In this document: piece after piece, positions 1 to 64,000 of the stretch | How the letters are laid out: each line of letters begins with the position of its first letter | Position numbering within the stretch: the stretch's first letter is position 1 | Translations under genes and position numbers: made by a program | The notes under the pieces: generated by a model | Told to the model about the DNA's origin: nothing | Databases searched by the model: none | The model's input: the letters and a program-made list of their open reading frames with translations, nothing else | Assembly (NCBI RefSeq): GCF_900230195.1 | Contig: NZ_OCNE01000014.1 | Span: forward strand, 62,001-126,000 | DNA from: Streptomyces zhaozhouensis | GTDB taxonomy: Bacteria; Actinomycetota; Actinomycetes; Streptomycetales; Streptomycetaceae | Direction: 5' to 3' | Length of the DNA stretch: 64,000 nucleotides

Positions 1-1
1 G

Positions 2-1003
2 GTGGAGCCGGACGCCAGCCGGCGGGAGCGGCTGGCGGAGGCGGCGGCGCGGCGGCGGGCGGCCGTGCTGCACACCCGGGGGCCGGGGGCGACCTCGGAC
101 GGGCACCGGGTGCCGCTGCTGGCGAACGTCGGCGGCCCGGCCGACGTGCCGGCGGCCGTGGCGGCGGGGGCCGAGGGGGTGGGGCTCTTCCGCACGGAGC
201 TGCTCTTCCTCTCCGGCGGGGACCGGCCTCCGGAGGTGGCGGAGCAGGCGCGGGTCTACCGGGAGGTGCTCTCGGCCTTTCCCGGGGGGCGGGTGGTGGT
301 ACGGGTGCTGGACGCGGGGGCGGACAAGCCGCTGGCCTTTCTCGCCTCGGGGGCGACGGAGCCCAACCCGGCGCTCGGCGTGCGGGGGCTGCGGGCGCTG
401 CTGGCCCACCCCGGGGTGCTGGCCGGCCAACTGGCGGCACTCGGCGAGGCGGTGGCCGGGCTGCCGGTGCATCTGGAGGTGATGGCGCCGATGGTGGCCG
501 ACCGGGCGGACGCCAAGGCGTTCGCCGAGGCGTGCCGGGCGGCGGGGCTGGCGGCGTCGCCGGGGGCGATGGTGGAGGTGCCCGCGGCGGCGCTGCGGGC
601 GCGGTCGCTGTTGCGGGAGGTGGAGTTCCTCTCCGTGGGGACCAACGATCTCGCCCAGTACGCGTTCGCCGCCGACCGGCAGGTGGGGGCGGTCTCCCGC
701 TGGCAGGACCCGTGGCAGCCGGCGCTGCTGGACCTGGTGGCGCTGGCGGCACGGGCCGCCGGGGACGAGGGCAAGGGGTGCGGGGTGTGCGGGGAGGCGG
801 CGGCCGATCCGCTGCTCGCCTGCGTGCTCACCGGGCTGGGGGTGACCAGCCTGTCGATGGGGGCCGGGGCGATCCCGGGGGTGCGGGCGACGCTGGCCCG
901 GCACACGCTGGCGCAGTGCCGCCGGGCGGCCGAGGCGGCGCGCGCCGCCGAGGGGGCGGAGGGCGCGCGGGCGGCGGCGCACGGAGTGCTCTCCGGGAAG
1001 TGA
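2..1003 (+). CDS. ptsI: PTS enzyme I (PEP-protein phosphotransferase), C-terminal part
   Basis: Enzyme I takes phosphate from phosphoenolpyruvate and passes it to HPr, energising PTS sugar uptake and, here, the PTS-dependent dihydroxyacetone kinase at 42.7-44.7 kb. The visible 333 residues are the TIM-barrel PEP-binding half: GVGLFRTELLFL near the start, the RVLDAGADKPLAF strand with NPALGVRGLR, then EFLSVGTNDLAQYAFAADR, and the CGVCGEAAADP segment carrying the active-site Cys. The upstream phosphohistidine half lies outside the window, so the first GTG is only the edge of an open frame. The C-terminus is Ala-rich. A strong hairpin follows the stop. The family call is secure. In Streptomyces there is usually a single ptsI serving all PTS branches. 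Confidence 0.93.
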   Translation: MEPDASRRERLAEAAARRRAAVLHTRGPGATSDGHRVPLLANVGGPADVPAAVAAGAEGVGLFRTELLFLSGGDRPPEVAEQARVYREVLSAFPGGRVVVRVLDAGADKPLAFLASGATEPNPALGVRGLRALLAHPGVLAGQLAALGEAVAGLPVHLEVMAPMVADRADAKAFAEACRAAGLAASPGAMVEVPAAALRARSLLREVEFLSVGTNDLAQYAFAADRQVGAVSRWQDPWQPALLDLVALAARAAGDEGKGCGVCGEAAADPLLACVLTGLGVTSLSMGAGAIPGVRATLARHTLAQCRRAAEAARAAEGAEGARAAAHGVLSGK

Positions 1004-1045
1004 GCCCCCTCGGGGCGCGGGCTCACTCCCGACCGCCCGCCGGGG

Positions 1046-1074
1046 CCGGGCCCGCGCGGCCGACGCGGGCCCGG
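1046..1074. terminator. bidirectional hairpin terminator
   Basis: A perfect 11-bp GC stem (1046-1056 with 1064-1074) and a 7-nt loop lie between the stop of ptsI (1003) and the stop of the leftward gene ending at 1081. There is no T-tract, which is common for Streptomyces terminators. The position suits termination from both sides. Confidence 0.65.
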
Positions 1075-1080
1075 GGCACG

Positions 1081-1797
1081 TCACCCGGGCGGGGCCGGCT
1101 CCGCCGGCCCGGGGCAGTCACCGGTCGGCGGCCTCGGGGAGGCGCGGTAGTCGACGTCGGGCTCGGGCGGCAGCGGCTCACCCGAGGTGGGGTCGGTGCA
1201 GTAGGCGGCGAAGACCTGGGCCTCGCTCAGCGGCACCAGCCGCCCGGCCGTCAGCCTCCAGCCCCGGACCGACTGGCGCGGCGGCTCCTCGGCCGTCCGC
1301 AGCACCAGCCCGCCGGAGGCGCCGCTGACCAGCCCGGCCGCCAGCACCGCGCAGAAGACGGCGGCCTCCTCCTCCCCGAACGCCCGGCCGCCGCCCGAGG
1401 CGGCCGGCCGCAGGCCGAGGCTGGCGCTGAGCGTGGTGTCGGGCAGCAGCACGCTGCACACCAGGTGGTGCTCGCCGGGGCCGGCCCGCTCCCACAGCCA
1501 GCGCAGCAGGCCGGCGGCCCTGGCGAAGGCGCAGCGCCGCTGCGGGGCGCCGCAGCGCGGGCAGCGCCCCGCCTCGGCCAGCAGGCGGGTGCCCCGGGCC
1601 CAGACGTACCGCGGATGGTCGGCCGGGGTCGGCGGCCCCTCCTCCGGCCGGGCGCCCGGCGGCCGGGACGGCCAGGGGCGGCGCCGCGCCGCCCGCCGGC
1701 CTCCGGCCGGCCGTCGCCGCCCGGGACGCGGGCGGCGGTCCCGCGACCGCTCCGCCCCGAAGTCCCCCGCGTCCGCGAATCCCTCGAACCACCCCAT
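1081..1797 (-). CDS. conserved hypothetical protein, possible zinc knuckle
   Basis: This is a 238-residue soluble protein whose family I do not recognise. It opens MGWFEGF, has an Arg/Pro-rich stretch over about residues 20-60, then a conserved-looking block with CPRCGAPQRRC around residue 80 (a Cys-x2-Cys pair plus a third Cys, a possible single zinc site), HHLVCSVLLPD, and a C-terminal segment with FAAYCTDPTSGEPLPPEPDVDYR. I chose the ATG at 1797 because GAGGTGG lies just upstream; the frame could open further at 1833 but would then overlap the stop of the gene upstream. It sits 32 bp downstream of acetoacetyl-CoA synthetase on the same strand and may be co-transcribed. No function is proposed. 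Confidence 0.7.
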   Translation of the reverse strand: MGWFEGFADAGDFGAERSRDRRPRPGRRRPAGGRRAARRRPWPSRPPGARPEEGPPTPADHPRYVWARGTRLLAEAGRCPRCGAPQRRCAFARAAGLLRWLWERAGPGEHHLVCSVLLPDTTLSASLGLRPAASGGGRAFGEEEAAVFCAVLAAGLVSGASGGLVLRTAEEPPRQSVRGWRLTAGRLVPLSEAQVFAAYCTDPTSGEPLPPEPDVDYRASPRPPTGDCPGPAEPAPPG

Positions 1798-1829
1798 GAC
1801 GTCCACCTCACGGTCGAACCAGCAACTGG

Positions 1830-3851
1830 TCACTCACCGTAGCGGTCGTCACTGACAGTCGCCCTCTCGTGGGCGAGGCGGGCGAAGAAACGGAGCAGCT
1901 CCGGGTCGTCCACAGCGCCCAGGTTGGCGGCCCGTTCCAGCGCGACGCCCTGGAAGAGCCGCTTGACCGGCACCTCCAGGCGCTTGCCCGTACGGGTGTG
2001 CGGCACACCCGGGATCTCCACGATCTCGTCCGGGAGATGGCGCGGCGAGAGCCGCGCGCGGATCGTGGCGGCGATCCGGTCGCGCAGCGCCGCGTCGAGC
2101 ACCGCGCCCTCGGCGAGCGCCACGAACAGCGGCATCCAGTAGCCGCCGTCCGGCCGTTCCACGCCGATGACCAGCGACTCGGCGACCTCGGGCAGCAGCT
2201 CCACCGCCTCGTAGATGTCGGCGGAACCCATCCGCACGCCCTGCCGGTTGAGCGTGGAGTCGGAACGGCCGTGGATGACCACCCCGCCCCGCGAGGTGTG
2301 GGTGATCCAGTCGCCGTGGCGCCAGACGCCCGGATAGGTCTCGAAGTAGCTCTCCCGGTAGCGCGCGCCGTCGGGGTCGTTCCAGAAGCCCACCGGCATC
2401 GACGGCATCGGGGTGCCGACCACCAGCTCCCCCACCTCGTCGATCAGCGGGGTGCCGTGCGGGTCCCAGGCCGCCAGGTCGGTGCCGAGGCAGGGCGCCT
2501 GGAGCTCCCCGACGTACACCGGCAACGTCGGCACGCCGCCGGCGAAGCAGCTGCACACGTCGGTGCCGCCGCTGACCGACGCGATCCACAGGTCGGCCCC
2601 GGCCTCCTCGTGCAGCCAGCGGAACCCGTCAGGAGGCAGCGGCGAACCGGTGGTGGCGACGCAGCGGGTCGCCGACAGGTCCAGGTCGCGGGCCGGGTGG
2701 ACGTCCTTCTTGGCGCAGGCCGTGATGTAGGCCGCCGAGGTGCCGAAGACCGTGGCCCGGACGCGTGCGGCGACCCGCCACTGCACGTCGGCCGTCGGCT
2801 GTGCGGGGGCGCCGTCGTGGAGCACCGCCGTGGTGCCGGTCAGCAGGCTGGAGGCGAGGAAGTTCCACATCATCCAGCCGGTCGAGGTGTACCAGAACAG
2901 CCGGTCGCCGGGCCCGAGGTCGAGGTGGAGCCCCAGCTGCTTGAGGTGCTCCAGCAGGATGCCGCCCTGGGACTGGACGATCGCCTTCGGCAGCCCGGTG
3001 GTGCCCGAGGAGTACAGCACCCACAGCGGATGGTCGAACGGCACCTGCTCGAAGACCGGCTCCACCTCGCCCGCGGTCACCTCGTCCCAGCTCAGCGCCG
3101 ACTCCGGCGGCGCCTCGCCGAGCAGCGGCACATGGACGACGGCGCGCAGCGAGGGCAGCCCGGCGCGCAGCTCCGCCACGGTCTCGGCGCGCCGGTGCTC
3201 CCGACCGCCGAAGCGGTAGCCGTCCACCGCGAACAGCACGACGGGCTCGACCTGTTGGAAGCGGTCCAGCACGCTGCGCGCCGCGAAGTCCGGGGCGCAG
3301 GAGGTCCAGACCGCGCCGACCGCCGCGCTGGCCAGCAGCGCCACCACGGCCTCGGGGACGTTGGGCAGATAGCCGCAGACCCGGTCGCCGGGGCGCACGC
3401 CCAGCTCGCGCAGCGAGGCGGCGAGCGCCCCCACGGCGTGCCGCAACTCCCGCCAGCCGACCGCGCGCTCGGTCAGCTCCTCGTCCAGGGCCAGCAGCGC
3501 GGGGGGCGCGTCGTCCCCCGCGTCCGCCGGGCCGCGCAGCGCGTGCTCCGCGTAGTTGAGCGTGGCGCCGGGGAACCAGCGGGCGCCGGGCATCCTCGGG
3601 TCCTGGAGCACCGCCGTCGGCTCGGTGGCGAACCGCACGTCGAAGAAGCCGGCGACGGCGCGCCAGAACGCCTCCAGGTCGGTGACCGACCAGCGGTGCA
3701 GCGCGGCGTAGTCGGCCTCGGGGGCGCCGGTCGGCGCCGGGGCGCCGTGGTCCGCGGCGGCCCGGGCGTGGAAGCGGGTGATCCGGGCGGCCGCCACCCG
3801 TTCGGGGCGGGGGCGCCACAGGGGCTCGGCGGTGCGGTCTTCGGTGGTCAT
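1830..3851 (-). CDS. acsA: acetoacetate-CoA ligase (acetoacetyl-CoA synthetase)
   Basis: This cytosolic enzyme of the ANL superfamily activates acetoacetate to acetoacetyl-CoA using ATP, feeding ketone or polyhydroxybutyrate-type intermediates into central metabolism. The 673-residue protein has the family order: an N-terminal ACAS-type cap with FWRAVAGFFDV and PGARWFPGATLNYAEH, the P-loop-like YSSGTTGLPKA near residue 277, the aromatic FWYTSTGWMMWNFL typical of acetoacetyl- and acetyl-CoA synthetases, GGTDVCSCFAGG, the adenylate motif YFETYPGVWRHGDW, and the C-terminal HTRTGKRLEVPVKR whose Lys (near residue 620) completes adenylation. The length is as expected (about 650-680). The start at 3851 is preceded by GGAG at suitable spacing; an upstream GTG (3875) is possible. 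It is divergent from the VanX-like gene. Confidence 0.9.
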   Translation of the reverse strand: MTTEDRTAEPLWRPRPERVAAARITRFHARAAADHGAPAPTGAPEADYAALHRWSVTDLEAFWRAVAGFFDVRFATEPTAVLQDPRMPGARWFPGATLNYAEHALRGPADAGDDAPPALLALDEELTERAVGWRELRHAVGALAASLRELGVRPGDRVCGYLPNVPEAVVALLASAAVGAVWTSCAPDFAARSVLDRFQQVEPVVLFAVDGYRFGGREHRRAETVAELRAGLPSLRAVVHVPLLGEAPPESALSWDEVTAGEVEPVFEQVPFDHPLWVLYSSGTTGLPKAIVQSQGGILLEHLKQLGLHLDLGPGDRLFWYTSTGWMMWNFLASSLLTGTTAVLHDGAPAQPTADVQWRVAARVRATVFGTSAAYITACAKKDVHPARDLDLSATRCVATTGSPLPPDGFRWLHEEAGADLWIASVSGGTDVCSCFAGGVPTLPVYVGELQAPCLGTDLAAWDPHGTPLIDEVGELVVGTPMPSMPVGFWNDPDGARYRESYFETYPGVWRHGDWITHTSRGGVVIHGRSDSTLNRQGVRMGSADIYEAVELLPEVAESLVIGVERPDGGYWMPLFVALAEGAVLDAALRDRIAATIRARLSPRHLPDEIVEIPGVPHTRTGKRLEVPVKRLFQGVALERAANLGAVDDPELLRFFARLAHERATVSDDRYGE

Positions 3852-3998
3852 GGGCGGCTCCGTGGGCGACGACACTGGCGCTGGGCTACCGGGACGATCT
3901 CAGCTCGCCCCGGTCGGCACCAGTGTGGCGGCACCCGAACGGCCGGCCAACGCCCGCACCGGCTTTCGGGTCGGACGGCGCCCTGGTACTGCTGGAGA

Positions 3999-4730
3999 AT
4001 GCGCTTGCTTCGCGTGGTGACCGCCGTGCTGGCGGTGGGGGCGCTGGCCGCCCTGGCCGGCGTGCTCGCTCCGGCGCGCGCGCCGGAGCGGTCGGATCGC
4101 GCGCCGGCGGGCTTCGTCGCGCTGCGCGACGTGGCGCCCGGGATCGAGCAGGACATCCGGTACGCCGGGGACCGCAACTTCGTGGGTGAGCCGATCGACG
4201 GCTACGAGGAGGCCGAGTGCCTGCTGGCCGAGGAGACGGCGCGCGCCCTGGAGCGGGTGCGGCGGGACCTGGCGCGGGAGGACGGCTCGGGACTGCGGGT
4301 CTTCGACTGCTACCGGCCGCAGCGCGCGGTCGACCACTTCCTGCGGTGGGCCGACGACCCGTCGGCGACCGAGCGGCGCGCGGAGTTCTACCCGCGGGTC
4401 CCCAAGGAGCGGCTCTTCGACGAGGGTTACCTGGCCGAGCACTCCGGCCACAGCCGGGGCGGCACCGTCGACCTGACGCTGCTGGACCCGGAGGGCCGCG
4501 AGGTGGACATGGGCACCGGATTCGACTTCTTCGACCCGGCCTCGCACCCCGGCTCCCCCGAGCCGGACGAGGGCCCCCGGCGCGCGCGGGAACGGCTGCG
4601 GGAGGCGATGGCGGCGCACGGGTTCTCGCCGATCGACACGGAGTGGTGGCACTTCAGCCACGACGGGGAACCGTATGCCGACCGGCGCTTCGACTTCCCC
4701 GTCAGCCGGGAGGAGTTGCGGACCGGGTGA
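3999..4730 (+). CDS. vanX: secreted D-Ala-D-Ala dipeptidase, VanX/DdpX-like
   Basis: This is an exported zinc dipeptidase of peptidase family M15D that cleaves D-alanyl-D-alanine. The 243 residues begin with a signal peptide or N-terminal anchor (MRLLRVVTAVLAVGALAALAG). The catalytic domain has DIRYAGDRNFVGEPIDGY, the YRPQRAVDHF segment, the zinc motif SGHSRGGTVDLTL (ligands H151 and D158) and TEWWHF with catalytic E215 and ligand H218. All four key residues are intact. The ATG has GGAG only 2 nt upstream, so either initiation is tightly spaced or the transcript is short-leadered. There are no vanHA or vanRS genes alongside. A stand-alone secreted copy is more likely to scavenge peptidoglycan dipeptides than to confer glycopeptide resistance; that is inference. 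Confidence 0.88.
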   Translation: MRLLRVVTAVLAVGALAALAGVLAPARAPERSDRAPAGFVALRDVAPGIEQDIRYAGDRNFVGEPIDGYEEAECLLAEETARALERVRRDLAREDGSGLRVFDCYRPQRAVDHFLRWADDPSATERRAEFYPRVPKERLFDEGYLAEHSGHSRGGTVDLTLLDPEGREVDMGTGFDFFDPASHPGSPEPDEGPRRARERLREAMAAHGFSPIDTEWWHFSHDGEPYADRRFDFPVSREELRTG

Positions 4731-4937
4731 CGGCCCCGCCGGCGCGCGTCCGTCCGCCACCGCCCGAAAACGGTGACGGCGGCGTCCCGGAGCCACCCCC
4801 GTCGGTCCCGGAACCCGCCGTCCCTGTATCTGGACGCCACTTTCGCGACCTTGGTTCGCCCGTTCCCCGGCTTTGTCACCTGTTCGCGACAATCAGTGGC
4901 CGAGGGCGGGGCAAAACGGACCGGAAGCGCTCCCGGG

Positions 4938-4977
4938 ACCGGTTCCGGGGCCGGTCCGGGGCGGTTCCGGGGCCGGT
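4938..4977. repeat. 15-bp direct repeat in convergent spacer
   Basis: GGTTCCGGGGCCGGT occurs exactly twice (4941-4955 and 4963-4977), with period 22. Each copy can fold through CCGG/CCGG arms with its flanks, so the block may also act as a terminator for the convergent vanX and roadblock genes. The rest of the 4731-5012 spacer shows no gene. Confidence 0.5.
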
Positions 4978-5012
4978 TCTCGCCGGCCGCGGGGGTCGAC
5001 CCGGCGGCGGCT

Positions 5013-5450
5013 TCAGGGGCGGCGCGGCGGGATCGCGACCAGCGGCCCGAGACGCTTGACCAACAGGGCCATCTCGTAGGCGACCTGACCGACCTCCGCC
5101 TCCGGGTCCGTCAGCACGGCCAGGGCGCTGCCCGATCCGGCCGCCGTCACCAGCAGGAACGCCTCGTCCAGCTCGACCAGCGTCTGCCGGGCCGTCCCGG
5201 TGTCGAAGTGCTGGCCGACGCCACGCGCCAGGCTGTGGAACCCGGAGGCGACGGCGGCCAGTTGCTCGCTGTCCTCCCGGCCCAGGGCGCTGGAGGCGCC
5301 GCGCGCCAGGCCGTCGGCGGCCAGCAGCAGCGCGTGGCGGATGCCGGGCACCCGTGCCACCAGTTCGTCCAGCAACGGGTCGAGGGACTCGGCCGCCGGC
5401 TGGCCCTTCCGCTCGGCGGGGCCGGGGGTCGTGGGCTCGGGTACGGTCAT
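5013..5450 (-). CDS. cvnB: roadblock/LC7 domain protein, conservon CvnB-like
   Basis: This small cytoplasmic roadblock-fold protein corresponds to the second gene of Streptomyces conservons, where it pairs with a membrane sensor kinase, a DUF742 protein and a small GTPase. The 145 residues show a short disordered head, then LDPLLDELVARVPGIRHALLLAADGLARGAS, a helix with EQLAAVASGFHSLARGVGQHF, and the second strand set TLVELDEAFLLVTAAGSGSALAVLTDPEAEVGQVAYEM (quoted here as one continuous roadblock half). The start has AGGAC upstream. It lies 88 bp downstream of the kinase on the same strand. The usual DUF742 and GTPase genes are absent: the next gene downstream (vanX) is on the other strand, so this is a two-gene conservon. 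Confidence 0.85.
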   Translation of the reverse strand: MTVPEPTTPGPAERKGQPAAESLDPLLDELVARVPGIRHALLLAADGLARGASSALGREDSEQLAAVASGFHSLARGVGQHFDTGTARQTLVELDEAFLLVTAAGSGSALAVLTDPEAEVGQVAYEMALLVKRLGPLVAIPPRRP

Positions 5451-5464
5451 GCGTCCTGTCCTTC

Positions 5465-5503
5465 GGTCTGACGTCTCTTCGGTCGGTCTGACGTCTCTTC
5501 GGT
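5465..5503. repeat. tandem 20-bp duplication between cvn genes
   Basis: A 19-bp word starting GGTCTGACGTCTCTTCGG occurs at 5465-5483 and again at 5485-5503 (period 20, one mismatch over the full unit). Each copy holds a GACGTC palindrome. It lies between the stop of the kinase and the start of the roadblock gene, so it could affect coupling or a local promoter. Confidence 0.7.
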
Positions 5504-5538
5504 TGCCGCGGGTCTCCGGGACGGCGTGCGACGGCCCC

Positions 5539-7941
5539 TCAGGGGGCGGCGGGCGGCGGCTCGTCCGCCCCCTCGGACTCGGTCTGCTCCCGGCCGCGCC
5601 GCCAGCCGCGTTGCAGGGCCGCCAGCCTGCTGCGCAGCTCCTCCGCGTCCACCTCGGGCGCGGCCTCCGGGTCGGGGTGGCCGCCCGGCTCGCCGGTGGC
5701 GCGCGCCGGGGCCTCGGGCGCGGGCGCCCTGCGGCGCACGCGGCGCGGCAGTCCGGCGCCCGTCACCCCCTCGCGCGCCGGGCGCTCGGGCTCGGACGCG
5801 CCGGCGCCCGCGCCGCCCCGTTCGGGTGGCGGGGGCACCGGCCGGCCGTGGTCGGCGACGAGCACGGGCGCCGCGTGGCGCCGGCCGCCCGCCGCCGGGC
5901 GGGCGGCGGGGTGTTCCGCGGCGTGCTCCTCGGTGCCGGCCGGGTGTCCGACGTCGCCCTCGGCGTCGACCGCGGCCTCCAACTCGACCGGCCCGTCCAC
6001 CGGTCCGTCCAGCAGCGCGGGCCGCCCCGGCGCCGAGGCGAGGCGCTCCCGCGTCGGCACTCCCTCGGGGGCCTCGGACAGCAGTTCACCGGGGATCAGG
6101 GTGACGGCGGTGGTGCCGCCGTAGGGCGATTCGCGCAGCGCGACCTTCACGTGGTGCCGCTCGGCCAGCCTGGCCACCACGAACAGCCCGATCCTGTCGG
6201 TGTCGGAGAGCTGGAACTCGGTGATCTCCGACAGCCGCCGGTTGGCCTCGCGCAGCGCCTCCGGCGTCATGCCCAGGCCCCGGTCGTGGATCTCCAGGGT
6301 CACGCCGTGCGGAACGCGCTCGCCCGAGACCTGGACGGCGGTGTGCGGGGGCGAGAACACCGTGGCGTTCTCCAGGAGTTCGGCCATCAACTGCACCAGG
6401 TCGGCGACGGCGCCGCCGGCGACCACCAGCGGGGGGAGGCGGCGGATCTCGACGCGTTCGAAGTCCTCGATCTCGTCGACCGCGGCCCGCACCAGCTCGC
6501 TCAGGTGCTCCGGCTTGCGCCACTGCCGGGCCGGGGCCGCGCCGGAGAGGATCACCAGGCCCTCCGCGTTCCGCCGCATCCGGGTGCTGAGGTGGTCCAG
6601 GCGGACCAGGTCCACCCGGGCCTCGCTGTCCTGGCTGCGCTGCTCCATCGTCTCCAGCAGCTGGAGCTGACGGTGCAGCAGCACCTGGTTGCGGCGGGCC
6701 AGGTTGACGAAGACCTCGGAGACGCCGCGCCGGGTGTAGGAACGTTCGACGGCCGCCGAAGTGGCCTCGCGTTGCAGGGTGTTGAGCGAGCGTCCGATGC
6801 GGCCTATCTCGTCGTCGCCGTACTCCAGGCGGGGCGCCTCGGTCTCCATGTCGACGTGCTCACCCGCCTCCAGGCGGCGGGTGACGCCGGGCAGCCGCAC
6901 CTCGGCGGCGTCCGTCGCCTCCCGGGCCAGATCCGTCAGGTCGCGGGTGAGGGAACGCGCCCCGCGCACCGCGATCCACGCCGCGCCCGCCACCAGCAGC
7001 AGGCCGAAGCCGCCGGCCAGCACGGCGCGGACGACCAGCGGGGTGTGGGAGGAGTCGAGCCGGTCGGCCAGCCGGCCGTCGGCCTCGGCCACCAGCGCGC
7101 CGGTGCCCTCCAGCACGTCGAAGGTGCTCTGCTCCCAGTGGCCCGGCAGCGGGGTGCCGAGGTCGCCCGCCAACTGCTGCTCGGCCTCGGCGAGGATGCG
7201 GGCCGTGCCGCTGTCCCAGAAGCCGTCGTGGTTCTGCCGGTCGTCCAGCGGGAGGTCGGGCACGGACTGGGCGTAGACCGCCTCGCGGGCGGCTATCAGG
7301 TCGGTGAGCGCGCGGCGCTCGGTCTCGCTGCTGCGGCCGGTGCCGAGCACGCCGGCGACCAGCGCGTCCTCCTGGGAGACGTACTCGCGGGCCTGGCGCA
7401 GTCCGGCGACCGCGCTCGCGTGGCGCTGGCCCGAGGCGTTCTCCGCCGGGGGCAGCGCGGCGCGGAAGCGCAGCGCCGCGGCGGTCAGGTCGCTGTAGGC
7501 GTCCAACGCGCCGGAGAGCGGGATGGTGTTGCTGTCGGTCTGGCCGCGCAGCCGGTCCAGCTCGCCCAACGTCCGCCGCAGCGTGGCGAGTCGGCTCTCC
7601 GCCGCGCCCGTCAGATGGCCCTCGGCGGCGTCGGTCGCCCGCCACAGGCGGCGCAGCGTGACCCCGGTCTCGGCCCGGGACGCGTCCAACGCGTCCAGGG
7701 CGTCGGCCCGCCGGGGGTCGGCGAGATAGACGACGGCGTCGCGCCGCTCCCGCTGGAGGGCGGCGATCAACTCGTCCGCGGGGGCGGCGAGCCGGTCGGC
7801 GGAGGAGGACGAGTCGGTGGCGTCGAGCGCCGCCGAGACGGTGAGCGCGGCGGTGAACGCCCAGACCAGCAGCAGGGAAAGGAGCGGCACCAACACCAGC
7901 GTCCAGACCCTGCGTGGGACCGTCTTGCCGCGAACGCGCAT
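5539..7941 (-). CDS. cvnA: NIT-domain sensor histidine kinase, conservon CvnA-like
   Basis: This is a membrane sensor kinase of the nitrate/nitrite-sensing-domain type that heads Streptomyces conservons. In about 800 residues I see TM1 (residues 11-36), an extracytoplasmic NIT-like helical domain (about 50-290), TM2 (about 300-322), a HAMP-like linker, an atypical dimerisation region with VNLARRNQVLLHRQLQLLE and RLDHLSTRMRRNAE (about 405-450), and an HATPase_c domain with ENATVFSPP and RGLGMTPEALREANRR. The last 170 residues are a disordered Pro/Arg/Glu tail. The start at 7941 is chosen because GGGGAGGGT immediately precedes it; a GTG at 7989 is also open. Only a roadblock partner follows, without the DUF742 or GTPase members. 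Confidence 0.85.
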   Translation of the reverse strand: MRVRGKTVPRRVWTLVLVPLLSLLLVWAFTAALTVSAALDATDSSSSADRLAAPADELIAALQRERRDAVVYLADPRRADALDALDASRAETGVTLRRLWRATDAAEGHLTGAAESRLATLRRTLGELDRLRGQTDSNTIPLSGALDAYSDLTAAALRFRAALPPAENASGQRHASAVAGLRQAREYVSQEDALVAGVLGTGRSSETERRALTDLIAAREAVYAQSVPDLPLDDRQNHDGFWDSGTARILAEAEQQLAGDLGTPLPGHWEQSTFDVLEGTGALVAEADGRLADRLDSSHTPLVVRAVLAGGFGLLLVAGAAWIAVRGARSLTRDLTDLAREATDAAEVRLPGVTRRLEAGEHVDMETEAPRLEYGDDEIGRIGRSLNTLQREATSAAVERSYTRRGVSEVFVNLARRNQVLLHRQLQLLETMEQRSQDSEARVDLVRLDHLSTRMRRNAEGLVILSGAAPARQWRKPEHLSELVRAAVDEIEDFERVEIRRLPPLVVAGGAVADLVQLMAELLENATVFSPPHTAVQVSGERVPHGVTLEIHDRGLGMTPEALREANRRLSEITEFQLSDTDRIGLFVVARLAERHHVKVALRESPYGGTTAVTLIPGELLSEAPEGVPTRERLASAPGRPALLDGPVDGPVELEAAVDAEGDVGHPAGTEEHAAEHPAARPAAGGRRHAAPVLVADHGRPVPPPPERGGAGAGASEPERPAREGVTGAGLPRRVRRRAPAPEAPARATGEPGGHPDPEAAPEVDAEELRSRLAALQRGWRRGREQTESEGADEPPPAAP

Positions 7942-8181
7942 ACCCTCCCCTTGCTGTGCCCGGCCGCTCCGCACGCGATGGGTGTCCACGAGTCAACGTG
8001 TCGACAGCGCGAGCCTACTACCGGTCAGGCCGGCGGACCCGCTCGGTGCGCACTCCGGTCATCATGGGGGTGACCCGGTGGGCGCCTCATCCTGGTCCGT
8101 GACCGGCGGGGGCGCAAGGCGTTCTACCATGGTCACCCGAGGACATATCCGCGCATCTCACCGTGCAGGGGGCCCAGCGGC

Positions 8182-8592
8182 GTGTATGCGAGACCCCGAC
8201 TTCCCGATCCCGTGCGCACCGCCGCCGTGCGCGCGGTGATCATCATCGCCCTGACGCTCTGCCAGCTCGTCGTGATGCTGCTGGCGTTGCTCGCCGGCTC
8301 CTGGCTGGTGCTGCCGATGGCCATATCGACGTTGCTCAGCGCCGTGGTGGCGACCTGGTCCGTGCTGGACATCTGGGTGACCTCGCAGTCCTGGCGGCAG
8401 CGCAACGGCGTGGTCTCCGTGCCGAGCAGCGTCGCGCGGGCCAACGCCAGGGCCCGGCGCGCCGAGCGCCGGGCCGCGAGGAAGGCGGCGCGCCGTCAGG
8501 GCAGGGGCGCCGCGCCGGCGTCCGGGGCGGGCGCCGAGGGGGCGGAGGGCGCCGAGGGGGCCGGCGACTGGGACGTGTTGGGCCTGCGGTAG
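8182..8592 (+). CDS. small two-helix membrane protein
   Basis: This 136-residue protein from a GTG start (GGGGG about 10 nt upstream) has two predicted membrane helices: VIIIALTLCQLVVMLLALLA, then a second span through PMAISTLLSAVVATWSVLDIW. A basic cytoplasmic segment rich in Arg/Ala follows (ANARARRAERRAARKAARR), then a low-complexity Gly/Ala/Glu tail with GAEGAEGAEGAG. I recognise no enzyme motif. It looks like the small membrane proteins commonly conserved in Streptomyces. Its last 97 bp overlap, antisense, the 3' end of the SMC-like gene at 8496-13130, and both proteins are low-complexity exactly in that overlap. Which stop evolved by extension cannot be told from one sequence. Confidence 0.7.
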   Translation: MYARPRLPDPVRTAAVRAVIIIALTLCQLVVMLLALLAGSWLVLPMAISTLLSAVVATWSVLDIWVTSQSWRQRNGVVSVPSSVARANARARRAERRAARKAARRQGRGAAPASGAGAEGAEGAEGAGDWDVLGLR

Positions 8593-11500
8593 ACGCGGGT
8601 GGCGGTGACCTCGCCGTGCACCGGCTCGGCCTCCTCGTCGGTACGCGGCAGCCCGGGGCGCAGATGCTCCTCGACGCTGATGTACTTCAGCCCGGCGCGC
8701 AGGTCCGCGTCGTTGCGCAACCGGATCACCAGGGGGAACTCGGCCAGCGCCGTGGTGTCGAACAGGCCCGTGGTGTAGAGGAGTTGCACGCCGAGGGCGT
8801 CGGCGACCGCGCGTTGCAGCTCCAGCAGATAGGTGGCGTTGGCGCGACCGATGGGGTTGTCCAGGAAGAGCGTGCCGGCGTGCCGGTGGCCGTCGCGGCC
8901 CCGGTCGTTGCCGCGCAGCGCGGCCATCGTGCAGTAGAGGGCGATGGCGGCGGTCAGCAACTGGCCGCCGGAGAAGACGTCTCCCATCTGGCCGACGGGG
9001 ACCCGCTCGGCGCGCAGCACCGCGTCCGGCTTGAGGATCTCCACGCGCACACCGGCCGGGCGGATCGCCGCGTGCGTGCCGCGCAGCAGCAGGGAGACGC
9101 CGTCCCGGCGCAGGTCCGTGTTCTTCCGGACGGCGGCGCGGGTCACCTCGTCGACGACCTCGCCCAGGCGCTCGGTGAGCGTCGCCTGGTCGGGCTCGTC
9201 GAAGCGGATGCGCAGGAACTCCTGCCCCGACCACTCCCCCAGCCCCTCGGGCAGCCGGGAGAGCCGCTGCGCGGAACGGAGGGTGGCCAGCGCCGACTCG
9301 ACGAGGCCGCGCAGCCGGTCGACGATGCCGTCCCTGTTCCGCTCCAGCTGGGTCAACTCGTCGCCGAGCACCCGCAGCCGGGGGGCGAACGCCTCGGCCC
9401 AGGCCGCCGCGTGGGTGGGCAGGGCGGCGGCGGGCAGCTCCCTGATCTGGGTGCGGGCCGGGGTGCGGACCTGCTCGTAGCGGCTGGCGTTGGCGTGCCG
9501 CACCAGCTGGTCGCAGGCGTCCCGCACGGCGGACTCGGCGGCGGCCAGCCCGGAGCCCGCGGCGCGGAGCGCGCGGCGGGCGTCGCCGACGGCCGCCCTG
9601 GCCTCCTCGATGGCGCCGGGGTAGGGCTCGGGCGCGGCCGGCGCCTGGTCCGACTCCTCGCCGGGGTCGCGGAGTTGATCGCCGAGCTGGGCGGCGCTCT
9701 CGGCGAAGCCCTCGGCGGCGCGCACCGCGCGGGCGTGCTGCTCGGCCAGGGCCCGGTGGGCGGTCTCGGCCTCGGCAAGCTCCTCCTCGCGCGCGGCCAG
9801 CTCCGCCTCGGCGGCGCGCAGCAGCTCGGCCGCGCGCGGCGCGTCCTCGGGGACGCGGTCCTCGGGCAGCTCGATGTGGGCGGCGCCCTCGGCGGGCGCC
9901 AGCCGCTCGGCCTCGCCGCGCAGCCGGCCCAGCCGCTCGCTGGCGGCGGCAGAACGCCCCTCCAGCGCCTGGACCTGCGCCTCGGCGCGCTCGGCCGCGG
10001 CGCGGCGGGAGGGGCCGTCGGCGCCGTCCGGGCCGTCCAGGAGGCGGGCGGCGCGGGTGCGGACCTTGTTGCTCAGGCGGTCCAGCGCGGCGCGGGCCGC
10101 CGACTCGTCGCCCTCGGCGCGGGCCTGCTCGGCGCGCAGGTCGGCGCCGACACCGACCTTCTCGTAGAGCCGGGAGGCCGAACGGTACGCCTCGCGCAGC
10201 GCGGGCAGCGAGGTCTCCGCGTCGGGCGAGGCCCCCTCGACCGCGTCGTCGGGGGCGCCGGAGACCTCGGCGCGCTCGGCGCGCAGCGCGTGCGCGGTGC
10301 GGCGGGCGTCGTCGGCGGCGCGCTGCGCGGCGCGGCGGTCCTCGTCCGCGGCCTGGGCGACGGTCAGCAGCTCGGCGGCGCGGGCCTCGGCGTCGGCGGC
10401 CTCGGCCGCCAGCTCCCGCGTCCGCGACCGCCACCGGCCGCGCTCCCGCAGCCGGGAGGCGAGGCCGACCAGCGCGTCGGCGGCGCGGCCGGCGCGCTGC
10501 GCCGCCTCCTGCCGGGCGTCCCTGGCCTCGGCGGCCTCGGTCGCGGCGGCGGCCGCCTCGTCGGCCTCGGCGACCAGCGCCGTCAGCCGGGCCTCGGCCT
10601 CGACCGCCCGCGCGGCGGTGCGTTCGGCCGCGGCGTCCAGCTCGCCGAGCCGGCCGGCCGGGCAGCCCGCGCGCCAGGAGGCGAGCCGGGCGGCCAGCGC
10701 CCGGTCGCCGGTGACACGGGCGGCCAGCGTCCTGATGTCCGTGTCGCGCGCGCCCGCGCGGGCGCGCAGCGCCTGGCGTTCGTCGTCGGCGGCGCGCTCG
10801 TCGTGCATCGCGGGGTTGGGCGGGACCAGGAAGATGCCGCTGTCCGCGCCGCCGGGCGGCGGGGTCGGGGCGAGCAGCGCGGCGGCGGTGCCGACGGCGA
10901 CGGCGGAACGGGGCAGCAGCGCGGCCTCGTCCAGCACCTCGCGGGCCCGGGCGTGGCTGTCCACGTCGGTGATGACGACGCCGTCGACCAGCTCGGGCCT
11001 GGCGGCCAGCACCGCCGCGTGATCGGCCGGGTCGACGGCCTGCGCGAGATAGCGCCAGCCGGGCAGGGCGGGAACGCCGTGCTCGCCGAGGAACTCGACG
11101 GTGGCCAGCACGTCGGGCCCCGGCGGCAGCAGGCCGCCGTCGCCGAGCGCGGCGAGGATGCGGGCGTCGTCGGCGGCCTCGGTGCGCAGCGAGAACAGGC
11201 GGCGCTCGGTCGTCTCCAGGGAGGCATCGAGCAGCCCGGCCAAAGTCTCCGCGTGCGTGTCGAGGTCGGCGACGGTCAACTCCTCGGCGACGCCAAGCAG
11301 CTCGGCGAGGCGGGGCTCGGCGGCCAGCGAGCCGGCGGTGGCGCGCTCGGCGGCCAGCGCGGCCTCGGCCGCCTGGGCGGCGTCGGCGGCGCGGGCGGCG
11401 GCCAGCTCGGCCGAGGCGCGCTCGCCGGCCAGCTCGCCGGCGCGCTCGGCGGCGCCGGCGGCGGCGATCCGCGCGGTCTCGAACGCGGCGACCGCCGCGC

Positions 11501-13130
11501 GGGAGGCGTCGGCCGCCGCGAGCGCGGCGGCGGCCGGGTCGGCGCCGGGGCCGTCCTCCAGCCAGCCGGCGCGAACGGCCTCCGCCATCTCCCGCTCGGC
11601 CTCCTCGAAGCGCTGCCGCAGATGGTCGGCCTCGCTGCGGGCGCGCTGCGCCTCGGTGGCGGCGGCGGTGGCGTCGCGGTGCGCGGTCCCCGCCTGGGCG
11701 ACGAGGGCCGCGGAGCGCTCCTCGTGCTCGGCGGCGGTGGCCTCCCCGCGCTCGGCCGCCGCGTGCAGGGCGCGCACCAGCGCGGCGGCGGCCTTCGACC
11801 TGGCGGCCAGCGCGGGCGCCGCGTCCCGCTCGGCCTCCTGGATGGCGGCGGCGACCCGCGCGGCGCGGTCGGCGGCGGCGCGGTGCTGGAGCACCGTCTC
11901 GGCGGCGGCCCAGGCGGCCTGCCGGGTGCGGGCCTCGGTCAGCTCGCGGCGCTGGGCCGTGGCCGCCTGCTCGGCGGCGGCCAGCGCCAACGACGCGTGG
12001 CGGAAGGCGAGTTCCGCGGTGATGCGGGCGGCCCTGGCGCGGGCCTCCTCGGCGCCGGCGACGGCCTCGGCGCCGTTATCCGCGCTCTCGGCCAGCTCGG
12101 CGGCCAGCCCCCGCTCGCGCTCGGCCCTGGCCGCCAGCCGCCGGGTCAGCCCGCGCGCCCGGTGCTCGGCGGCCGAGTGGACGGAACGGGCCGACTCGCG
12201 CTCGCCGGCCGCCTCCGTCACCCGGCCGAGCAACTCGACGGAGCCGGCCGTGAAGTCGCGCTCGGCGGTCAGCTCGGCGCGCCGGCCGAGCTTGTCGGCG
12301 AAGCCGTGCACCAGGTCGGCGAGGCCGTCGGTGTCCCTGGGGTCGGTGACGGCGCGCAGCAGCAGGTCGGTGAAGTCCACGTCGTTCTTCACCGCGAAGA
12401 GGCCGGCCGCCTCGCCCTCGTCCGCGTTCATCTCCCGCTGGTAGCGGAAGAGCTCGGGGTCGAGGCCGAGCCGGCCCAGGTGCTCGATCCAGCGCTCGTG
12501 GACCTCCTCCCAGACGACGTCGAGGTTCGGGTAGGCGCGGCCGGTCTCGGTGAGGACGTCGCGGAAGCCCTTCATGGTGCGGCGCCTGCCGCGCGCCCCC
12601 GAGCTGCCGTCGCCGGACTCGGGGCGGCGCAGCGCGGTGGACTCGGCGACGGGCAGCGAGTCCAGGCTCATCCCCGGGCCCGGCCGGAACGAGTACCACG
12701 CCTCGGCGAAACGGCGCGGGTCGTTCGACACCTGGCGGCCGCGCCACTCGCTGACCTTGCCGACGACGACGCTCTCGCCGGTGCGGGTGTGCTGCCACTC
12801 CAGGGCCACGTGGCCGCAGTCGTCGGCCAGCAGGAACTTGCGCAGCACGCCCGAGCTGGCGCCGCCCAGGGTGTTGCGGTGGCCGGGGAGCATCACGGAG
12901 AAGATCAGCTTGAGCAGCACCGACTTGCCGCCGCCGTTCTCCAGGAAGAGCACCCCGGCGGGGGCCGGGCGCAGCGGCGGGCCGGTGGGCTCGTCCTCGA
13001 AGAAGTCCGCCTGCGCGGGGGCGGGTTCGGGGACGGGCGCGCCGACGCCTCGCAGGTCGAGCACGGTGTCGGCGTAGCGGGCGCCGGCTGGGCCGATGGA
13101 GTAGAGGCGGACCCGGGACAGCTCGTACAT
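8496..13130 (-). CDS. MukB/MksB/JetC-like SMC ATPase with Asp-Asn Walker B
   Basis: This is a 1544-residue SMC-type ATPase, third gene of a kleisin-KITE-SMC operon. The N-terminal head has Walker A FLENGGGKS (64-70) after a family-specific opening MYELSRVRLYSIGP. Long Ala/Glu/Arg coiled coils flank a globular middle segment (roughly 640-790, with PGWRYLAQAVDP and IFLVPPNPAMHDERAADDE) in the hinge position. The C-terminal head has the signature DVFSGGQLLTAAIALY (Q at 1390) and a Walker B reading GTLFLDNPIGRA, with D1424 followed by N1425 where most ABC/SMC ATPases have Glu. I checked this on the DNA as GAC AAC. The tail is a Pro/Ser/Ala repeat overlapping the convergent gene by 97 bp. The likely role is DNA loop extrusion or plasmid restriction, by family only. 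Stand-alone ATPase activity is uncertain given the Asn. Confidence 0.8.
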   Translation of the reverse strand: MYELSRVRLYSIGPAGARYADTVLDLRGVGAPVPEPAPAQADFFEDEPTGPPLRPAPAGVLFLENGGGKSVLLKLIFSVMLPGHRNTLGGASSGVLRKFLLADDCGHVALEWQHTRTGESVVVGKVSEWRGRQVSNDPRRFAEAWYSFRPGPGMSLDSLPVAESTALRRPESGDGSSGARGRRRTMKGFRDVLTETGRAYPNLDVVWEEVHERWIEHLGRLGLDPELFRYQREMNADEGEAAGLFAVKNDVDFTDLLLRAVTDPRDTDGLADLVHGFADKLGRRAELTAERDFTAGSVELLGRVTEAAGERESARSVHSAAEHRARGLTRRLAARAERERGLAAELAESADNGAEAVAGAEEARARAARITAELAFRHASLALAAAEQAATAQRRELTEARTRQAAWAAAETVLQHRAAADRAARVAAAIQEAERDAAPALAARSKAAAALVRALHAAAERGEATAAEHEERSAALVAQAGTAHRDATAAATEAQRARSEADHLRQRFEEAEREMAEAVRAGWLEDGPGADPAAAALAAADASRAAVAAFETARIAAAGAAERAGELAGERASAELAAARAADAAQAAEAALAAERATAGSLAAEPRLAELLGVAEELTVADLDTHAETLAGLLDASLETTERRLFSLRTEAADDARILAALGDGGLLPPGPDVLATVEFLGEHGVPALPGWRYLAQAVDPADHAAVLAARPELVDGVVITDVDSHARAREVLDEAALLPRSAVAVGTAAALLAPTPPPGGADSGIFLVPPNPAMHDERAADDERQALRARAGARDTDIRTLAARVTGDRALAARLASWRAGCPAGRLGELDAAAERTAARAVEAEARLTALVAEADEAAAAATEAAEARDARQEAAQRAGRAADALVGLASRLRERGRWRSRTRELAAEAADAEARAAELLTVAQAADEDRRAAQRAADDARRTAHALRAERAEVSGAPDDAVEGASPDAETSLPALREAYRSASRLYEKVGVGADLRAEQARAEGDESAARAALDRLSNKVRTRAARLLDGPDGADGPSRRAAAERAEAQVQALEGRSAAASERLGRLRGEAERLAPAEGAAHIELPEDRVPEDAPRAAELLRAAEAELAAREEELAEAETAHRALAEQHARAVRAAEGFAESAAQLGDQLRDPGEESDQAPAAPEPYPGAIEEARAAVGDARRALRAAGSGLAAAESAVRDACDQLVRHANASRYEQVRTPARTQIRELPAAALPTHAAAWAEAFAPRLRVLGDELTQLERNRDGIVDRLRGLVESALATLRSAQRLSRLPEGLGEWSGQEFLRIRFDEPDQATLTERLGEVVDEVTRAAVRKNTDLRRDGVSLLLRGTHAAIRPAGVRVEILKPDAVLRAERVPVGQMGDVFSGGQLLTAAIALYCTMAALRGNDRGRDGHRHAGTLFLDNPIGRANATYLLELQRAVADALGVQLLYTTGLFDTTALAEFPLVIRLRNDADLRAGLKYISVEEHLRPGLPRTDEEAEPVHGEVTATRVYRRPNTSQSPAPSAPSAPSAPAPDAGAAPLP

Positions 13131-13184
13131 GGCGGGGACTCTCGTGCGTTTCTTACCTGGTAGGGGCGGTGTGGTGCGGCGGGC

Positions 13185-14060
13185 TCAGCGGTGGAACGGC
13201 AGTCCGGCGCCGTCGGCCAGATCGGTGGCGTCCGGGTCACCGGGCAGCAGCGTGCCGGTGCCGTCGCTGACGGGGACCAGACCCAGCTCGGTCAGCTCCG
13301 TCAGCGCGGCGGTGGTCGCCAGCTCGCGGACCTGGAGCTGGTAGCGGGGGGTGGTGCGGTAGGTGCCGCCCTGCTCGTCGCCGACGCGGTGCAGGAAGCC
13401 GGAGTCGGCGAGGAAGGCGACGGCCTTGCCGACGATGCCGGTCGTCGAACCGGCCAGCCGGCGGGCGTCCTTGGTGGCGCCGGTGGCGCTACGCCGGGCG
13501 TAGACCCGCCAGGCCGCCTCAAGCCCCGGCTCCTCGCTGGCGGGGTCCGTGTTCTCCCCGCGCTCGGCGGCGCGCTCGGCCAGCCGCTCGCAGGCGTGGC
13601 GGACGAAGGACTCCACGCCGTTGACCGTGATCCGGCCCAGGTAGTCGTCGTCGGCGAGGTCGGCCGGGCGGGGGAACGCCAGGGCGGCGACGGCGAGATG
13701 GGCCAGGCCGTGCAGGAAGCGGTCGGTGGTCTCGGCGGTGGTGCGGCGGGCGTACTCGCCCATGCGGACGGCGAAGACCGAGTCCTCGGCGGCGGCCACG
13801 GCCATCCCGGCGCGCGGGGAGACCTCCAGGACGACCAGTCCGAGGCCGCCGGCGACCGCGTCGGCGACGCGGGCGAAGGGCGGCTCCTCCTGGTAACGGC
13901 GGAGCAGGGCCGCGTAGTCGGCGTCCCTGGCCGGCGGCAGCTTGGGCTGGAGGCCGAAGGAGACCAGCCGGGCCGCGTCGGCGGCGTCGGCCGGGGTGAG
14001 CGGCGCCGCGGCCGGGGGCCCCTGGGGCGTGGGCGCTGTGGTGGCGGGCGGGATGGTCAA
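13185..14060 (-). CDS. MukE/MksE/JetB-like KITE subunit (predicted)
   Basis: This 291-residue protein is the middle gene of the SMC operon. It starts at TTG within TTGA, so start and upstream stop overlap by four bases, and GGAGGAG lies just upstream. That arrangement argues for translational coupling despite the rare start codon. After a Pro/Ala-rich head, the body (about 20-280) is helical, with LVSFGLQPKLPPARDADYAALLRRY near the start and winged-helix-like pieces such as GIVGKAVAFLADSGFLHRV and YRTTPRYQLQVREL. Length, position and winged-helix character match MukE/MksE/JetB proteins. The identity rests mainly on gene order, so moderate confidence is appropriate. It ends 54 bp before the SMC gene. 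Confidence 0.6.
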   Translation of the reverse strand: MTIPPATTAPTPQGPPAAAPLTPADAADAARLVSFGLQPKLPPARDADYAALLRRYQEEPPFARVADAVAGGLGLVVLEVSPRAGMAVAAAEDSVFAVRMGEYARRTTAETTDRFLHGLAHLAVAALAFPRPADLADDDYLGRITVNGVESFVRHACERLAERAAERGENTDPASEEPGLEAAWRVYARRSATGATKDARRLAGSTTGIVGKAVAFLADSGFLHRVGDEQGGTYRTTPRYQLQVRELATTAALTELTELGLVPVSDGTGTLLPGDPDATDLADGAGLPFHR

Positions 14061-15643
14061 CGGGTCTCCTCCGTGCGGGCGGCGGCCATGCCCGCCGCGT
14101 CCAGCAGGGCGGTGCCGACGACGAGGTCGGCGCCGCCGAAGTCAGGGTCGGTCAGCGGGGTGCCGTCGTCCACGGCGAACAACAGCCGCCGCTCGCCCTG
14201 CCGGTAGGCCGTGCCGACGGGCGGACTGGCCGCGTGCGCCGCGAGCAGCGCGATCAGGTGCGGCAGCTCGGGGTCGCGGGCGCGGGCGTCGGCGAGCAGC
14301 CCGGAGAGCCGGCGGGGGGCGTCGGGCGGCAGCCGCAGCAGCTCCGTCGCCGACTCCAACTGGGCCTCGCTGAACCGGCTGTCGTCCGGGGTCGCCACCA
14401 GGTCCGGCTCGGGCAGCTCGGCGCCCAGGTGCTCGCGGGGCGCGGGCGGGGTCAGCAACTGCTCGACGAGGTCGGTCAGCCGGACGGCGCCCGGCGGGCG
14501 GGGGCCGGTGCCCCGGGCGAACCAGGCGTCCGTCACCCGCGTCGCCCCGGCGACGGGCGTCGGCAGCAGCGGGGCGAGCAGTTGGCCGTACAGGTCGACG
14601 CCGGCGCGGGCGGCCGGGGCGGCGAACGCCTGGCGGTCCTGCTCGGCACGGAAGAGCGGGCCGGCCTCCAGCAGCCGGGACTGGAGCTGGGTGTGGCGCC
14701 GGATGCAGTCGCGGACGATGTCGACCAACTCGGCGGCGCGCAGCTTGTGTTCGGAGTCGACGGCCTCGTCCCTGGCGTGCCGGATGTGGGTGAGGATCGC
14801 GTTCTCGTGGCGGTAGCGGTCGGCGATGTGGTCCAGCGCCTCGTCGACCATGTCGGGCACGGTGTGCAGCCAGTCGACGGCGCGCACGTCCCGCCGGGTG
14901 GAGTCCAGCGTGCGGCGCAGCGTCTCCGCGTACTGCACGGTGCGGTAACGGGCCTGCTCGGCGGCGAGTTGCGCGTCGGCGAGGCGGCCCCTGTTGACCA
15001 GCACCTCCAGCTTGACCTCCGCGGCGATCTGGGCGCTGGTGACGTCGGTGTCGAGGGCGCCGACCAGGACGTTGACCGCCTCGTCCGTGGTCCGCAGGTA
15101 GACCGCGCCGCCGGGGCCCTGGACCTCCTCGATCAGCTTGAAGTCGTAGTCCCTGCGGGTGTATTCGCCGTCCGCGCCGAAGGTGCCGTAGACGGCGCGG
15201 AAGCCGCGGTCGACGCTGCCGACGTTGATCAGGTTGTCCACGACCCAGCGGGCGACGCGGCGGTGCTCGGCGACCGGGCGGCCCGGCGCCTGGGCCGCGA
15301 TCCTCGGCAGCAGCCTGGCGATGACCTGCTCCTGCTCGGCGCCGGTGTCGAAGTCCATCGCGAGGGTGACCAGGTCGATGGCGGCGAGCGCGACCTCGGC
15401 CATCGCGTAACGGGCGTACTCCCCGGCCAGGTTGGCCTTGCGGGTGTCCAGGTCGTGCAGCGGCGCGGTGCAGGCCAGGGCGCGCAGCCGGCGCGCCAGG
15501 CCCTCGTCGGCGGCGGGGCCGGGCGCGGGGCGGGGGGCCGGCGACGCGGACGCGGGCACCGGGGGCGGTGTCTGCGCGGCTGGTCCCGGCTGCGCGGGGG
15601 CCGGGGGTGGCGTGGTGCCGCCGCTGGGTGAGGGTACGGTCAC
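14057..15643 (-). CDS. MukF/MksF/JetA-like kleisin subunit (predicted)
   Basis: This is the first gene of the SMC operon, about 528 residues. A Pro/Ala-rich disordered head (about 45 residues) precedes a helical protein with LHDLDTRKANLAGEYARYAMAEVALAAIDLV cut across the first helices, a winged-helix-like part with YTRRDYDFKLIEEV, a long helical middle (RYRHENAILTHIRHARDEAVDSEHKLR region) and a C-terminal part ending in a small strand domain. This plan resembles MukF/MksF/JetA. I chose the GTG at 15643 because TAGGGT lies exactly seven bases upstream, the geometry of a leaderless actinobacterial transcript; the frame is open further upstream to 15757. Its 3' end overlaps the next gene's TTG start. 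No JetD-like (DUF2220 or topoisomerase VI-like) gene is adjacent. Confidence 0.6.
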   Translation of the reverse strand: MTVPSPSGGTTPPPAPAQPGPAAQTPPPVPASASPAPRPAPGPAADEGLARRLRALACTAPLHDLDTRKANLAGEYARYAMAEVALAAIDLVTLAMDFDTGAEQEQVIARLLPRIAAQAPGRPVAEHRRVARWVVDNLINVGSVDRGFRAVYGTFGADGEYTRRDYDFKLIEEVQGPGGAVYLRTTDEAVNVLVGALDTDVTSAQIAAEVKLEVLVNRGRLADAQLAAEQARYRTVQYAETLRRTLDSTRRDVRAVDWLHTVPDMVDEALDHIADRYRHENAILTHIRHARDEAVDSEHKLRAAELVDIVRDCIRRHTQLQSRLLEAGPLFRAEQDRQAFAAPAARAGVDLYGQLLAPLLPTPVAGATRVTDAWFARGTGPRPPGAVRLTDLVEQLLTPPAPREHLGAELPEPDLVATPDDSRFSEAQLESATELLRLPPDAPRRLSGLLADARARDPELPHLIALLAAHAASPPVGTAYRQGERRLLFAVDDGTPLTDPDFGGADLVVGTALLDAAGMAAARTEETR

Positions 15644-15767
15644 GAGGCACACCCTAGGCGGTGCCACCGACAACGCTCGATTCGGCACGGATGTGCGGCT
15701 TGTCCCGGGCGTGTCCGCGCGGTTCCTGGGTGCGGGCCAACGGCCGTGTGGGGGCACGATTCTCGTG

Positions 15768-15799
15768 CGGTCGGCGGTCGGCGGTCGGCGGTCGGCGGT
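15768..15799. repeat. heptanucleotide tandem repeat (CGGTCGG x4)
   Basis: Four perfect copies of CGGTCGG plus CGGT lie upstream of the SMC operon start, within the 15644-15913 spacer. The period of 7 would shift a reading frame if translated, but no gene reads through here. Slippage could vary promoter context. Nothing else is visible in this spacer. Confidence 0.75.
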
Positions 15800-15913
15800 G
15801 TGCGGGGCCGACAGCCGAGCCGGGGCCGGCGGTGGGTCCTCGGCCTCGGGCCGGTGGGGAGTTGCTCGCGCGGTTCCCCGCGCCCCTGGGCGCCGCGTCG
15901 GGGCGAAGGGGGG

Positions 15914-18379
15914 TCAGGCCAAAGGTTGTTCGGTCCAGATGGTCTTGCCGGTGGCGGTGTAGCGGCTGCCCCAGCGGTGGGCGAGTTGGGCGACGAGGAA
16001 GAGGCCGCGGCCGCCCTCGTCCGTGGGGCGGGCGCGGCGCAGGTGGGGTTGGGTCTCGCTGGGGTCGGAGACCTCGCAGATCAGTGCCTCGTCACGGATC
16101 AGCCGGACGCCGACCGGACCGCCGGCGTAGCGGATGGCGTTGGTGATCAGCTCGCTGATGATCAACTCGGTGGGAAAGGCGTTCTCCGTCAGGTCCCACT
16201 CGCTCAGCTTGCCGAGGACCAGGTCGCGGGCGCGGCCGACGACGGACGGTTCGGCCGGGAGCTGCCAGTCGGCCGTGGAGTCGGGGGGCAGCGGGCGGAC
16301 CCTGGCGACGAGCAGGGCGACGTCGTTGGTCGGCGCGCGGCCGGGCAGCAGCCGGTCGAGCACGGCGCGGCCGGTCTGTGCCGGTGAGCGGTCGGCGCGG
16401 GACGCGTCGGTCAACTGGCCGCTCAGCTCGGACATCCGGTCGGCGGCCGGCGCGCCGTCGCCCCGTGTCGGGTCGCCCGCCGCGAGCCGGGCGCGGTCGG
16501 CCACCAACTCCTCGCTGAAGAAGGCCAGCAGGCTGCCGGGGCCGACCCGCAGCGAGAACGTGTCGAACGGGGTGCCGCCCACGCCGAGCGAGGGGCCCGG
16601 CTTGAACGGCAGCGCCTCGGCCGCCTCCCCCGGCTGCGCCACCACGGGCGGTGTGCGGCCCGCGCTGGCCATCACGCACTCGCCGCTGACCGGGTCGTAG
16701 ACGCAGTACAGGCAGGTCGCGCCGATCGCGCCGCCCTCGCCGTCCTGCTCGTCGGAGGCGAACTCGGCCAGCCGGACGGCCAGGTCGTCCAGGCGCGTCA
16801 TCAACTCGTCGGGCGCCAGGTCCATGTCGGCGAGTGTCTGCACCGCCGTGCGCAACCGGCCCATGGTGGCGGTGGCGTTGAGCCCGTGCCCGGCGACGTC
16901 GCCGATGACGAAGGCGACCCGGGCCGAGGAGAGCGGGATCACGTCGTACCAGCTGCCGCCGATGCCGGCGGTGGTCTCGGCCGGCACGTAGTGGCCGGCG
17001 GTGCTGGCGGCGCTGACCTCGAAGTCGGCGGGGGGCAGCAGGCTGCGCTGGAGCGTCTCCAGGGTGTGGTGCTCGCGCGTGTAGCGGCGGGCGTTGTCGA
17101 GGCTGAGGGCGGCGCGGGAGCCGACCTCCTCCGCCAGGTCGGCGTCGGCGTCGTCGAACGCGGTACGGTCGGGCGAGCGCCACAGCGCCAGCGCGCCCAG
17201 CACCTGTCCCCTGGCGCGCAGCGGCACCACCATCAGCGAGCCGGGCGGCCTGGGCAGCAGCAGCCGGTCGGTGTCCTGGCCGCCGGGCGAGCGGTCCCCG
17301 GCGTGGACCGCGCGCAGCGCGGCGGCGTCCCCGTCGCGGATGACGCGGCGGCCGTCGTCGGGGGCGGCGCCCGGTGGCGCCTCGATGTGGAAGACGGCGC
17401 CCAGCGGATGGACCTCCTCGGGCCACGCGCCGTGTGCGCCGGCGGTCGCGACCCGGCGCACCTGGCCGGTGCTGAGCGCGCGTGCGCCCGGCTCCTCGCC
17501 GCCGAAGACGCGTTCGCCGAGGTCGACGGCGGCCAGGTCGGCGAAGTCGGGCACCAGCACCCGGGCCAGTTCCTCGGCGTTGTGGGTGACGTCGAGCGAG
17601 GGGCCGATGCGCTGCGCGGCGCGGTGCAGCAGGTCCAGCCGCAGCTGGGTGCGGCGTTCCTCGGTGACGTCGGTGTAGACGCTGACCACGCCGAGCAGCC
17701 CGCCGCGCGGGTCGTCCAGGCGCAGCGAGGTGATCGACACCTTGCGCTCCCGCTCGGGGGAGTCCCGGCGGCGGTAGACGTGCTCCCAGTTGACCAGCGG
17801 CTCGCCGGTGCGGGCGACGACGGCGAGCCGTTCCGAGACGGCGGCGGCGTCCTCGGCGTCCATGACCTCGTCGAGGGTGACGGGCAGCTCGTGGCGGAGG
17901 CCGAGGGCCGGGTCCTTGGTGCTCCACTCGTTGGGGTCGGCGTTCATCCGGGTGATGGCCAGCTCGCCGTCGTGGATGGTGAGCCCGACCTGCCGCTGGG
18001 CGAACAGGGCCCGCACCAGCGCCCGGTCCTCCTCCCGCTGCCGTGCCGTGGCGGCGTCGGTGAAGGCGACGAGGCGGTGTTCCCGTTCGCCGAGCAGCGG
18101 TGGGAAGACGTCAAGCCGCGCCTCGACGGGCGGCCCGTCGCCCCTCGGCACGCGCACGGGCCAGCTGCCGACCGTGCCGGCGCGCAGCGCCTCGCGGGCG
18201 TCGGGGTCGGTGACCAGCTCGGTCAGCGGGGTTCCGGGCAGCCGCCCGGTGGGCACGCCGGTCAGCCACTCCGACCCGGGCGTCGTGGCGAGGACCGTCC
18301 CGTCCTCGCCCACTTCGAGCAACACCACCGGTCTGCCGGGCGCACCGCCCAGGTCACCGGGTGTGGGGATCGCGCACAC
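15914..18379 (-). CDS. PAS-GAF-SpoIIE phosphatase fused to HATPase anti-sigma-type kinase domain
   Basis: This 821-residue cytoplasmic regulator combines an RsbU-like PP2C phosphatase and an RsbW-like kinase fold, a layout typical of Streptomyces partner-switching control. Domain order: PAS (about 15-115), a second PAS (about 145-255, with IHDGELAITRMNAD and VVSVYTDVTEER), GAF (about 270-430), SpoIIE (about 455-695) and HATPase_c_2 (about 705-815). The phosphatase starts at LQRSLLPP, then GIGGSWYDVIPL and GDVAGHGLNATA carry the metal-binding Asp residues. The ATPase has ELITNAIRYAGGPV and GGRGLFLVAQLAHRWGS. The GTG start at 18379 has GGGAGGA two bases upstream. It is divergent from the small cNMP-domain gene, with about 200 bp between the two starts. 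No anti-anti-sigma gene is adjacent. Confidence 0.88.
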   Translation of the reverse strand: MCAIPTPGDLGGAPGRPVVLLEVGEDGTVLATTPGSEWLTGVPTGRLPGTPLTELVTDPDAREALRAGTVGSWPVRVPRGDGPPVEARLDVFPPLLGEREHRLVAFTDAATARQREEDRALVRALFAQRQVGLTIHDGELAITRMNADPNEWSTKDPALGLRHELPVTLDEVMDAEDAAAVSERLAVVARTGEPLVNWEHVYRRRDSPERERKVSITSLRLDDPRGGLLGVVSVYTDVTEERRTQLRLDLLHRAAQRIGPSLDVTHNAEELARVLVPDFADLAAVDLGERVFGGEEPGARALSTGQVRRVATAGAHGAWPEEVHPLGAVFHIEAPPGAAPDDGRRVIRDGDAAALRAVHAGDRSPGGQDTDRLLLPRPPGSLMVVPLRARGQVLGALALWRSPDRTAFDDADADLAEEVGSRAALSLDNARRYTREHHTLETLQRSLLPPADFEVSAASTAGHYVPAETTAGIGGSWYDVIPLSSARVAFVIGDVAGHGLNATATMGRLRTAVQTLADMDLAPDELMTRLDDLAVRLAEFASDEQDGEGGAIGATCLYCVYDPVSGECVMASAGRTPPVVAQPGEAAEALPFKPGPSLGVGGTPFDTFSLRVGPGSLLAFFSEELVADRARLAAGDPTRGDGAPAADRMSELSGQLTDASRADRSPAQTGRAVLDRLLPGRAPTNDVALLVARVRPLPPDSTADWQLPAEPSVVGRARDLVLGKLSEWDLTENAFPTELIISELITNAIRYAGGPVGVRLIRDEALICEVSDPSETQPHLRRARPTDEGGRGLFLVAQLAHRWGSRYTATGKTIWTEQPLA

Positions 18380-18576
18380 GTTCCTCCCTCGGGTCCGCGG
18401 GACGCAGCCCTCTCCCCCACTGTCGCGGACACCGCCGGGACCGGCGACTTCACCGGTCCGATACGGGGATGCGGGCGCGCCAGGACGGGAGTGCAATGGA
18501 GGGACCGCCCCCGAACGGCGGGGGCGGCGAGTGGACGGCGCCGCCCGGCCGGGTCCGGGCGGGGAAGGAGGCGGCG

Positions 18577-19029
18577 ATGACCGCTCCACGGCGCCTGCTG
18601 CGGGTGCTTCCGCCGGCGCACAGGGACGCCCTGATGGAGCTGGCGAGCGAGGTCTCCTTCGAGCAGGGGCGGCGGATCTTCGAGGAACGCGGCACCGCCG
18701 ACCGGTTCTGGATCGTCCGTTCGGGGACGGTCACGCTGGACCTGCGGCTGGGCGGCCCCCGGCCGACGGCAGTCTCCTCGCTGGAGTCGGGCGACCTGCT
18801 GGGCTGGTCCTGGCTCTTTCCGCCGTTCCAGTGGGACTTCGGCGCGGAGGCGCTCAGCCCGGTGCGGGCGTACGAGTTCCAGGGCGCCGAGGTGCAGGCG
18901 CGGTGCGAGAGCGACCCGGCGTTCGGCTACGCGCTGCTGCGGGTGATCGCGGAGATCCTGGCGCACCGGGTGCAGGCGGCGCGGGTGCGGCTGCTGGACC
19001 TGTTCGCGCCGCACGCCGCCGGGCGGTGA
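18577..19029 (+). CDS. stand-alone cyclic nucleotide-binding-type domain protein
   Basis: This 150-residue protein consists only of a Crp-type beta-roll and its C-helix. ILRV-type head residues are followed by EVSFEQGRRIFEERGTADRFWIVRSG (the first roll strands), then SLESGDLLGWSWLFPP, and a terminal helix VIAEILAHRVQAARVRLLDLF. There is no winged-helix DNA-binding domain, so it is not a CRP/FNR regulator itself. The phosphate-binding cassette is non-canonical: LLGWSWLFPPFQWDF replaces the usual FGE-type element and its Arg. The start at 18577 has GGAAGGAGG upstream. It is divergent from the SpoIIE/HATPase regulator and may sense a signal or dimerise with a partner; that is inference. Confidence 0.78.
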   Translation: MTAPRRLLRVLPPAHRDALMELASEVSFEQGRRIFEERGTADRFWIVRSGTVTLDLRLGGPRPTAVSSLESGDLLGWSWLFPPFQWDFGAEALSPVRAYEFQGAEVQARCESDPAFGYALLRVIAEILAHRVQAARVRLLDLFAPHAAGR

Positions 19030-19039
19030 GCGCGCGCCG

Positions 19040-22630
<3,591 letters not shown>

Positions 22631-22652
22631 CCCCCCATCCTGCCCCAGCGGG

Positions 22653-22669
22653 CCGCCGCGAAGCGGCGG
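22653..22669 (-). promoter_or_regulatory. hairpin just upstream of the oxoprolinase gene
   Basis: CCGCCGC-GAA-GCGGCGG forms a 7-bp stem with a 3-nt loop 23 bp before the oxoprolinase start and after the HEAT-repeat gene. It could terminate the upstream gene or attenuate the downstream one. No further feature is seen in the 22631-22842 spacer. Confidence 0.35.
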
Positions 22670-22842
22670 GGCGTGGTCGACAGCGGTGGCGGACGGTCCT
22701 GGCGGATCGTCGACCGCACCACGGCGGGTGGCCGCTCGCGCGGGCAGCCCCGCCCCTCCCGGGCCGGCGGGCGGCCCGGGGGCGCGGGAGCCGCGCGGCA
22801 CGCGTCCGTGGCGCGCCGTACCGGTGGGTGGTCGCTCCCCCG

Positions 22843-24264
22843 TCAGAGAGCCAGGCGGCAGCGCACCGCGCTGACCACCCCCGCCTGTTCGGCCGGGTCG
22901 CTCGCCAGGCTGCGCATCCGTGCCAGCGCCCGCGCGTCGCCCGTCGGCACGGACTCCGCGCCCAACTGCCGGGTCTCCTCCTCGCAGTCCCACAGGCACT
23001 CGACGGCCAGGCCGCTCGCGAAGCACGGGTCGGTCACGGCCAACGCCCGCGCCGCGTGGCAGCGCAGTTGGGACGAGGGCGTCTCGCGGTACAGGTGGCG
23101 CAGCACGGGAACGGCGGCGGCCACGCGGAGCCGGCCGACGCCCTCCACGAGCGGGCCCAGCTCGCGGCTGTCGGCGCCCGGCGCCCGCACCGCCCGGCGC
23201 AGGGCGGCCAGCACGCGCGGCGCGTCGGTGGTGGTGCCGCGCCGGGCCAGCAGCGCAGCGGCCGTGGTGCCCAGCTCGTCGCCGCGCACCGCCCAGGCCC
23301 TGGCCCGGTCCAGCACCCGGGGCCCCGCCATCCGGGAGAACGCGGTGAGCGCGGCCCTGCGCAGCTGCGGGTGGGCGGCGTTGGTGGCGGCCTCGATGAG
23401 GTCGAGGGCCCTGGCGTCGTCCCGGTCGGCGAGGTGGCGCAGCGCGGCGGCGCGGGGCGCGGGGTGGCCGCCGCCGGCGGCGGCCAGCAGCGCGGACCGG
23501 TCCTCGGGGCCGGCCACGGCGGCCAGGCAGCGGGCGGCCGGCGCCTCGCGCCACTGCGGCGGGGTCTGCTCGTAGCCGTCCCTGGCCCAGTCGAGGACGG
23601 AGGCGACGCTCCAGCCGGGACGCGGGCCCGAGGGGCGCAGCTGGCGCTGCCAGCGGTCGAAGTCGCCGCGCTCCAGCGCGGCGGTCAGGCGTTTCCGTTG
23701 GGCGGGGCGTTCGGGGTCCTCGGCCCAGATCCGCCAGGGGCGCGGCTCGAACGAGTCGCGCACGGCGGCGGCCAGCGCGTCCTCGCCCTCGGCGGTGCGC
23801 GGGAAGCGCTCCAGGATGCGCGGGCCCAGGCCGCGCAGGCCGGCGTCGCTGTCGCGGACGGCCAACTCGTCGAGCGCCCAACGCCAGTTGGCGCCGCGCA
23901 CGGCATAGCCGCGCAGCAGCCGCAGGGCGTGGCCGCGGCCGTAGGTGGCGAGGTGGCCGAGGACGGAGAGGGCCAGCCCGGTGCGCTCCTCGCCGCCGGT
24001 GGCGTCGTCGGCGTGGAAGAGGTGGTCGGTGAGCGGCCACAGGTCGGCGCCCAGCTCCAGGTAGAGCCGCGCGTAGTAGAGGGAACGGCGCTCCAGCTGC
24101 CAGTCGGCGCGGGGGTCGTGGAGCACGCAGTGCTCCAGCGCGGCCACCGCCTCTGACCTGGGGGCGGCCAGGGCGTGCAGCCACCCGTCACCGCGCCCCC
24201 GCTGGAGGAGGCCCAGAAGGGTCCCGCTGGGCGCTATGTCGGTTTCGGTCGGACTGGCGAACAT
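22843..24264 (-). CDS. HEAT-repeat protein
   Basis: This is a soluble all-helical protein of about 473 residues. Successive two-helix units are visible, for example LLAAAGGGHPAPRAAALRHLAD, LDLIEAATNAAHPQLRRAALTAFSRM (split over two helices), AAALLARRGTTTDAPRVLAALRR and AAVPVLRHLYRETPSSQLRCHAARAL, typical of HEAT or PBS-lyase-like repeats. The N-terminal region IAPSGTLLGLLQRGRGDGW and ERRSLYYARLYLELGADLWPL looks conserved and may be a specific domain. I placed the start at the ATG at 24264 because the conserved sequence begins immediately after; 24276 is an alternative and neither has a strong ribosome site. The function is unknown; the fold suggests a protein-interaction scaffold. It is divergent from the PP2C gene at 24491. 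Confidence 0.78.
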   Translation of the reverse strand: MFASPTETDIAPSGTLLGLLQRGRGDGWLHALAAPRSEAVAALEHCVLHDPRADWQLERRSLYYARLYLELGADLWPLTDHLFHADDATGGEERTGLALSVLGHLATYGRGHALRLLRGYAVRGANWRWALDELAVRDSDAGLRGLGPRILERFPRTAEGEDALAAAVRDSFEPRPWRIWAEDPERPAQRKRLTAALERGDFDRWQRQLRPSGPRPGWSVASVLDWARDGYEQTPPQWREAPAARCLAAVAGPEDRSALLAAAGGGHPAPRAAALRHLADRDDARALDLIEAATNAAHPQLRRAALTAFSRMAGPRVLDRARAWAVRGDELGTTAAALLARRGTTTDAPRVLAALRRAVRAPGADSRELGPLVEGVGRLRVAAAVPVLRHLYRETPSSQLRCHAARALAVTDPCFASGLAVECLWDCEEETRQLGAESVPTGDARALARMRSLASDPAEQAGVVSAVRCRLAL

Positions 24265-24388
24265 ATGAGTCAGCATCCGGTGCGTCGGTGTCGGTGGCAA
24301 CGGGATTTCGGTGGGATGTCCCGAGACGGCTCCTTGCCGTCCCGAGGAGTTCTACACCCGGTGTGCCCCCGTGCGCGCCCCGTGCGGC

Positions 24389-24414
24389 GGCTGAATCTCT
24401 TACGGAGCGGGTAG
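24389..24414 (+). promoter_or_regulatory. candidate SigB-type promoter for PAS-SpoIIE gene
   Basis: GGCT, 16 bases, then GGGTAG resembles the G-N-N-T / GGGTA-type stress-sigma promoters of Streptomyces, about 77 bp before the phosphatase start. Immediately upstream lies a small hairpin (GACGGC-TCCTT-GCCGTC, 24325-24341) flanked by direct repeats GTCCCGAG. This is weak evidence. Confidence 0.3.
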
Positions 24415-24490
24415 GGCTGTGCAACAGTCTGGAGTCGTCCGCGCCGACCGCTCCGGCCGTCAGGCCCGACTCGCCGTTTCGAGGTCAGCC

Positions 24491-25870
24491 ATGCTCTCCT
24501 CCCAGAACCCCCAGCCACCGAGCAAGCCGCCGCTGGCGAAGAGCCCAGCGGGCCCTTCCCTCGACGAGCTGGTGGTCCGCACCCGCCGGCTGCGGGACGA
24601 TCTCGACGCCGCACGCCGCGCCGACCCGCGCGCCACGGCCGGGGAACCGGTGCGCCGGGCGGCGTGGGAGCTGGTCGGCGGCTGGCTCGACGACGTGGCC
24701 GAGCAGTTGCACGAGCTGCGCACCGCGCCGGGGCCTGCGATGGGCGCGGCGCCGGTGCCCCGGGTGGGCAGCGCCGAGTGGAACCTGCTGACGGACGGCG
24801 CCGTCTGGTCGGACGAGCTGTACGCGATCTTCGGGCGTCCGGTAGGCGAGGGGCCGCTCACGCTGGACCAGCTGCCGTCGTTCCTGCCGCCCCAGGACCA
24901 GCCGGCGCTGACCGCGGCCGTCACCGGCTGTCTGGTGGACGGCAGGCCGATGGACTGCGAGTTCCGGATCACCCGGCCCGACGGCTCGCTGCGCGCGGTG
25001 CGGATGGCCGGGGAGCCGGTGCTGGACGACGACGGCGGCACGGTCGCGCTGTGGGCGTTGATCCGGGACGTCGAGGTGGTGCGGCATCCCGTGCCCAGCC
25101 AGCGCCGCGCGCCGGCGCGCGTCAGCGGCGGGGGCGCGGGGGACGCGGCGGACGGGGCCGACTGCGGGGTGGAGCGCGCGCTGGCCGAGGTCGCGCGCGG
25201 GGTGGCGCCGCCGGCGCCCGGCGGCCTGGAGCTGGCCGCCCGCTACCTGCCGGCGGGGCGCGGCGCCCCGCTGACGGGAAAGTGGTGCGATTCGCTCGAA
25301 CTACCGGGCGGTGCCAGCCTGTTGAGCGTCGGTGACCTGGCGGGGCGGGGCCCGGCGGCGGTGGCCGGCACGGCGACCGCGCTGGGCGCGATCCGGGGCA
25401 TCGCGCTGGCCGGCCAGTCGCCGGCCGCGCTGCTCGGCCACCTCAACCAACTGCTCGACCGGGGGGCGCACCCGGTGCTCGCCAGCGTGCTGTGCTGCCG
25501 CTACGAGCCGAGGGACGGCAGCCTGGTGTGGGCGCAGGCCGGCCACCCGGCGCCGCTGCTGTGCCGGGACGGCACGGGGTGGGCGCTGCCGCGCCCGACG
25601 GGCACCCTGCTGGGCGCGGTCGGGGACACCGCGTACACGGAACGGACCGATCCGCTGCGGCCCGGGGACGTGCTGGTGCTCCATACTGATGGACTGTTTT
25701 CGGACATCCCGGCGCGTGGCGTGACGGGCCACGCCGGGGACCACCGGCTGATCGGCCTGGCCGGCCGGCTGAGCGCCGCCGACAGCGCGGCCGAGTGCCT
25801 GCGGCTGATCGTCGAGGAGCGCGACGGGGGCGACGACGCCTGCGTCCTGGTCGCCCGCGTGGGGCGTTGA
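24491..25870 (+). CDS. PAS-SpoIIE family PP2C phosphatase
   Basis: This 459-residue predicted phosphatase would act on an anti-anti-sigma-type substrate. A short disordered head and a helical segment (LDELVVRTRRLRDDLDAA) precede a PAS domain (about 95-200; IFGRPVGEGPLTLDQLPSFL, CEFRITRPDGSLRAVR) and a SpoIIE domain (about 240-455). In the phosphatase, LELAARYLPAG leads to TGKWCDSLELPGG, where the usual GGDWYD is altered but the Asp is kept, then GDLAGRGPAAVAG, WAQAGHPAPLL and HTDGLFSD with the remaining metal-site Asp. The ATG at 24491 has GAGGT five bases upstream. There is no HATPase domain, unlike the other phosphatase in this window. It ends at a double terminator. Confidence 0.86.
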   Translation: MLSSQNPQPPSKPPLAKSPAGPSLDELVVRTRRLRDDLDAARRADPRATAGEPVRRAAWELVGGWLDDVAEQLHELRTAPGPAMGAAPVPRVGSAEWNLLTDGAVWSDELYAIFGRPVGEGPLTLDQLPSFLPPQDQPALTAAVTGCLVDGRPMDCEFRITRPDGSLRAVRMAGEPVLDDDGGTVALWALIRDVEVVRHPVPSQRRAPARVSGGGAGDAADGADCGVERALAEVARGVAPPAPGGLELAARYLPAGRGAPLTGKWCDSLELPGGASLLSVGDLAGRGPAAVAGTATALGAIRGIALAGQSPAALLGHLNQLLDRGAHPVLASVLCCRYEPRDGSLVWAQAGHPAPLLCRDGTGWALPRPTGTLLGAVGDTAYTERTDPLRPGDVLVLHTDGLFSDIPARGVTGHAGDHRLIGLAGRLSAADSAAECLRLIVEERDGGDDACVLVARVGR

Positions 25871-25909
25871 GGCGGCCCTCGGGGGCACCTGGCAGGCGCG
25901 TGTCAGAGG

Positions 25910-25947
25910 GACGCCCCGCACGACAGGGCCCGTCGTGCGGCGGCGTC
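25910..25947 (+). terminator. hairpin terminator after the phosphatase gene
   Basis: CGCACGAC/GTCGTGCG with outer GACGCC/GGCGTC and a 7-nt loop gives a 14-bp stem with one bulge, 40 bp after the stop at 25870. Confidence 0.55.
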
Positions 25948-26002
25948 GCCCGGGAGCGCTCGCGGACGCCTCGCTCGGGCACGGGACGCCGTGGGCCCGC
26001 CA

Positions 26003-26043
26003 CCGGCCGCCGTTCCCGCCCCGGTCGAGGGAACGGCGGCCGG
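26003..26043. terminator. 15-bp perfect hairpin between convergent genes
   Basis: CCGGCCGCCGTTCCC (26003-26017) pairs perfectly with 26029-26043 around an 11-nt loop. It lies 17 bp beyond the stop of the leftward NsdA-like gene (26060) and after the rightward phosphatase, so it can stop transcription from both sides. Confidence 0.72.
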
Positions 26044-26059
26044 CCCTTCCGCCGTGGCG

Positions 26060-27508
26060 TTACACCAGGCGGGGGGTCGGGGCGGGCCGGGGGATCGCCT
26101 CCGACAGCTCCTCCCGCAGCTCCTCGATGCGGGCGTAGCCGGCGTAGTAGCCGGTCAGCCGGTACATCTCGCGCAGCCGGTCCCAGGTGCGGTGCGAGGA
26201 GTTCTCCGAGACCGAGGCCAGCGCCAACCGGGCGTAGCGGTCGGCCTGTTCCGGGTCGTCCCCGATGAAGCAGGCGGAGGCCAGGGAGATCTGGTCGAAG
26301 ATCCTGGCCCGTTTCAGCTCGCCGCCGCGCAGGACGAGCGCCTGCTTCGCGTGCCGCTCGGCGTGCACCGCCGCCGAGGGGTCGTGGTCGGCGAGGGTGC
26401 GGTAGGCCAGCGCCTGCATCCCGTGCAGGTCCGCCTCGTCGAAGAGCTGCATCCAGCTCGGCGGCGGCACGTCGCCCCGGTCGGAGACGAACAGGTCCTC
26501 CGCCTCGCCCAGCGTGCGGCGCATCGCCTGACCATGTCCCATCGAGGCGTGGGCCCACGCCTCGATGGTGCGGAGCATCGCCCGGGTGCGCGGCAGCGCC
26601 TCCCGGCCGACGCCCGCGTTGGCCAGCCGCATCAGGTCCAGGGCGTCGTCCGGCCGCCCCAGGTGGACCATCTGCCGGGCCGCCCGGGACAGCGCCTCGC
26701 CGGCGCGGGGCTGGTCACCGCCCTCGCGGGCGGCGTGCGCCGCTATCACGAAGTACTTCTGCGCGGTGGCCTCAAGACCCACGTCGTGGGACATCCAGCC
26801 GGCGAGCACCGCCAGGTTGGCGGCCACGCCCCACAGGCGTCGGCGCAGGTGCTCCGGGTGCTGGTAGGCCAACAGCCCGCCCACCTCGTTGAGTTGGCCC
26901 ACCACGGCCTTGCGTTGCAGCCCGCCGCCGCGCGCCGCGTCCCAGGCGCGGAACACCTCGACGGAGCGCTCGAGCGCCTCGATCTCCTCGGAGCCGACCG
27001 GAGCCGCCTCGTAGCGGTCGAGGCCCGGGTCGTCGTCGGGGAGGCCGGGGCGTGGCCCGCCCTCCGGGGTGGTGAGCCAGTCGTGCATGGCGTCGCTGAG
27101 TGCGGAGCCGGCGGCGAGCGCGGCTCCCGCGCCCACCATGCCGCGTCGGTTCAGCATGAGGTCCATTCCCGTGAATTCGGTGAGGACCGCGGCCGTCCGC
27201 CAGGGTGTCCACGGAAGTCCGTGCAGCGAGGGCTGTCGTCCGCCGTTCCCTGGCCTGCGCAACCCGAGGTCCTCGATGGTCACGACACGGCCGAGTCGCT
27301 CGGTGAACAGCGTCGCCAGCACGTCCGGCACGGGGTCGCGCGGGGTCTCGCCGGTGTCGATCCACCGACGCACCCGCGAGGTGTCGGTGGCCAGCTGCGG
27401 AAAGCCCTGGGCCGCCGCCTGCCGGTTCACCAGCCTCGCGAGTTCCCCCTTGGACCACCCGGCGAGCCTGAAGAGGTCCGCCAGCCTGGTGTTGGGTCCT
27501 CTGCTCAC
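26060..27508 (-). CDS. NsdA-like regulator: HTH-type head plus TPR-like helical body
   Basis: This 482-residue cytoplasmic protein has an N-terminal xenobiotic-response-type segment (NTRLADLFRLAGWSKGELA, then SRVRRWIDTGETPRDPVP and LATLFTERLGRVVTIEDLGL, residues 6-90). After a linker with an Ala/Gly-rich hydrophobic stretch (RRGMVGAGAALAAGSAL), it has a long TPR-like all-helical body (about 150-470). This is the arrangement of NsdA-family negative regulators of Streptomyces differentiation and antibiotic production; the match is from memory, so I give no symbol. GTG at 27508 is preceded by GGGGG at about 10 nt. The upstream divergent region carries three 10-bp repeats. It is convergent with the phosphatase gene. 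Confidence 0.75.
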   Translation of the reverse strand: MSRGPNTRLADLFRLAGWSKGELARLVNRQAAAQGFPQLATDTSRVRRWIDTGETPRDPVPDVLATLFTERLGRVVTIEDLGLRRPGNGGRQPSLHGLPWTPWRTAAVLTEFTGMDLMLNRRGMVGAGAALAAGSALSDAMHDWLTTPEGGPRPGLPDDDPGLDRYEAAPVGSEEIEALERSVEVFRAWDAARGGGLQRKAVVGQLNEVGGLLAYQHPEHLRRRLWGVAANLAVLAGWMSHDVGLEATAQKYFVIAAHAAREGGDQPRAGEALSRAARQMVHLGRPDDALDLMRLANAGVGREALPRTRAMLRTIEAWAHASMGHGQAMRRTLGEAEDLFVSDRGDVPPPSWMQLFDEADLHGMQALAYRTLADHDPSAAVHAERHAKQALVLRGGELKRARIFDQISLASACFIGDDPEQADRYARLALASVSENSSHRTWDRLREMYRLTGYYAGYARIEELREELSEAIPRPAPTPRLV

Positions 27509-27570
27509 GTCAAGCCCCCAGGATCTCGGCTGAGTTGACAGTAACCGCGGGAGGGCACCGACATGACAAT

Positions 27571-27600
27571 TCGCCAGGGTTCGCCAGGGCCCGCCAGATG
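27571..27600. repeat. three tandem 10-bp repeats in a divergent promoter region
   Basis: TCGCCAGGGT, TCGCCAGGGC and CCGCCAGATG follow one another with exact 10-bp period, about one helical turn, 63 bp upstream of the NsdA-like start. On the minus strand a TTGTCA (27563-27568) overlaps the border of the array. This is a plausible operator for a regulator contacting one DNA face. Confidence 0.5.
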
Positions 27601-27743
27601 GTGTGCCACCCGTGGGAGGGGGTGGTGTGTCCTTGGCGCCACTCCGGCCAGGAAGCGGCGGGCACTTCCCCAGGGTGCCCCGGCGTGGTCCGGCGCGGCG
27701 CCCCTCCGACCCGCCCGCCGCCACCGAAGGGACCCAGCCCGGT

Positions 27744-28841
27744 ATGTACCCAGCCCCCTCCCCCGTGGTAACCCGGCACCGGCCACCCCCCGTCGGCGTC
27801 ACGGGCGGCGCGCGCGGCGCGCTCGGCGAGGAACGACCGCGCCGGATCCGCCGGCCCGGCCCCCCGGTGCCGGTCGGCTCCCGGTGGGACCTCGCGGGGG
27901 AGGGCGGCGAACGGCTGCGGGTCGCCCTCGCCTCGGTGCAGCGGGTCTGCCCGGACTTCACCCCGGCGCGGGTGCTGCGGGACGCCGACGGCACGGTGGT
28001 GCTGGCCGGCATGGCCGGGCGGCGCGCGGCCGTCGCCAAGTGCGTGCTGGATCCGGGCGAGAGGCGCGGGGAGCGGTTCGCGCGCGAGTTGGCTGTCAAC
28101 CGCGCCTTTCTGCGCCACCGGCCCCCGGTGCGGGTGCCCCGGCTGATCGCCGACGGCGACCACACGCTGGTCACCGAGTTCGTGCCGGGACGCGTGGCGT
28201 CCCCGCAGCGCCACCCCTCGCTGCCGCCCGCGTGGACGGACCTGCGGGCCACGCTCGCGACCGTGCGGCGGGTCAACGCCTGGCGGCCGGCCGAGGGGGT
28301 CTTCCCCGACGAGGTGAACCACGCGGCCCAGCTGGCGTGTTACCAGCCGTTCGGGCTGCTGACGGACCGCGATCTCAGCGACCTGAGGACACTGCTCCGG
28401 GACGCGTGCGGGCGGGGCGAGCCGCCGCGCGAGTTCGGCCACGGGGAGGCGCTGCCGCCGCATGTGCTGCTCTCCCCCACCGGTCCCGTGCTGGTCGACT
28501 GGGCCTCGGCCGGGTGGCGGCTGCCCGGGTACGACCTGGCGACGCTGTGGGTGGCGCTGGGCGAGTCGCCGCTGGTGCGGCGGCAGATCAGTCAGTCGGC
28601 GCAGGCGGGGGGACGGCCGGCGCGGGACTGCTTCCTGATCAATCTGATGCTGGTGCTCGCCCGGGAGATCCGCCGCTGCGAGCTGGCGGTCCGCCGGGCG
28701 ATGGACCGCCCCGGCAGCGCGTCGGCCGACCGCTCGGGCGGGACGGCGCCCGGCGAGGAGAAGCGGCTGCTGCTGCGCCGGCTGCACGACGACTGGGCGC
28801 TGACCCGCCGCGCGGTCCGGGCGGCGGTCGGCACCCGCTGA
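27744..28841 (+). CDS. aminoglycoside-phosphotransferase-fold protein with altered catalytic loop
   Basis: This 365-residue protein has an APH/choline-kinase-like fold. The N-lobe has VVLAGMAGRRAAVAKCVLD, in which the Lys is the likely ATP-binding residue, then FARELAVNRAFLRHRPPVRVP and the hinge TLVTEFVPGR. The catalytic loop reads FGHGEALPPHVLL near residues 232-243: the usual HGD and N positions are E and H. The following LVDWASAGWRLPGYDLATLW retains the Asp of the metal motif. The substitutions may reduce or change phosphotransfer, so calling it a resistance enzyme would be unsafe. ATG at 27744 is chosen with GAAGGGA upstream; the frame is open from 27603. It is divergent from the NsdA-like gene and followed by a hairpin. 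Confidence 0.72.
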   Translation: MYPAPSPVVTRHRPPPVGVTGGARGALGEERPRRIRRPGPPVPVGSRWDLAGEGGERLRVALASVQRVCPDFTPARVLRDADGTVVLAGMAGRRAAVAKCVLDPGERRGERFARELAVNRAFLRHRPPVRVPRLIADGDHTLVTEFVPGRVASPQRHPSLPPAWTDLRATLATVRRVNAWRPAEGVFPDEVNHAAQLACYQPFGLLTDRDLSDLRTLLRDACGRGEPPREFGHGEALPPHVLLSPTGPVLVDWASAGWRLPGYDLATLWVALGESPLVRRQISQSAQAGGRPARDCFLINLMLVLAREIRRCELAVRRAMDRPGSASADRSGGTAPGEEKRLLLRRLHDDWALTRRAVRAAVGTR

Positions 28842-28861
28842 GGCGGCACCCGGCGGGAGAA

Positions 28862-28915
28862 CGCCCCCGCCCGGCCGACGCCTCGCGGGGGAGGACGGCC
28901 GGCCGGACGGGGGCG
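28862..28915 (+). terminator. 16-bp imperfect hairpin terminator
   Basis: The arms at 28862-28877 and 28900-28915 (CGCCCCCG and CCGGCCG blocks) pair with one C-A mismatch and a 22-nt loop, 20 bp after the APH-fold gene. Confidence 0.55.
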
Positions 28916-29252
28916 CCCGGGGGCGCGGGGAGGAGGCGGCGGTCGGCGTTCCGTGCCGCGGGCGCGTCGCGTGCCACGCGCGCCGGTGGGTGGGGCGCAC
29001 GGGGGCGCGGACTCCGGTGGGCGTGCCGCGCGCCGGTGACGTGTGCGCGCGCGAAGGGCCCGGAGGGGACCGGACGCGTCGCCGCGGCGACGCACCGGCG
29101 GGGCGTGTGGCCACCGCGGCGAGCGATCGGACGCGGCCGACCCGCGTCACCGCCGGGGTGCGCGCGCGGCGCGCGCTCGCGCCTGTTCGCCCCGGGGATG
29201 CGGCTCGGGTGCTCGTCTACGATGTGCGTCATTTCGTGTCACGGGAGGGGCG
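28916..29252. other. gene-free GC-rich spacer
   Basis: Beyond the hairpin, 337 bp before the DeoR/LacI hybrid gene carry no coding pattern I trust: the open frames here are shadows. The last bases hold the ribosome site GGGAGGGG of the next gene. No clear promoter hexamers are visible. Confidence 0.5.
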
Positions 29253-30389
29253 ATGACCGTCATGCTGGTCGCCCAGCGTCATGAGCTGCTGGTCGGGGAG
29301 TTGGAGAGGTCCGGCGTGCTCAAGGTCACCGAGCTGGCCGACCGGCTGCGGGTCTCCCGGGCGACGATCCGGCGGGACCTGATGGAGCTGGAGGTCGAGG
29401 GGCGGGTCACCCGGGTGCGGGGCGGCGCGTTGCTCGCCACTCCCCGCTCGGCGGAGACGGGCCCTCCGCGCGACGGCGCGACCGGGCCGGGCCCTCGGCC
29501 GGCCGGCGGCCCGGCCGGAGGGCTGTCGCTCGGGCTGCTGGTCCCCTCCGCCACCTACTACTACCCGCGCGCGGTCGCCGGCGTCCGCGCGGTGGCCGCC
29601 GAGCGGAACGCGCGGGTGATGATCGGGCTCACCGACTACGCGGAGTCCCGGGAGATGGAGCGGATCGCGGAGCTGGCGGCGGCCGGGGCGCACGGGCTGC
29701 TGGTGACGCCGTCCGGCGACCATCTGCTGCCGCACGGGACCCTGGAGCGGCTGCGCGGGGGCGGGCTGCCGTTCGTCCTCATGGAACGCCAGCCGGCGAA
29801 CGCCTACGAGGCGTGCGAGTTCGTGGCCTCCGATCATCGGCAGGGCGCGTTCGCGGCCGTGCGCCACCTGGCGGGCCTCGGCCACGAGCGGGTCGCGCTC
29901 TTCACCAACGGCAGCCCGACGGCCGCGCTGGTGGCCGCCGGGTACGCGGCCGCCGTCGAGACGCTGGCGCTGCGCCCCTCGGTGCCCGTCGTGGACAGCG
30001 GCCGGCCCTCGCTCGGCACTTCGGAGGCGGCCCGTCACTACGACGCCTTTCTCCGGGACTGTCTGGCGAGCGGCACCAGGGCCGCGTTGGTGCACTCCGA
30101 CCAGGACGCGATCGAGTTGCTGCGCCGGGTCCGGGCGGCCGGGCTGCGCACGCCGGAGGACCTGGCGCTGATCGCCTACGACGACGAGATCGCCGCGCTG
30201 GCCGAGGTGCCGTTGACCGCCGTCGCCCCGGCCAAGCAGCAGTTGGGCGAGCTGGCGGCGCGGCTGCTGCTGGAGCGGCTGGAGGCCGAGGACCCCGCCG
30301 AGGTGCCCGTGCGCCAACTGCTGGTGCAGCCACGGCTGATCGTCCGGGACTCCTGCGGGGCCAGGATGACGGCACCTGCAGCGGACTGA
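29253..30389 (+). CDS. hybrid DeoR-HTH / LacI-type ligand-binding transcription factor
   Basis: The 378 residues join a DeoR-type winged helix (VAQRHELLVGELERSG, KVTELADRLRVSRATIRRDL, VTRVRGGALL; residues 6-65) to a LacI/GalR periplasmic-binding-type effector domain (about 90-370; SLGLLVPSATYYYPRAVAGV, GLLVTPSGDHLLP, GHERVALFTNG, IAYDDEIAALAEVPLTAV). The mixture is known in Streptomyces sugar regulators. The ATG follows GGGAGGGGCG. It lies 89 bp upstream of the DUF2264 gene on the same strand, suggesting it controls that gene and perhaps itself. The effector is probably a sugar or oligosaccharide. Confidence in the architecture is high and in the target moderate. Confidence 0.86.
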   Translation: MTVMLVAQRHELLVGELERSGVLKVTELADRLRVSRATIRRDLMELEVEGRVTRVRGGALLATPRSAETGPPRDGATGPGPRPAGGPAGGLSLGLLVPSATYYYPRAVAGVRAVAAERNARVMIGLTDYAESREMERIAELAAAGAHGLLVTPSGDHLLPHGTLERLRGGGLPFVLMERQPANAYEACEFVASDHRQGAFAAVRHLAGLGHERVALFTNGSPTAALVAAGYAAAVETLALRPSVPVVDSGRPSLGTSEAARHYDAFLRDCLASGTRAALVHSDQDAIELLRRVRAAGLRTPEDLALIAYDDEIAALAEVPLTAVAPAKQQLGELAARLLLERLEAEDPAEVPVRQLLVQPRLIVRDSCGARMTAPAAD

Positions 30390-30405
30390 CGCGAAGTGAA
30401 GCAAG

Positions 30406-30414
30406 ATGCAGCAT
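30406..30414. promoter_or_regulatory. small palindrome before the DUF2264 gene
   Basis: ATGC-A-GCAT lies in the least GC-rich part of the 30390-30478 spacer, just downstream of the hybrid regulator and 65 bp before the DUF2264 start. It is a candidate half-turn operator for that regulator. Evidence is positional only. Confidence 0.28.
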
Positions 30415-30478
30415 TCCATTGACGGGCGGACCTGACCTGCGCGACAGTGCGGAGCGCACCGCCTCCCAAGGAGCTGTC

Positions 30479-32443
30479 GTGAACCACGCCCCCCGCGACC
30501 CCGCGTCGCCCTCCTCCCCGCTGACGGGCATGGACCGAGGGCACTGGGAGGAGACCGCCGACCGGCTGCTGGGGGCCCTCGCCCCGTTCGCCGTGCACGG
30601 CGGCGCCGGTTACCGACTCCCGGGCCCGGCCAGCGGATCGGGGCCGGCCAGCGACGCCCTGGAGGCATACGCCCGCACCTTTCTGCTGGCCGCCTTCCGC
30701 GCCGCGCACGCCCCGGCGCGACACGCCGAGCGGCTGCTGGCGCCCTACGCCGCGGGGCTGGCGCACGGCGCCGACCCCGGGGCGCCGGGCCGCTGGCCGC
30801 ACCCCGCCGAGCTGCCGCAGGCCAGGGTCGAGGCCGCCGCGCTGGTCGTCGCGCTGCACGAGTCACGCGGGCGGCTGTGGGAGCGGCTGGACGACCGGGC
30901 CAGGGGCCACGCCGTCGACTGGCTCACCGGCGTCGCCGAGGCGCCCGTGCCGCGGAACAACTGGCTGTGGTTCCGCGCCGTGGTCGCCGCCTTCCTCCGC
31001 TCGGTGGGCGCCCCGCACTCCGCCTCCGACATCGCCGAGGCCGTGGAGCGCACGGAGGAGTGGTACGCGGGCGACGGCTGGTACAGCGACGGCAGCCGCG
31101 TCCCGGGCCGGCACCGGAACTTCGACCACTACAACGGCTGGGCGATGCACCTCTTCCCGCTCTGGTACTGCCGGATCTCCGGCGCGGCGGCGGAGCCGGG
31201 GCTGCTCGACCGCTACCGGGAACGGCTGCGCCTGCACCTCGCCGACGCCGTCCATCTGATCGGTGGCGACGGCGCGCCGCTCTTCCAGGGACGGTCGCTG
31301 ATCTACCGGTTCGCCACGGCGGCGCCGCTCTTCGCCGGCGCGCTGTTCGACGCCACCCCGCTGGCCCCCGGGCTGACCCGCAGGGCCGCCAGCGGCACGC
31401 TGCGCTCGTTCCTCGAACGGGGCGCGGTCGACGAGCGGGGGCTGCTGCCGGCCGGCTGGCACGGGCGGTTCGACGCCCTGCGGCAGAGCTACTCGGGGCC
31501 CGGCTCCCCCTACTGGGCCAGCCAGGGCTTCTCCGGGCTGCTGCTGCCGCCCGACCACGCCGTCTGGACCGAGACGGAGGAGCGACTGCCGGTCGAACGC
31601 GGGGACTTCACCCGCACCGTGGGACCGCCCGGCTGGCTGGTCTCCGGCACCGCGGCGGACGGGGTGATCCGGGTGGTCAACCACGGCACCGACCACACCC
31701 CGCCGGACCGGCCGGCGCGCGACGACCCGAGCTACGCGCGGCTGGCCTACTCCACCCACGCGGGCCCCGACCTCGGCCCGCCCGACCCGTGGCACGACGA
31801 CCCGGAGGCCGGTTTCCGCGACGGGGACGTCCGCGCTGACCAGGGGCCCGACAACCGGGTCGCGCTGGTCGACGCCGAGGGGCGGCTCTCCCACCGCAGC
31901 CCGCTGCGCCGCCGGGAGGTCCTGGCGCCGGCGGCCGTCTCCGAGCATGTCCCGCACTGGCCGGTGGCCGGCGTCACCGACCGCGAACGGTGGCCGGCCG
32001 GCCCGCCGTTGGTGACCGCCTCACTGGTCAACGGCGCCTGGGAGGTGCGGGTCGTGGAGGTCGCCGGGGACGACCGACTGGTCAGCGTCGGCGGCCACGC
32101 GCTGGCCGCGCCCGCCCCGCCCTCCGGCGGGGCCACCGCAAGGGCCAGGTGGTTGACCAGAGAGGACGGGTTGACCAGTGCGCTGGCGGCGCTCACCGAG
32201 GCACCGGCCGCGCTCACCGAGCACCGGGAGGAGGGGCGCAACGCCTTCGGCGCGCACAGCGCGACGCCGGTCTACCGGGCCACCGGCCCGCTGCACGCGG
32301 TCGGCGTCTTTCTCGGCGTCCATCGCGAGCCCGACCCGCCCGTCCCGCCCCGGGTCCTGCTCTCCCCCGGGCGGGCGACGGTCGAGTGGCCCGACGGCAC
32401 CTCCGACACGGTGCGTTGGCGCTCCCCCGTCCCTTCTCCCTGA
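30479..32443 (+). CDS. DUF2264 family protein, probable glycan-active enzyme
   Basis: This 654-residue soluble protein has the DUF2264 signature order: helical barrel segments LEAYARTFLLAAFRAAH, NNWLWFRAVVAAFLRSVG, EWYAGDGWYSDGS, FDHYNGWAMHLFPLWYCRI, GAPLFQGRSLIYRFA and SYSGPGSPYWASQGFSGL. This aromatic-rich alpha/alpha-barrel resembles unsaturated glycuronyl or rhamnogalacturonyl hydrolase-like proteins. The C-terminal 250 residues are a beta-rich accessory region. No signal peptide is visible, so it acts inside the cell. The GTG start has AAGGAG five bases upstream. Lying between a sugar-type regulator and a convergent GH51 arabinofuranosidase, it probably works on plant-derived oligosaccharides; the exact reaction is unknown. 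Confidence 0.85.
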   Translation: MNHAPRDPASPSSPLTGMDRGHWEETADRLLGALAPFAVHGGAGYRLPGPASGSGPASDALEAYARTFLLAAFRAAHAPARHAERLLAPYAAGLAHGADPGAPGRWPHPAELPQARVEAAALVVALHESRGRLWERLDDRARGHAVDWLTGVAEAPVPRNNWLWFRAVVAAFLRSVGAPHSASDIAEAVERTEEWYAGDGWYSDGSRVPGRHRNFDHYNGWAMHLFPLWYCRISGAAAEPGLLDRYRERLRLHLADAVHLIGGDGAPLFQGRSLIYRFATAAPLFAGALFDATPLAPGLTRRAASGTLRSFLERGAVDERGLLPAGWHGRFDALRQSYSGPGSPYWASQGFSGLLLPPDHAVWTETEERLPVERGDFTRTVGPPGWLVSGTAADGVIRVVNHGTDHTPPDRPARDDPSYARLAYSTHAGPDLGPPDPWHDDPEAGFRDGDVRADQGPDNRVALVDAEGRLSHRSPLRRREVLAPAAVSEHVPHWPVAGVTDRERWPAGPPLVTASLVNGAWEVRVVEVAGDDRLVSVGGHALAAPAPPSGGATARARWLTREDGLTSALAALTEAPAALTEHREEGRNAFGAHSATPVYRATGPLHAVGVFLGVHREPDPPVPPRVLLSPGRATVEWPDGTSDTVRWRSPVPSP

Positions 32444-32467
32444 GCCGACCGGCGTCCTGACGGGCTG

Positions 32468-33991
32468 TCAGGCGCGCCGTCCGCTCACCGTGACGAAGGA
32501 GTGCGGGGGCAGGGTGAGCGTCAACGTCCCCTTCTCCGCGCGCAGTTCGGTGAACGGACGCGCCGAGACCGGGCTGTGCTCCGGGGTGTTGTGGTCCTGG
32601 AGCCGGTCGGCGGTCAGGATGCGCGCGGTCGGCTCGGCGAGGGTCCCGCCGCGCAGGTCCAGGGTGACCTCCGCCGGCCGGTCGGCGTCGAGATTGGTCA
32701 GGGAGACCAGCACCGCCTCGTCCCGGACGCTGGCCGAGGCGGAGAGAGTGGTCAACGTGGCGTCGCCGACCGGACGGCGGGCGTCGTCCGAGGTGGTCAG
32801 GTGAACGGGCAGCGAGGTGGCGTCCTGGTGCCCCCTGTTCATCTCGAAGACGTGGTAGGTCGGGGTGCGGACCAGTCGGTCACCGTCGGTGAGCAGCACC
32901 GACTGGAGGACGTTGACGGTCTGGGCGAGGTTGGCCATCGCCAGCCGCTCGGCGTGCCGGTGGAAGATGTCGAAGTGGGTGCTGGCCACCAACGCGTCGC
33001 GCAGCGTGTTCTGCTGGAAGAGAAAGCCCGGGTTGGTGCCGGGCTCGACGTCGAACCAGGTGCCCCACTCGTCGACGACCAGCCCGACCCGGCGCGCGGG
33101 GTCGTAGGCGTCCATCACCGTGGAGTGGCCCTGGATGATCCGGTCCATCCGCGCGGCGGCGGCCATGGTGCGGTAGTAGTCCTCGGTGGTGAACTCCGTC
33201 GCTGAGCCCTTCGCCTCCCAGGGGCCGGTCAGGGTGTAGTAGTGCACGGAGAGCGCCTGGAAGAAGTTCTTCGGGGTGGCCTCGCAGCCGAAGCAGCTGA
33301 TCTGCCGCATCAGCGTCTCGGTCCAGGCGTAGTCGGCGTCGGAGGCGCCGGCGGCGATCCGGTAGAGCGTGTTGTCGCCGTGGTCGCGGCAGTAGGTCGC
33401 GTACTGGCGCGCCAGGTCCGCGTAGTAGTCGGCACGCATGTTGCCGCCGCAGCCCCAGGCCTCGTTGCCCAGGCCCCAGAACCGCACGCGCCACGGCTCC
33501 TCGCGGCCGTTGGCCCTGCGCAGCGCCACCATCGGGCTGTCCCCGTCGCGCGTGAGGTACTCCACCCACTCGCTCATCTCCCGCACGGTGCCGCTGCCGA
33601 CGTTGCCGCTGATGTAGGGCTCGGCACCCAGGAGTTCGCAGAGCGCCAGGAACTCGTGGGTGCCGAAGTGGTTGTTCTCCTCCACGTTCCCCCAGTGGGT
33701 GTTGACCATCCGGGGGCGGTCCTCGCGCGGGCCGATGCCGTCCTTCCAGTGGTACTCGTCGGCGAAACAGCCGCCCGGCCAGCGCAGGTTGGGGATGTCC
33801 AGCGCGCGCAGCGCCTCGACGACGTCCAGGCGCAGACCCCCCTCGTTCGGTATCGGCGAGTCCTCCCCCACCCACAGGCCGCCGTAGACACAGCGCCCGA
33901 GGTGCTCGGCGAAGTGGCCGTAGAGATGGCGGCTGATGACCGGCCCCTCGATGTCCAGGTTGATGATCGCCCTGCCGCTGCTGCCGGACAT
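32468..33991 (-). CDS. abfA: GH51 alpha-L-arabinofuranosidase, intracellular
   Basis: This 507-residue glycoside hydrolase of family 51 releases terminal alpha-L-arabinofuranose from arabino-oligosaccharides. Typical landmarks are [40 protein letters not shown], the acid/base Glu E177 in [12 protein letters not shown] and the nucleophile E308 in [10 protein letters not shown], followed by [18 protein letters not shown] and a C-terminal beta domain ending [16 protein letters not shown]. There is no signal peptide, so substrates must be imported. The ATG at 33991 has GAGGAGC seven bases upstream. The promoter region holds a TATCGATA palindrome of LacI-operator type. It is convergent with the DUF2264 gene, with only 24 bp between stops. 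Confidence 0.93.
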
Positions 33992-34040
33992 GCGGATGCT
34001 CCTCGGTCGTCGCTGGGCCGCGTCGCTGGTCGACGTCTTG

Positions 34041-34048
34041 TATCGATA
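34041..34048. promoter_or_regulatory. TATCGATA palindrome upstream of abfA, candidate LacI-family operator
   Basis: This perfect 8-bp palindrome sits in locally AT-rich DNA 50 bp upstream of the arabinofuranosidase start, in the divergent spacer with the ArsR gene. Central CG with AT-rich arms suits LacI-type operators; a LacI regulator is encoded at 35632-36636. Confidence 0.4.
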
Positions 34049-34164
34049 AAAACTGGCATGGCACCTTCGAGGCGTCAAGGGGCGGCACCGGACGGGCGGA
34101 GTCGTTGACGCCGCCCTCACGCCTCGCTATATTTGCGTTGTTGCTTAATTAAGGAGATCCAGAA

Positions 34165-34548
34165 ATGCAGGACACCTCCCGGACTCTCGATCTCGTCTTC
34201 GGCGCCCTCGCCGACCCGCGCCGGCGCGCGATGCTGGCGCGGCTGAGCCACGGCCCGGTCACCGCCGGGGAGTTGGCGGAGCCGCTGCGGATCAGCAGGC
34301 CGGCCGTCTCGCAGCACCTCAAGGTCCTGGAGACGGCGGGGCTCGTGGTGCGCGGCCGCAGGGCGCAGTGGCGGACGTGCGCGCTGCGCACCGAGCCGCT
34401 CGACGAGGTGTCCGCGTGGCTGGACCGGCAACGGACCGTGTGGGAGCAGAGCTTCGACAACCTGGAGGACCGGCTGCGGGAGATGCGGCGCGAGCGGGCC
34501 ACCGGGACGGCGGAGGAACAGCGCGACAGGGAAGAGACGGACCGATGA
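34165..34548 (+). CDS. ArsR-family winged-helix repressor
   Basis: This 127-residue regulator has the usual ArsR helix set: LDLVFGALADPRRRAMLARL, then the recognition segment ELAEPLRISRPAVSQHLKVLETAGLV, then the wing RRAQWRTCALRTEPL. No metal-binding Cys motif is present in the recognition helix, so it is of the AHSA1/SRPBCC-linked subtype rather than a metal sensor. AAGGAG lies eight bases before the ATG. The upstream sequence TTGCTTAATTAAGG is strikingly AT-rich for this genome and may include the promoter or operator. It overlaps the next gene by four bases (ATGA), a standard arsR-SRPBCC operon. Confidence 0.9.
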   Translation: MQDTSRTLDLVFGALADPRRRAMLARLSHGPVTAGELAEPLRISRPAVSQHLKVLETAGLVVRGRRAQWRTCALRTEPLDEVSAWLDRQRTVWEQSFDNLEDRLREMRRERATGTAEEQRDREETDR

Positions 34549-35027
34549 ACCGAGACACGCGGCCGAACGGCGAGACGCCGGGCTTCACGCTCACCCGGGT
34601 GCTGGACGCCCCCCGCGACCTCGTGTGGCGGGCGTGGACCGAACCCGACGAGATGGCCCGGTGGTTCCACCCCCGGGGGATGACCTCACCGCGCGAGCAC
34701 CTCCGCGCGGATCTGCGGGTCGGCGGCCGCTACGCGTACGTGATGGTCTCCGACGACACCGGGGAACGCACCCCCACCGGCGGGGTCTATCTGGAGATCG
34801 CCGCCCCCGAGCGCCTGGTCTTCACCTGGGGCCACCCGGAGGCGGCGGCCGAGGACTCCCCCGTCGTCACGGTGGACCTCGAGGACCTCGGCGACAGGAC
34901 CGGGATGACCTTCCGCCTCCGGGGAGTGCCGGGGCGGCCGGGGGACGACTCCGTGTACGACGGCTGGTCCTCCGCCCTCGACGTCCTCACCGATGCCCTG
35001 GCCGACGGCCCCGGCCGCCGGGCGTAG
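34545..35027 (+). CDS. SRPBCC/AHSA1-domain protein
   Basis: This 160-residue START-like (Bet v1/AHSA1) domain protein is translationally coupled to the ArsR gene by an ATGA overlap. Characteristic blocks are FTLTRVLDAPRDLVWRAWTEPDEMARWFHPRG, quoted as the first strand and helix pair, DLRVGGRYAYVMVSDD, GGVYLEIAAPERLVFTWGHP and DGWSSALDVLTDAL. The fold binds hydrophobic ligands or acts as a co-chaperone-like domain. In ArsR pairs it is often the regulated gene, but no substrate is known. The function is therefore a family call only. Confidence 0.88.
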   Translation: MNRDTRPNGETPGFTLTRVLDAPRDLVWRAWTEPDEMARWFHPRGMTSPREHLRADLRVGGRYAYVMVSDDTGERTPTGGVYLEIAAPERLVFTWGHPEAAAEDSPVVTVDLEDLGDRTGMTFRLRGVPGRPGDDSVYDGWSSALDVLTDALADGPGRRA

Positions 35028-35040
35028 GGCGGTGCGCGCC

Positions 35041-35529
35041 ATGCGACCCGACGACGTGCGGGAGGTCCTCTCCCGCCCCCTCGCGCGCGCACTTCTCACC
35101 TCCCGGGCGCCCGCGCGGCTCGCCTATGTCGCGCGGGACGGCACGCCCCGGGTGGTCCCGATCGGTCACCACTGGGACGGCGCCGGCTTCCTGATGTTCA
35201 CCGCCCCCGGCGCCCCGAAGGTGCGGGCCCTTGAGGCCCGGCCGCAGGTGGCCCTCACCCTGGACACCGAGGGCTTTCCGCCGCGCGCGCTGCTGGTGCG
35301 GGGCACGGCGCGGCTGGGGACGGTCGAGGGGGTGCCGGAGGAGTTCCTCGACGCGAGCGCCCCCGCGGGTGCCGGGGAGCGGGCCGCGTTCGCGGCCGAG
35401 GCGCGCGCCCTGTACCGACGGATGACGCGGATCGCGGTCACCCCGGAGTGGGCCAAGCTGTTGGACTTCGAGACCACGCTGCCCAGCGCCCTCGAGGAGC
35501 TCGCCGCGGCCCGGGACGGGGGTGGTTGA
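35041..35529 (+). CDS. PPOX-type (pyridoxamine 5'-phosphate oxidase-like) FMN/F420-binding protein
   Basis: This 162-residue split-barrel protein has RLAYVARDGTPRVVPIGHHWDG, FTAPGAPKVRALEARPQVALTLDTEG and PPRALLVRGTARLGTVEG, the pattern of actinobacterial PPOX proteins that use FMN or F420. It starts 13 bp after the SRPBCC gene and probably shares the operon. A GTG nine bases upstream (35032) is an alternative start. A short helical C-terminus, YRRMTRIAVTPEWAKLLDFE, completes the domain. Substrate and cofactor preference cannot be read from the sequence. Confidence 0.83.
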   Translation: MRPDDVREVLSRPLARALLTSRAPARLAYVARDGTPRVVPIGHHWDGAGFLMFTAPGAPKVRALEARPQVALTLDTEGFPPRALLVRGTARLGTVEGVPEEFLDASAPAGAGERAAFAAEARALYRRMTRIAVTPEWAKLLDFETTLPSALEELAAARDGGG

Positions 35530-35631
35530 GCGGCCGGCCCCGCACCCGGGAAGGCCCGCCGCCGGCCCTGGGTATCGTTGCCGGGCGAGGCCGGCGGGTG
35601 CCCGGCCCGGGGCCGAGGAGGTGGCCGTCTC

Positions 35632-36636
35632 GTGGTGACGATGAGCGACGTGGCACGGGCCGCCGGGGTCTCGGCGATGACGGTCTCCAACGTCATCAAC
35701 GGCCACCCCCACGTCAGCGAGGAGACCAGGCGACGGGTGACGGAGGCGGTCGACCGGCTCGGCTACCGGATGAACTTCGCGGCCCGCCACCTGCGTTCGG
35801 GCACCACCGGGGTGATCGGCCTGGCCATCCCCGGCGTCGACCAGCCCTACTACGGGCATCTCGCCGCGCAGGTGATCGCGGGGGCGCGGAGCCTCGGGTA
35901 CCGGGTGGCGGTCGAGCAGACCGGCGCCTCGCGGGAGGGCGAGACGGAGGCGCTGGCCCACTCCCGGCTGCGGACCTACGACGGGCTGATCATGGCCACC
36001 GTCGAACTCGGCGAGGAGGACGGCGGCGCGCTCTTCGCCGACTTCCCCGTGGTCACGCTGGGCGAACGGTTCCGGGGCGCGCACGTGGACCACGTCGGCA
36101 TGGCCAACTTCGAGGGGGCCGGGGACGCCACCCGCCACCTGCTGGAGCGCGGCTGCCGCCGGATCGCGGCGATCGGCGGGCGGGCGGAGGGCGAGAGCGG
36201 CGCGGCGACGCTGCGCACCGCCGGCTATCTGGCGGCGCTCGCCGACGCCGGGGTGGCGCGCGACGACGCGCTGCTCGCCGGCTGCGCGTTCACCACGGCG
36301 GGCGGGGCCGAGGCGGTGCGTCGACTGCGGGACGGCGGCGTCCCGTTCGACGGCGCCGTCTGTCTCACGGACTCGCTGGCGCTCGGGGTGGTGCGCGGGC
36401 TGCGGGACGCGGGGCTGTCCGTGCCGGACGACGTGCTGGTGGCCGGCTTCGACGACATCCCGCAGGCCGCCTACGCGGTGCCCTCGTTGACCACCGTGGC
36501 CCCCGGCCACACCGAGATGGTCGGGGCGGCGCTGGAGATGCTGACCGAACGGATCGCGGGCCGCCGTCCGGCGGGCGAGGCCCGGAGCTTCACGGGGCCG
36601 CACCGTCTGGTGGTGCGCGAGTCGACCACCCGTTGA
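35632..36636 (+). CDS. LacI-family transcriptional regulator
   Basis: This 334-residue regulator has an N-terminal HTH (MSDVARAAGVSAMTVSNVIN, RVTEAVDRLGYRMNFAARHL with the hinge helix) and an effector domain typical of LacI/GalR proteins (GVIGLAIPGVDQPYYGHLAAQ, YDGLIMATVELGEED, GCRRIAAIGGRAEGE, VLVAGFDDIPQAAYAVPSLTTV). The GTG at 35632 has GAGGAGGTGG upstream; a second GTG follows directly. No catabolic gene is immediately downstream. The nearest sugar target is the GH51 gene 1.6 kb away with its TATCGATA palindrome, so control of arabinofuranosidase is plausible but unproven. Confidence 0.9.
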   Translation: MVTMSDVARAAGVSAMTVSNVINGHPHVSEETRRRVTEAVDRLGYRMNFAARHLRSGTTGVIGLAIPGVDQPYYGHLAAQVIAGARSLGYRVAVEQTGASREGETEALAHSRLRTYDGLIMATVELGEEDGGALFADFPVVTLGERFRGAHVDHVGMANFEGAGDATRHLLERGCRRIAAIGGRAEGESGAATLRTAGYLAALADAGVARDDALLAGCAFTTAGGAEAVRRLRDGGVPFDGAVCLTDSLALGVVRGLRDAGLSVPDDVLVAGFDDIPQAAYAVPSLTTVAPGHTEMVGAALEMLTERIAGRRPAGEARSFTGPHRLVVRESTTR

Positions 36637-36661
36637 CCACCCGTCGTGGGGCGGGCGCGGT

Positions 36662-37159
36662 TCAGCGCTGGAACATCTCCGCGGGCAGCGGTTTCAACAA
36701 CTGGTAAAGCTCGTCGGTGATCGGCCGCTCCCAGCTGGCGATGGTCACCAGCACGCCGTCGCTGCGGTCGAACTGCACGCAGGCCACCCGGCCCTCACTG
36801 CACAGCACCCGGCGGACGATCAGCAGGTTCCCGTCGTGCATCACGGGGACCTCCTCGGTGCCCGTGCAGGTGACCTCCTCGTTCATCTCCAGCGCCGACA
36901 TCAGCTGGTGGACCTCGAACGGCGCCTCGTCGTCGGCGCGTTCCCTGGCCGGGGAGCCCTCGGGAAGGTTGCCGATCACCATGGCCGGGCCCCGCCCGCC
37001 GAAGAGGTCGTACCGGAGCACGACGCCCTGGCAGCTGCCGTCCGGCGCGGGCAGCAGACCGGCGCCGAGCACCCCGGGCCAGTCCCCCGGGTCCATGGCC
37101 AGCACGTCGAAGTCGGGCCCGGCGGGCGATGCTGCGTTGCGGCGGCGGAGGAAGGACAT
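36662..37159 (-). CDS. conserved actinomycete hypothetical protein
   Basis: This 165-residue soluble protein begins MSFLRRR, then FDVLAMDPGDWPGVLGAGLLPAPDGS and VVLRYDLFGGRGPAMVIGNLPEGSP, with a second half ALEMNEEVTC and GNLLIVRRVLCSEGRVACVQFDR. It reads as a compact mixed alpha/beta domain. I recall similar single-copy proteins across Streptomyces, but no function. The start may instead be the ATG at 37168, and neither has a clear ribosome site. It is convergent with the LacI gene, 25 bp between stops. Confidence 0.72.
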   Translation of the reverse strand: MSFLRRRNAASPAGPDFDVLAMDPGDWPGVLGAGLLPAPDGSCQGVVLRYDLFGGRGPAMVIGNLPEGSPARERADDEAPFEVHQLMSALEMNEEVTCTGTEEVPVMHDGNLLIVRRVLCSEGRVACVQFDRSDGVLVTIASWERPITDELYQLLKPLPAEMFQR

Positions 37160-37313
37160 GGGGGCCATCGTACGTCGGTGACGACCGTTCGAAGGCAGCC
37201 AGGTCGCGGGAGGAGACCCGCGCGGGCGACCACGGTCCCGGCCACCGCCGGGGCGAGGTTCGACGCGCGTCGGGAACGGCTGCCCGCGCGGCGCCCCGCG
37301 CCCGCCGAGGGGG

Positions 37314-39143
<1,830 letters not shown>

Positions 39144-39287
39144 CGTCCGGTACCCACCCCCCGTCGTCGACCCGTTGTCCGCCCTGGGCACCAGTATGGC
39201 GTCCCGCGCGGGACGTTCCTATGCCAAGTGGCGGGAAAGAGGTGGAACGGGCGGATGCGCGGCGTCCGTTGACGCCGGGGCGCGGCG

Positions 39288-41504
39288 TCACACGCGGGTG
39301 TGCGGCCGTCGCACCGGCTCGGGCGTGTCGTGGGCGTCGGTGGCGGGCAGGCCGCGGCCCTCGACGTCGACGTGCGGCAGCCGCCGCCCCAGCCAGCCGG
39401 GCAGCCACCAGCCGGCGCGCCCGACGAGAACCAGCACGGCGGGCACCAGGGTAAGCCGCACGAGGAACGCGTCGACCAGCACCCCGACCGCCAGGCCGAA
39501 CGCGATGGGTTTGACGATGGCGTCCTCCATGGTCACGAAGCTGGCGAACACGGCGAACATGATCAGCGCGGCGGCCGTCACCACCCGGAACGCCAGCGGC
39601 GCGCCCTCCCTGACCGAGGCCGTCGGGTCGGCGCCGTGGGCGTGCCGCTCGTGGATGCGGGAGACGACGAACACCTCGTAGTCCATGGCGAGTCCGAAGA
39701 GCACGCCCATGAGGATGATCGGCAGGAAGCTGACGACGGGGCCGGTGCGGGAGACGTCCAGGAGGCCGGCGAGCCAGCCCCATTCGAAGACCGCGACCAC
39801 GGCGCCGAACGCGGCGGCCACCGACAGCAGGAAGCCGAGGGTGGCCTTGAGCGGGACCACCAGGGAGCGGAAGACCAGCAGCAGGATCAGCAGCCCGAGG
39901 CCCACCACCACGGCGCCGAACGGGACCAGGGAGTCGCTGAGTTGCCGGGAGACGTCGACCGCGACGGCCGTGTTGCCGGTGACGGCGAGGGTGACGCCGG
40001 TGTCGGCGGCGTGGTCGCGTGACCAGTCGCGGATGGTGTGGACCAGGCGCTCGGTGCCCTCCTGGTCGGGGCCCGTGGTGGGAACGGCCTCGATCAGCCA
40101 GTCGGTCTCGCTCTCGGTGGGGCGCGGCGGGGCGACCTCGGCCATGCCGGGCAGGCCGTCCAGTTGGCCGGTGACCGTCTCCAGCGCGCCGGCGGGGTCG
40201 CCCTCGACGTCGGTGGTGTCGGCGAGGATCAGCAGCGGCCCGTTGAGCCCGGGGCCGAAGGTGTCGCTGATGGCGTCGTAGGTCTCGCGCTCCGTGCTGC
40301 CGACGGGCGCGGAGCCGTTGTCCGGGAGGGCGAGCCGCAGCTCGCGGGCGGGCAGGGCGACGACCAGCAGGCCGACGACGAGGGCGAGGACGGTGAGCAG
40401 GGGCCGGCGGGTGACGGCGCGGACCCAGCGGGCGCCGAGGGTGGCGGCGGGGGCGCCCTGGGCGGCGGGCCGGTCGCGGCGGGCGGCGCGGGAGCCGGGG
40501 GCGGGGCGCAGCCGCTCGCCGGCGAAGCCGAGCAGCGCGGGCAGCAGGGTGACGGCGACGAGCACGGCGACCACGACGGTGGCGGCGCCGCCGAGGCCCA
40601 TCACGGTGAGGAACGGGATGCCGACCACGGACAGCCCGCAGAGGGCGACGACGACGGTGAGCCCGGCGAAGACCACGGCGCTGCCCGCGGTGCCCAGGGC
40701 GCGGCCGGCGGACTCCTCGGGGTCCATGCCGTGGGCGAGTTGGGAGCGGTGGCGGGAGAGGATGAACAGGGCGTAGTCGATGCCGACGGCCAGGCCGAGC
40801 ATCACGGCGAGGGTGACGGCGGTCGAGGAGAGCGTGAAGAGGTGGCCGCCGACGAGCAGCCCGCCGACGGCGGTGCCGACGCCGACGAGGGCGGAGAGCA
40901 GGGGCATCCCGGCGGCGAGCAGCGAGCCGAAGGTGATCACCAGGACGACGAGGGCGACGAGGACGCCGACGAGTTCCTTGGCGCTCATCTGGACACCGGT
41001 CGGGGAGAACGCCTGGCCGCCGACGTGGACGCGCAGCCCGGCGTCGCGCGCCGGTTCGACGGTCTCCTCCAGCGCCTCGGTGGTGCCGGGGGCGAGCTGG
41101 AAGGCGGTCTCGGGGTACCGCACGGTGGCCAGGGCGGTGCGCCCGTCGGGCGAGTAGGTGCCGACCTCCTCGGGCGGGACGACGGCCGAGACCTCGGGCG
41201 CCCGCGCGGCCTCGGCGAGGGAGCGGGCGATGGGCTCGGCCCACTTCTCGTCGGTGACGGGGCTGCCGTCGGGGGTGGTGAAGAGCAGCTGCCCCGTGGT
41301 GCCGCCGGCAGGCGGCAGCACGTCGCGGAGGGTGTCCAGCGCCTGCTGGGACTCGGAGCCGGGAATGGTGAACTCGTCGTCGAGCGCGCTGCCCAGCGCG
41401 CCGCTCACCGCCAGCAGGGCGGCCAACGCGCCGAGCCAGAGCGAGGCGACGAGCCGTCGGCGCCGGAAGGCGCCGCGACCGAGCCGGTAGAGGAGGGTGG
41501 CCAT
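39288..41504 (-). CDS. MMPL-family RND-type exporter
   Basis: This 738-residue inner-membrane transporter has the MMPL plan: TM1 (LVASLWLGALAALLAVSGAL), a first periplasmic domain (about 45-180), five helices including GVLVALVVLVITFGSLLAAG and MLGLAVGIDYALFILSRHR, a cytoplasmic link, TM7 (LLTVLALVVGLLVVALPA), a second periplasmic domain, and a mirrored helix set ending GLAMDYEVFVVSRIHERHAHG and AFGLAVGVLVDAFLVRLTLVPA. The paired GxDY/MDYE proton-relay motifs are present. The substrate is probably a lipid or hydrophobic metabolite. GGAG precedes the ATG. A promoter with an operator-like palindrome is visible upstream, but no TetR-type regulator is next to it. Confidence 0.9.
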   Translation of the reverse strand: MATLLYRLGRGAFRRRRLVASLWLGALAALLAVSGALGSALDDEFTIPGSESQQALDTLRDVLPPAGGTTGQLLFTTPDGSPVTDEKWAEPIARSLAEAARAPEVSAVVPPEEVGTYSPDGRTALATVRYPETAFQLAPGTTEALEETVEPARDAGLRVHVGGQAFSPTGVQMSAKELVGVLVALVVLVITFGSLLAAGMPLLSALVGVGTAVGGLLVGGHLFTLSSTAVTLAVMLGLAVGIDYALFILSRHRSQLAHGMDPEESAGRALGTAGSAVVFAGLTVVVALCGLSVVGIPFLTVMGLGGAATVVVAVLVAVTLLPALLGFAGERLRPAPGSRAARRDRPAAQGAPAATLGARWVRAVTRRPLLTVLALVVGLLVVALPARELRLALPDNGSAPVGSTERETYDAISDTFGPGLNGPLLILADTTDVEGDPAGALETVTGQLDGLPGMAEVAPPRPTESETDWLIEAVPTTGPDQEGTERLVHTIRDWSRDHAADTGVTLAVTGNTAVAVDVSRQLSDSLVPFGAVVVGLGLLILLLVFRSLVVPLKATLGFLLSVAAAFGAVVAVFEWGWLAGLLDVSRTGPVVSFLPIILMGVLFGLAMDYEVFVVSRIHERHAHGADPTASVREGAPLAFRVVTAAALIMFAVFASFVTMEDAIVKPIAFGLAVGVLVDAFLVRLTLVPAVLVLVGRAGWWLPGWLGRRLPHVDVEGRGLPATDAHDTPEPVRRPHTRV

Positions 41505-41568
41505 GGGTGCTCCACGGAGGGTGAGTCAACGGGTGATGCACGGGCCCACGCAACCGGCCCAGCCGGAC

Positions 41569-41597
41569 GCTATCGTGCATAACTGGCGCTTCGCCAA
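41569..41597 (-). promoter_or_regulatory. candidate promoter and operator palindrome of the MMPL gene
   Basis: On the minus strand TTGGCG (41592-41597), 17 bases, and GATAGC (41569-41574) form a plausible promoter about 60 bp before the start. The palindrome TGGCG-CTT-CGCCA (41584-41596) overlaps the -35 box and is flanked by an A-run, which suits repressor binding. Confidence 0.4.
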
Positions 41598-41710
41598 AAA
41601 CAACCCATCGCGCACATGTTCCCCTCTTTTCCGGCTCTCCGGATGAGATGCGGCTCCGGGGCCGGCGGGGGCCGCGACGCGGTCCCCCGGGGTGCGTCGG
41701 CCGGTGGGCG

Positions 41711-42448
41711 TCAGACGGTGGCGCGCGCCCGCCAGAGCTCCATGACGCGGGCGTCGCCCTCCAGACGCAGCGTGCCGTCCCGGTGGTCGGCGCGGTTCCA
41801 CAGGGTCGCGTACAGCGCGGCGGCCGGGCCGCTGATCCGGCAGTCGAAGCGGGCGGCGGCCTCCCGCGCGGTCCGCGGCGGTTCCTCGGTCAGCCGCGTC
41901 GTCCACCGGCCGCCCTCGTCGGCGTGGACGGCGAGCACCAGCGGCTCGGGGGCGCGGACGCGGGAGCGCGCGCGGGCGTGGAAGCCGGTGAGCAACTCGT
42001 CGATCCCGTCCAGCGCCAACGCGGCCGGCACGCCAGACAGCGGTCGTCCCGCGGCGAGCTGGGCGTCCATCAGGTGCACGGTTGTCTCGTGGGCCTGGCG
42101 CCGGGCCCAGAACGCGCGGGCGTCGGACGCGCCGGGCAGGAAGACGAAGCAGTCCAGGTCGTCGCGCGCGGCGCGCAGCGTCGCCTCCAACGCGTCGAGC
42201 CCCTCGGCGAACCAGCCGCTCAGCGCGGCCTCGGACGGCTCGGCCTCCGGGAACGGGGCCCGTTCCGCCAGCCGCTCGCGCACGATCCGTTCGGCCCAGC
42301 GGTGCACGGTGCCCTGGTGGCGCACGAGGTCGCGCAGCCGCCACCCGGGGCAGCTGGGCACCTCGGCCGACCAGGGGGTTCCGGCGGTCACGGCGAGCAG
42401 CGCGTCGCCGGCGCGCCGCAGGGCTTCGATGTGCGCTTCGGTCTCCAC
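41711..42448 (-). CDS. DinB-like / maleylpyruvate isomerase-type thiol-dependent family protein
   Basis: This 245-residue protein of the actinobacterial TIGR03083-like family has an N-terminal four-helix DinB fold. Landmarks are HIEALRRAGDALLAVTAGTPWSAEVPSCPGWRLRDLVRHQGTVHRWA split over the first helices, and ARRQAHETTVHLMDAQLAAG with the second metal His. The conserved His residues fit a metal site used with mycothiol in relatives. The GTG at 42448 is where family similarity begins; the ribosome site is poor and the frame is open to 42538. The substrate is unknown, and the label maleylpyruvate isomerase should not be taken literally. Confidence 0.78.
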   Translation of the reverse strand: METEAHIEALRRAGDALLAVTAGTPWSAEVPSCPGWRLRDLVRHQGTVHRWAERIVRERLAERAPFPEAEPSEAALSGWFAEGLDALEATLRAARDDLDCFVFLPGASDARAFWARRQAHETTVHLMDAQLAAGRPLSGVPAALALDGIDELLTGFHARARSRVRAPEPLVLAVHADEGGRWTTRLTEEPPRTAREAAARFDCRISGPAAALYATLWNRADHRDGTLRLEGDARVMELWRARATV

Positions 42449-42669
42449 GGCGAGAGCGTGGCAGAGAGGACGCCCCCGGGGGAACGGGCCGAGCGGTTCC
42501 GGCGTCCGACCGTTGCGTCGGAGGTCGGGCGGGGGCAACGATGGGCCGTCAGCCCGACCGGAGCGGAGGGCGCGACCCGCACACCCGGGGCGCTTTCCTA
42601 CGTGACCACGCCCCCCTCAGCGTCGATACTGCGGGGGCCGGTCACGCGCTCAGCCACGAGGAGGCAGCG

Positions 42670-43668
42670 ATGAAGATGCTGATCAACGGAGCGGAGCGGG
42701 TGGTCGCCGACGCGCTGCGCGGAATGGCGGCGGCGCATCCGGAGCTCCGGGTCGACGTCGACCGGCGGCTGGTGGTGCGGGGGGACGCGCCGGTCGAGGG
42801 CAAGGTGGGGCTGGTCTCCGGGGGCGGTTCCGGCCACGAGCCGCTGCACGCCGGGTTCGTCGGGTACGGGATGCTGGACGCCGCCTGCTGCGGCGAGGTC
42901 TTCACGAGCCCGGTGCCCGACCAGATGACCCAGGCCGCGGCCGCGGTGCACGGCGGCGCCGGGGTGCTGCTGATCGTGAAGAACTACACCGGTGACGTGC
43001 TGAACTTCGACATGGCGGCCGAGCTGGTCGAGGACGAGGGCATCGAGGTCGCCAAGGTGGTGGTCCAGGACGACGTGGCCGTCACCGACAGCACGTTCAC
43101 GGCCGGCCGCCGGGGCACCGGCGGGACCCTCTTCGTCGAGAAGCTGGCCGGCGCCGCCGCGCAGGAGGGCGCGCCGCTCGCGGTGGTCGCCGAGGTCGCC
43201 CGCCGGGCGGCGGAGGGCTCCCGCAGCTTCGGCGTCGCGCTGCACGGCCCGACGACACCCGCCAAGGGCAGCCCGACGTTCGACCTGCCGCCCGACCAGC
43301 TGGAGCTGGGGATCGGCATCCACGGCGAGCCGGGGCGGGAGCGCCGGGCGATGCTCGGCGCGGCGGAGATCGCCGACCTGACCGTGGACGCGCTGCTGGC
43401 GGACTACGGCCCCGGGCCGACGGGCCCGCTGCTGTGCCTGACCAACGGCATGGGCGGCACGCCGCTGCTTGAGCTCTACGGCTTCCACGCCGAGGTCGTC
43501 AGGGCGCTCGGCGCGCGCGGGATCACGCCGGCGCGTAGCCTCGTCGGCGACTACGTGACCTCCCTCGACATGGCCGGCTGCTCGGTCTCGCTGTGCCAGG
43601 TGGATGACGAGCTGCTGCGGTTGTGGGACGCTCCCGTCTCCACACCGGGGCTGCGCCGGGGTCGTTGA
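42670..43668 (+). CDS. dhaK: PTS-dependent dihydroxyacetone kinase, substrate-binding subunit
   Basis: DhaK binds dihydroxyacetone covalently through a His and receives phosphate from DhaL-ADP. In 332 residues I see GKVGLVSGGGSGHEPLHAGF, YGMLDAACCGEVFTSPVPDQ, GAGVLLIVKNYTGDVLNFDMA and LELGIGIHGEPGRER, where H218 is the expected substrate-binding His. The C-terminus ends in the usual GDYVTSLDMAGCSVSL. GAGGAGG precedes the ATG. It is followed within 12 bp by dhaL. Phosphate ultimately comes from PEP through enzyme I and HPr, so it depends on ptsI at the start of this window. Confidence 0.95.
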   Translation: MKMLINGAERVVADALRGMAAAHPELRVDVDRRLVVRGDAPVEGKVGLVSGGGSGHEPLHAGFVGYGMLDAACCGEVFTSPVPDQMTQAAAAVHGGAGVLLIVKNYTGDVLNFDMAAELVEDEGIEVAKVVVQDDVAVTDSTFTAGRRGTGGTLFVEKLAGAAAQEGAPLAVVAEVARRAAEGSRSFGVALHGPTTPAKGSPTFDLPPDQLELGIGIHGEPGRERRAMLGAAEIADLTVDALLADYGPGPTGPLLCLTNGMGGTPLLELYGFHAEVVRALGARGITPARSLVGDYVTSLDMAGCSVSLCQVDDELLRLWDAPVSTPGLRRGR

Positions 43669-43680
43669 GAGGAGTCGGAC

Positions 43681-44292
43681 GTGGCAGGGCAGACGACGGA
43701 ACGTGACGCCGCCTTCGTCGCGGCGTGGCTGACCGCCTCGGCCGACGCGGTCAGGGCGGAGGCCGACCGGCTCACCGAGCTGGACTCGGCGATCGGCGAC
43801 GCGGACCACGGGAACAACATGCGGCGCGGCTTCACCGCCGTGGTGGCGGGCCTGGAGAAGGAGCGGCAGGAGGCGACCGGCGGGGTGCTGCTGCTGGCCG
43901 GCAGGACGCTGGTCTCGACCGTCGGCGGCGCCTCGGGGCCGCTCTTCGGGACGCTGCTGCGCCGGGCGGGGAAGGCGCTGGGCGAGGCGGAGCGGGTCAC
44001 CGACGCGGAGCTGAAGGAGGCGTTGGAGGCCGGCGTGGACGCGGTGGCCCAGCTGGGCGGCGCGGCGCTGGGCGACAAGACGATGCTGGACGCGCTGCTG
44101 CCCGCGGTGGCCGAGCTGCCGGACTACGCGGCCGCGGCGCGCGCCGCCGAGGCCGGCGCGAAGGCGACGATCCCGCTGCGGGCGCACAAGGGCAGGGCCA
44201 GCTATCTGGGCGAGCGCAGCGTCGGGCACGAGGACCCGGGGGCCGCCTCGGCGGCGCTGCTGCTCGGGGCGCTCTTCCAGGTGTCCAGGTGA
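43681..44292 (+). CDS. dhaL: dihydroxyacetone kinase, ADP-binding subunit
   Basis: The 203-residue DhaL carries a tightly bound ADP that is rephosphorylated by DhaM and passes phosphate to dihydroxyacetone on DhaK. Key Mg-ADP ligands are visible in LDSAIGDADHGNNMRRGF, followed by STVGGASGPLFGTLLRRAG, LGDKTMLDALLPAV and the C-terminal lid GRASYLGERSVGHEDPGA. The GTG start has GAGGAG upstream. It overlaps dhaM through GTGA, so the two are translated together. The length and order are standard for the PTS-dependent, not the ATP-dependent, enzyme. Confidence 0.94.
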   Translation: MAGQTTERDAAFVAAWLTASADAVRAEADRLTELDSAIGDADHGNNMRRGFTAVVAGLEKERQEATGGVLLLAGRTLVSTVGGASGPLFGTLLRRAGKALGEAERVTDAELKEALEAGVDAVAQLGGAALGDKTMLDALLPAVAELPDYAAAARAAEAGAKATIPLRAHKGRASYLGERSVGHEDPGAASAALLLGALFQVSR

Positions 44293-44696
44293 CGGCCGGG
44301 GTGGTCGGCGTGGTGCTGGTCTCGCACAGCGCCGAGGTCGCGGTCTCGGTCGCCGAGCTGGCGCGCGGCCTGGCCGGCGGGGGCCCGCTGGCGCCGGTGG
44401 AGCCCGCCGGCGGCGCGCCGGACGGCGGGCTCGGCACCAGCGCGGAGCGGATCGCCGAGGCCGCGGCGCGGGCCGACGGCGGCGCCGGTGTCGCGGTGCT
44501 GGTCGACCTCGGCAGCGCGGTGCTGACGGTCAAGGCGCTGCTGGCCGAGGGCGACACGCTGCCGCCCGGCACGCGGCTGGTCGACGCGCCGCTGCTGGAG
44601 GGCGCGGTGGCGGCCGTGGTGACGGCGTCGACCGGCGCCGACCTGGACGCGGTCGAGGCGGCGGCGGCCGAGGCGTGGGACTACCGCAAGGGCTGA
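44289..44696 (+). CDS. dhaM: dihydroxyacetone kinase phosphotransfer subunit, EIIA-mannose-like domain only
   Basis: This 135-residue protein has a phosphohistidine at H13 in VVLVSHSAEVAVSVAELA, an EIIA(Man)-like Rossmann domain (IAEAAARADGGAGVAVLVDLGSAV) and the C-terminal helix. It lacks the HPr and EI-like domains found in E. coli DhaM, so it must be phosphorylated by separate HPr and enzyme I; ptsI lies at the start of this window and no ptsH is seen here. Its GTG start overlaps the dhaL stop by four bases. The last 16 bp overlap the convergent NUDIX gene. Confidence 0.92.
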   Translation: MTAGVVGVVLVSHSAEVAVSVAELARGLAGGGPLAPVEPAGGAPDGGLGTSAERIAEAAARADGGAGVAVLVDLGSAVLTVKALLAEGDTLPPGTRLVDAPLLEGAVAAVVTASTGADLDAVEAAAAEAWDYRKG

Positions 44697-45202
44697 GCGC
44701 CGGCCGGCGGGGCCGCCTCGGGGCGGGAGTCCTCGGGCTGGACGAAGCGGGTCGGCTCGTCGGAGCCGGCGAGCCTGATGCGCTCCCGCGCGTGCGCGGA
44801 GAGCGGCGGCAGCGCGTCGGGGGCGAACCAGCCGACCTCGACGGACTCGTCGTCGTTGACCCTGGCCTCGCCGCCGACCGCCCGGCAGGCGAGGCTGACG
44901 TCGAGGAACTGGCACACGTCGCCGTTGGGGTAGTGGGTCGGCGACAGGGTCTCGACGGCCAGCACCCGTTCGACGACGCAGCGCACCGCCGTCTCCTCCT
45001 CGACCTCGCGGACCGCCGTGACCGCCGGCTGCTCCCCCGGCTCGGGGATCCCGCCGATGAGCGTCCACCGCCCGTCGTCCGCGCGGCGCACCAGGAGCAC
45101 CCGGCCCCGGTCGTCGCGCACCACGCTGGTCACACCGGGCAGGAAGAGCAGTTGGTGGCCGATGGAGGTGCGCAGGTCGCGGATGAAGTCGGGGGTGGCC
45201 AT
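44681..45202 (-). CDS. NUDIX hydrolase
   Basis: This 173-residue nucleoside-diphosphate-linked hydrolase has a complete Nudix box GGIPEPGEQPAVTAVREVEEETA (G-x5-E-x7-REVEEE), preceded by GVTSVVRDDRGRVLLVRRAD, and VCQFLDVSLACRAVGGEARVN in the second half. GAGGT lies six bases before the ATG. It is last in the leftward set terD-murI-nudix, seven bases after the racemase stop. Its 3' end overlaps dhaM antisense by 16 bp. The substrate is unknown; many such actinomycete proteins act as housecleaning pyrophosphatases. Confidence 0.9.
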   Translation of the reverse strand: MATPDFIRDLRTSIGHQLLFLPGVTSVVRDDRGRVLLVRRADDGRWTLIGGIPEPGEQPAVTAVREVEEETAVRCVVERVLAVETLSPTHYPNGDVCQFLDVSLACRAVGGEARVNDDESVEVGWFAPDALPPLSAHARERIRLAGSDEPTRFVQPEDSRPEAAPPAGAQPLR

Positions 45203-45209
45203 GGATACC

Positions 45210-46004
45210 TCAGGTCGGGTCGGCGGGCGGTGGGTCGGTCAGCAGCGAGCGGCCCTCGGCGTAGCGCAGGGCCGGCTCGGGGAGCGGGACGCGGCGGCCG
45301 TTGGCCAGCACCGTGAGCGTGCCGGTGGCCGGGGCGCTGGGGGCGGGGCGGGCGCCGAGCCGGCGCAGGGTCTGGGCGGCGACGGCGGCGGCCGAGCCGT
45401 GCAGCGTGACGCGCCGTCCGGTGAGCGCGGTGAGCTGGCGGGAGATCTCGTCGGCGACCAGCTCGTAGTGGGTGCAGCCGAGCACCACGGTGGCGGTCTC
45501 CGGCGGGGTCAGCCCGGCGGCGGCCTTGACGGCGGCGCTGACGGCGGCGGCGTCGCCGCGTTCGACCGCGTCGGCGAGTCCGTGGCAGGGCACCTCGGCG
45601 GCGGGCGTGGAGCCGGCGAACTCGGCCAGCAGGCCGCGCTGGTAGGCGCTGCCGGTGGTGGCGGGGGTGGCCCAGACGGCGAACGGGCCGCCGGCGACGG
45701 CGGCCGGCTTGATGGCCGGCACGGTGCCGATGACCGGCAGTCCTGGCTCCAACTCGGCGCGGAGCGCGGGAAGCGCGTGCACGGTGGCCGTGTTGCACGC
45801 CACGATCAGGGCGTCGGGCCGCTCGGTGAGCGCGGAGCGCGCGCACGCGGTGGCGCGCTCCACGATCCGTGCCGGGGTGAGCGGGCCCCAGGGCATGTGG
45901 TCCGGGTCCCCGGAGAGCACCAGGTCCGCGTCGGGCCGCAGCCGCCGAGTCTCGGCGGCCGCGGCCAGCAGGCCGATGCCCGAGTCCAACAGTGCGATTC
46001 TCAC
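45210..46004 (-). CDS. murI: Asp/Glu racemase family protein, glutamate racemase-like
   Basis: This 264-residue cofactor-independent racemase has the two catalytic Cys motifs VACNTATV (C70) and VLGCTHYE (C177), with the N-terminal strand IALLDSGIGLLAAAAE and the loop WGPLTPARI. Family members interconvert L- and D-glutamate for peptidoglycan. The opening differs from canonical MurI (IGVFDSGVGGLTV), so it may be a paralogue; the symbol is therefore tentative. It begins at GTG after a G-run. It is transcribed with the TerD protein upstream (52-bp gap) and the NUDIX gene downstream. Confidence 0.8.
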   Translation of the reverse strand: MRIALLDSGIGLLAAAAETRRLRPDADLVLSGDPDHMPWGPLTPARIVERATACARSALTERPDALIVACNTATVHALPALRAELEPGLPVIGTVPAIKPAAVAGGPFAVWATPATTGSAYQRGLLAEFAGSTPAAEVPCHGLADAVERGDAAAVSAAVKAAAGLTPPETATVVLGCTHYELVADEISRQLTALTGRRVTLHGSAAAVAAQTLRRLGARPAPSAPATGTLTVLANGRRVPLPEPALRYAEGRSLLTDPPPADPT

Positions 46005-46056
46005 GAAACCCCAGCCTACGCGGGCTCGGGCGCCGTTCCTCGCACGGCCCGGCGGG

Positions 46057-47349
46057 TCACTTGCGGCCCGGCGTCCACTGCATCCCGAAGCCGTAGGCGT
46101 GGTCCACGGTGCGCTGCGGGCTGACGCCCTTGTCCGGCACCAGGTAGCGCGCCTCGCGGTTGACGACCAGCTCGCCGTTCTGCTGGGTGAGGGTGGCGAG
46201 CACGCAGACCGGGGAGGGCACGTTGCACTCGTCGAGGAAGAACTCGACGGGCGCGCCGCGCTCGGGGGTGAGGGTGACGGTCGCGTCGAGATCCTGGAAG
46301 CTGGTGGCGCCCGAGTAGATCGTCACGAAGAGGACGACCCGGCGCAGCTCCTTGGCGTGGTCGAGGTTGACCGTCAGGTTCTCCCCGGAGGAGACGGCGC
46401 CGGTGCGGTCGTCCCCGTCCAGGTGCATGTAGGGCGGCTGGTGGAGCGAGCCGAACGCGTTGCCCAGGGCCTGGATGACGCCCTTGCGACCGTCGGACAG
46501 CTCGAAGAGCGCGCACAGGTCCAGGTCGAGGCCGCCGCCCATGGCCTTGGCGATGCGGTCCTTCCACTTGGACTGCTTGGGGGCGGCGCCGGCGCTGCGC
46601 TGCTGCCAGTTGAGGTTGACCCGGAGCTGGCCGCTGGTGGCGCCCTGCTTGGCGAGCGAGATCGCCGGGGCGTCCTTGGTGAGCGTGATCTTGCTCAGCC
46701 GGATCGGCGAGCCGCCCGAGGCGGCCGGCGGCGTCTGCACGGGCGCCGGGGGCGTCACCGGGGCCGGCGCGGGCGGCGGGGGCGTCGCGGGCCGGGCGGG
46801 GGGCGGCGTGGGCGCGGCGGCCGGCGCCGGCTCGTCGTCCACGCTGATCCCGAAGTCGGTGGCGAGCCCGGCGAGTCCGGTGGCGTACCCCTGGCCGACG
46901 GCGCGGAACTTCCACGCGCCCTGGCGCCGGTACAGCTCGCCGACGACGAACGCGGTCTCGCTGGTGGCGTCCTCGCTGTCGAAGCGCGCCACCTCCGCGC
47001 CGCTGTCCGCGTCGAGCACCCGGATGTGCAGTCCTGGAACCTGGCCGAAAGTGCCGCCGTCGGCGGACGCGGCCAGGACGACCTTCTCGATCTCCTGCTC
47101 GACGTCGGCGAGGTCGACCCCGATCCGGTCGACGACCGTGGCACCGGCGGGCTGCTTGCCCTCGTGGCGCACGGCGCCCGAGGCGTGGCGCGCCTGGTTG
47201 TAGAAGACGAAGTCGTCGTCCGAGCGGACCCGGCCGTCCTTCAGAAGCAGCGCCGAGGCGTCCACGTCCGGTGCGCCGGCCGATGTGTTCCAGCCGATCT
47301 CGACGCGGACCGCTCGCGCGGACACCGGGACATTAGAGCCTTTGAGCAT
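46057..47349 (-). CDS. terD: double-domain TerD-family protein
   Basis: This 430-residue protein joins two TerD-type domains. The first (1-175) begins [20 protein letters not shown] and has [33 protein letters not shown] and [19 protein letters not shown], with the acidic residues used for calcium in relatives. A Pro/Ala linker (about 176-212) leads to the second (about 215-430; [53 protein letters not shown]). GGAGGA is eight bases before the ATG. TerD proteins are linked to tellurite and membrane stress responses, and in Streptomyces to development. It is divergent from the disordered-protein gene at 47595. Confidence 0.88.
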
Positions 47350-47594
47350 CGTGCGTTCCTCCGTCGGGTGGGCCTGTTCCCGTCTGCGTACCCCTGTTCG
47401 CGCTGGGAACGACTCACTATGCCATCCGGTTCCCGGGTCGTTTTTCGGGCACCCCTGAAACAACATCATGAGGGCACCGATCGCCGCTTTATCCGCATAT
47501 GGCGGGATCGCCGGGTGCGCGGGGGCTCCAGCCTGCCAAATGAGCGGCTGATCGGTCTCCCCAACGACCCGATGGTGGGCTTAACTTATGGAGC

Positions 47595-48170
47595 ATGACC
47601 CTCCCGCGCCCCTACGGTGGTGGCTACTCCTCCTTCCCCGACACCCCGATCTACGACAGGCTGGTGGCAGAGCGGGGTACCCCGCAGATCGCTCCCATCC
47701 GGGTGCCGGCCGCTTACGACACGATGGGGTACCAGTCCCCCTCGCCCCAGCCGGCGCTGCCCGCCCTGCCGGCCCTCCCCTCGGCCGCCTCGCCCCCGCC
47801 CCCGCAGCAGCACGGCGGCGGCTACCAGGGGCACCAGCCGGCGCCCGCCAGGCAGCAGCTCGGCGGCGGGCAGTCGTTCGGCGGGCAGCAGTCGTTCGGC
47901 GGGCAGCAGCTCGGCGCCCCCGCGCCCGGCGGGTACCGCGGCGGCCCCGGCGGCTATGTGCCGCAGCCCCAGCAGGGCGGCCGCCCCTACCCGGCGCCGG
48001 CGGCCCCGCAGGCGCCCTCGCCGCAGCAGGCCAGGCCGGCGGCGCCGCAGCAGATGCGGCCCGCCCCGCAGCCGATGCGCCCCGCGGCGCCGCGCCCCGG
48101 CGGCTACCCGGGCGCCGCGCCGTACCCGCAGACGCAGCAGGCGCCGGCGCCCGGCTACTGGTCGGAGTGA
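47595..48170 (+). CDS. Pro/Gln/Gly-rich disordered protein, DUF6643-like
   Basis: This 191-residue protein is almost wholly low complexity: an N-terminal conserved-looking block SSFPDTPIYDRLVAERGTPQ and IAPIRVPAAYDT (residues 12-43), then Pro/Ala runs, GGQQSFGGQQ repeats and PQ-rich stretches ending in APGYWSE. It is intrinsically disordered by composition. Similar proteins occur in Streptomyces beside terD, from memory. GGAG is only one base from the ATG, so the initiation signal is unusual. It is divergent from terD and convergent with the first encapsulin shell gene. Disordered Pro/Gly-rich segments are also used as cargo-loading tails in family 2 encapsulins, which makes the neighbour relation worth testing. 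Confidence 0.7.
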   Translation: MTLPRPYGGGYSSFPDTPIYDRLVAERGTPQIAPIRVPAAYDTMGYQSPSPQPALPALPALPSAASPPPPQQHGGGYQGHQPAPARQQLGGGQSFGGQQSFGGQQLGAPAPGGYRGGPGGYVPQPQQGGRPYPAPAAPQAPSPQQARPAAPQQMRPAPQPMRPAAPRPGGYPGAAPYPQTQQAPAPGYWSE

Positions 48171-48222
48171 GACGGGGGGACACCACGCGAGGGAGCGCGG
48201 CGCCCGCCCCGGCGGGCGCACG

Positions 48223-49620
48223 TCACAGCTCGACGTCCTCCAGCACTCCGAGGGCGTCGGGGACCAGCACGGCCACGGAGTGGTACGCGCTGACGAGGTA
48301 GGAGAGCACGGCGTGTTCGTCCACGCCCATGAAGCGGACGTTCAGGCCCGGTTCGTGTGCGTCGGGCAGGCCCGTCTGGCGCAGGCCGACGACGCCCTGG
48401 CGTTCGAAGCCGGTGCGCAGGGCCAGCACGGAGCTGGTGCGCTCCGGGGAGATCGGGATCTTGTCGCACGGCAGCAGGGGGATGCCGCGCCAGGCGTGGA
48501 CGGGGGTGCCCTCGACCTCGGTGGTCGCCGGGTAGAGGCCGCGGGCCGTGCAGGCGCGTCCGATCGCCGCGATGGTGCGGGGGTGGGCCAGCAGCAGCCG
48601 GGTGTCGCGGCGGCGGGTGACCAGTGCGTCCAGGTCGTCGGGGGTGGGCGGACCGGAGCGGGTGTGCAGGCGCTGGCGCGGGTCGACGTTGTGCAGCAGG
48701 CCGAAGTCCGGGTTGTTGACCAGTTCGTGTTCCTGACGCTCCCTCAGGGCGTCGACGGTCAGGCGGAGTTGCTCCTCGACCTGGTTCATCGGCTCGTTGT
48801 ACAGATCCGCGACCCGCGAGTGCACCCGCAGCACGGTCTGCGCCACGCTCAACTCGTACTCACGCGGAGCCAGTTCGTACTCCACGAAGGTGCCGGGCAG
48901 CCTCGGCTCACCGATGTGGCCGGCGGCCAGCGCGATGTCGGCCTCGCCGCGCCGGTTGGCGGCGGGGGCCGGGCGCTCGGCCTCCCGCGCGAGGTGGGCG
49001 GCGAGTGCGGGGGCGTTCTCGGCCACCTCGGCGACGGCGGCCAGCGGGAGGGCGAGGACGGTGCAGCGGGTGGTGGTGCGCAGGGTGTGCGGCCAGGTGC
49101 CGGGCTCGCCGGCGAGCGCCTGGGCGCCGGCGAACGCGCCCCCGGCGAGCGTGGCGAGGGCGGCCTGGTCGTCGAAGGCGCCCGGCACCGACTGGCGCAC
49201 CTTGCCGTGGGCGATCAGCAGCACCTCGGTCACCGGCGCGCCGGCCTCGGCGAGGGTCTCACCGGCACGGTGGTCGCGCCGCACGCAGCGGTCGGCGAGC
49301 GCGGCCAGCGTCTCGGGGTCGTCCAGCCCGGCGAGGGCCGGGAGTTCGCGGAGCTCGGCGGGGATGACACGGATGTCGGAGCCGGTGGCGTGGAACTCGA
49401 CCCGGCCGTCGCCGAGGGTGTGTGTCAGCCGGCGGTTGACGCGGAAGGTGCCGCCCGAGACCTCGGTCCACGGCAGGGTCCGCAGCAGCCAGCGGGGCGA
49501 GGTGCCCTGGTTCTGCGGTGGGGTCTTGAGGGTGCTGGCGAGCCGGCCGGCCGCCTCGGTGCCGAGCGCGGTGGGCGCCGGTGTGACCTCGGGTTCTGTG
49601 GTCGGGGTGGGGGCGTTCAC
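48223..49620 (-). CDS. family 2B encapsulin nanocompartment shell protein (copy 1)
   Basis: This is a 465-residue HK97-fold shell protein with an inserted cyclic-nucleotide-binding-type domain. Landmarks are [21 protein letters not shown] at the start of the shell fold, a CBD-like insertion (about 85-205, [18 protein letters not shown] to [13 protein letters not shown]), then the shell core [50 protein letters not shown] and the E-loop/A-domain block [13 protein letters not shown] to the C-terminus [22 protein letters not shown]. The GTG at 49620 has AAGG upstream; the long upstream frame is spurious. It is downstream of the paralogue, with a 352-bp spacer. Family 2B shells of Streptomyces usually enclose a terpene cyclase; none is encoded here. 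Confidence 0.85.
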
Positions 49621-49824
49621 GGGCGCCTTTCGGATGGGCCGCCGCCGGGCGGCGGGGCGGGGTGGGGCCGCCGCCGCGCGGCGGAGGTGGCGCGGCGGCG
49701 GCTGTCCTGCGGGGAACGGCGGGCGGGGCGCGCCCGCCGTGGGGTGCGCGCGGGCCCGGGCGCCGCGGTGCGCCCGGCGGACGGCCGCGCGGAGCGCGGA
49801 ACCGTTTCCGCGTGGCGTGGCCCG

Positions 49825-49863
49825 CACCGCTCGGCGGGCCGAACGGCCCCGTGCCGAGCGGTG
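49825..49863. terminator. nested hairpin between the two shell genes
   Basis: An 11-bp outer stem CACCGCTCGGC/GCCGAGCGGTG (49825-49835 with 49853-49863) encloses a 5-bp inner stem GGGCC/GGCCC with a GAAC tetraloop. It lies 110 bp beyond the stop of shell copy 2 and about 205 bp before copy 1, so the genes may be separately terminated or attenuated. Confidence 0.55.
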
Positions 49864-49889
49864 GTTCCTTGACCAGTTGCCGGTCGCCA

Positions 49890-49947
49890 GTGGTTGGTTA
49901 CCAGTGGTCGGTTACCAGTGAAGGTGACCGGTGGTCGGTTACCAGTG
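49890..49947. repeat. three GTGGTYGGTTACCAGTG repeats in the shell spacer
   Basis: Copies occur at 49890-49906, 49904-49920 and 49931-49947; each holds an odd palindrome GGT-T-ACC. They sit just after the stop of shell copy 2 and within the spacer (49621-49972) that holds no gene. They may be regulatory sites for copy 1 or a recombination scar. Confidence 0.7.
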
Positions 49948-49972
49948 AGGGGGACCAGCGGCTGGCCGGTTC

Positions 49973-51409
49973 TCAGTGGCCGATTTCGACGTCCTGGAGA
50001 ACGCCGAGCGCGTCGGGCACGAGAACGGCCACGGAATAGTAGGCGCTCACCAGATAGGAAATGATGGCCTGCTCGCTGATGCCCATGAAGCGCACGGAGA
50101 GGCTGGGCTGGTATTCGTCGGGAATTCCGGTGCGGTGCAGTCCGACGACGCCCTGTCGCTCCAGACCGGTGCGCATGGCCAGCACCGAGCTGGTGCCGGT
50201 CTTGCTGATCGGGATCTTGTCACAGGGCAGCAGCGGCACCCCGCGCCAGGCGGCGACCGAGTGGCCGCCGAACTCGGCGGGCGCCGGGTAGACGCCCCGG
50301 GCGTTGCACTCCCGCCCGAACGCGGCGATGGCGCGCGGGTGGGCCAGCAGGACGCTGGGCTCCTTCCAGACGGCGGCCAGCAGCTCGTCCATGTCGTCCG
50401 GCGTGGGCGGACCGGAGCGGGTGTGCAGGCGCTGGCGCGGGTCCGCGTTGTGCAGCAGGCCGAAGTCCGGGTTGTTGACCAGCTCGTGCTCCTGGCGCTC
50501 GCGCAACGCCTCAACGGTGAGGCGGAGTTGCTCCTCGACCTGGTTCATCGGCTCGTTGTACAGATCCGCGACCCGCGAGTGCACCCGCAGCACGGTCTGC
50601 GCCACGCTCAACTCGTACTCGCGCGGGGTGAGTTCGTAGTCGGCGAAGGTGCCAGGCAGCGCCGGTTCGCCGACGTGGCCGGCGGCCAGCGCGATCTCCG
50701 ACTCACCGCTGGCGTTGCGCTGGCCGGGGACCCGGGAGCGGGCGGCGGCCAGGTGGGCGGTCAGCGCCTCGGAGTTCTCGGCGATCCGGTCGAAGTCGGC
50801 TCGGGCGAGGGTGAGCACGGTGCCGCTGGTCAGCGCGGTCAGACCGTTCTCGTAGGCGCCCGGCTCGGCTGCGGTGAGCGCGTCGGCGGCGAAGAAGTCG
50901 CCGTCCGCCAGCACGTCGAACTCGGTCTCGTTGTCGTAGGCGCCGTGCCCGCGCCTGCTGAGCTTGCCGTGCGCGATCAGCACCACGCGGTCGGCCGCCT
51001 CGCCCTCGCGCAGCAGCACCTCGCCGGGGACGAAGTCCCGCTGCACACACGCCTCGGCCAGCGCCTGGAGGGTCGCCTGGTCGTCGAAGCCCGCCAGGCC
51101 GGGGAGCTCGGTCAGCTCGGCGGGGATGACGGAGACCTCGGAGCCGGTGGCATAGAACTCGACCCGGCCGTTGCCGAGCGTGTGGGTCAGCCGGCGGTTG
51201 ACCCGGAACGTGCCGCCCGAGACCTGTGTCCAGGGCAGCACCTTCAGCAGCCAGCGCGAGGTGATCGCCTGCATCTGCGGCGGGGTCTTGGTGGTCGTCG
51301 CCAGGTTGCGCGCGGCCGCCGTGTCGAGGCTGAGCCGAGGCGCCGGGTCCGTGGTTCCGGCCTGGTTCTCGGGCGTCGGGTCGAGCGCGCCCTCAAGGGA
51401 GGTTGTCAT
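49973..51409 (-). CDS. family 2B encapsulin nanocompartment shell protein (copy 2)
   Basis: This 478-residue paralogue of the preceding shell has the same order: [21 protein letters not shown], an inserted CBD-like domain (about 95-220, [18 protein letters not shown] to [18 protein letters not shown]), [60 protein letters not shown] and [22 protein letters not shown]. The phosphate cassette of the CBD is atypical ([20 protein letters not shown], no Arg-x-Ala), so cAMP binding is doubtful. ATG at 51409 is favoured by a TAGTTT/TTGCGG promoter upstream rather than a strong ribosome site. Two-shell sets are known for family 2B and may form mixed capsids. Confidence 0.87.
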
Positions 51410-51477
51410 GCGAAGAGTGCCCCATCTGCGGTTGTCCGGCGGCCAGTTGAATGCCCTGGGGAGCAGGGCCGGCCAAG

Positions 51478-51507
51478 AAACTAGGCGCATTTCCCAAGTC
51501 GCCGCAA
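51478..51507 (-). promoter_or_regulatory. candidate promoter of shell copy 2
   Basis: On the minus strand TTGCGG (51502-51507), 18 bases, TAGTTT (51478-51483), about 70 bp before the start, in locally AT-richer DNA. It is a housekeeping-like match of modest quality. Confidence 0.35.
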
Positions 51508-51865
51508 TCACTCAAAAGTGGCGCCAACTCCCCGCTTCGCAGGACGAATTGATGGGTAGCTCGCCCGGATTCACGATCCGGCGGAAGGGCGGCCGCCGGA
51601 GACGGGGCACGCCTCGCTCGCCGGCCCGGGAGGAGGGCGCTGACCGGCTCGCAGACCGATGCCCGAACGGCCCCCACCAGGCACTAGGGTGGGGGCGCTC
51701 GGACGCGGTGACCACGCGCCGGGGCACGTGCGCCTGGCGTTCGACCAGCGCCCTGTCCGAACTCGCCTGTCATTACGTCCGGTTCACGGCGCGCTACGGT
51801 GGAGCGGCCGGACGCGCGCGATGAGGCGTCTTTCGATTTCGCACGAGGTTGGGGCACATCAGTCC
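51508..51865. other. gene-free divergent spacer upstream of the shells and the AAA+ gene
   Basis: The remaining 358 bp between the shell promoter and the beta-helix/AAA+ gene show no credible coding frame. The sequence is of mixed composition, with AT-rich patches near 51520 and 51830, where the rightward promoter should lie. Confidence 0.45.
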
Positions 51866-54289
51866 ATGGCTAAGGGCTCGGTCCAGGTGACGCACACCGG
51901 AACTGCACGCTGGCGGCGGCGGACGGCCGTCTACGCCACGGTCGCCGAGGCCCTGGCCGCCGCCGCCGACGGCGACGTGCTGCTGCTCGGCCCCGGCACC
52001 TACCGCGAGAACCTGGTGATCGAGCAGGCGGTGACGATACGCGGCCCCCAGGACGACCGGGACGGCCCCGCGCGGATCGCACCCGTCGAGGGCGTTCCGC
52101 TGACGGTGCGCGGCTCCGCGACCGTGCGGGAGTTGCTGCTTGAGGGCCAGGACACGACCGTGCCCGCCGTGCTGGTGGAGAGCAGCACACCGGAGCTCTC
52201 GGGGCTGCGGGTGCGGACCGCCTCGGCGGCCGGCGTCGAGGTGCGGGCCGGCGCCCGCCCGACGGTGCGCGGCTGCGTGGTCGCGAACGCGACGGGCGTG
52301 GGCATCAACGTGAGCGACCAGGCCGGCGGGCTCTTCGAGGAGTGCCATGTCACCGAGTCGGGCCAGGCGGGCATCGCGGTGTCCGGCGCCGCCCATCTGC
52401 GGCTGGAGCGCTGCCGGGTGGAGCGGGCGACGGGCGCGGGGCTCTCGGTGACCGGCGAGGGCAGCGCGGTGGACGCGCTCGGCTGCGTGCTCGAACAGGT
52501 GAAGGGCGTCGGGGTGCGGCTGGCCGAGCGCGCCACCGCCCACCTGACGGAGTGTCAGGTGTCGGGAACGACCGGCGACGGGATCACCCTGGAGACCGAC
52601 GCCGTACTGACCCTCGCCGACAGCCGGTTGACCGACATCCCGGAGAACGCCCTGGATCTGCGGTCCCGTTCGGTGCTGACGCTGATGCGCACCGAGGTGA
52701 CCCGCTTCGGCCGCAACGGCGTCTCGGCCTGGGACCCGGGCACCCACGCGGACGTGCACGACTGCGAGATAGCCGAGTCCACCGGCGACTACCCGGCGGT
52801 CTGGGTGAGTGACGGGGCGACCGTCGTGCTGGAGTCCTGCACGGTGCGCCGGGTGCCGGACGCGCTGTTCGTCCTGGACTCCGGGTCACGCGCCGACGTG
52901 GTGGACAGCACGGTGGAGGACGTGCGCGGCTCGGCGGTCTCGGTGAGCGACGGCGCGACCGCGCGGCTGGACGACTGCCGGATCTCGGGCGCCGGCACCG
53001 GCGCCTGGTTCCGGGACGCCGGCAGCGGCGGCTCGGTCACCGGCTGCACCATCGAGCGCAGCAGGACCGGTCTGATCGTCACCAAGGGCGCCGATCCCGA
53101 GGTCTCCGACACCAGCGTGATCGGCCCGGCGGAGGCCGGGGTCTATGTCTCCGCGGGCGGCCGGGGCCGCTTCAGCCGCTGCCGGGTGACGGACTCCGGC
53201 GGCTACGGGTTCCACGTGCTGGACGGCTGCCGCACCGCGTTGCACCGCTGCCGCACCGAGCGCTGCGCGCGGGGCGGCTACGTCTTCGCCCAGGAGGGGC
53301 CCGAGGTGGTCGACTGCCACAGCGACGAGGCGGTGGCGCCCGGCGCGAAGCCGGCGCCCGTCAGGGCGACGGAGAGCGCCGCGCCCGTCCCGCCGCCAGC
53401 CGAGCCGGCCGCGAAGCCGGCCGCCAGGCCGGCGGCGGCGCCGGCCGCCGGGGCCGCCGGCGAGGAGCCGGCCGAACACCGGCCCTCCGAGACGGTGTTG
53501 GCCGAACTGGACGATCTCGTCGGCCTGCACAGCGTCAAGCGCGAGGTGCGGGCGCTGATCGACATGATCGAGGTGGGCCGCCGCCGGGTGGCCGCCGGCC
53601 TCAAGGCCGCCTCCGTGCGCCGGCACCTGGTCTTCACCGGCTCCCCCGGCACCGGCAAGACGACCGTGGCCCGCCTCTACGGCGAGATCCTCGCCTCGCT
53701 CGGGGTGCTGGAGCGCGGGCACCTGGTGGAGGTCTCCCGGGTCGACCTGGTGGGCGAGCACATCGGCTCCACCGCGATCCGCACCCAGGAGGTCTTCGAA
53801 CGGGCGCGCGGCGGGGTGCTGTTCATCGACGAGGCGTACGCGCTCTCCCCCGAGGACGGCGGCCGGGACTTCGGCAGGGAGGCCATCGACACCCTGGTGA
53901 AGCTGATGGAGGACCACCGCGAGGCCGTGGTGGTGATCGTCGCCGGCTACACCGAGGAGATGGCCCGCTTCCTGGCCACCAACCCGGGTGTCGCCTCCCG
54001 CTTCTCGCGCACGATCGCGTTCGGCGACTACGCGCCGGAGGAGCTGCTGAACATCGTCCGCCAGCAGTCCGGCGAGCACGAGTACGACCTCGGCGAGGGC
54101 ACGGAGGACGCGCTGCTGAAGCACTTCACGGCGATGGACCGGGGGCCGAGCTTCGGCAACGGACGCACGGCGCGGCAGACGTTCGAGGCGATGGTGGAAC
54201 GCCACGCGGGCCGCGTGGCGCGGCTGCCCGACCCCAGCACGGAGGAACTGACCGTCCTCCACCCGCAGGACCTCCCGCCCCTGCCCTGA
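51866..54289 (+). CDS. right-handed beta-helix fused to CbbX-type AAA+ ATPase
   Basis: This 807-residue cytoplasmic protein has two modules. Residues about 10-490 are a right-handed parallel beta-helix of pectate-lyase or Pbl type, with about 20 short rungs such as [38 protein letters not shown] and [20 protein letters not shown] Pro/Ala linker (about 490-545) leads to an AAA+ domain (545-800): [20 protein letters not shown], Walker [16 protein letters not shown] (near 591), sensor-type [15 protein letters not shown], Walker [17 protein letters not shown] (near 651), [23 protein letters not shown] (second sensor and arginine region). It is close to CbbX and EccA-type ATPases. The ATG at 51866 lacks a strong ribosome site. 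No secretion partners lie nearby. Confidence 0.88.
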
Positions 54290-54302
54290 CGGGCTCCCAC
54301 CC

Positions 54303-54317
54303 AGGCCCACCGGGCCT
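54303..54317. terminator. short hairpin after the AAA+ gene
   Basis: AGGCCC-ACC-GGGCCT (6-bp stem) lies 14 bp after the stop at 54289, in the spacer before the convergent membrane hydrolase. No T-tract. Confidence 0.4.
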
Positions 54318-54436
54318 CGGACGGCCCCTCACCCGACCGGGTGCGGCACCGTCGTCGTCCGACCCCGTCGCGAGCAACCACCCACCGGGGCGAGGGCGAC
54401 CGCCCACCCTGGCCGGCCAGGCACCGCCGTCGTCGT

Positions 54437-56785
54437 TCACCCCTCGGTCGGCGTCGACTCCAGGGGGCCCGCGGACTGCGTCGGCAGCGGCGCGCTGCCC
54501 AGCGGCAGCCGCCGCATCAGCGCGGCGCGCTCCTCCGCGAACGCGGGGTCCGCCGCGTAGTCGCCGTGGCCGAGGATCGGCTCCGGCAGCGGGGAGCGCA
54601 GATTGCGGCCGTAGTGCAGCGGGTCCGCCAACGCGGGCCGGTCGACCGGCCGTTCCTCGCCCTCGGCGACCCGCACCCGCCCCCCGATGGGGTCGGTCTC
54701 GCGCCACAGGTTCCGCCAGCACGGCAGGTCCCGGTGGAGCGCGCGCAACGCCCCCGGGCCGAAGTACGCGGGGAACCACCGCCCGTAGAGCCGTTCCAGC
54801 GGCGAACCATGGGTCAGCAGCGCGATCCGGCTGCGGGTGGCGGTGTCCAGCTGCCAGACCGCCGCCGCGGCCAGCACGCTGCCCTGGGAGTGGCCGGAGA
54901 TGACCAGCCGCCCGCCGGTCGCGTCGATCCAGGTGCCCATCCGCCACGACAGGTCGGGCACCGCGCGCTCGGCATAGCACGGCGGCGCGAACGGGTGTGC
55001 GGCCCGCGGCCAGAACGTTCCGACGTCCCACAGGATGCCGACGGTGCGCCGCGCCCCCGCGTCCCGGTAGGCGCGGCGGCCGAGCGCCAGCAGCAGTATC
55101 ACGCCGAATCCCATCAGCCACGAGCCCAGCGTCTGGCAGGCGTCGGCGACGGCCTCCAGGGCGGCCGGGCCGCCGTCGGCCGCCTCGGACGGGGTCTCGC
55201 GGGTGAGCGTGCCGGCCACCGCGCCGAGGCCGAGCAGCAGGCTCGTCCCGGCGATCCAGCCGACCAACGGGCCTGCCGACTCGGTGAGTTCGGCGCGGGC
55301 GGTGGCCGAGGCGATGCGGCGGTTCCGGTCCGCGTCCGGCGCGCAGGACTCGTCGGGGTAGCGGTCCCTGACCGTGGGGGCCAGCTCGTTGCGCCGGTGG
55401 ACCACGCGGCCCACGGCGACCAGCGCGAGGACGAGCACCACCAGCAGCAGCGGCGGGATCGCCGCCGCCTCCCAGCTGAGCATCACCGGCGGTCCCGCGA
55501 TGCGCGCCTCGGGCGCTCCCGGCGCGGCGGAGGGGTCGAGCCAGTCGGCGATCCGCTGCGCCACCCCTCCGGTGAAGACGCCGCCCAGCGCGCAGGCGAG
55601 CAGCGCGACGGCCGCGCCGCCGAGCCCGAGCAGCGCGCCGCGTTCCCCGTCGCGCGCCTGCCGGTGCAGCCGGAACGCCACCCAGGCGAGGGCGACCACC
55701 AGCAGGCCCTGGGCGACGACCAGCGCGGGGAACACCTCGCTGCCCAGCGGCAGCCGGCCGGAGCTGGACCACGCGGGCCGGCTCCAGGCGGTGTGCGCCA
55801 GCACGAGCACCAGCAGCGCCATCGCGCCCCAGGGCAGGGCGCGGGCGGCCGGCGGCTCGGGGCGCTCGTCGCGTTCGCTCTCGCTGCGGCCGTGGCGGAG
55901 CTGCTGGACCAGCAGCACCAGCCAGCCGGCGACGGTGCACGCGGTCAGCAGCAGCCCGACGCCCGCCACCACGGGATCGCCGTCCGTGCCCCGGTCGTGG
56001 ACCCCCGTGGCGTAGACCAGGGCGGTCGCGACGGTGAGCAGTCCGGCGGCGGTGTGGCCGGCGCGCAGCCGCGCGACCAGCACCCGGCCGTACCAGAATC
56101 CGGGGAGGCTCAGCGCCGCGTCGTCGCCGTCGGTGCGCGGCCTGACCGGCGGGGACGCCGACTCGTAGGCGCTCCAGGTGCGGTGGGAGAGCCACCACAG
56201 CAGGACCAGCAGCGCCACGGGCAGCAGGCTGCCGAGCAGCAGCCGGCGGCCGGGCTGCCCCCACCAGGGGTCGGTCGCCCAGGGCTCGATCCAGGCGGCG
56301 CTCCGCGCACAGGGCTCCGCCCCGGCGCACTGCCAGGCGACCAGGTCCAGGGAGACGGCGCACGCGCCGGCGGTCAGGAGCACGGTGAGGGACAGCGCGG
56401 TCAGCCGCACCAGCAGGTCGTAGTGGCGGTTGGTGCGCTCCCCCGTGCGGCCCGAGGGGCGCATCCAGTGCGCCACGTTGACGATCATGAACGGCAGGAG
56501 CAGCAGCCACAGCGCCCGAGTGCCGTTCCCCGAGGTGAGGTTGGACCAGGAGTAGGCCTCGCGGACGGGGCGCGCGTCGTCCCAGGGCCGGTCGTCCAGG
56601 TCGTCCGTTCTGCGGTGGACGCTGGCGGTCGCGTCGCCCGTGATCCGGGTGGTGCGGGCGTCCTCCAGCATCTGCTGCGGGGTGGCTCCGCCGACGCCGT
56701 GGACCAGTAACTCCATGGCGGGCTCCGGCCCTCCGAGCCCTCGCGCCCCGGACGCGCCCTCCCCCACCGACTGCCGATCCGTCAT
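54437..56785 (-). CDS. polytopic membrane protein with serine hydrolase motif
   Basis: This 782-residue integral membrane protein opens, after a short polar head, with MELLVHGVGGATPQQML, resembling the oxyanion strand of alpha/beta hydrolases. Eight to ten predicted helices follow in the middle (for example LLVRLTALSLTVLLTAGACAVS, LLLGSLLPVALLVLLWWL, ALVVAQGLLVVALAWVAF). The C-terminal soluble part has RLVISGHSQGSVLAAAAVWQL (nucleophile Ser near residue 633) and THGSPLERLYGRWFPAYF, with possible acid and His residues later. So the catalytic fold is split by a membrane block. ATG at 56785 is preceded by GGGGAG. It is convergent with the AAA+ gene. The substrate is probably a lipid, by inference from location. 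Confidence 0.8.
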   Translation of the reverse strand: MTDRQSVGEGASGARGLGGPEPAMELLVHGVGGATPQQMLEDARTTRITGDATASVHRRTDDLDDRPWDDARPVREAYSWSNLTSGNGTRALWLLLLPFMIVNVAHWMRPSGRTGERTNRHYDLLVRLTALSLTVLLTAGACAVSLDLVAWQCAGAEPCARSAAWIEPWATDPWWGQPGRRLLLGSLLPVALLVLLWWLSHRTWSAYESASPPVRPRTDGDDAALSLPGFWYGRVLVARLRAGHTAAGLLTVATALVYATGVHDRGTDGDPVVAGVGLLLTACTVAGWLVLLVQQLRHGRSESERDERPEPPAARALPWGAMALLVLVLAHTAWSRPAWSSSGRLPLGSEVFPALVVAQGLLVVALAWVAFRLHRQARDGERGALLGLGGAAVALLACALGGVFTGGVAQRIADWLDPSAAPGAPEARIAGPPVMLSWEAAAIPPLLLVVLVLALVAVGRVVHRRNELAPTVRDRYPDESCAPDADRNRRIASATARAELTESAGPLVGWIAGTSLLLGLGAVAGTLTRETPSEAADGGPAALEAVADACQTLGSWLMGFGVILLLALGRRAYRDAGARRTVGILWDVGTFWPRAAHPFAPPCYAERAVPDLSWRMGTWIDATGGRLVISGHSQGSVLAAAAVWQLDTATRSRIALLTHGSPLERLYGRWFPAYFGPGALRALHRDLPCWRNLWRETDPIGGRVRVAEGEERPVDRPALADPLHYGRNLRSPLPEPILGHGDYAADPAFAEERAALMRRLPLGSAPLPTQSAGPLESTPTEG

Positions 56786-56919
56786 CGTCTCCCCTGCCCG
56801 GCACGCACCCCGCGTGCCTGCCTGTCTGGATCTCTCTCCCGCGAGGCCGTGGTGAACCGCCTCCGAGGGGTTGATGTCACCATGGCAGGATGTGGCGCAC
56901 CGAGGAGGTGGAAGGTCCT

Positions 56920-57768
56920 GTGAGCGACAACCAGAACCTGCTGGCGGGCCAGCGGCGGGCGCTCATCCTGGACGAGGTGCGCCGCAGGGGCGGCATCCGG
57001 GTGAGCGAGCTGACACGCATGTTGCAGGTTTCGGACATGACGGTCCGTCGGGACCTCGACGTGCTGGCCAGGCAGGGGGCGTTGGAGAAGGTGCACGGCG
57101 GGGCCGTGCCGGTTCCCGAACGCCGCACGCACGAGCCCGGATTCGAGGCGAAGTCGGCGCTGGAGCTGTCGGCCAAGAGCGCGATCGCCCGGTCGGCGGC
57201 GAGCCTGGCCACCCCGGGGAGCGCGGTGGCGCTGTCCGGTGGCACCACGACCTTCGCCGTGGCGCACGAGCTGCTTGAGGTGCCGGAGTTGACGGTGGTG
57301 ACCAACTCCGTGCGGGTCGCCGACGTGTTCCACCACGCGCGGCAGGCGGGCGACGCGGGCGCCGGGCAGGACGGGGGCGACGCGGCGCGGGTGGTGCTCA
57401 CCGGCGGGGTGCGCACGCCGTCGGACTCGCTGGTGGGTCCGGTGGCGGACGCGGCGATCGCCTCGCTCCACTTCGACGTGCTCTTCCTCGGGGTGCACGG
57501 GATCTCGGTCGAGGCGGGCCTCTCCACGCCGAACCTGGCGGAGGCGGAGACCAACCGGCACTTCATCCGTTCGGCGCGGCGGGTGGTGGTGGTCGCCGAC
57601 CACACCAAGTGGGGGACGACGGGGCTGAGTTCGTTCGCCTCGCTGGATGACGTGGACACCTGGGTGACGGACGGCGGGCTGCCGGACTCCGACCGCGAGG
57701 AGGTCGGGGCGCACCTGGCCGAGCTGCTGATCGCGGGCGGCGAGACGCCGGACCAGCGCCCGGCCTAG
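56920..57768 (+). CDS. DeoR-family transcriptional regulator
   Basis: This 282-residue regulator has an N-terminal winged helix (NLLAGQRRALILDEVRRRGG, IRVSELTRMLQVSDMTVRRDL, LEKVHGGAVPV) and a DeoR C-terminal phosphosugar-sensing domain (VALSGGTTTFAVAHEL, LTVVTNSVRVADVF, VVLTGGVRTPSDSLVGP, DVLFLGVHGISVEAGLSTPN, VVVVADHTKWG). GTG at 56920, where homologous sequence begins, is favoured; ATG at 56890 is also open. An insert of Gly/Asp/Ala around HARQAGDAGAGQDGGDAARV is unusual for the family. No sugar gene follows, so its target may be elsewhere. Confidence 0.88.
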   Translation: MSDNQNLLAGQRRALILDEVRRRGGIRVSELTRMLQVSDMTVRRDLDVLARQGALEKVHGGAVPVPERRTHEPGFEAKSALELSAKSAIARSAASLATPGSAVALSGGTTTFAVAHELLEVPELTVVTNSVRVADVFHHARQAGDAGAGQDGGDAARVVLTGGVRTPSDSLVGPVADAAIASLHFDVLFLGVHGISVEAGLSTPNLAEAETNRHFIRSARRVVVVADHTKWGTTGLSSFASLDDVDTWVTDGGLPDSDREEVGAHLAELLIAGGETPDQRPA

Positions 57769-57835
57769 AGGCGGGTCGCCGCCCCGGCTCCCGGCTTCGG
57801 CCGGATTGTCAGTGGCCGCTGCCAGAATCGCCCGC

Positions 57836-59479
57836 GTGAGCGAGGAGCGGGTGGCGCACTGCGCGTTGGCTGAGTATCCGGACGGCTCGGCGCGGGTCTG
57901 CCCGCTGGACGCCGGGGGCCGTCCGGCCGGCGCGGTGCGGGCGGAGCGGGACGCGGTGGCGGCGGTGCGCGGACGGCCGTGGGTGACGCGCTGGGTGTGG
58001 CGGGCGACGGCCGCGGTCTACCCGGAGCTGCTGGCCGCCGGGGTGCGGGTGGAGCGGTGCCATGACGTGGAGGCGGCGGAGGCGCTGCTGCTGGGGCACG
58101 AGGGGGCGTGGGGGCGGCCCCGTTCCCTGGCGGCGGCGTGGGCGCGGCTGCGGAGGCTCCCGGAGCCGGCCGATCCACCGCCGGGCGCGCCGAACGAGCA
58201 GCCGTCGCTCTTCGAGGCGGCGCCGGCCCCGCTGCCGGGGGAAGCGGACCCGATGGAGGCGCTGCTGGCGGTGTACGCCGGGCAGCGCGAGCGGACCGGC
58301 CTGGCGCGGCATCCGGAGCGGATGCGGCTGCTGCTGGCGGCGGAGTCGGCGGGGACGCTGGTCGCGGCCGAGCTCCGGGCGGCGGGCCTGCCGTGGCGGG
58401 CCGACATCCATCGGCGGCTGCTGGACGAGCTGTTGGGCGAGCGCTACCCCGGCGGGTCGGAGCCCCGGCGGCTCGCGGAGCTGGCCGAGGAGGTCTCCTC
58501 GGCGTTCGGCGGCGGCGCCCGGGTGCGGCCCGATCTGCCGGCGGAGGTGATACGGGCGTTCGCCAGGGCCGGGATCCGGATCGGCAGCACCCGCGCGTGG
58601 GAGCTGCGGGAGGTGGACCATCCGGCGGTGGCGCCGCTGCTGGAGTACAAGCGGCTGTACCGGATCTGGACGGCGCACGGCTGGTCCTGGCTGCGGGAGT
58701 GGGTGCGGGACGGGAGGTTCCGCACGGAGTACGTGGTGGGCGGCACGATGTCGGGCCGGTGGACGACGCACGGCGGCGGCGCGTTGCAGATCCCGAAGGT
58801 GGTGCGCCGCGCGGTGGTGGCCGACCCGGGGTGGCGGCTGGTGGTGGCGGACGCCGCCCAGTTGGAGCCCCGGGTGCTGGCGGCGATCTCCCGCGACCGC
58901 GGCCTGATGGCGGTGGCGGCCGGCCCGGAGGACCTGTACGGCCGGCTGGCCGGGCAGGCGGGGGGCTGGGACCGTGCGGCGGCCAAGCTGGCGCTGCTGG
59001 GCGCGATCTACGGCCAGACCTCGGGCGACGGACTGCGTCATCTGGCCGATCTGCGGCGGCGGTTCCCGGCCGCGGTGGCCTGCGTCGACGAGGCGGCCCG
59101 CGCCGGGGAGCGCGGCGAGCCGGTCCGCACCTGGCTGGGGCGCACCTCCCCGGCGGGGGACGAGGACGCCCCGGGGGTGGGGGCCTCGGCGCGGGCCAGG
59201 GGCCGCTTCACGCGGAACTTCGTGGTCCAGGGGTCGGCGGCCGACTGGGCGCTGCTGCTGTTGGCCGCGCTGCGCAGGGAGCTGCGGGGGTGCGCGGCGG
59301 AGCTGGTCTTCTTCCAGCACGACGAGGTGGTGGTGCACTGCCCCGCGGAGGAGGCGGAGCGCGTGGTGGCGGCCGTGGCCGAGGCGGCCGCCTCGGCGGG
59401 GCGGCTGGCCTTCGGGGAGGTGCCGGTGGCGTTCCCGTTCACGACGGCGACGGTCACGTGCTACGCCGACGCGAAGTAG
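57836..59479 (+). CDS. DNA polymerase I-like protein (family A) with degenerate exonuclease domain
   Basis: This protein of about 547 residues is an actinobacterial family A polymerase lacking the 5' nuclease. The polymerase part (about 180-540) has KRLYRIWTAHGWSWL, motif A VVADAAQLEPRVLAAIS with its Asp, motif B WDRAAAKLALLGAIYGQ (Lys and YG kept) and motif C FFQHDEVVVHCP. The N-terminal third should be a 3'-5' exonuclease, but I cannot see the DxE and other metal Asp residues, so it looks inactive. I placed the start at the GTG at 57836, seven bases after CAGAAT, the leaderless geometry; GTG at 57851 behind GAGGAG is the alternative. It starts 67 bp after the DeoR gene. Confidence 0.82.
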   Translation: MSEERVAHCALAEYPDGSARVCPLDAGGRPAGAVRAERDAVAAVRGRPWVTRWVWRATAAVYPELLAAGVRVERCHDVEAAEALLLGHEGAWGRPRSLAAAWARLRRLPEPADPPPGAPNEQPSLFEAAPAPLPGEADPMEALLAVYAGQRERTGLARHPERMRLLLAAESAGTLVAAELRAAGLPWRADIHRRLLDELLGERYPGGSEPRRLAELAEEVSSAFGGGARVRPDLPAEVIRAFARAGIRIGSTRAWELREVDHPAVAPLLEYKRLYRIWTAHGWSWLREWVRDGRFRTEYVVGGTMSGRWTTHGGGALQIPKVVRRAVVADPGWRLVVADAAQLEPRVLAAISRDRGLMAVAAGPEDLYGRLAGQAGGWDRAAAKLALLGAIYGQTSGDGLRHLADLRRRFPAAVACVDEAARAGERGEPVRTWLGRTSPAGDEDAPGVGASARARGRFTRNFVVQGSAADWALLLLAALRRELRGCAAELVFFQHDEVVVHCPAEEAERVVAAVAEAAASAGRLAFGEVPVAFPFTTATVTCYADAK

Positions 59480-59530
59480 GCGGGGGCGGCCGGCCGTTCC
59501 CGGCGCCCCCGGCGGCTCCCCACCGGGTCT

Positions 59531-59552
59531 GGCTCGCCCCCCGAGGCGAGCC
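59531..59552. terminator. hairpin terminator after the polymerase-like gene
   Basis: An 8-bp perfect stem GGCTCGCC/GGCGAGCC with a 6-nt loop, extendable by wobble pairs, lies 51 bp beyond the stop at 59479. No other element is recognised in the 59480-59717 spacer. Confidence 0.55.
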
Positions 59553-59717
59553 GGGCCCTGCTTCCTCCCGCCGGGCCCAGCGTGCGCCCCCCGGGCCGGG
59601 ACCCCACCCGGGCGGGGCCCCGCCGCACCGATGAGTTTCCGCGGCCGGCCCGGTCTGCCCTTCCGGTGGTCGTCCACAGGGGACGGGCGCCGGACACCGA
59701 GGAAGGGCGAGAAGGAC

Positions 59718-60089
59718 ATGCCACACGAGAACGTCAACGGCCTGGGCATCCTGGTCTGCGGCACGGACGTCGAGAAGCTCGTCGCCTGGTACCGGGCGGC
59801 GTTGGAGCCGCTGGGCGCCCGTTGGGAGGAGCATCTGCTGACGGTCGGCCCCGGCGCCGTCATCGGCTTCGACCAGCGGGACGACGTCGCCGAGCGGGCG
59901 GCCGAGCCGGGCCGGATGCTGGTGAACATCACGGTGCGGGACATCCGCGCCGCCGAGCGCCATCTGAACGCGCTCGGCGTGACCTGGGTGCGGCCGGTGG
60001 AGGAGGCGGGCGACGGCTGGTACTTCTCCACGATCACCGACCCGGTGGGCAACTACCTCCAGTTCCTCCAGGGGCCGGTCGAGCCGTGA
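59718..60089 (+). CDS. VOC superfamily (glyoxalase/dioxygenase-fold) protein
   Basis: This 123-residue single-domain protein has paired beta-alpha-beta-beta-beta modules. LGILVCGTDVEKLVAWYRAALEPLG and AVIGFDQRDDVAERA form the first half; LVNITVRDIRAAERHLNALGV and GWYFSTITDPVGNYLQFLQGP form the second. A terminal Asp-Pro-x-Gly-Asn motif is typical of VOC proteins, and the metal ligands are only partly visible. The ATG has GAAGG just upstream. It is convergent with the MocR gene, ten bases apart. The substrate is unknown. Confidence 0.85.
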   Translation: MPHENVNGLGILVCGTDVEKLVAWYRAALEPLGARWEEHLLTVGPGAVIGFDQRDDVAERAAEPGRMLVNITVRDIRAAERHLNALGVTWVRPVEEAGDGWYFSTITDPVGNYLQFLQGPVEP

Positions 60090-60099
60090 GGCGCGGCGG

Positions 60100-61605
60100 T
60101 CAGCTGGTGTAGCCGGCGGGCAGCTGCTGGTCGGGGACGCCGTGGCGGGCGACGGCCTCGGCGGCCCGCGCCAGCCGGGCGGCGGCCTCGTCGGCGACGG
60201 GGCCCCGCACGGTGAACGGCAGCCGGACATAGCCCTCGAAGGCGCCGTCGACGCCGAAGCGCGGCCCCGACGGCAGCCGCACGCCGCACCGTTCGCCGGC
60301 CTCGGCGATCCGGGAGCCGGAGAGGCCGCCGGTGCGCACCCACAGGGTCAGCCCGCCGGGCGGCACGGCGAACTCCCAGTCCGGCAGCCGCCGGCGCAGC
60401 GCCCGCACCAGGTCGGCGCGGCTGGCCCCGATCTCGTCGCGGCGCTGGGCGACCGCGTCGTGCCAGCCGCCCGAGGTCAGCAGCCAGGTGACGGCGAGCT
60501 GTTCGAGGACGGGGCTGCCGAGGTCGGCGTAGGCGCGGCGGGAGATCAGGCCCCTGATCACCTCGGGGGCGGCGCGGACCCAGCCGATGCGCAACCCGGC
60601 CCAGATCGACTTGCTGGCCGAGCCGACGGTGATGACGCCGGCGCCGCCGTGGTCGAAGGCGCTCATCGGGCGCGGCATCCGGCGGGCCGGCTCCTCGTCC
60701 AGCGCGAGGTCGACCATCGTCTCGTCGACGACCAGCGTGGTGCCGGCGGACCTGGCGGCGGACACCAGCTCGCGGCGGCGTTCCTCGTCGGCGAGGGCGC
60801 CGGTCGGGTTGTGGAAGTCGGCGACCACGTAGGCCATGCGCGGCGCCGCCTCGGTGAGGGTGCGCCGCCAGGCGGCGAGGTCCCAGTGGGGCGCGGCTCC
60901 CGTCATCGGCACGGGGATCAGCCGCGCGCCCGCGTCACGCATCAGCTGGAGGACGTTGGCGTAGGAGGGGTGCTCGACGGCGACCCGCTCCCCCGCGGCG
61001 AACATCCGGCACAGCGCGGCCATCGCGCCCATGGCGCCGGTGGTGACCATGATCTGCTCCGGCATGGTGGGCACGCCGCGCTCGGTGTAGCGGTCTGCGA
61101 GGGCCCGGCGCAGGGCGGGCAGGCCCGCCGGGAAGTCGCCGTGGGTGGCGGCGGCGGGCGGGAGTTCGGCGAGCGCGGCCTGGCAGGCGCGGGTCAGCCA
61201 GGGCTCGGGCGCGGGGAGCGCGGCGCAGCCGAGGTCGATCATCGAGCCGACGGCCTCGGGCGGCAGCGGCTCCAGGCCGCGCGCCGGCAGCGGGCGGCCG
61301 GCGGGGACGGCCGTCCAACTGCCCGCGCCACGCCGGGACTCCAGGAAGCCCTCGCCGCGCAGCGCCTCGAAGGCGGCGGCCACGGTGGTCCTGCTGACGG
61401 CGAGGGCGCCGGCCAGCTCGCGCTCGGCCGGCAGCCGCGCGCCGACCGGGACGCGGCCCTCCAGCACCAGCAGCCGCACGCCGTCGGCGAGGGCGCGATA
61501 GGCGGGGGTCTTCCGGGAGCCGCCGGAGGTCCGGCCGTAGCCGTCCTGGGAGTGGAGCAGCCGCGCGAGTTGGCCGGTTCCGACCGTCGAGGTCCACTCA
61601 GCCAT
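60100..61605 (-). CDS. MocR-type regulator (GntR HTH + aminotransferase fold), YczR-like
   Basis: This 501-residue PLP-dependent regulator has an N-terminal GntR winged helix (YRALADGVRLLVLEGRVPVG, RLPAERELAGALAVSRTTV, AAFEALRGEGFLESRRGAG) and an aminotransferase class I domain (about 130-490; VTTGAMGAMAALCRMF, AVEHPSYANVLQLM, VVADFHNPTG, VGSASKSIWAGLRIGWVR with the PLP Lys, FEGYVRLPFT). It is divergent from a YczE membrane protein gene, the recognised YczR-YczE pair. TGGAC half-sites fill the 101-bp divergent spacer. It probably senses a PLP-related or amino-acid ligand. The ATG at 61605 is clear, although its ribosome site is weak. Confidence 0.9.
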   Translation of the reverse strand: MAEWTSTVGTGQLARLLHSQDGYGRTSGGSRKTPAYRALADGVRLLVLEGRVPVGARLPAERELAGALAVSRTTVAAAFEALRGEGFLESRRGAGSWTAVPAGRPLPARGLEPLPPEAVGSMIDLGCAALPAPEPWLTRACQAALAELPPAAATHGDFPAGLPALRRALADRYTERGVPTMPEQIMVTTGAMGAMAALCRMFAAGERVAVEHPSYANVLQLMRDAGARLIPVPMTGAAPHWDLAAWRRTLTEAAPRMAYVVADFHNPTGALADEERRRELVSAARSAGTTLVVDETMVDLALDEEPARRMPRPMSAFDHGGAGVITVGSASKSIWAGLRIGWVRAAPEVIRGLISRRAYADLGSPVLEQLAVTWLLTSGGWHDAVAQRRDEIGASRADLVRALRRRLPDWEFAVPPGGLTLWVRTGGLSGSRIAEAGERCGVRLPSGPRFGVDGAFEGYVRLPFTVRGPVADEAAARLARAAEAVARHGVPDQQLPAGYTS

Positions 61606-61612
61606 GAAAATC

Positions 61613-61685
61613 GGTCCACCTTACTCGGATTGGACGTACCACCGACCCAAGATCAGGCCAGAGGCTAGCTCTCAGTCAGTCCAAT
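61613..61685. promoter_or_regulatory. candidate MocR operator half-sites
   Basis: GTCCA (61613-61617), ATTGGAC (61629-61635) and GTCCAAT (61679-61685) form short- and long-spaced inverted repeats between the MocR and YczE genes. MocR regulators usually bind spaced half-sites. Confidence 0.5.
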
Positions 61686-61706
61686 TCAACCAGAAGGACC
61701 TGCCCG

Positions 61707-62408
61707 ATGAGCCGGTTGTCACGCCGCCTGGTCCAGCTCTACCTCGGCCTGCTGCTCTACGGCGCCAGCGCCGCACTGCTGCTGCGGGCCGGTCTGGGAC
61801 TCGTCCCGTGGGACGTGTTCCACCAGGGGGTGGGCGAGAGGACCGGCCTCTCCCTCGGCCTGGTGGTCAACATCACAGGTCTGCTGCTGCTGTTGCTCTG
61901 GTGGCCGCTGCGCGAGCGCCCCGGGCTCGGCACGGTCTCCAACGTGCTGCTGGTCGGCCTCTCCCTGGACGCCACGGCCGCCCTCGTCCCGCCGGTGACC
62001 CCGCTGGCCGGGCAGATACCGCTGATGCTGGGCGCGGTGGCGCTCAACGGCCTGGCGACCGGCCTCTACCTCTCGGCCCGGTTCGGCGCCGGCCCCAGGG
62101 ATGGCCTGATGACGGCGTTGAGCAGGGTCACCGGGCGCTCGGTCCGGCTGGTGCGGACGAGCATCGAGATCGCGGTCCTGGCGGTCGGCATCGCCCTCGG
62201 CGGCACGGCCGGTGCGGGGACCGTGGTCTACGCGCTGGCGATCGGGCCGCTCGCCCAGTTCTTTCTGCGGGTCCTGGCGCGGCCCGCCGCCGGGGGCGAC
62301 ACGGGCGGGACAATGGATTTCGAAGACCGGGGCAAGCGGGGTACTGTACGCCTTTGGTCCCGCCGGGTGGACCGTGACAACGAGCCATCCTCTGCGGACG
62401 CCGGGTGA
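61707..62408 (+). CDS. YczE/YitT-like polytopic membrane protein
   Basis: This 233-residue membrane protein has five predicted helices: LVQLYLGLLLYGASAALLLRA, SLGLVVNITGLLLLLLWWPL, TVSNVLLVGLSLDATAALV, LMLGAVALNGLATGLYLSARF and SIEIAVLAVGIALGG. Typical YczE blocks are RAGLGLVPWDVFHQG and GAGPRDGLMTALS. AAGGA lies eight bases before the ATG. It is paired divergently with the MocR regulator, which probably controls it. A transporter role is commonly assumed, but the substrate is not known. A polar tail of about 40 residues is low complexity. Confidence 0.86.
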   Translation: MSRLSRRLVQLYLGLLLYGASAALLLRAGLGLVPWDVFHQGVGERTGLSLGLVVNITGLLLLLLWWPLRERPGLGTVSNVLLVGLSLDATAALVPPVTPLAGQIPLMLGAVALNGLATGLYLSARFGAGPRDGLMTALSRVTGRSVRLVRTSIEIAVLAVGIALGGTAGAGTVVYALAIGPLAQFFLRVLARPAAGGDTGGTMDFEDRGKRGTVRLWSRRVDRDNEPSSADAG

Positions 62409-62489
62409 CATCCCCTCTCAGATGTGACAAACCGGGCGACGGTGGGTACAAGAAGGGTCGGTACGACGGGCGACGTATGACCTACGACG

Positions 62490-62515
62490 GGAATCTTCGC
62501 CGCCGACCGGACGTT
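62490..62515 (+). promoter_or_regulatory. SigR-type promoter of rbpA
   Basis: GGAAT (62490-62494), exactly 18 bases, then GTT (62513-62515) fits the SigR consensus GGAAT-N18-GTT, 63 bp before the rbpA start. In S. coelicolor rbpA is a known SigR (disulfide stress) target. Confidence 0.7.
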
Positions 62516-62577
62516 GACCTGATTGATGATGACAGCGACACCTGTCCTGTGGGCGACCAGCCCGGGAGGCACGATTC

Positions 62578-62952
62578 ATGAGTGAGCGAGCTCTGCGTGG
62601 CACGCGGCTCGTGGTGACCAGCTACGAGACCGATCGCGGTATCGACCTCGCGCCGCGTCAGGCGGTGGAGTACCAATGCCAGAACGGCCATCGCTTCGAG
62701 ATGCCGTTCTCGGTGGAGGCCGAGATTCCTCCGGAGTGGGAGTGCAAGGTCTGCGGCTCCCAGGCCCTGCTGGTGGACGGCGAGGGCCCCGAGGAGAAGA
62801 AGGGGAAGCCCGCGCGGACGCACTGGGACATGCTGATGGAGCGGCGCACCCGCGAGGAGTTGGAAGAGGTGCTGGCCGAGCGGCTGGCGGTGCTGCGTTC
62901 CGGCGCGATGAACATCGCGGTCCACCCGCGCGACAGCCGCAAGTCCGCCTAG
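62578..62952 (+). CDS. rbpA: RNA polymerase-binding protein RbpA
   Basis: This 124-residue transcription activator of Actinobacteria stabilises holoenzymes with HrdB-type sigma factors. It shows the N-terminal tail MSERALRGTRLVVTSYETDR, the core beta domain with YQCQNGHRFEMPF and PPEWECKVCGSQA (zinc-type Cys pairs), a basic linker EEKKGKPARTHWDMLMERR and the sigma-interaction helices REELEEVLAERLAVLR. GGGAGG is nine bases before the ATG. A SigR promoter precedes it and a strong terminator follows. Neighbouring fxsA and the mannosyltransferase match the S. coelicolor order near SCO1421, recalled not searched. Confidence 0.96.
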   Translation: MSERALRGTRLVVTSYETDRGIDLAPRQAVEYQCQNGHRFEMPFSVEAEIPPEWECKVCGSQALLVDGEGPEEKKGKPARTHWDMLMERRTREELEEVLAERLAVLRSGAMNIAVHPRDSRKSA

Positions 62953-62995
62953 GCGGCCGGGCCCCCGCGCGCGGGGAGCCCCCCACAGAGACACG

Positions 62996-63029
62996 GAAGG
63001 CCCGGGTCACGTCGGTGACCCGGGCCTTC
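62996..63029. terminator. 15-bp perfect terminator between rbpA and fxsA
   Basis: GAAGGCCCGGGTCAC (62996-63010) pairs perfectly with 63015-63029 around GTCG, followed by TGCCGTTT. This is the strongest terminator in the window, serving both convergent genes. Confidence 0.88.
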
Positions 63030-63061
63030 GTGCCGTTTCCCCCCGCCGGGGATCCGGGCGG

Positions 63062-63637
63062 TCAGGGACGGCGGTCGCGGTCCTCGTCCGGCTCGTCGTC
63101 GTCGCGGACGACCTCGCCCTGGACGACACGGCCGTCCGGGTGGCGCATCCGCCGGCCGGCCTCGCCGGCCGCGCGGAAGGCGGGCCCCACCGGCCAGGTG
63201 TGCCGCTCGACGGCGCGCGCGGCGGAGCCGCGGATCAGCTTGGCGGTCGGCGGGAAGAGGCACAGCAGCGCGACCACGTCGGACAGCAGCCCGGGGAGCA
63301 TCAGCAGCAGGCCGCCCAGCATGGTGAGCACCCCGCCGCCGGCGGGCGAACGGGTGCCGGGCTCGGCCGTCCCCCTGGCCTGGGCCGCCAGCCGCTGCCA
63401 GGCGCGCCGGCCGGCGTGCCGGATGACCAGCGCGCCCGCCAGTACCCCGGCGACCAGCACCAGGAAGACGGTCAGGCCACCGGCGGCCTGGCCGAGCAGC
63501 ATCAGCAGCCAGATCTCCAACAGCGCCCAGGCGGCCACCGCCAGCGGCAGCAGGGCCAGCGGGCCACGGCGGCGGCCGACGGCGCGCGTCGCGCCCGTGC
63601 GTCGGCCTCTGTACGGGTCAGGACTCCCGGATGTCAT
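63062..63637 (-). CDS. fxsA: FxsA family membrane protein
   Basis: This 191-residue membrane protein of the FxsA type has an Arg-rich head, two close N-terminal spans (LALLPLAVAAWALLEIWLLML and LTVFLVLVAGVLAGALVIRHA) and a characteristic central Gly/Leu stretch GGGVLTMLGGLLLMLPGLLSDVVALLCLFPP. Basic and acidic low-complexity sequence makes up the tail (RDDDEPDEDRDRRP). Its ATG (63637) lies inside the 3' end of the mannosyltransferase gene (20-bp overlap) without its own ribosome site, which argues for coupled translation. FxsA eases exclusion of phage T7 in E. coli; the actinomycete role is unknown. Confidence 0.86.
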   Translation of the reverse strand: MTSGSPDPYRGRRTGATRAVGRRRGPLALLPLAVAAWALLEIWLLMLLGQAAGGLTVFLVLVAGVLAGALVIRHAGRRAWQRLAAQARGTAEPGTRSPAGGGVLTMLGGLLLMLPGLLSDVVALLCLFPPTAKLIRGSAARAVERHTWPVGPAFRAAGEAGRRMRHPDGRVVQGEVVRDDDEPDEDRDRRP

Positions 63638-64000
63638 GGTGCAAGTGTGCCTGGCGTCGGGGCGATCCACCGAGTCGGGCGGCGATCCCCCACGCGGTCA
63701 CCCGCCACAGCGCCTCGACCACGATGTCCCGGCTCATCTTGCTGTTGCCGTGGGCCCGCTCGACGAACGTGATCGGCACCTCGACCACCCGGTGCCCCGC
63801 CCGGATCGCCCGGTGGGCGAGGTCCACCTGGAAGCAGTAGCCCTGCGAGGCCACGTCGTGCAGCAGCGCCTCGTCCAGCACCCCCGCCCGGAAGGCGCGG
63901 TAGCCGCCGGTCACGTCCCTGATCGGCAGGCCGAGCACCCGCCGTGAATAGGCGCTGCCGCCCCGGGAGAGCAACTGGCGGTAGCGCGGCCAGTTGACGA
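63618..64000 (-). CDS. polyprenol monophosphomannose synthase, C-terminal part
   Basis: About 127 residues of the C-terminal half of a GT2 glycosyltransferase are visible. The 5' part lies beyond the window edge. Key blocks: VNWPRYRQLLSRGGSAYSRRVLGLPI (split at the edge), RDVTGGYRAFRAGVLDEALL, GYCFQVDLAHRAIRAGHRVVEVPITFVERAHGNSKMS, which is the DPM1-type acceptor-site motif. It transfers mannose from GDP-mannose to polyprenol phosphate for glycoprotein and lipoglycan synthesis. From memory, the S. coelicolor gene here is ppm1 (SCO1423). The stop overlaps the fxsA start. Confidence 0.92.
   Translation of the reverse strand, partial: VNWPRYRQLLSRGGSAYSRRVLGLPIRDVTGGYRAFRAGVLDEALLHDVASQGYCFQVDLAHRAIRAGHRVVEVPITFVERAHGNSKMSRDIVVEALWRVTAWGIAARLGGSPRRQAHLHHDIRES

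What the first reader, a model, noticed from the sequence alone, without database searches (positions are those of the whole stretch)
8496..15643. Three-gene SMC-kleisin-KITE operon without a JetD nuclease
Gene order (kleisin-like, KITE-like with TTGA overlap, then SMC) follows MukBEF/MksBEF/Wadjet. Adjacent genes on both sides are unrelated, so the Wadjet topoisomerase VI-like JetD is absent. This may be a housekeeping or anti-plasmid condensin variant of actinomycetes.
Basis: partly seen in the sequence, partly recalled or inferred. Interest (0 to 1): 0.75.

Follow-up and report, generated by a model that had tools for sequence, protein, structure and literature searches.

The report
Nuclease-free Wadjet-type SMC complex of Streptomyces
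Nearly every Streptomyces relative carries, at a mostly fixed place on its chromosome, the DNA-looping motor of the Wadjet anti-plasmid system without its DNA-cutting subunit, which suggests that a weapon against plasmids was turned into a permanent, still unstudied chromosome-handling machine.

Summary
Window 8496-15643 (minus strand) is a three-gene operon: jetA (kleisin, 14057-15643), jetB (KITE, 13185-14060), jetC (SMC, 8496-13130). JetA and JetC match PADLOC type III Wadjet models with 613 and 1402 bits. A Rhodococcus plasmid carries the same three genes plus jetD directly downstream. Predicted folds match MukF and MukE/JetB. Here jetD is missing: beside the operon, in the whole genome (two models), and in all 80 Streptomyces orthologous loci. 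Of 101 Streptomycetaceae genomes from 17 genera, 99 have the JetD-less type of JetA; convincing JetD3 occurs in 8, six of them beside a second, separate jetABC. A second family (f18) has the same arrangement. The JetD-less loci are largely syntenic, under purifying selection (dN/dS about 0.15-0.22), have invariant ATPase motifs and share a promoter-like element; JetD-bearing loci share no flanks. Best reading: type III Wadjet that lost its nuclease once or twice and became a core-genome, condensin-like loop extruder beside canonical SMC, parallel to MksBEF of P. aeruginosa. Structure, absence of JetD and evolutionary fixation are shown; the role is inferred. Nuclease-free or trans-nuclease plasmid control remains possible. 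I found no published description in Streptomyces.

The parts
14057..15643 (-). jetA (kleisin), 528 aa, GTG start
   Evidence: PDLC00567 JetA3 613 bits; 53% identity to JetA of a JetD-bearing Rhodococcus operon; predicted fold MukF-like, VIA-align Z 14.5, Foldseek E 1.3e-4; start GTG conserved in upstream alignment
13185..14060 (-). jetB (KITE, tandem winged helix), 291 aa, TTG start overlapping the jetA stop (TTGA)
   Evidence: 52% identity to Rhodococcus JetB; Foldseek top 14 hits are MukE/JetB, VIA-align Z 7.8 to E. coli JetB
8496..13130 (-). jetC (SMC ATPase), 1544 aa, ATG start, 54 bp after jetB
   Evidence: PDLC00588 JetC3 1402 bits over residues 1-1521; 39% identity over full length to Rhodococcus JetC
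12921..12941 (-). jetC Walker A, ENGGGKS (residues 64-70)
   Evidence: invariant in 82 of 82 core copies
8961..8975 (-). jetC ABC signature, FSGGQ (residues 1386-1390)
   Evidence: invariant in 82 of 82 core copies
8853..8870 (-). jetC Walker B, LFLDNP (residues 1421-1426); Asn where other SMC proteins have the catalytic Glu
   Evidence: invariant in 82 core copies; DNP also in all 14 JetD-bearing type III JetC aligned
15644..15679 (-). conserved promoter-like element (CGTTGTC ... TAGGGT) ending 7 bp before the jetA GTG, suggesting a leaderless transcript
   Evidence: alignment of 69 core upstream regions, consensus CGTTT.Gg.CGtTGTCaG...CCTAgTCTGTgCacCGTGAC

Best explanation
The operon makes a JetA-JetB-JetC complex of the type III Wadjet lineage that lost the JetD nuclease and was kept as a core-genome, condensin-like machine. 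SHOWN here: subunit identities, intact ATPase motifs, absence of JetD in the genome and across most of the family, largely vertical fixation, purifying selection. INFERRED: JetC dimerises at its hinge, JetA bridges the two heads and binds JetB, JetA's MukF-like N-terminal part joins two such units, and ATP cycles extrude DNA loops. Without JetD, completing or stalling extrusion has no cutting outcome, so the complex acts on DNA by folding, tethering or compaction, most likely on the host chromosome beside the canonical SMC.
For: Type III JetA/JetC profiles and kleisin/KITE folds. JetD absent: PF09983, PDLC00594 at E<=1, home-made JetD profile in 80 loci; the same kinds of search find JetD where it exists. 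JetA3 in 100 of 101 Streptomycetaceae genomes, 17 of 17 genera, against 11 with any JetD3 hit. Six genomes with JetD have a second jetABC beside it and keep the JetD-less one. Synteny: 62 of 79 loci have the same histidine-kinase operon within 6 kb downstream; JetD-bearing loci share no flanks. dN/dS medians 0.147, 0.219, 0.201 for A, B, C; ATPase motifs invariant. Core copies are one clade in JetA, JetB and JetC trees. Canonical SMC is present too, 936 bits. Precedent: P. aeruginosa MksBEF, which likely arose by JetD loss and acts on the chromosome (PMC10586767).
Against: No experiment. The operon usually lies in the chromosome arms (12 of 15 long-contig genomes within the outer 20% of the length at each end), where accessory genes are common. 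The window's own copy evolves faster than the median (dN/dS 0.28-0.41). A few genomes have broken copies (G012 JetC in pieces). Walker B has Asn for the catalytic Glu, though JetD-bearing relatives share this.
Confidence: 0.55

Rival explanations
1. Plasmid or phage control without JetD: JetABC entraps or compacts small circular DNA so that it is silenced or lost, or recruits an unrelated nuclease encoded elsewhere.
For: All close JetD-bearing relatives are presumed anti-plasmid systems by kinship; Smc5/6 restricts circular viral DNA without its own nuclease (PMC10586767). Position in the arms is like that of Wadjet calls in Streptomyces (PMC10482375).
Against: Near-universal, single-copy, syntenic and under purifying selection, unlike the mobile-looking JetD-bearing loci. 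No conserved new gene in the operon; the next gene downstream is a convergent small membrane protein found in only 45 of 79 loci.
Confidence: 0.3
2. A full Wadjet with JetD acting in trans from another locus.
For: 8 of 101 family genomes hold a convincing JetD3 gene.
Against: None in this genome, which is rated 100% complete. In six of the eight, JetD has its own adjacent jetABC; about 90 of 101 genomes have JetABC with no JetD3 hit.
Confidence: 0.04
3. A decaying remnant of a Wadjet locus that lost one gene.
For: A few copies are broken (G012) and the window lineage evolves faster.
Against: 82 copies with invariant ATPase motifs, dN/dS about 0.15-0.22, conserved promoter-like element, presence in 99 of 101 genomes.
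Confidence: 0.03

Closest known systems
Wadjet type III (JetABCD; Doron et al. 2018)
   Same: Gene order, JetA3 and JetC3 profiles, JetB identity 52% to a JetD-bearing Rhodococcus operon
   Different: No JetD; core-genome, largely syntenic and vertically inherited rather than mobile
MksBEF of Pseudomonas aeruginosa (three-gene, without MksG)
   Same: Kleisin-KITE-SMC without nuclease; thought to come from JetABCD by JetD loss and to act on the chromosome (PMC10586767)
   Different: Another lineage: only type III Wadjet models match here, so the loss of the nuclease is presumably independent; near-universal in its family
MksBEFG/EptABCD of Corynebacterium and Mycobacterium
   Same: Second SMC complex in an actinobacterium beside Smc-ScpAB; kleisin MksF carries the nuclease (PMC7083940)
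   Different: Has the nuclease MksG; in C. glutamicum acts on non-chromosomal DNA only (PMC7083940)
MukBEF
   Same: Kleisin-KITE-SMC order and folds: MukF Z 14.5, MukE Z 7.0
   Different: No sequence-level relationship found in PDB search; canonical SMC is kept here

Membership tests
Wadjet type III (JetABCD) | JetC3 SMC protein | tested here: met
   PDLC00588 1402 bits
Wadjet type III (JetABCD) | JetA3 kleisin | tested here: met
   PDLC00567 613 bits; MukF-like fold
Wadjet type III (JetABCD) | JetB KITE protein | tested here: met
   52% identity to JetB of a JetD-bearing operon; MukE/JetB-like fold; no PADLOC JetB3 hit, but the JetD-bearing Rhodococcus JetB reaches only 4e-4 as well
Wadjet type III (JetABCD) | JetD Toprim nuclease in the operon | tested here: not met
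   No JetD beside the operon or in the genome
Wadjet type III (JetABCD) | Restricts small circular plasmids by cleavage | not testable with these tools
   needs plasmid assays
MksBEF (nuclease-free chromosomal condensin) | Three-gene kleisin-KITE-SMC operon without nuclease | tested here: met
MksBEF (nuclease-free chromosomal condensin) | Sequence membership in the MksB/MksE/MksF families | tested here: inconclusive
   Pfam and NCBIfam give no SMC/Muk/Mks match above cut-off; only type III JetC3/JetA3 models match; no dedicated MksB/E/F profile was run
MksBEF (nuclease-free chromosomal condensin) | Acts in chromosome organisation | not testable with these tools
   needs deletion strains and Hi-C
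SMC complex (general) | Intact Walker A, signature motif and Walker B Asp in one SMC protein | tested here: met
   ENGGGKS, FSGGQ, LFLDNP invariant in 82 copies
SMC complex (general) | Hinge domain between the two coiled-coil halves | tested here: inconclusive
   a conserved non-repetitive stretch near residues 655-760 fits a hinge, but its fold was not predicted
SMC complex (general) | Catalytic Glu after the Walker B Asp | tested here: not met
   Asn in every type III JetC aligned there, with or without JetD

The most novel reading that the evidence does not exclude
Streptomycetaceae and a second actinomycete family have fixed a nuclease-free type III Wadjet motor as a second, dedicated condensin for their large chromosomes: a direct case of an immune machine turned into a housekeeping chromosome organiser, with the armed version still circulating in some of the same genomes.
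Probability: 0.45. Interest if true: 0.8.

Novelty: new variant of a known kind. Interest (0 to 1): 0.6.

Why it matters
Wadjet, MukBEF and MksBEF are thought to be linked by gain or loss of the JetD nuclease, but the direction is argued from few examples. Here armed and disarmed versions of one lineage coexist in one family, even in one genome, so the change can be studied directly. It also adds an unstudied, near-universal SMC complex to Streptomyces, where chromosome folding is ascribed to a single SMC, and warns that surveys which score JetA/JetC alone may count it as plasmid defence.

Tried and rejected
Pfam and NCBIfam scans of the three proteins gave nothing useful; sequence searches of the PDB also gave nothing, so type III has no close solved relative by sequence. 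Several protein searches over many genomes failed on the server, and family models were used instead. The weak JetD3 hits at E 1e-3 to 1e-6 in other genomes cover only part of the Toprim region and were not counted as JetD. A single JetD loss is suggested by the JetA tree (orphans one clade, 93/81), but the JetB and JetC trees put the JetD-bearing L172/L173/L179 group among the orphans with weak support (46); one versus two losses is left open. Idea that an N-terminal JetD-contact motif of JetB is lost: type III JetB shows no IFDR-like motif even with JetD, so not testable. Decay and JetD in trans were rejected (see rivals).

Full report
What is there. Three genes on the minus strand form an operon: jetA 14057-15643, jetB 13185-14060, jetC 8496-13130. 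jetA and jetB overlap by TTGA and jetC starts 54 bp after jetB.

What the proteins are. PADLOC type III Wadjet models match JetC (1402 bits, residues 1-1521) and JetA (613 bits). JetB matches no PADLOC model, but the models are weak for this branch: JetB of a JetD-bearing Rhodococcus operon scores only 4e-4. That Rhodococcus plasmid has the same three genes, with 53%, 52% and 39% identity (A, B, C), followed directly by a gene annotated as JetD. AlphaFold2 models from alignments of 36 relatives (mean pLDDT 73-74) were compared with the PDB: JetB ranks MukE and Wadjet JetB first (Foldseek ranks 1-14; VIA-align Z 7.8, 178 residues, rmsd 5.2), JetA ranks MukF first (Foldseek E 1.3e-4; Z 14.5, 233 residues, rmsd 6.7). 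These Z values alone are moderate, and the JetA list also holds unrelated long-helix proteins at Z 13; together with sequence kinship and gene order they settle kleisin and KITE.

JetD is absent. No JetD profile hit in the window; none in the genome with PF09983 or with the type III model PDLC00594 at E<=1. None in 80 Streptomyces loci with the same operon, up to 9 kb on each side where contigs allow. The home-made JetD profile (built from three JetD-bearing loci) also recovers JetD in a fourth plasmid locus and in 12 genome loci that the PADLOC model had flagged, so it is sensitive enough.

Distribution. In 101 genomes of the family, JetA3 is found in 100, all 17 genera, nearly always once. 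JetD3 hits at E<=1e-3 occur in 11, convincing ones (E<1e-40) in 8. Six of the eight (G041, G042, G052, G061, G065, G100) have a second jetA within 10 kb of jetD and also the JetD-less one; G010 has only a JetD-linked, divergent set; G080 has JetD with a JetC fragment, plus the JetD-less set. So 99 of 101 have the JetD-less type of JetA. Across the class (297 genomes), JetA3 appears only in Streptomyces (28 of 28) and in 15 genomes of one other family, called f18 here, mostly again without JetD.

Fixed versus mobile. Around the JetD-less operon, 62 of 79 loci have the same NIT-type histidine-kinase operon within 6 kb downstream, 45 the same small convergent membrane protein, and upstream genes recur too. 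f18 loci share another set of neighbours among themselves. JetD-bearing loci share practically no neighbours with each other. Trees of JetA, JetB and JetC each give the Streptomycetaceae copies as one clade (100/99, 98, 100) and f18 as another, while relations to the nearest JetD-bearing loci are unresolved. JetD-bearing loci lie outside and around them, so loss of JetD is the simpler direction, once or twice.

Function retained. Walker A, signature and Walker B are invariant in 82 copies. Median dN/dS is 0.147 (A), 0.219 (B), 0.201 (C); the window's own copy is faster, 0.28-0.41. The head parts are most conserved (about 0.89-0.99 identity per 60-column block), parts of the coiled coil least. 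Canonical SMC is present in this genome (936 bits), so JetABC does not replace it.

Mechanism. From published work on Wadjet (PMC10586767, PMC12647877): JetABC dimers extrude DNA and JetD cuts when extrusion of a small circle is complete. Take JetD away and a loop extruder without a cutting output remains. P. [quoted passage not shown] I therefore favour a condensin-like role at 0.55; nuclease-free or trans-nuclease plasmid control is the main rival at 0.30. Nothing here measures function.

Literature. Ten searches of the held library found no description of a JetD-less JetABC in Streptomyces; a 2026 Streptomyces paper discusses SMC as the condensin and does not mention Wadjet. One survey reports Wadjet enriched in actinobacteria and towards Streptomyces chromosome ends; whether it counted these three-gene loci I could not tell. 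The library lacks most subscription journals, so prior mention cannot be excluded.

Noticed in passing
window 8853-8870 (-); L172-L183, L002-L005: Type III JetC has D-N-P in Walker B where other SMC ATPases have D-E: the catalytic Glu is an Asn in every copy examined, with or without JetD. Either hydrolysis uses another residue or the cycle is unusual.
   Followed up: partly
window 8182-8592 (+): Small conserved membrane protein convergent with and overlapping the jetC 3' end by 97 bp; same gene in 45 of 79 Streptomyces loci; no Pfam match.
   Followed up: partly
window 15644-15679 (-) and 69 upstream regions: Strongly conserved block CGTTT.Gg.CGtTGTCaG before the -10-like box of jetA; no good -35 at normal spacing, so possibly an activator site.
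   Followed up: partly
L172-L180 (G041, G042, G052, G061, G065, G100; f18 genomes G323, G332): Several actinomycete genomes carry both a JetD-less and a JetD-bearing type III jetABC, a natural armed/disarmed pair for comparison.
   Followed up: partly
L186 (G012), L181 (G080): JetC of the core operon appears in several frames in G012, and G080 has JetD with only a JetC fragment: pseudogenes or sequencing errors.
   Followed up: no
window 37314-39191 (-): Serine/threonine protein kinase fused to tetratricopeptide repeats.
   Followed up: no
window 51659-54289 (+): Right-handed beta-helix fused to an AAA ATPase with AAA_lid_6, an unusual-looking combination.
   Followed up: no

What the first reader, a model, noticed from the sequence alone, without database searches (positions are those of the whole stretch)
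8850..8870. SMC Walker B reads Asp-Asn instead of Asp-Glu
The motif GTLFLDNPIGRA gives D1424-N1425, confirmed on the DNA (GAC AAC). The Glu normally activates water in ABC/SMC ATPases, and Glu-to-Gln blocks hydrolysis. Walker A and signature are intact. The subunit may bind but hydrolyse slowly, or use another residue. I cannot say whether the whole family shares this.
Basis: partly seen in the sequence, partly recalled or inferred. Interest (0 to 1): 0.7.

Follow-up and report, generated by a model that had tools for sequence, protein, structure and literature searches.

The report
Asn replaces catalytic Glu in JetC
A DNA-handling motor protein of Streptomyces has asparagine where related ATP-driven motors have the glutamate that helps split ATP; every member of its family that I could read shares this, and in Streptomyces the complex has also lost its DNA-cutting partner.

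Summary
In detail: the minus-strand codons at 8861-8859 and 8858-8856 are GAC AAC, giving D1424-N1425 in a 1544-aa SMC protein (8496-13130). It is not a quirk of one protein. The protein is a JetC of the Wadjet type III kind (PADLOC JetC3, 1402 bits), in a jetA-jetB-jetC operon. With the site masked in the search profile, all 144 distinct JetC3 C-lobes read Asn there, including alpha-, beta- and gamma-proteobacterial ones in operons that carry the nuclease JetD. Type I and II JetC and SbcC heads read Glu, apart from one type II Asp. The aspartate of the D-loop is also replaced in JetC3, and no switch histidine is seen. So Asn marks the whole type III branch and does not follow from loss of function in this strain.

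The second result: the window's operon belongs to a JetD-less core clade. JetC3 is in 100 of 101 Streptomyces genomes. JetD is absent from all 80 core loci and the window, and a second family has the same arrangement. The ATPase head of this clade is its most conserved part.

ATP hydrolysis must therefore be slow or use another residue; E238 is the best candidate. Natural Glu-to-Gln in Lamassu LmuB is a published parallel. I found no report of the type III Asn.

The parts
8496..13130 (-). jetC: SMC subunit of Wadjet type III kind (JetC3), 1544 aa
   Evidence: PADLOC PDLC00588 JetC3, E=0, 1402 bits over residues 1-1521; no Pfam or NCBIfam family at a meaningful score
8856..8861 (-). codons GAC AAC = D1424 N1425, the site of the finding
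   Evidence: Asn in 144 of 144 distinct JetC3 C-lobes with a letter
8838..8876 (-). Walker B and D-loop region GTLFLDNPIGRAN (1419-1431); the D-loop Asp place is N1431
   Evidence: D1424 falls at the end of a predicted strand, model residues 164-169; residue 1431 is N 122, S 21, T 1 of 144
8961..8975 (-). ABC signature FSGGQ (1386-1390)
   Evidence: S1387 and G1389 in 144 of 144, G1388 in 142 of 144
12921..12944 (-). Walker A LENGGGKS (63-70)
   Evidence: K69 in 134 of 134 distinct N-lobes with a letter; 27 of 161 lack the stretch
12417..12440 (-). putative Q-loop QREMNADE: Q231 to invariant E238, candidate substitute catalytic acid
   Evidence: E238 in 161 of 161 distinct N-lobes with that column masked; assignment as Q-loop is inference from motif order
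8757..8759 (-). D1458, three residues after the switch-loop place (TTG..D), second candidate
   Evidence: 142 of 144
13185..14060 (-). jetB: KITE (MukE/JetB-like) subunit, 291 aa, TTG start
   Evidence: 31-52% identity to JetB of five Actinomycetota/Polaromonas plasmid operons, 19% to two others; AF2 model (mean pLDDT 68.7) whose best PDB matches are MukE and Wadjet JetABC chains, best E 1.8e-3, TM 0.34 on the query
14057..15757 (-). jetA: kleisin subunit JetA3, 566-aa ORF; the true start may lie inside it
   Evidence: PADLOC PDLC00567 JetA3, 613 bits over residues 81-564
8182..8592 (+). convergent small ORF (136 aa, membrane-like by eye) overlapping the 3' end of jetC
   Evidence: homologue in 62 of 80 core loci

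Best explanation
This is the SMC ATPase (JetC) of a Wadjet type III-derived JetABC complex. Shown here: Asn at the catalytic-Glu position is fixed in every type III JetC examined, with or without the nuclease, so it is most simply an ancestral trait of that branch. Shown here: the window's operon lies in a core, JetD-less clade under strong conservation of the ATPase head. Inferred: JetC binds two ATPs between its heads as other SMC proteins do, and it still cycles, slowly, because the missing Glu is replaced in function. The most likely stand-in is the invariant E238 beside the putative Q-loop glutamine, with D1458 beside the switch loop as second choice. In JetD-bearing operons this cycle would drive DNA sensing and cutting. 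In Streptomyces the same cycle without JetD would serve DNA bridging, looping or chromosome handling, as MukBEF does without MksG.
For: Family: JetC3 and JetA3 models. Site: 144 of 144 distinct C-lobes Asn with the site masked; N1425 among 19 invariant columns of 15 JetC3s at 17-70% identity to the window; all nine plasmid records found read DNP. Contrast: type II 9 of 10 Glu, one Asp; the four loci with a type I/MksB-like motif (L147, L148, L149, L152) Glu; SbcC-like 17 of 17 Glu; solved E. coli JetC Glu. Head fold: C-lobe model (mean pLDDT 81.8) matches MukB, JetC, SMC and Rad50 heads. Continued use: in 81 core sequences K69, S70, Q231, E238, S1387, G1388, G1389, D1424, N1425 and D1458 are invariant; mean column conservation is 0.97 in residues 1-110 and 1241-1480 against 0.84-0.89 in residues 291-1240. 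JetD loss: none in 80 core loci or the window, none in the own genome. E238 in 161 of 161 N-lobes.
Against: In type I, MksB E1042Q is hydrolysis-deficient (PMC10123090, passage), so loss of the Glu could simply stop hydrolysis. Asn at the D-loop place and no switch His make a hydrolysis-competent site less obvious. No type III head is among the solved structures by sequence, so the place of E238 is not known. The alignment of type III to type II heads is weak statistically (probability 22% for the N-lobe and 1.6% for the C-lobe) and rests on motif order plus fold. The 42-row tree has long branches.
Confidence: 0.5

Rival explanations
1. JetC3 is a natural Glu-to-Asn trap: it binds ATP, engages its heads and hydrolyses hardly at all. 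The complex acts as an ATP-gated DNA clamp or sensor, as suggested for Lamassu LmuB, and switching comes from nucleotide exchange or from DNA and partner binding.
For: LmuB generally carries a Glu-to-Gln change at this place, and Vibrio Lamassu was suggested to have low or no ATP hydrolysis (PMC10586767, passage). MksB E1042Q is hydrolysis-deficient. The D-loop Asp is also N, S or T in 144 of 144. Strict Asn, never Glu, Asp or Gln, in 144 of 144 suggests that the neutral residue itself is selected.
Against: Type I Wadjet cleavage needs a functioning JetC ATPase (PMC10586767, passage), and type III operons keep JetD in the same layout. A clamp alone would not measure plasmid size by extrusion.
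Confidence: 0.38
2. The Streptomyces copy is a decaying leftover: the nuclease is gone, the ATPase is dead, and the Asn reflects relaxed selection.
For: JetD is missing in all 80 core loci and in the window.
Against: Asn is equally fixed in JetD-bearing operons. The head is the most conserved part of the core proteins. JetC3 is found in 100 of 101 Streptomyces genomes. All 67 core loci longer than 20 kb keep jetA, jetB and jetC.
Confidence: 0.04
3. The Asn is converted after translation, for example by deamidation to Asp, giving a D-D Walker B like that of the RecF-like protein of the same genome.
For: A D-D Walker B occurs in the RecF-like L250 and in one type II JetC, L135.
Against: Asn before Pro is not a typical deamidation site (general knowledge), and no gene encodes Asp there directly in 144 of 144.
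Confidence: 0.03

Closest known systems
Wadjet type III (JetA3-JetB3-JetC3-JetD3; PADLOC JetC3 PDLC00588, JetD3 PDLC00594)
   Same: JetC3 and JetA3 models match strongly; same gene order A-B-C; same DNP motif and similar length
   Different: No jetD beside the operon or, at model sensitivity, anywhere in the own genome
Wadjet type I / MksBEFG and type II (solved JetC, 8as8, 8dk2, 9qe0)
   Same: SMC-kleisin-KITE layout; head C-lobe fold; no classic switch His in the type I and most type II loci read
   Different: Glu (once Asp in type II) instead of Asn, and the type II loci read keep an Asp at the D-loop place
MukBEF (JetD-less Wadjet-group condensin)
   Same: SMC-kleisin-KITE complex without the MksG/JetD nuclease; JetB and JetC models match MukE and MukB; absence of JetD in several Wadjet-group members is in print (PMC7617805, passages)
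   Different: The window's JetC belongs to the type III branch with Asn; MukB is recalled to carry Asp-Glu (not read here)
Lamassu LmuB
   Same: Natural loss of the catalytic Glu in an SMC-like defence ATPase (Glu to Gln; PMC10586767, passage)
   Different: Different family, Rad50-like and short-armed; Gln not Asn; different partners

Membership tests
Wadjet type III system (JetABCD3) | JetC3 SMC subunit | tested here: met
   PDLC00588, 1402 bits
Wadjet type III system (JetABCD3) | JetA3 kleisin subunit | tested here: met
   PDLC00567, 613 bits
Wadjet type III system (JetABCD3) | JetB KITE subunit between jetA and jetC | tested here: met
   homologous by sequence to JetB of JetD-bearing operons; fold match to MukE/JetB is moderate; no PADLOC JetB hit
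Wadjet type III system (JetABCD3) | JetD nuclease in the operon | tested here: not met
   No JetD in the window or in 80 core loci; none in G000 by PF09983 or PDLC00594. So: a type III-derived JetABC module, not a whole Wadjet system
Canonical ABC/SMC ATPase | Walker A Lys, signature SGG, Walker B Asp | tested here: met
Canonical ABC/SMC ATPase | catalytic Glu after the Walker B Asp | tested here: not met
   Asn in 144 of 144 distinct JetC3 C-lobes with a letter
Canonical ABC/SMC ATPase | D-loop Asp and switch His | tested here: not met
   residue 1431 N/S/T in 144 of 144; no His at the switch place in 25 of 25 aligned heads. Type I and most type II Wadjet loci read also lack the His
Canonical ABC/SMC ATPase | ATP hydrolysis | not testable with these tools
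   needs purified protein
MukBEF/MksBEF condensin-like complex | SMC, kleisin and KITE without nuclease | tested here: met
MukBEF/MksBEF condensin-like complex | role in chromosome organisation | not testable with these tools
   no phenotype data
Lamassu | LmuB with LmuA/LmuC partners | not tested
   the neighbours are JetA3 and JetB; no Lamassu model was among the hits

The most novel reading that the evidence does not exclude
Streptomyces and a second family of the same class carry, as a core chromosomal trait, a nuclease-free SMC complex that descends from an anti-plasmid system and works with a catalytic-Glu-free ATPase: either an ATP-locked clamp or a motor with a new catalytic acid (E238). 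It would be a second, undescribed condensin-like machine beside SMC-ScpAB on linear chromosomes.
Probability: 0.3. Interest if true: 0.8.

Novelty: new variant of a known kind. Interest (0 to 1): 0.52.

Why it matters
Glu-to-Gln at this position is the standard laboratory trap for SMC and ABC ATPases. A whole Wadjet type that is naturally Asn, including forms that keep the nuclease, either uses another catalytic acid or does its work with little hydrolysis; both bear on how SMC motors use ATP. The JetD-less core operon in Streptomyces is a ready genetic test case with a plain prediction: deletion affects chromosomes or plasmids.

Tried and rejected
Idea that Asn came with loss of JetD: rejected, because JetD-bearing type III operons have it too. 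Idea that the frame or sequence is at fault: rejected. Idea of a decaying operon: disfavoured.

Led nowhere: Pfam and NCBIfam name none of the three proteins. PDB by sequence finds only coiled coils or chance matches for JetC3. Viral contigs gave no JetC3 with an N-lobe profile; phages gave none. Profile-profile comparison of type III and type II lobes was weak. A single origin of the JetD-less clade is neither shown nor rejected: the Streptomycetaceae and f85 groups join with support 63/40 and in 66% of 200 bootstrap trees. Doron 2018 and Deep 2022 are not held, so the statement that type III protects against plasmids is recalled. No paper holds JetC, asparagine and Wadjet together; none holds any of six wordings of 'lacking JetD'. 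Rows dropped: the 42-row tree left out L123, L128, L210-L213, L216 and L217 (broken, cut, fragmentary or duplicate of a genome already in) and three near-copies, L202, L205 and L207. In the type I/II/SbcC comparison no Walker B was caught in L150 and L151. In the own-genome ABC check 29 of the 30 best ABC_tran loci gave Glu and L221 was a misread by the pattern. In one search the switch-loop pattern gave TTG in 121 of 144 and caught other places in about 15, so I rely on the 25 rows.

Full report
What is there. The minus strand of the window holds a three-gene operon: jetA (14057-15757), jetB (13185-14060) and jetC (8496-13130). JetC matches the PADLOC model JetC3 at 1402 bits over nearly its whole length, and JetA matches JetA3 at 613 bits. 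JetB has no model hit. It is homologous to the gene in the same place of type III operons (31-52% identity to five of seven plasmid copies, 19% to the two most distant), and its predicted structure (mean pLDDT 68.7) best matches MukE and JetB chains, with moderate scores. Pfam and NCBIfam name none of the three. The window's closest JetC is that of Streptomyces sedi (96% identity), so the host is a Streptomyces or very near one.

The site. D1424-N1425 is coded GAC AAC on the minus strand at 8861-8856. D1424 ends a predicted strand of the C-terminal head lobe (model residues 164-169, mean pLDDT 81.8). That lobe matches MukB, JetC, SMC and Rad50 heads (best Z 8.2 for MukB, aligned 208, rmsd 5.0; Foldseek best E 1.1e-3), so the register with the SMC Walker B is sound although sequence comparison alone is weak.

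How general it is. I gathered JetC3 loci from genome contigs (80 best, all Streptomycetaceae by title except one named only Actinobacteria), from Streptomyces, class and phylum samples (with regions in 16 and 51) and from plasmids (which end on the same nine records). A C-lobe profile with column 1425 masked found 145 distinct sequences; 144 have a letter there and all are Asn. They form 31 clusters at 90%, 11 at 50% and 7 at 40% identity. They include Polaromonas (beta), E. coli and Salmonella (gamma), Microvirga (alpha), Rhodococcus, Embleya and Streptomyces plasmid copies. Ten downstream genes of such loci were scanned and all ten match JetD3, so Asn is not tied to loss of the nuclease. In contrast, type II JetC loci read Glu in 9 of 10 and Asp in one; four type I/MksB-like loci read Glu, as does the solved E. 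coli JetC; 17 of 17 SbcC-like loci read Glu. The own genome's SMC and RecN-like proteins read Glu and its RecF-like protein Asp (the names RecN and RecF are from recall of the motifs).

Other changes of the site. The D-loop Asp place (1431) is N in 122, S in 21 and T in 1 of 144. No switch His is seen in 25 of 25 aligned heads, but type I and most type II loci read here lack it too. E238, seven residues after Q231 in what I take for the Q-loop, is Glu in 161 of 161 distinct N-lobes with that column masked. D1458, beside the switch loop, is kept in 142 of 144. These two are the best candidates for a substitute acid; that is inference.

JetD is missing. The own genome has no JetD by PF09983 or by JetD3 PDLC00594. 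A profile of 15 JetD3 proteins finds none in the window or the 80 core loci, of which 69 have at least 3 kb beyond jetC and 6.5 kb before it. Of 101 Streptomyces genomes 100 have JetC3 (the miss is 78% complete), while 16 have a JetD3 hit at E <= 0.001. Nine of those are strong, and all nine lie beside an additional JetC3. Seven are weak; two of them lie near type II JetC hits, and the other five were not followed. In a class sample of 296 genomes, 45 have JetC3: 28 of the window's genus, 16 of a second, unnamed family (f85), and one weak hit. The f85 operons have JetA and JetB about 56-63% identical to the window's and no JetD in the stretches held. Of 20 genomes asked (17 of f85, 3 of the window's genus), eight had a JetD3 hit: G287, G606 and G615 strong, G536 partial but clear, and four weak. 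The JetD of G287, G615 and G536 lies on the contig of an additional JetC3; that of G606 was not followed.

Descent and constraint. In a tree of 42 JetC3 proteins the Streptomycetaceae core copies form one group (16 rows, support 100), the f85 copies another (7 rows, 100), both within JetD-bearing rows (many long branches). Whether JetD was lost once or twice is open (63/40). In 81 core sequences the head is the most conserved part: mean 0.97 for residues 1-110 and 1241-1480, 0.92 for 111-290, against 0.84-0.89 for residues 291-1240, with all motif residues checked invariant. All 67 core loci longer than 20 kb hold jetA, jetB and jetC. The operon is not decaying.

How it works. Most likely (0.5) JetC3 still hydrolyses ATP, slowly, with another residue in the place of the Glu. 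The chief rival (0.38) is an ATP-gated clamp with hardly any hydrolysis. For the first: JetD-bearing type III operons keep the layout of a system whose type I member needs a working ATPase to cut DNA (PMC10586767, passages read), and E238 is invariant. For the second: MksB E1042Q of type I is hydrolysis-deficient (PMC10123090, passages), and LmuB of Lamassu generally has a natural Glu-to-Gln change and may hydrolyse little or not at all. I recall, but could not read, that type III protects B. subtilis from plasmids (Doron 2018, not held). In Streptomyces, without JetD, the complex should act on DNA structure rather than cut it; MukBEF and several other Wadjet-group members also lack the nuclease (PMC7617805, passages).

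What is known. DefenseFinder work found Wadjet in 42% of actinobacterial genomes and enriched at Streptomyces chromosome ends (PMC10482375, passages); JetD does not occur in that text, and the passages I read do not treat the core JetABC. A 2026 paper on SMC in Streptomyces has no mention of Wadjet (PMC13121528, passages). Searches for JetC with asparagine and Wadjet and for six wordings of 'lacking JetD' gave no paper; DUF3584 gave five papers, none on Wadjet by title (listing). The library lacks most subscription papers and preprints, so this is not proof of absence.

Verdict. It is a new variant of a known kind. The JetD-less core operon is at least as interesting as the Asn.

Noticed in passing
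8182-8592 (+): A small ORF (136 aa, membrane-like by eye) converges on jetC and overlaps its 3' end by 97 bases; a homologue is found in 62 of 80 core loci.
   Followed up: partly
5013-7989 (-): A roadblock-like gene and a sensor-kinase-like gene (conservon type, named from recall) lie downstream of jetC; homologues found in 50 and 58 of 80 core loci.
   Followed up: partly
L132 4372-8798: A Salmonella plasmid type III jetC is split into two overlapping frames (978 and 506 aa), and no downstream gene on the same strand was listed in the jetD place.
   Followed up: no
L135 (type II JetC): One type II JetC reads Asp-Asp at Walker B and has LSQGEQ instead of SGGE at the signature.
   Followed up: no
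L199-L208 (unnamed family f85): A second family of the class carries a JetD-less jetABC; its JetC matches are broken near model position 45, as if it had extra residues there.
   Followed up: partly
L117 / G089:C1, both chromosome ends: One Streptomyces chromosome carries two type III jetC copies of identical score in inverse orientation about 11 kb from each end, as expected for terminal inverted repeats.
   Followed up: no

Follow-up and report, generated by a model that had tools for sequence, protein, structure and literature searches.

Two-component family 2B encapsulins have been described from 503 operons, and it is already in print that some of these lack obvious cargo (PMC12407261). 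In that paper, solved 2B relatives are described as forming shells, and the structures include Enc2 (9BIX) and Enc1 (9BJE) of Streptomyces lydicus and a 2B shell of S. griseus (9BHU). A mixed Enc1 and Enc2 shell was demonstrated for the S. lydicus pair; the native cargo of XK systems, the authors state, has yet to be determined. In family 2 operons, geosmin-synthase-like cyclases carry the sequence GPTGLGTSAAR at a linker and at the C-terminus, where it was proposed to act as a targeting sequence (PMC8346489).

Here we describe a tandem pair of 2B shell genes in a window of 64,000 nucleotides, by which we mean the whole stretch of DNA analysed (positions 62001–126000 of contig C45, which is 182,040 bp long). 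Features of the locus are collected in Table 1.

Table 1. Features of the two-shell locus, in positions of the window
Feature	Position	Strand	Basis and remarks
TerD protein	46057–47469		Pfam; single TerD stretch, residues 40–206
DUF6643 protein, Pro/Gln-rich	47595–48170	+	Pfam; convergent with Enc2
Enc2, downstream family 2B shell protein, 465 aa	48223–49620	−	Pfam, NCBIfam, alignment, motif RRRD; GTG start
Enc1–Enc2 gap, 352 bp	49621–49972	−	27-base tandem repeat at 49870–49958
Enc1, upstream family 2B shell protein, 478 aa	49973–51409	−	Pfam, NCBIfam, alignment, motif AVWK
Conserved upstream element CACTTTTGAGTGATTGC, 17 bases	51504–51520	−	before Enc1
Beta-helix and AAA+ ATPase protein	51866–54289	+	Pfam; divergent from Enc1
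782-aa protein	54437–56785	−	adjoins the AAA+ gene; hydrophobic stretches and GHSQG motif, by eye

Tandem family 2B shell genes

Enc1 and Enc2, with starts picked by homology, both match the SrpI-like HK97 shell domain of Pfam (452.6 bits, E 3.5e-136 and 433.6 bits, E 2.2e-130, respectively) and contain a domain that the cNMP_binding model matches at 42.2 and 37.6 bits, above its cut-off of 27.5, and that precedes the C-terminal shell part. The NCBI family 2B equivalog model NF041163 scores them at 738.5 and 703.0 bits against a cut-off of 400. Both genes are thus family 2B encapsulin shell genes in tandem, known here from sequence. The original prediction of tandem 2B shells with an inserted cyclic-nucleotide-type domain is borne out, and a placement outside the encapsulins, which it had named as grounds for rejection, is contradicted by the HMMs. 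The two proteins are 65% identical, and the genes form a two-component system, being two different 2B shell genes less than 10 kb apart; the 352-bp gap between them compares with 41–406 bp across 29 other measured loci. At the first of the diagnostic Enc1/Enc2 motifs taken from PMC12407261, they read AVWK and RRRD where the S. lydicus counterparts read TVWK and RRRK. A shell-family search of the genome, with three candidates scored, found Enc1 and Enc2 as the only Family 2 shells.

In the phosphate-binding part of the inserted domain, alignment shows that the Glu and Arg of canonical cAMP domains, such as that of E. coli CRP, are missing. EshA is also a 2B shell, and one reading of the locus is a shell without enzyme cargo, for example an EshA-like protein affecting (p)ppGpp and development, which we regard as distinctly improbable. 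A review describes EshA as a cAMP-binding protein that S. coelicolor and S. griseus need in order to make adequate (p)ppGpp (PMC6627660), and eshA and eshB are reported as up-regulated in development (PMC3878966); against this stand the missing cAMP residues and the statement of PMC12407261 that 2B domains do not bind cyclic nucleotides.

Search for cargo in cis

The flanks had been read as a disordered protein, a double TerD and a beta-helix AAA+ ATPase. The first and last of these agree with Pfam, which finds DUF6643 in the disordered protein, but the supposed double TerD resolves into a single stretch. The 782-aa protein had no family match in Pfam or NCBIfam. Other neighbours recognised by Pfam include a DeoR regulator, a DNA polymerase A-like protein, a GntR-aminotransferase, a racemase and a NUDIX protein, as well as Dak2, MMPL, a TPR kinase and RbpA. 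No class-V aminotransferase was detected by Pfam among 21 other frames of the window, two of which (54341–56710, plus strand, and 42598–44229, minus strand) are probably not genes.

Terpene cyclases (PF19086), prenyl transferases (PF00348) and FGGY kinases had no match on contig C45. Matches elsewhere in the genome comprised three to PF19086 (two on C52, one on C16), five to PF00348 (C13, C22, C23, C35 and C26) and seven to FGGY kinases, spread over C20, C22, C29, C32 and C35. The lack of cis cargo is confirmed contig-wide for these classes, which are three of the four known; on the fourth, the cysteine desulfurases, the Pfam result for the 21 window frames applies. As predicted, no recognised cargo gene adjoins the shells, nor does one of these three classes lie just outside the window on the 182-kb contig, and the genome-wide search for cyclases and prenyl transferases that had been proposed as a check finds them all on other contigs.

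A recurrent locus in streptomycetes

Flanks of up to 10 kb, shorter at contig ends, were examined by tblastn around the best 80 of 574 confirmed Enc1 relatives. Twenty-five of these, together with five more loci and the window, constitute a set of 31 loci from at least 30 distinct streptomycete genomes (L059 and L225, whose contigs are equally long, counted as one) with a common layout: the 782-aa gene, the AAA+ gene pointing away from Enc1, Enc1 and Enc2. The AAA+ gene is present in all 31 and the 782-aa gene in 30, and one small gene separates the AAA+ gene from Enc1 in 15. Sugar kinase, prenyl transferase and geosmin-type cyclase genes were each detected at 0/31 loci within these flanks, while the other 55 of the best 80 relatives had them at 9, 29 and 22 loci, respectively. 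Ours is therefore a recurrent, defined locus, and in the sources seen it is published only inside a mixed ‘Other’ group.

Such constancy could mean that a neighbour is itself the cargo or a partner, be it the beta-helix AAA+ protein, the 782-aa protein, DUF6643 or a phosphoketolase. We give this little probability: the near-invariant presence of the first two genes speaks for it, but the AAA+ gene is divergent from Enc1. DUF6643 was seen in 22/31 loci and TerD in 18/31, some flanks ending before reaching them; where both were seen they lie 0.1–0.4 kb apart (2.3 kb in L061), with DUF6643 up to 7.6 kb from Enc2. Because DUF6643 accompanies TerD rather than Enc2, we judge it to be chromosomal backbone and not part of the shell system, and rejected it as cargo. 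Phosphoketolase was likewise rejected, being convergent with Enc2 and present in just 12/31 loci (11/30 distinct), although some flanks stop short.

We regard it as very improbable that the cargo is a sugar kinase from another part of the genome, the supposition made for the S. lydicus type. An FGGY kinase is within reach of sister pairs, at the 9 loci noted above, and the genome has its seven FGGY matches, but the class has no such kinase nearby at any of its 31 loci, related Streptomyces pairs also lack one, and the authors of PMC12407261 themselves state that XK systems are without determined native cargo. Xylulose kinase was also rejected: none nearby, none in the 31 loci, and no FGGY match on the contig.

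Relation to known shells

The best solved relatives of Enc1 and Enc2 are 9BIX, 9BJE and 9BHU. With S. sedi, Enc1 shares 96% identity. Enc1 scores 664 bits to S. lydicus Enc2 versus 635 to S. lydicus Enc1, and Enc2 is nearly equidistant from 9BHU (611 bits) and 9BIX (609). We built a quick tree from 163 shells, with subsampling to 10/38 single-shell T1 rows, 14/30 Enc1 rows and 14/24 Enc2 rows of the class. In it, Enc1 of the class forms one clade (100) nested within a clade that takes in the other Streptomyces Enc1 rows (34 rows, 95). Enc2 of the class (17 rows, 99) is closest to S. lydicus-like Enc2 rows (support 88), one of which, from L118, scores 884 bits to 9BIX. Judged from this tree, in which both proteins group with S. 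lydicus-like rows, Streptomyces pairs probably go back to an old, common two-shell state. The suggestion that the pair may be an unusual encapsulin type is not supported: it falls with S. lydicus-type shells, and two-component operons are already published (PMC12407261). Neighbours of the pairs vary, with a kinase near some Streptomyces pairs and absent near others.

Among the shells examined in 47 Streptomyces of a class-wide sample, most belong to four kinds of locus: a single shell with a prenyl transferase, a single shell with a cyclase and a methyltransferase (labelled 2-MIB type by eye), an S. lydicus-like pair, and the present pair. In G427 one shell adjoins a geosmin-type cyclase gene; a few loci were left unclassed. 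Our genome and five others with the present pair (G087, G389, G434, G455 and G510) have two shell matches each, with four candidates scored per genome, and no single-shell 2B locus was found in these six.

Upstream promoter element

The element upstream of Enc1 is matched at 13–17 of its 17 bases before Enc1 in all 31 loci of the class. When the window's upstream region was shuffled 300 times, one shuffle reached 13 matching bases and 14 reached 12, and the element occurs once in the window where 0.02 occurrences are expected. Related versions (12–14 bases) precede 25 single-shell loci and 3/4 sampled S. lydicus-like pairs. As the element stands before pairs and single shells, shells seem to share an old control. 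It was not seen before cyclase genes (best 8–11 bases, in the 19 of 44 genes with a located start) or near our own cyclase, where the best match within a 20-kb region was 12 bases, about 9 kb off. A copy of the element in front of cyclase genes was rejected on these grounds, and nothing in these data points to common control of shells and cyclase.

A tagged cyclase on another contig

The genome encodes one double-domain geosmin-type cyclase, on C52 at about 31644–33866, whose best solved relative is germacradienol/geosmin synthase (1.6e-177). Both copies of the proposed tag are present in frame, GPTGLGTSAA in the linker and GPRGLGTTAA in the tail; the linker stretch is GPTGLGTSAADL, and the one close to the end is GPRGLGTTAARL. 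Genome-wide, the GPxGLGT pattern in DNA occurs at 4 places versus 3 for a reversed control, so only the place and frame of the motif speak: two lie in the cyclase, one is in frame elsewhere (sigma factor-like by eye) and one is out of frame. The third PF19086 match of the genome, a 412-aa frame on C16, was set aside as cargo; it is single-domain with no tag seen, and its best NCBIfam matches, below cut-off, are sesquiterpene synthases.

We read 45 Streptomyces cyclases, our own and 44 of the other 46 (G172 and G441 left out). The C-terminal tag is present in 10/10 two-component Streptomyces versus 11/35 others, an association with a Fisher p of 1.1e-4 that nevertheless reflects only 2–3 independent contrasts and is not significant. 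The 24 untagged cyclases fall into a clade of 22 rows and a clade of two rows (two losses), and the contrast inside Streptomyces is therefore mostly descent; shared descent may explain the association. Outside the genus, 22/23 cyclases are tagged, among them 10/10 beside a shell and 9/10 away from one.

In cyclases away from a shell, tags are 84% identical between genomes, a figure inflated by anchoring on the motif. Flanks of the tag in ten Streptomyces with the cyclase away from the shell are 15% identical before it and 31% after it, and 14% and 26% in nine such cyclases from outside the genus (untagged G474 left out). A tagless enzyme from S. coelicolor is active, and catalysis thus does not depend on the tag. 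The tag is also not specific to pairs, being found in 11 single-shell or other Streptomyces.

Co-occurrence of cyclase and shell

The class-wide sample comprised 394 genomes with completeness of at least 95% (47 Streptomyces and 347 others, genomes without a match being mostly unlisted and counted as outside Streptomyces). Every one of the 47 listed Streptomyces combines a 2B shell with a PF19086 match at E 1e-38 or better. Outside Streptomyces, 48/347 genomes have a PF19086 match at E 1e-48 or better, a cut-off chosen after the results for seven 2B-less genomes were known; the matches of those seven range from 2e-43 to 4e-47, the best being single-domain frames of 342–467 aa. A 2B shell (E <1e-200) is present in 45/48 of the outside genomes with a cyclase versus 11/299 without (Fisher p 3e-42, uncorrected for descent), and any Family 2 match at E 1e-60 in 48/48 versus 26/299. 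The 11 genomes with a 2B shell but no such PF19086 match all come from a single genus; weaker Family 2 matches occur in a further 15 of the 299. Weaker matches are also found in G213, G267 and G440 (6e-108, 7e-74 and 2e-98), and in the first of these a shell-like frame touches the cyclase frame. Cyclase and shell lie at most 10 kb apart in 30/45 genomes and not in the other 15, in some of which contig ends may hide the neighbour. We read 23 of the 48 outside cyclases in full.

Three of the 199 genomes in a Streptomyces sample (G008, G049 and G101), all with fragmented assemblies, lack a match over the 2B cut-off. The first two have no PF19086 match better than 4.9e-39, while G101 has a partial cyclase with no 2B match above the cut-off.

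Cargo models and candidates in trans

With the NCBI encapsulin-cargo model NF041168 (cut-off 1200), our C52 cyclase scores 1169.2, below the cut-off. Two tagless cyclases score 1131 and 1136; the scores are 1187, 1200 and 1206 for three cyclases of genomes that have the present pair, 1190 for a tagged cyclase of a single-shell genome, and 1175.5 (also below the cut-off) and 1241 for two cyclases beside shells. On a second NCBI family 2 cargo model (cut-off 450), the prenyl transferase beside the common single shell reaches 487 and one beside a Nonomuraea shell 278. These models do not settle the cargo question.

Scores on the second model bear on a prenyl transferase as the trans cargo, alone or with the cyclase, which we consider unlikely. 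Candidates are L297 (C22:140871; 417.9) and L299 (C35:277865; 405.7), which stand well apart from the three remaining enzymes of the genome (157–209), and L297 is about 50–57% identical to the enzyme beside the common single Streptomyces shell. Both are nevertheless under the cut-off that the single-shell neighbour passes, a long disordered N-terminus is not apparent by eye in L297 if its start is MTTV, and L297 is not flanked by genes of the single-shell locus. A remnant of that locus around L297 was rejected, as none of its flanking genes were found. We also count against a prenyl transferase that we know of no tag motif for this cargo class. Prenyl transferases as a group are known candidates for 2B cargo (PMC8346489).

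We tentatively propose that the pair takes a cargo encoded in trans, most likely the tagged geosmin-type cyclase on C52, loaded into a mixed Enc1 and Enc2 shell. We put this close to an even chance and no higher because our cyclase misses the NCBI cargo cut-off and G101 is an exception. The genome search gave a single shell locus and turned up no further Family 2 shell that could take the cyclase. The original prediction left the cargo as missing, distant or unrecognised; the evidence favours ‘distant’, short of proof. Among trans cargoes, the best reading ranks the geosmin-type cyclase first and a prenyl transferase second.

Under this proposal, Enc1 and Enc2 would be expressed from a promoter with the conserved element, with putative co-transcription across the gap, and would co-assemble into one mixed T=1 shell by analogy with the S. 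lydicus pair. Linker and tail tags of the cyclase would attach to the luminal side of the shell, and terpene would then be made inside. The inserted domain, predicted to sit above a two-fold pore and lacking the canonical cAMP residues, may serve as a small-molecule gate. A broader and doubtful extension is that Streptomyces two-component shells, this class and the S. lydicus class alike, represent one dispersed organelle, a mixed shell with two different luminal loops, in which a distant cyclase and prenyl transferase are both loaded and the kinase and AAA+ neighbours are bystanders.

Should a tagged cyclase from elsewhere in the genome prove to be the cargo, gene neighbourhood would be no guide to cargo in this group, and earthy geosmin, a common odorant of soil, would be made in a compartment built from dispersed genes. 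This matters for the S. lydicus type, which is without known native cargo, and for the cargo-less two-component operons listed in PMC12407261. We found no proposal of a geosmin-type cyclase as trans cargo of such pairs in the portion of the literature on encapsulins with geosmin or geosmin synthase that we saw.

Comparison with known systems

The locus resembles the S. lydicus pair (XK type) in its two tandem 2B shells with Enc1 upstream, the VWK and RRR motifs and a common clade in the quick tree. It differs in having no FGGY kinase nearby at any of the 31 loci, and in its other chromosomal place with a constant beta-helix AAA+ neighbour. With the ‘Other’ two-component operons of PMC12407261 it shares two 2B shells and no obvious cargo; the main text of that paper gives no layout for them, whereas the present locus is defined and recurs in at least 30 distinct genomes. 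The single-shell 2B locus of Streptomyces has the same shell family and a related upstream element, but only one shell and an adjoining prenyl transferase. In geosmin-type cyclase systems outside Streptomyces, too, one genome holds a 2B shell together with a double-domain cyclase that carries these tags; there the cyclase sits beside the shell in 30/45 genomes, whereas here it is encoded on another contig.

Shell and cyclase relatives outside Streptomyces

Two of the sampled genomes outside Streptomyces carry a cyclase together with a Family 2 shell match weaker than the E-value limit used for a 2B shell. One of them, G213, has a 365-aa shell-like frame that is 56% identical to Enc2 over 240 aa and may represent a shell without the inserted domain; its end overlaps with the frame of a double-domain cyclase. 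In the other (G267), a single contig (C88; regions L133 and L291) holds a geosmin-type cyclase and two distant relatives of the beta-helix AAA+ protein, both at about 32% identity.

Features of the paired-shell loci

A single-shell locus with a prenyl transferase is common in the remainder of the Streptomyces sample, and none was seen in the six sampled Streptomyces genomes with the present shell pair. The gene for the 782-aa protein is present in 30 of the 31 loci of the present class, despite the lack of any match to the window protein in Pfam and NCBIfam searches. Inspection by eye revealed a GHSQG motif and hydrophobic stretches in this protein. A tandem repeat occupies part of the Enc1–Enc2 gap.

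Coordinates of the features described
Feature	Location	Detail
782-aa protein gene	window 54437-56785
Tandem repeat	window 49870-49958	27-base unit, 3.3 copies
Overlapping shell-like and cyclase frames	L131:6468-9781 (G213)

Whereas the sister class (S. lydicus type) takes its name from xylulose kinase, in the present class a convergent xylulose-5-phosphate/fructose-6-phosphate phosphoketolase gene adjoins Enc2 at 12 of the 31 loci (L052, L054, L056, L058, L059, L062, L065, L067, L068, L115, L225 and L227).
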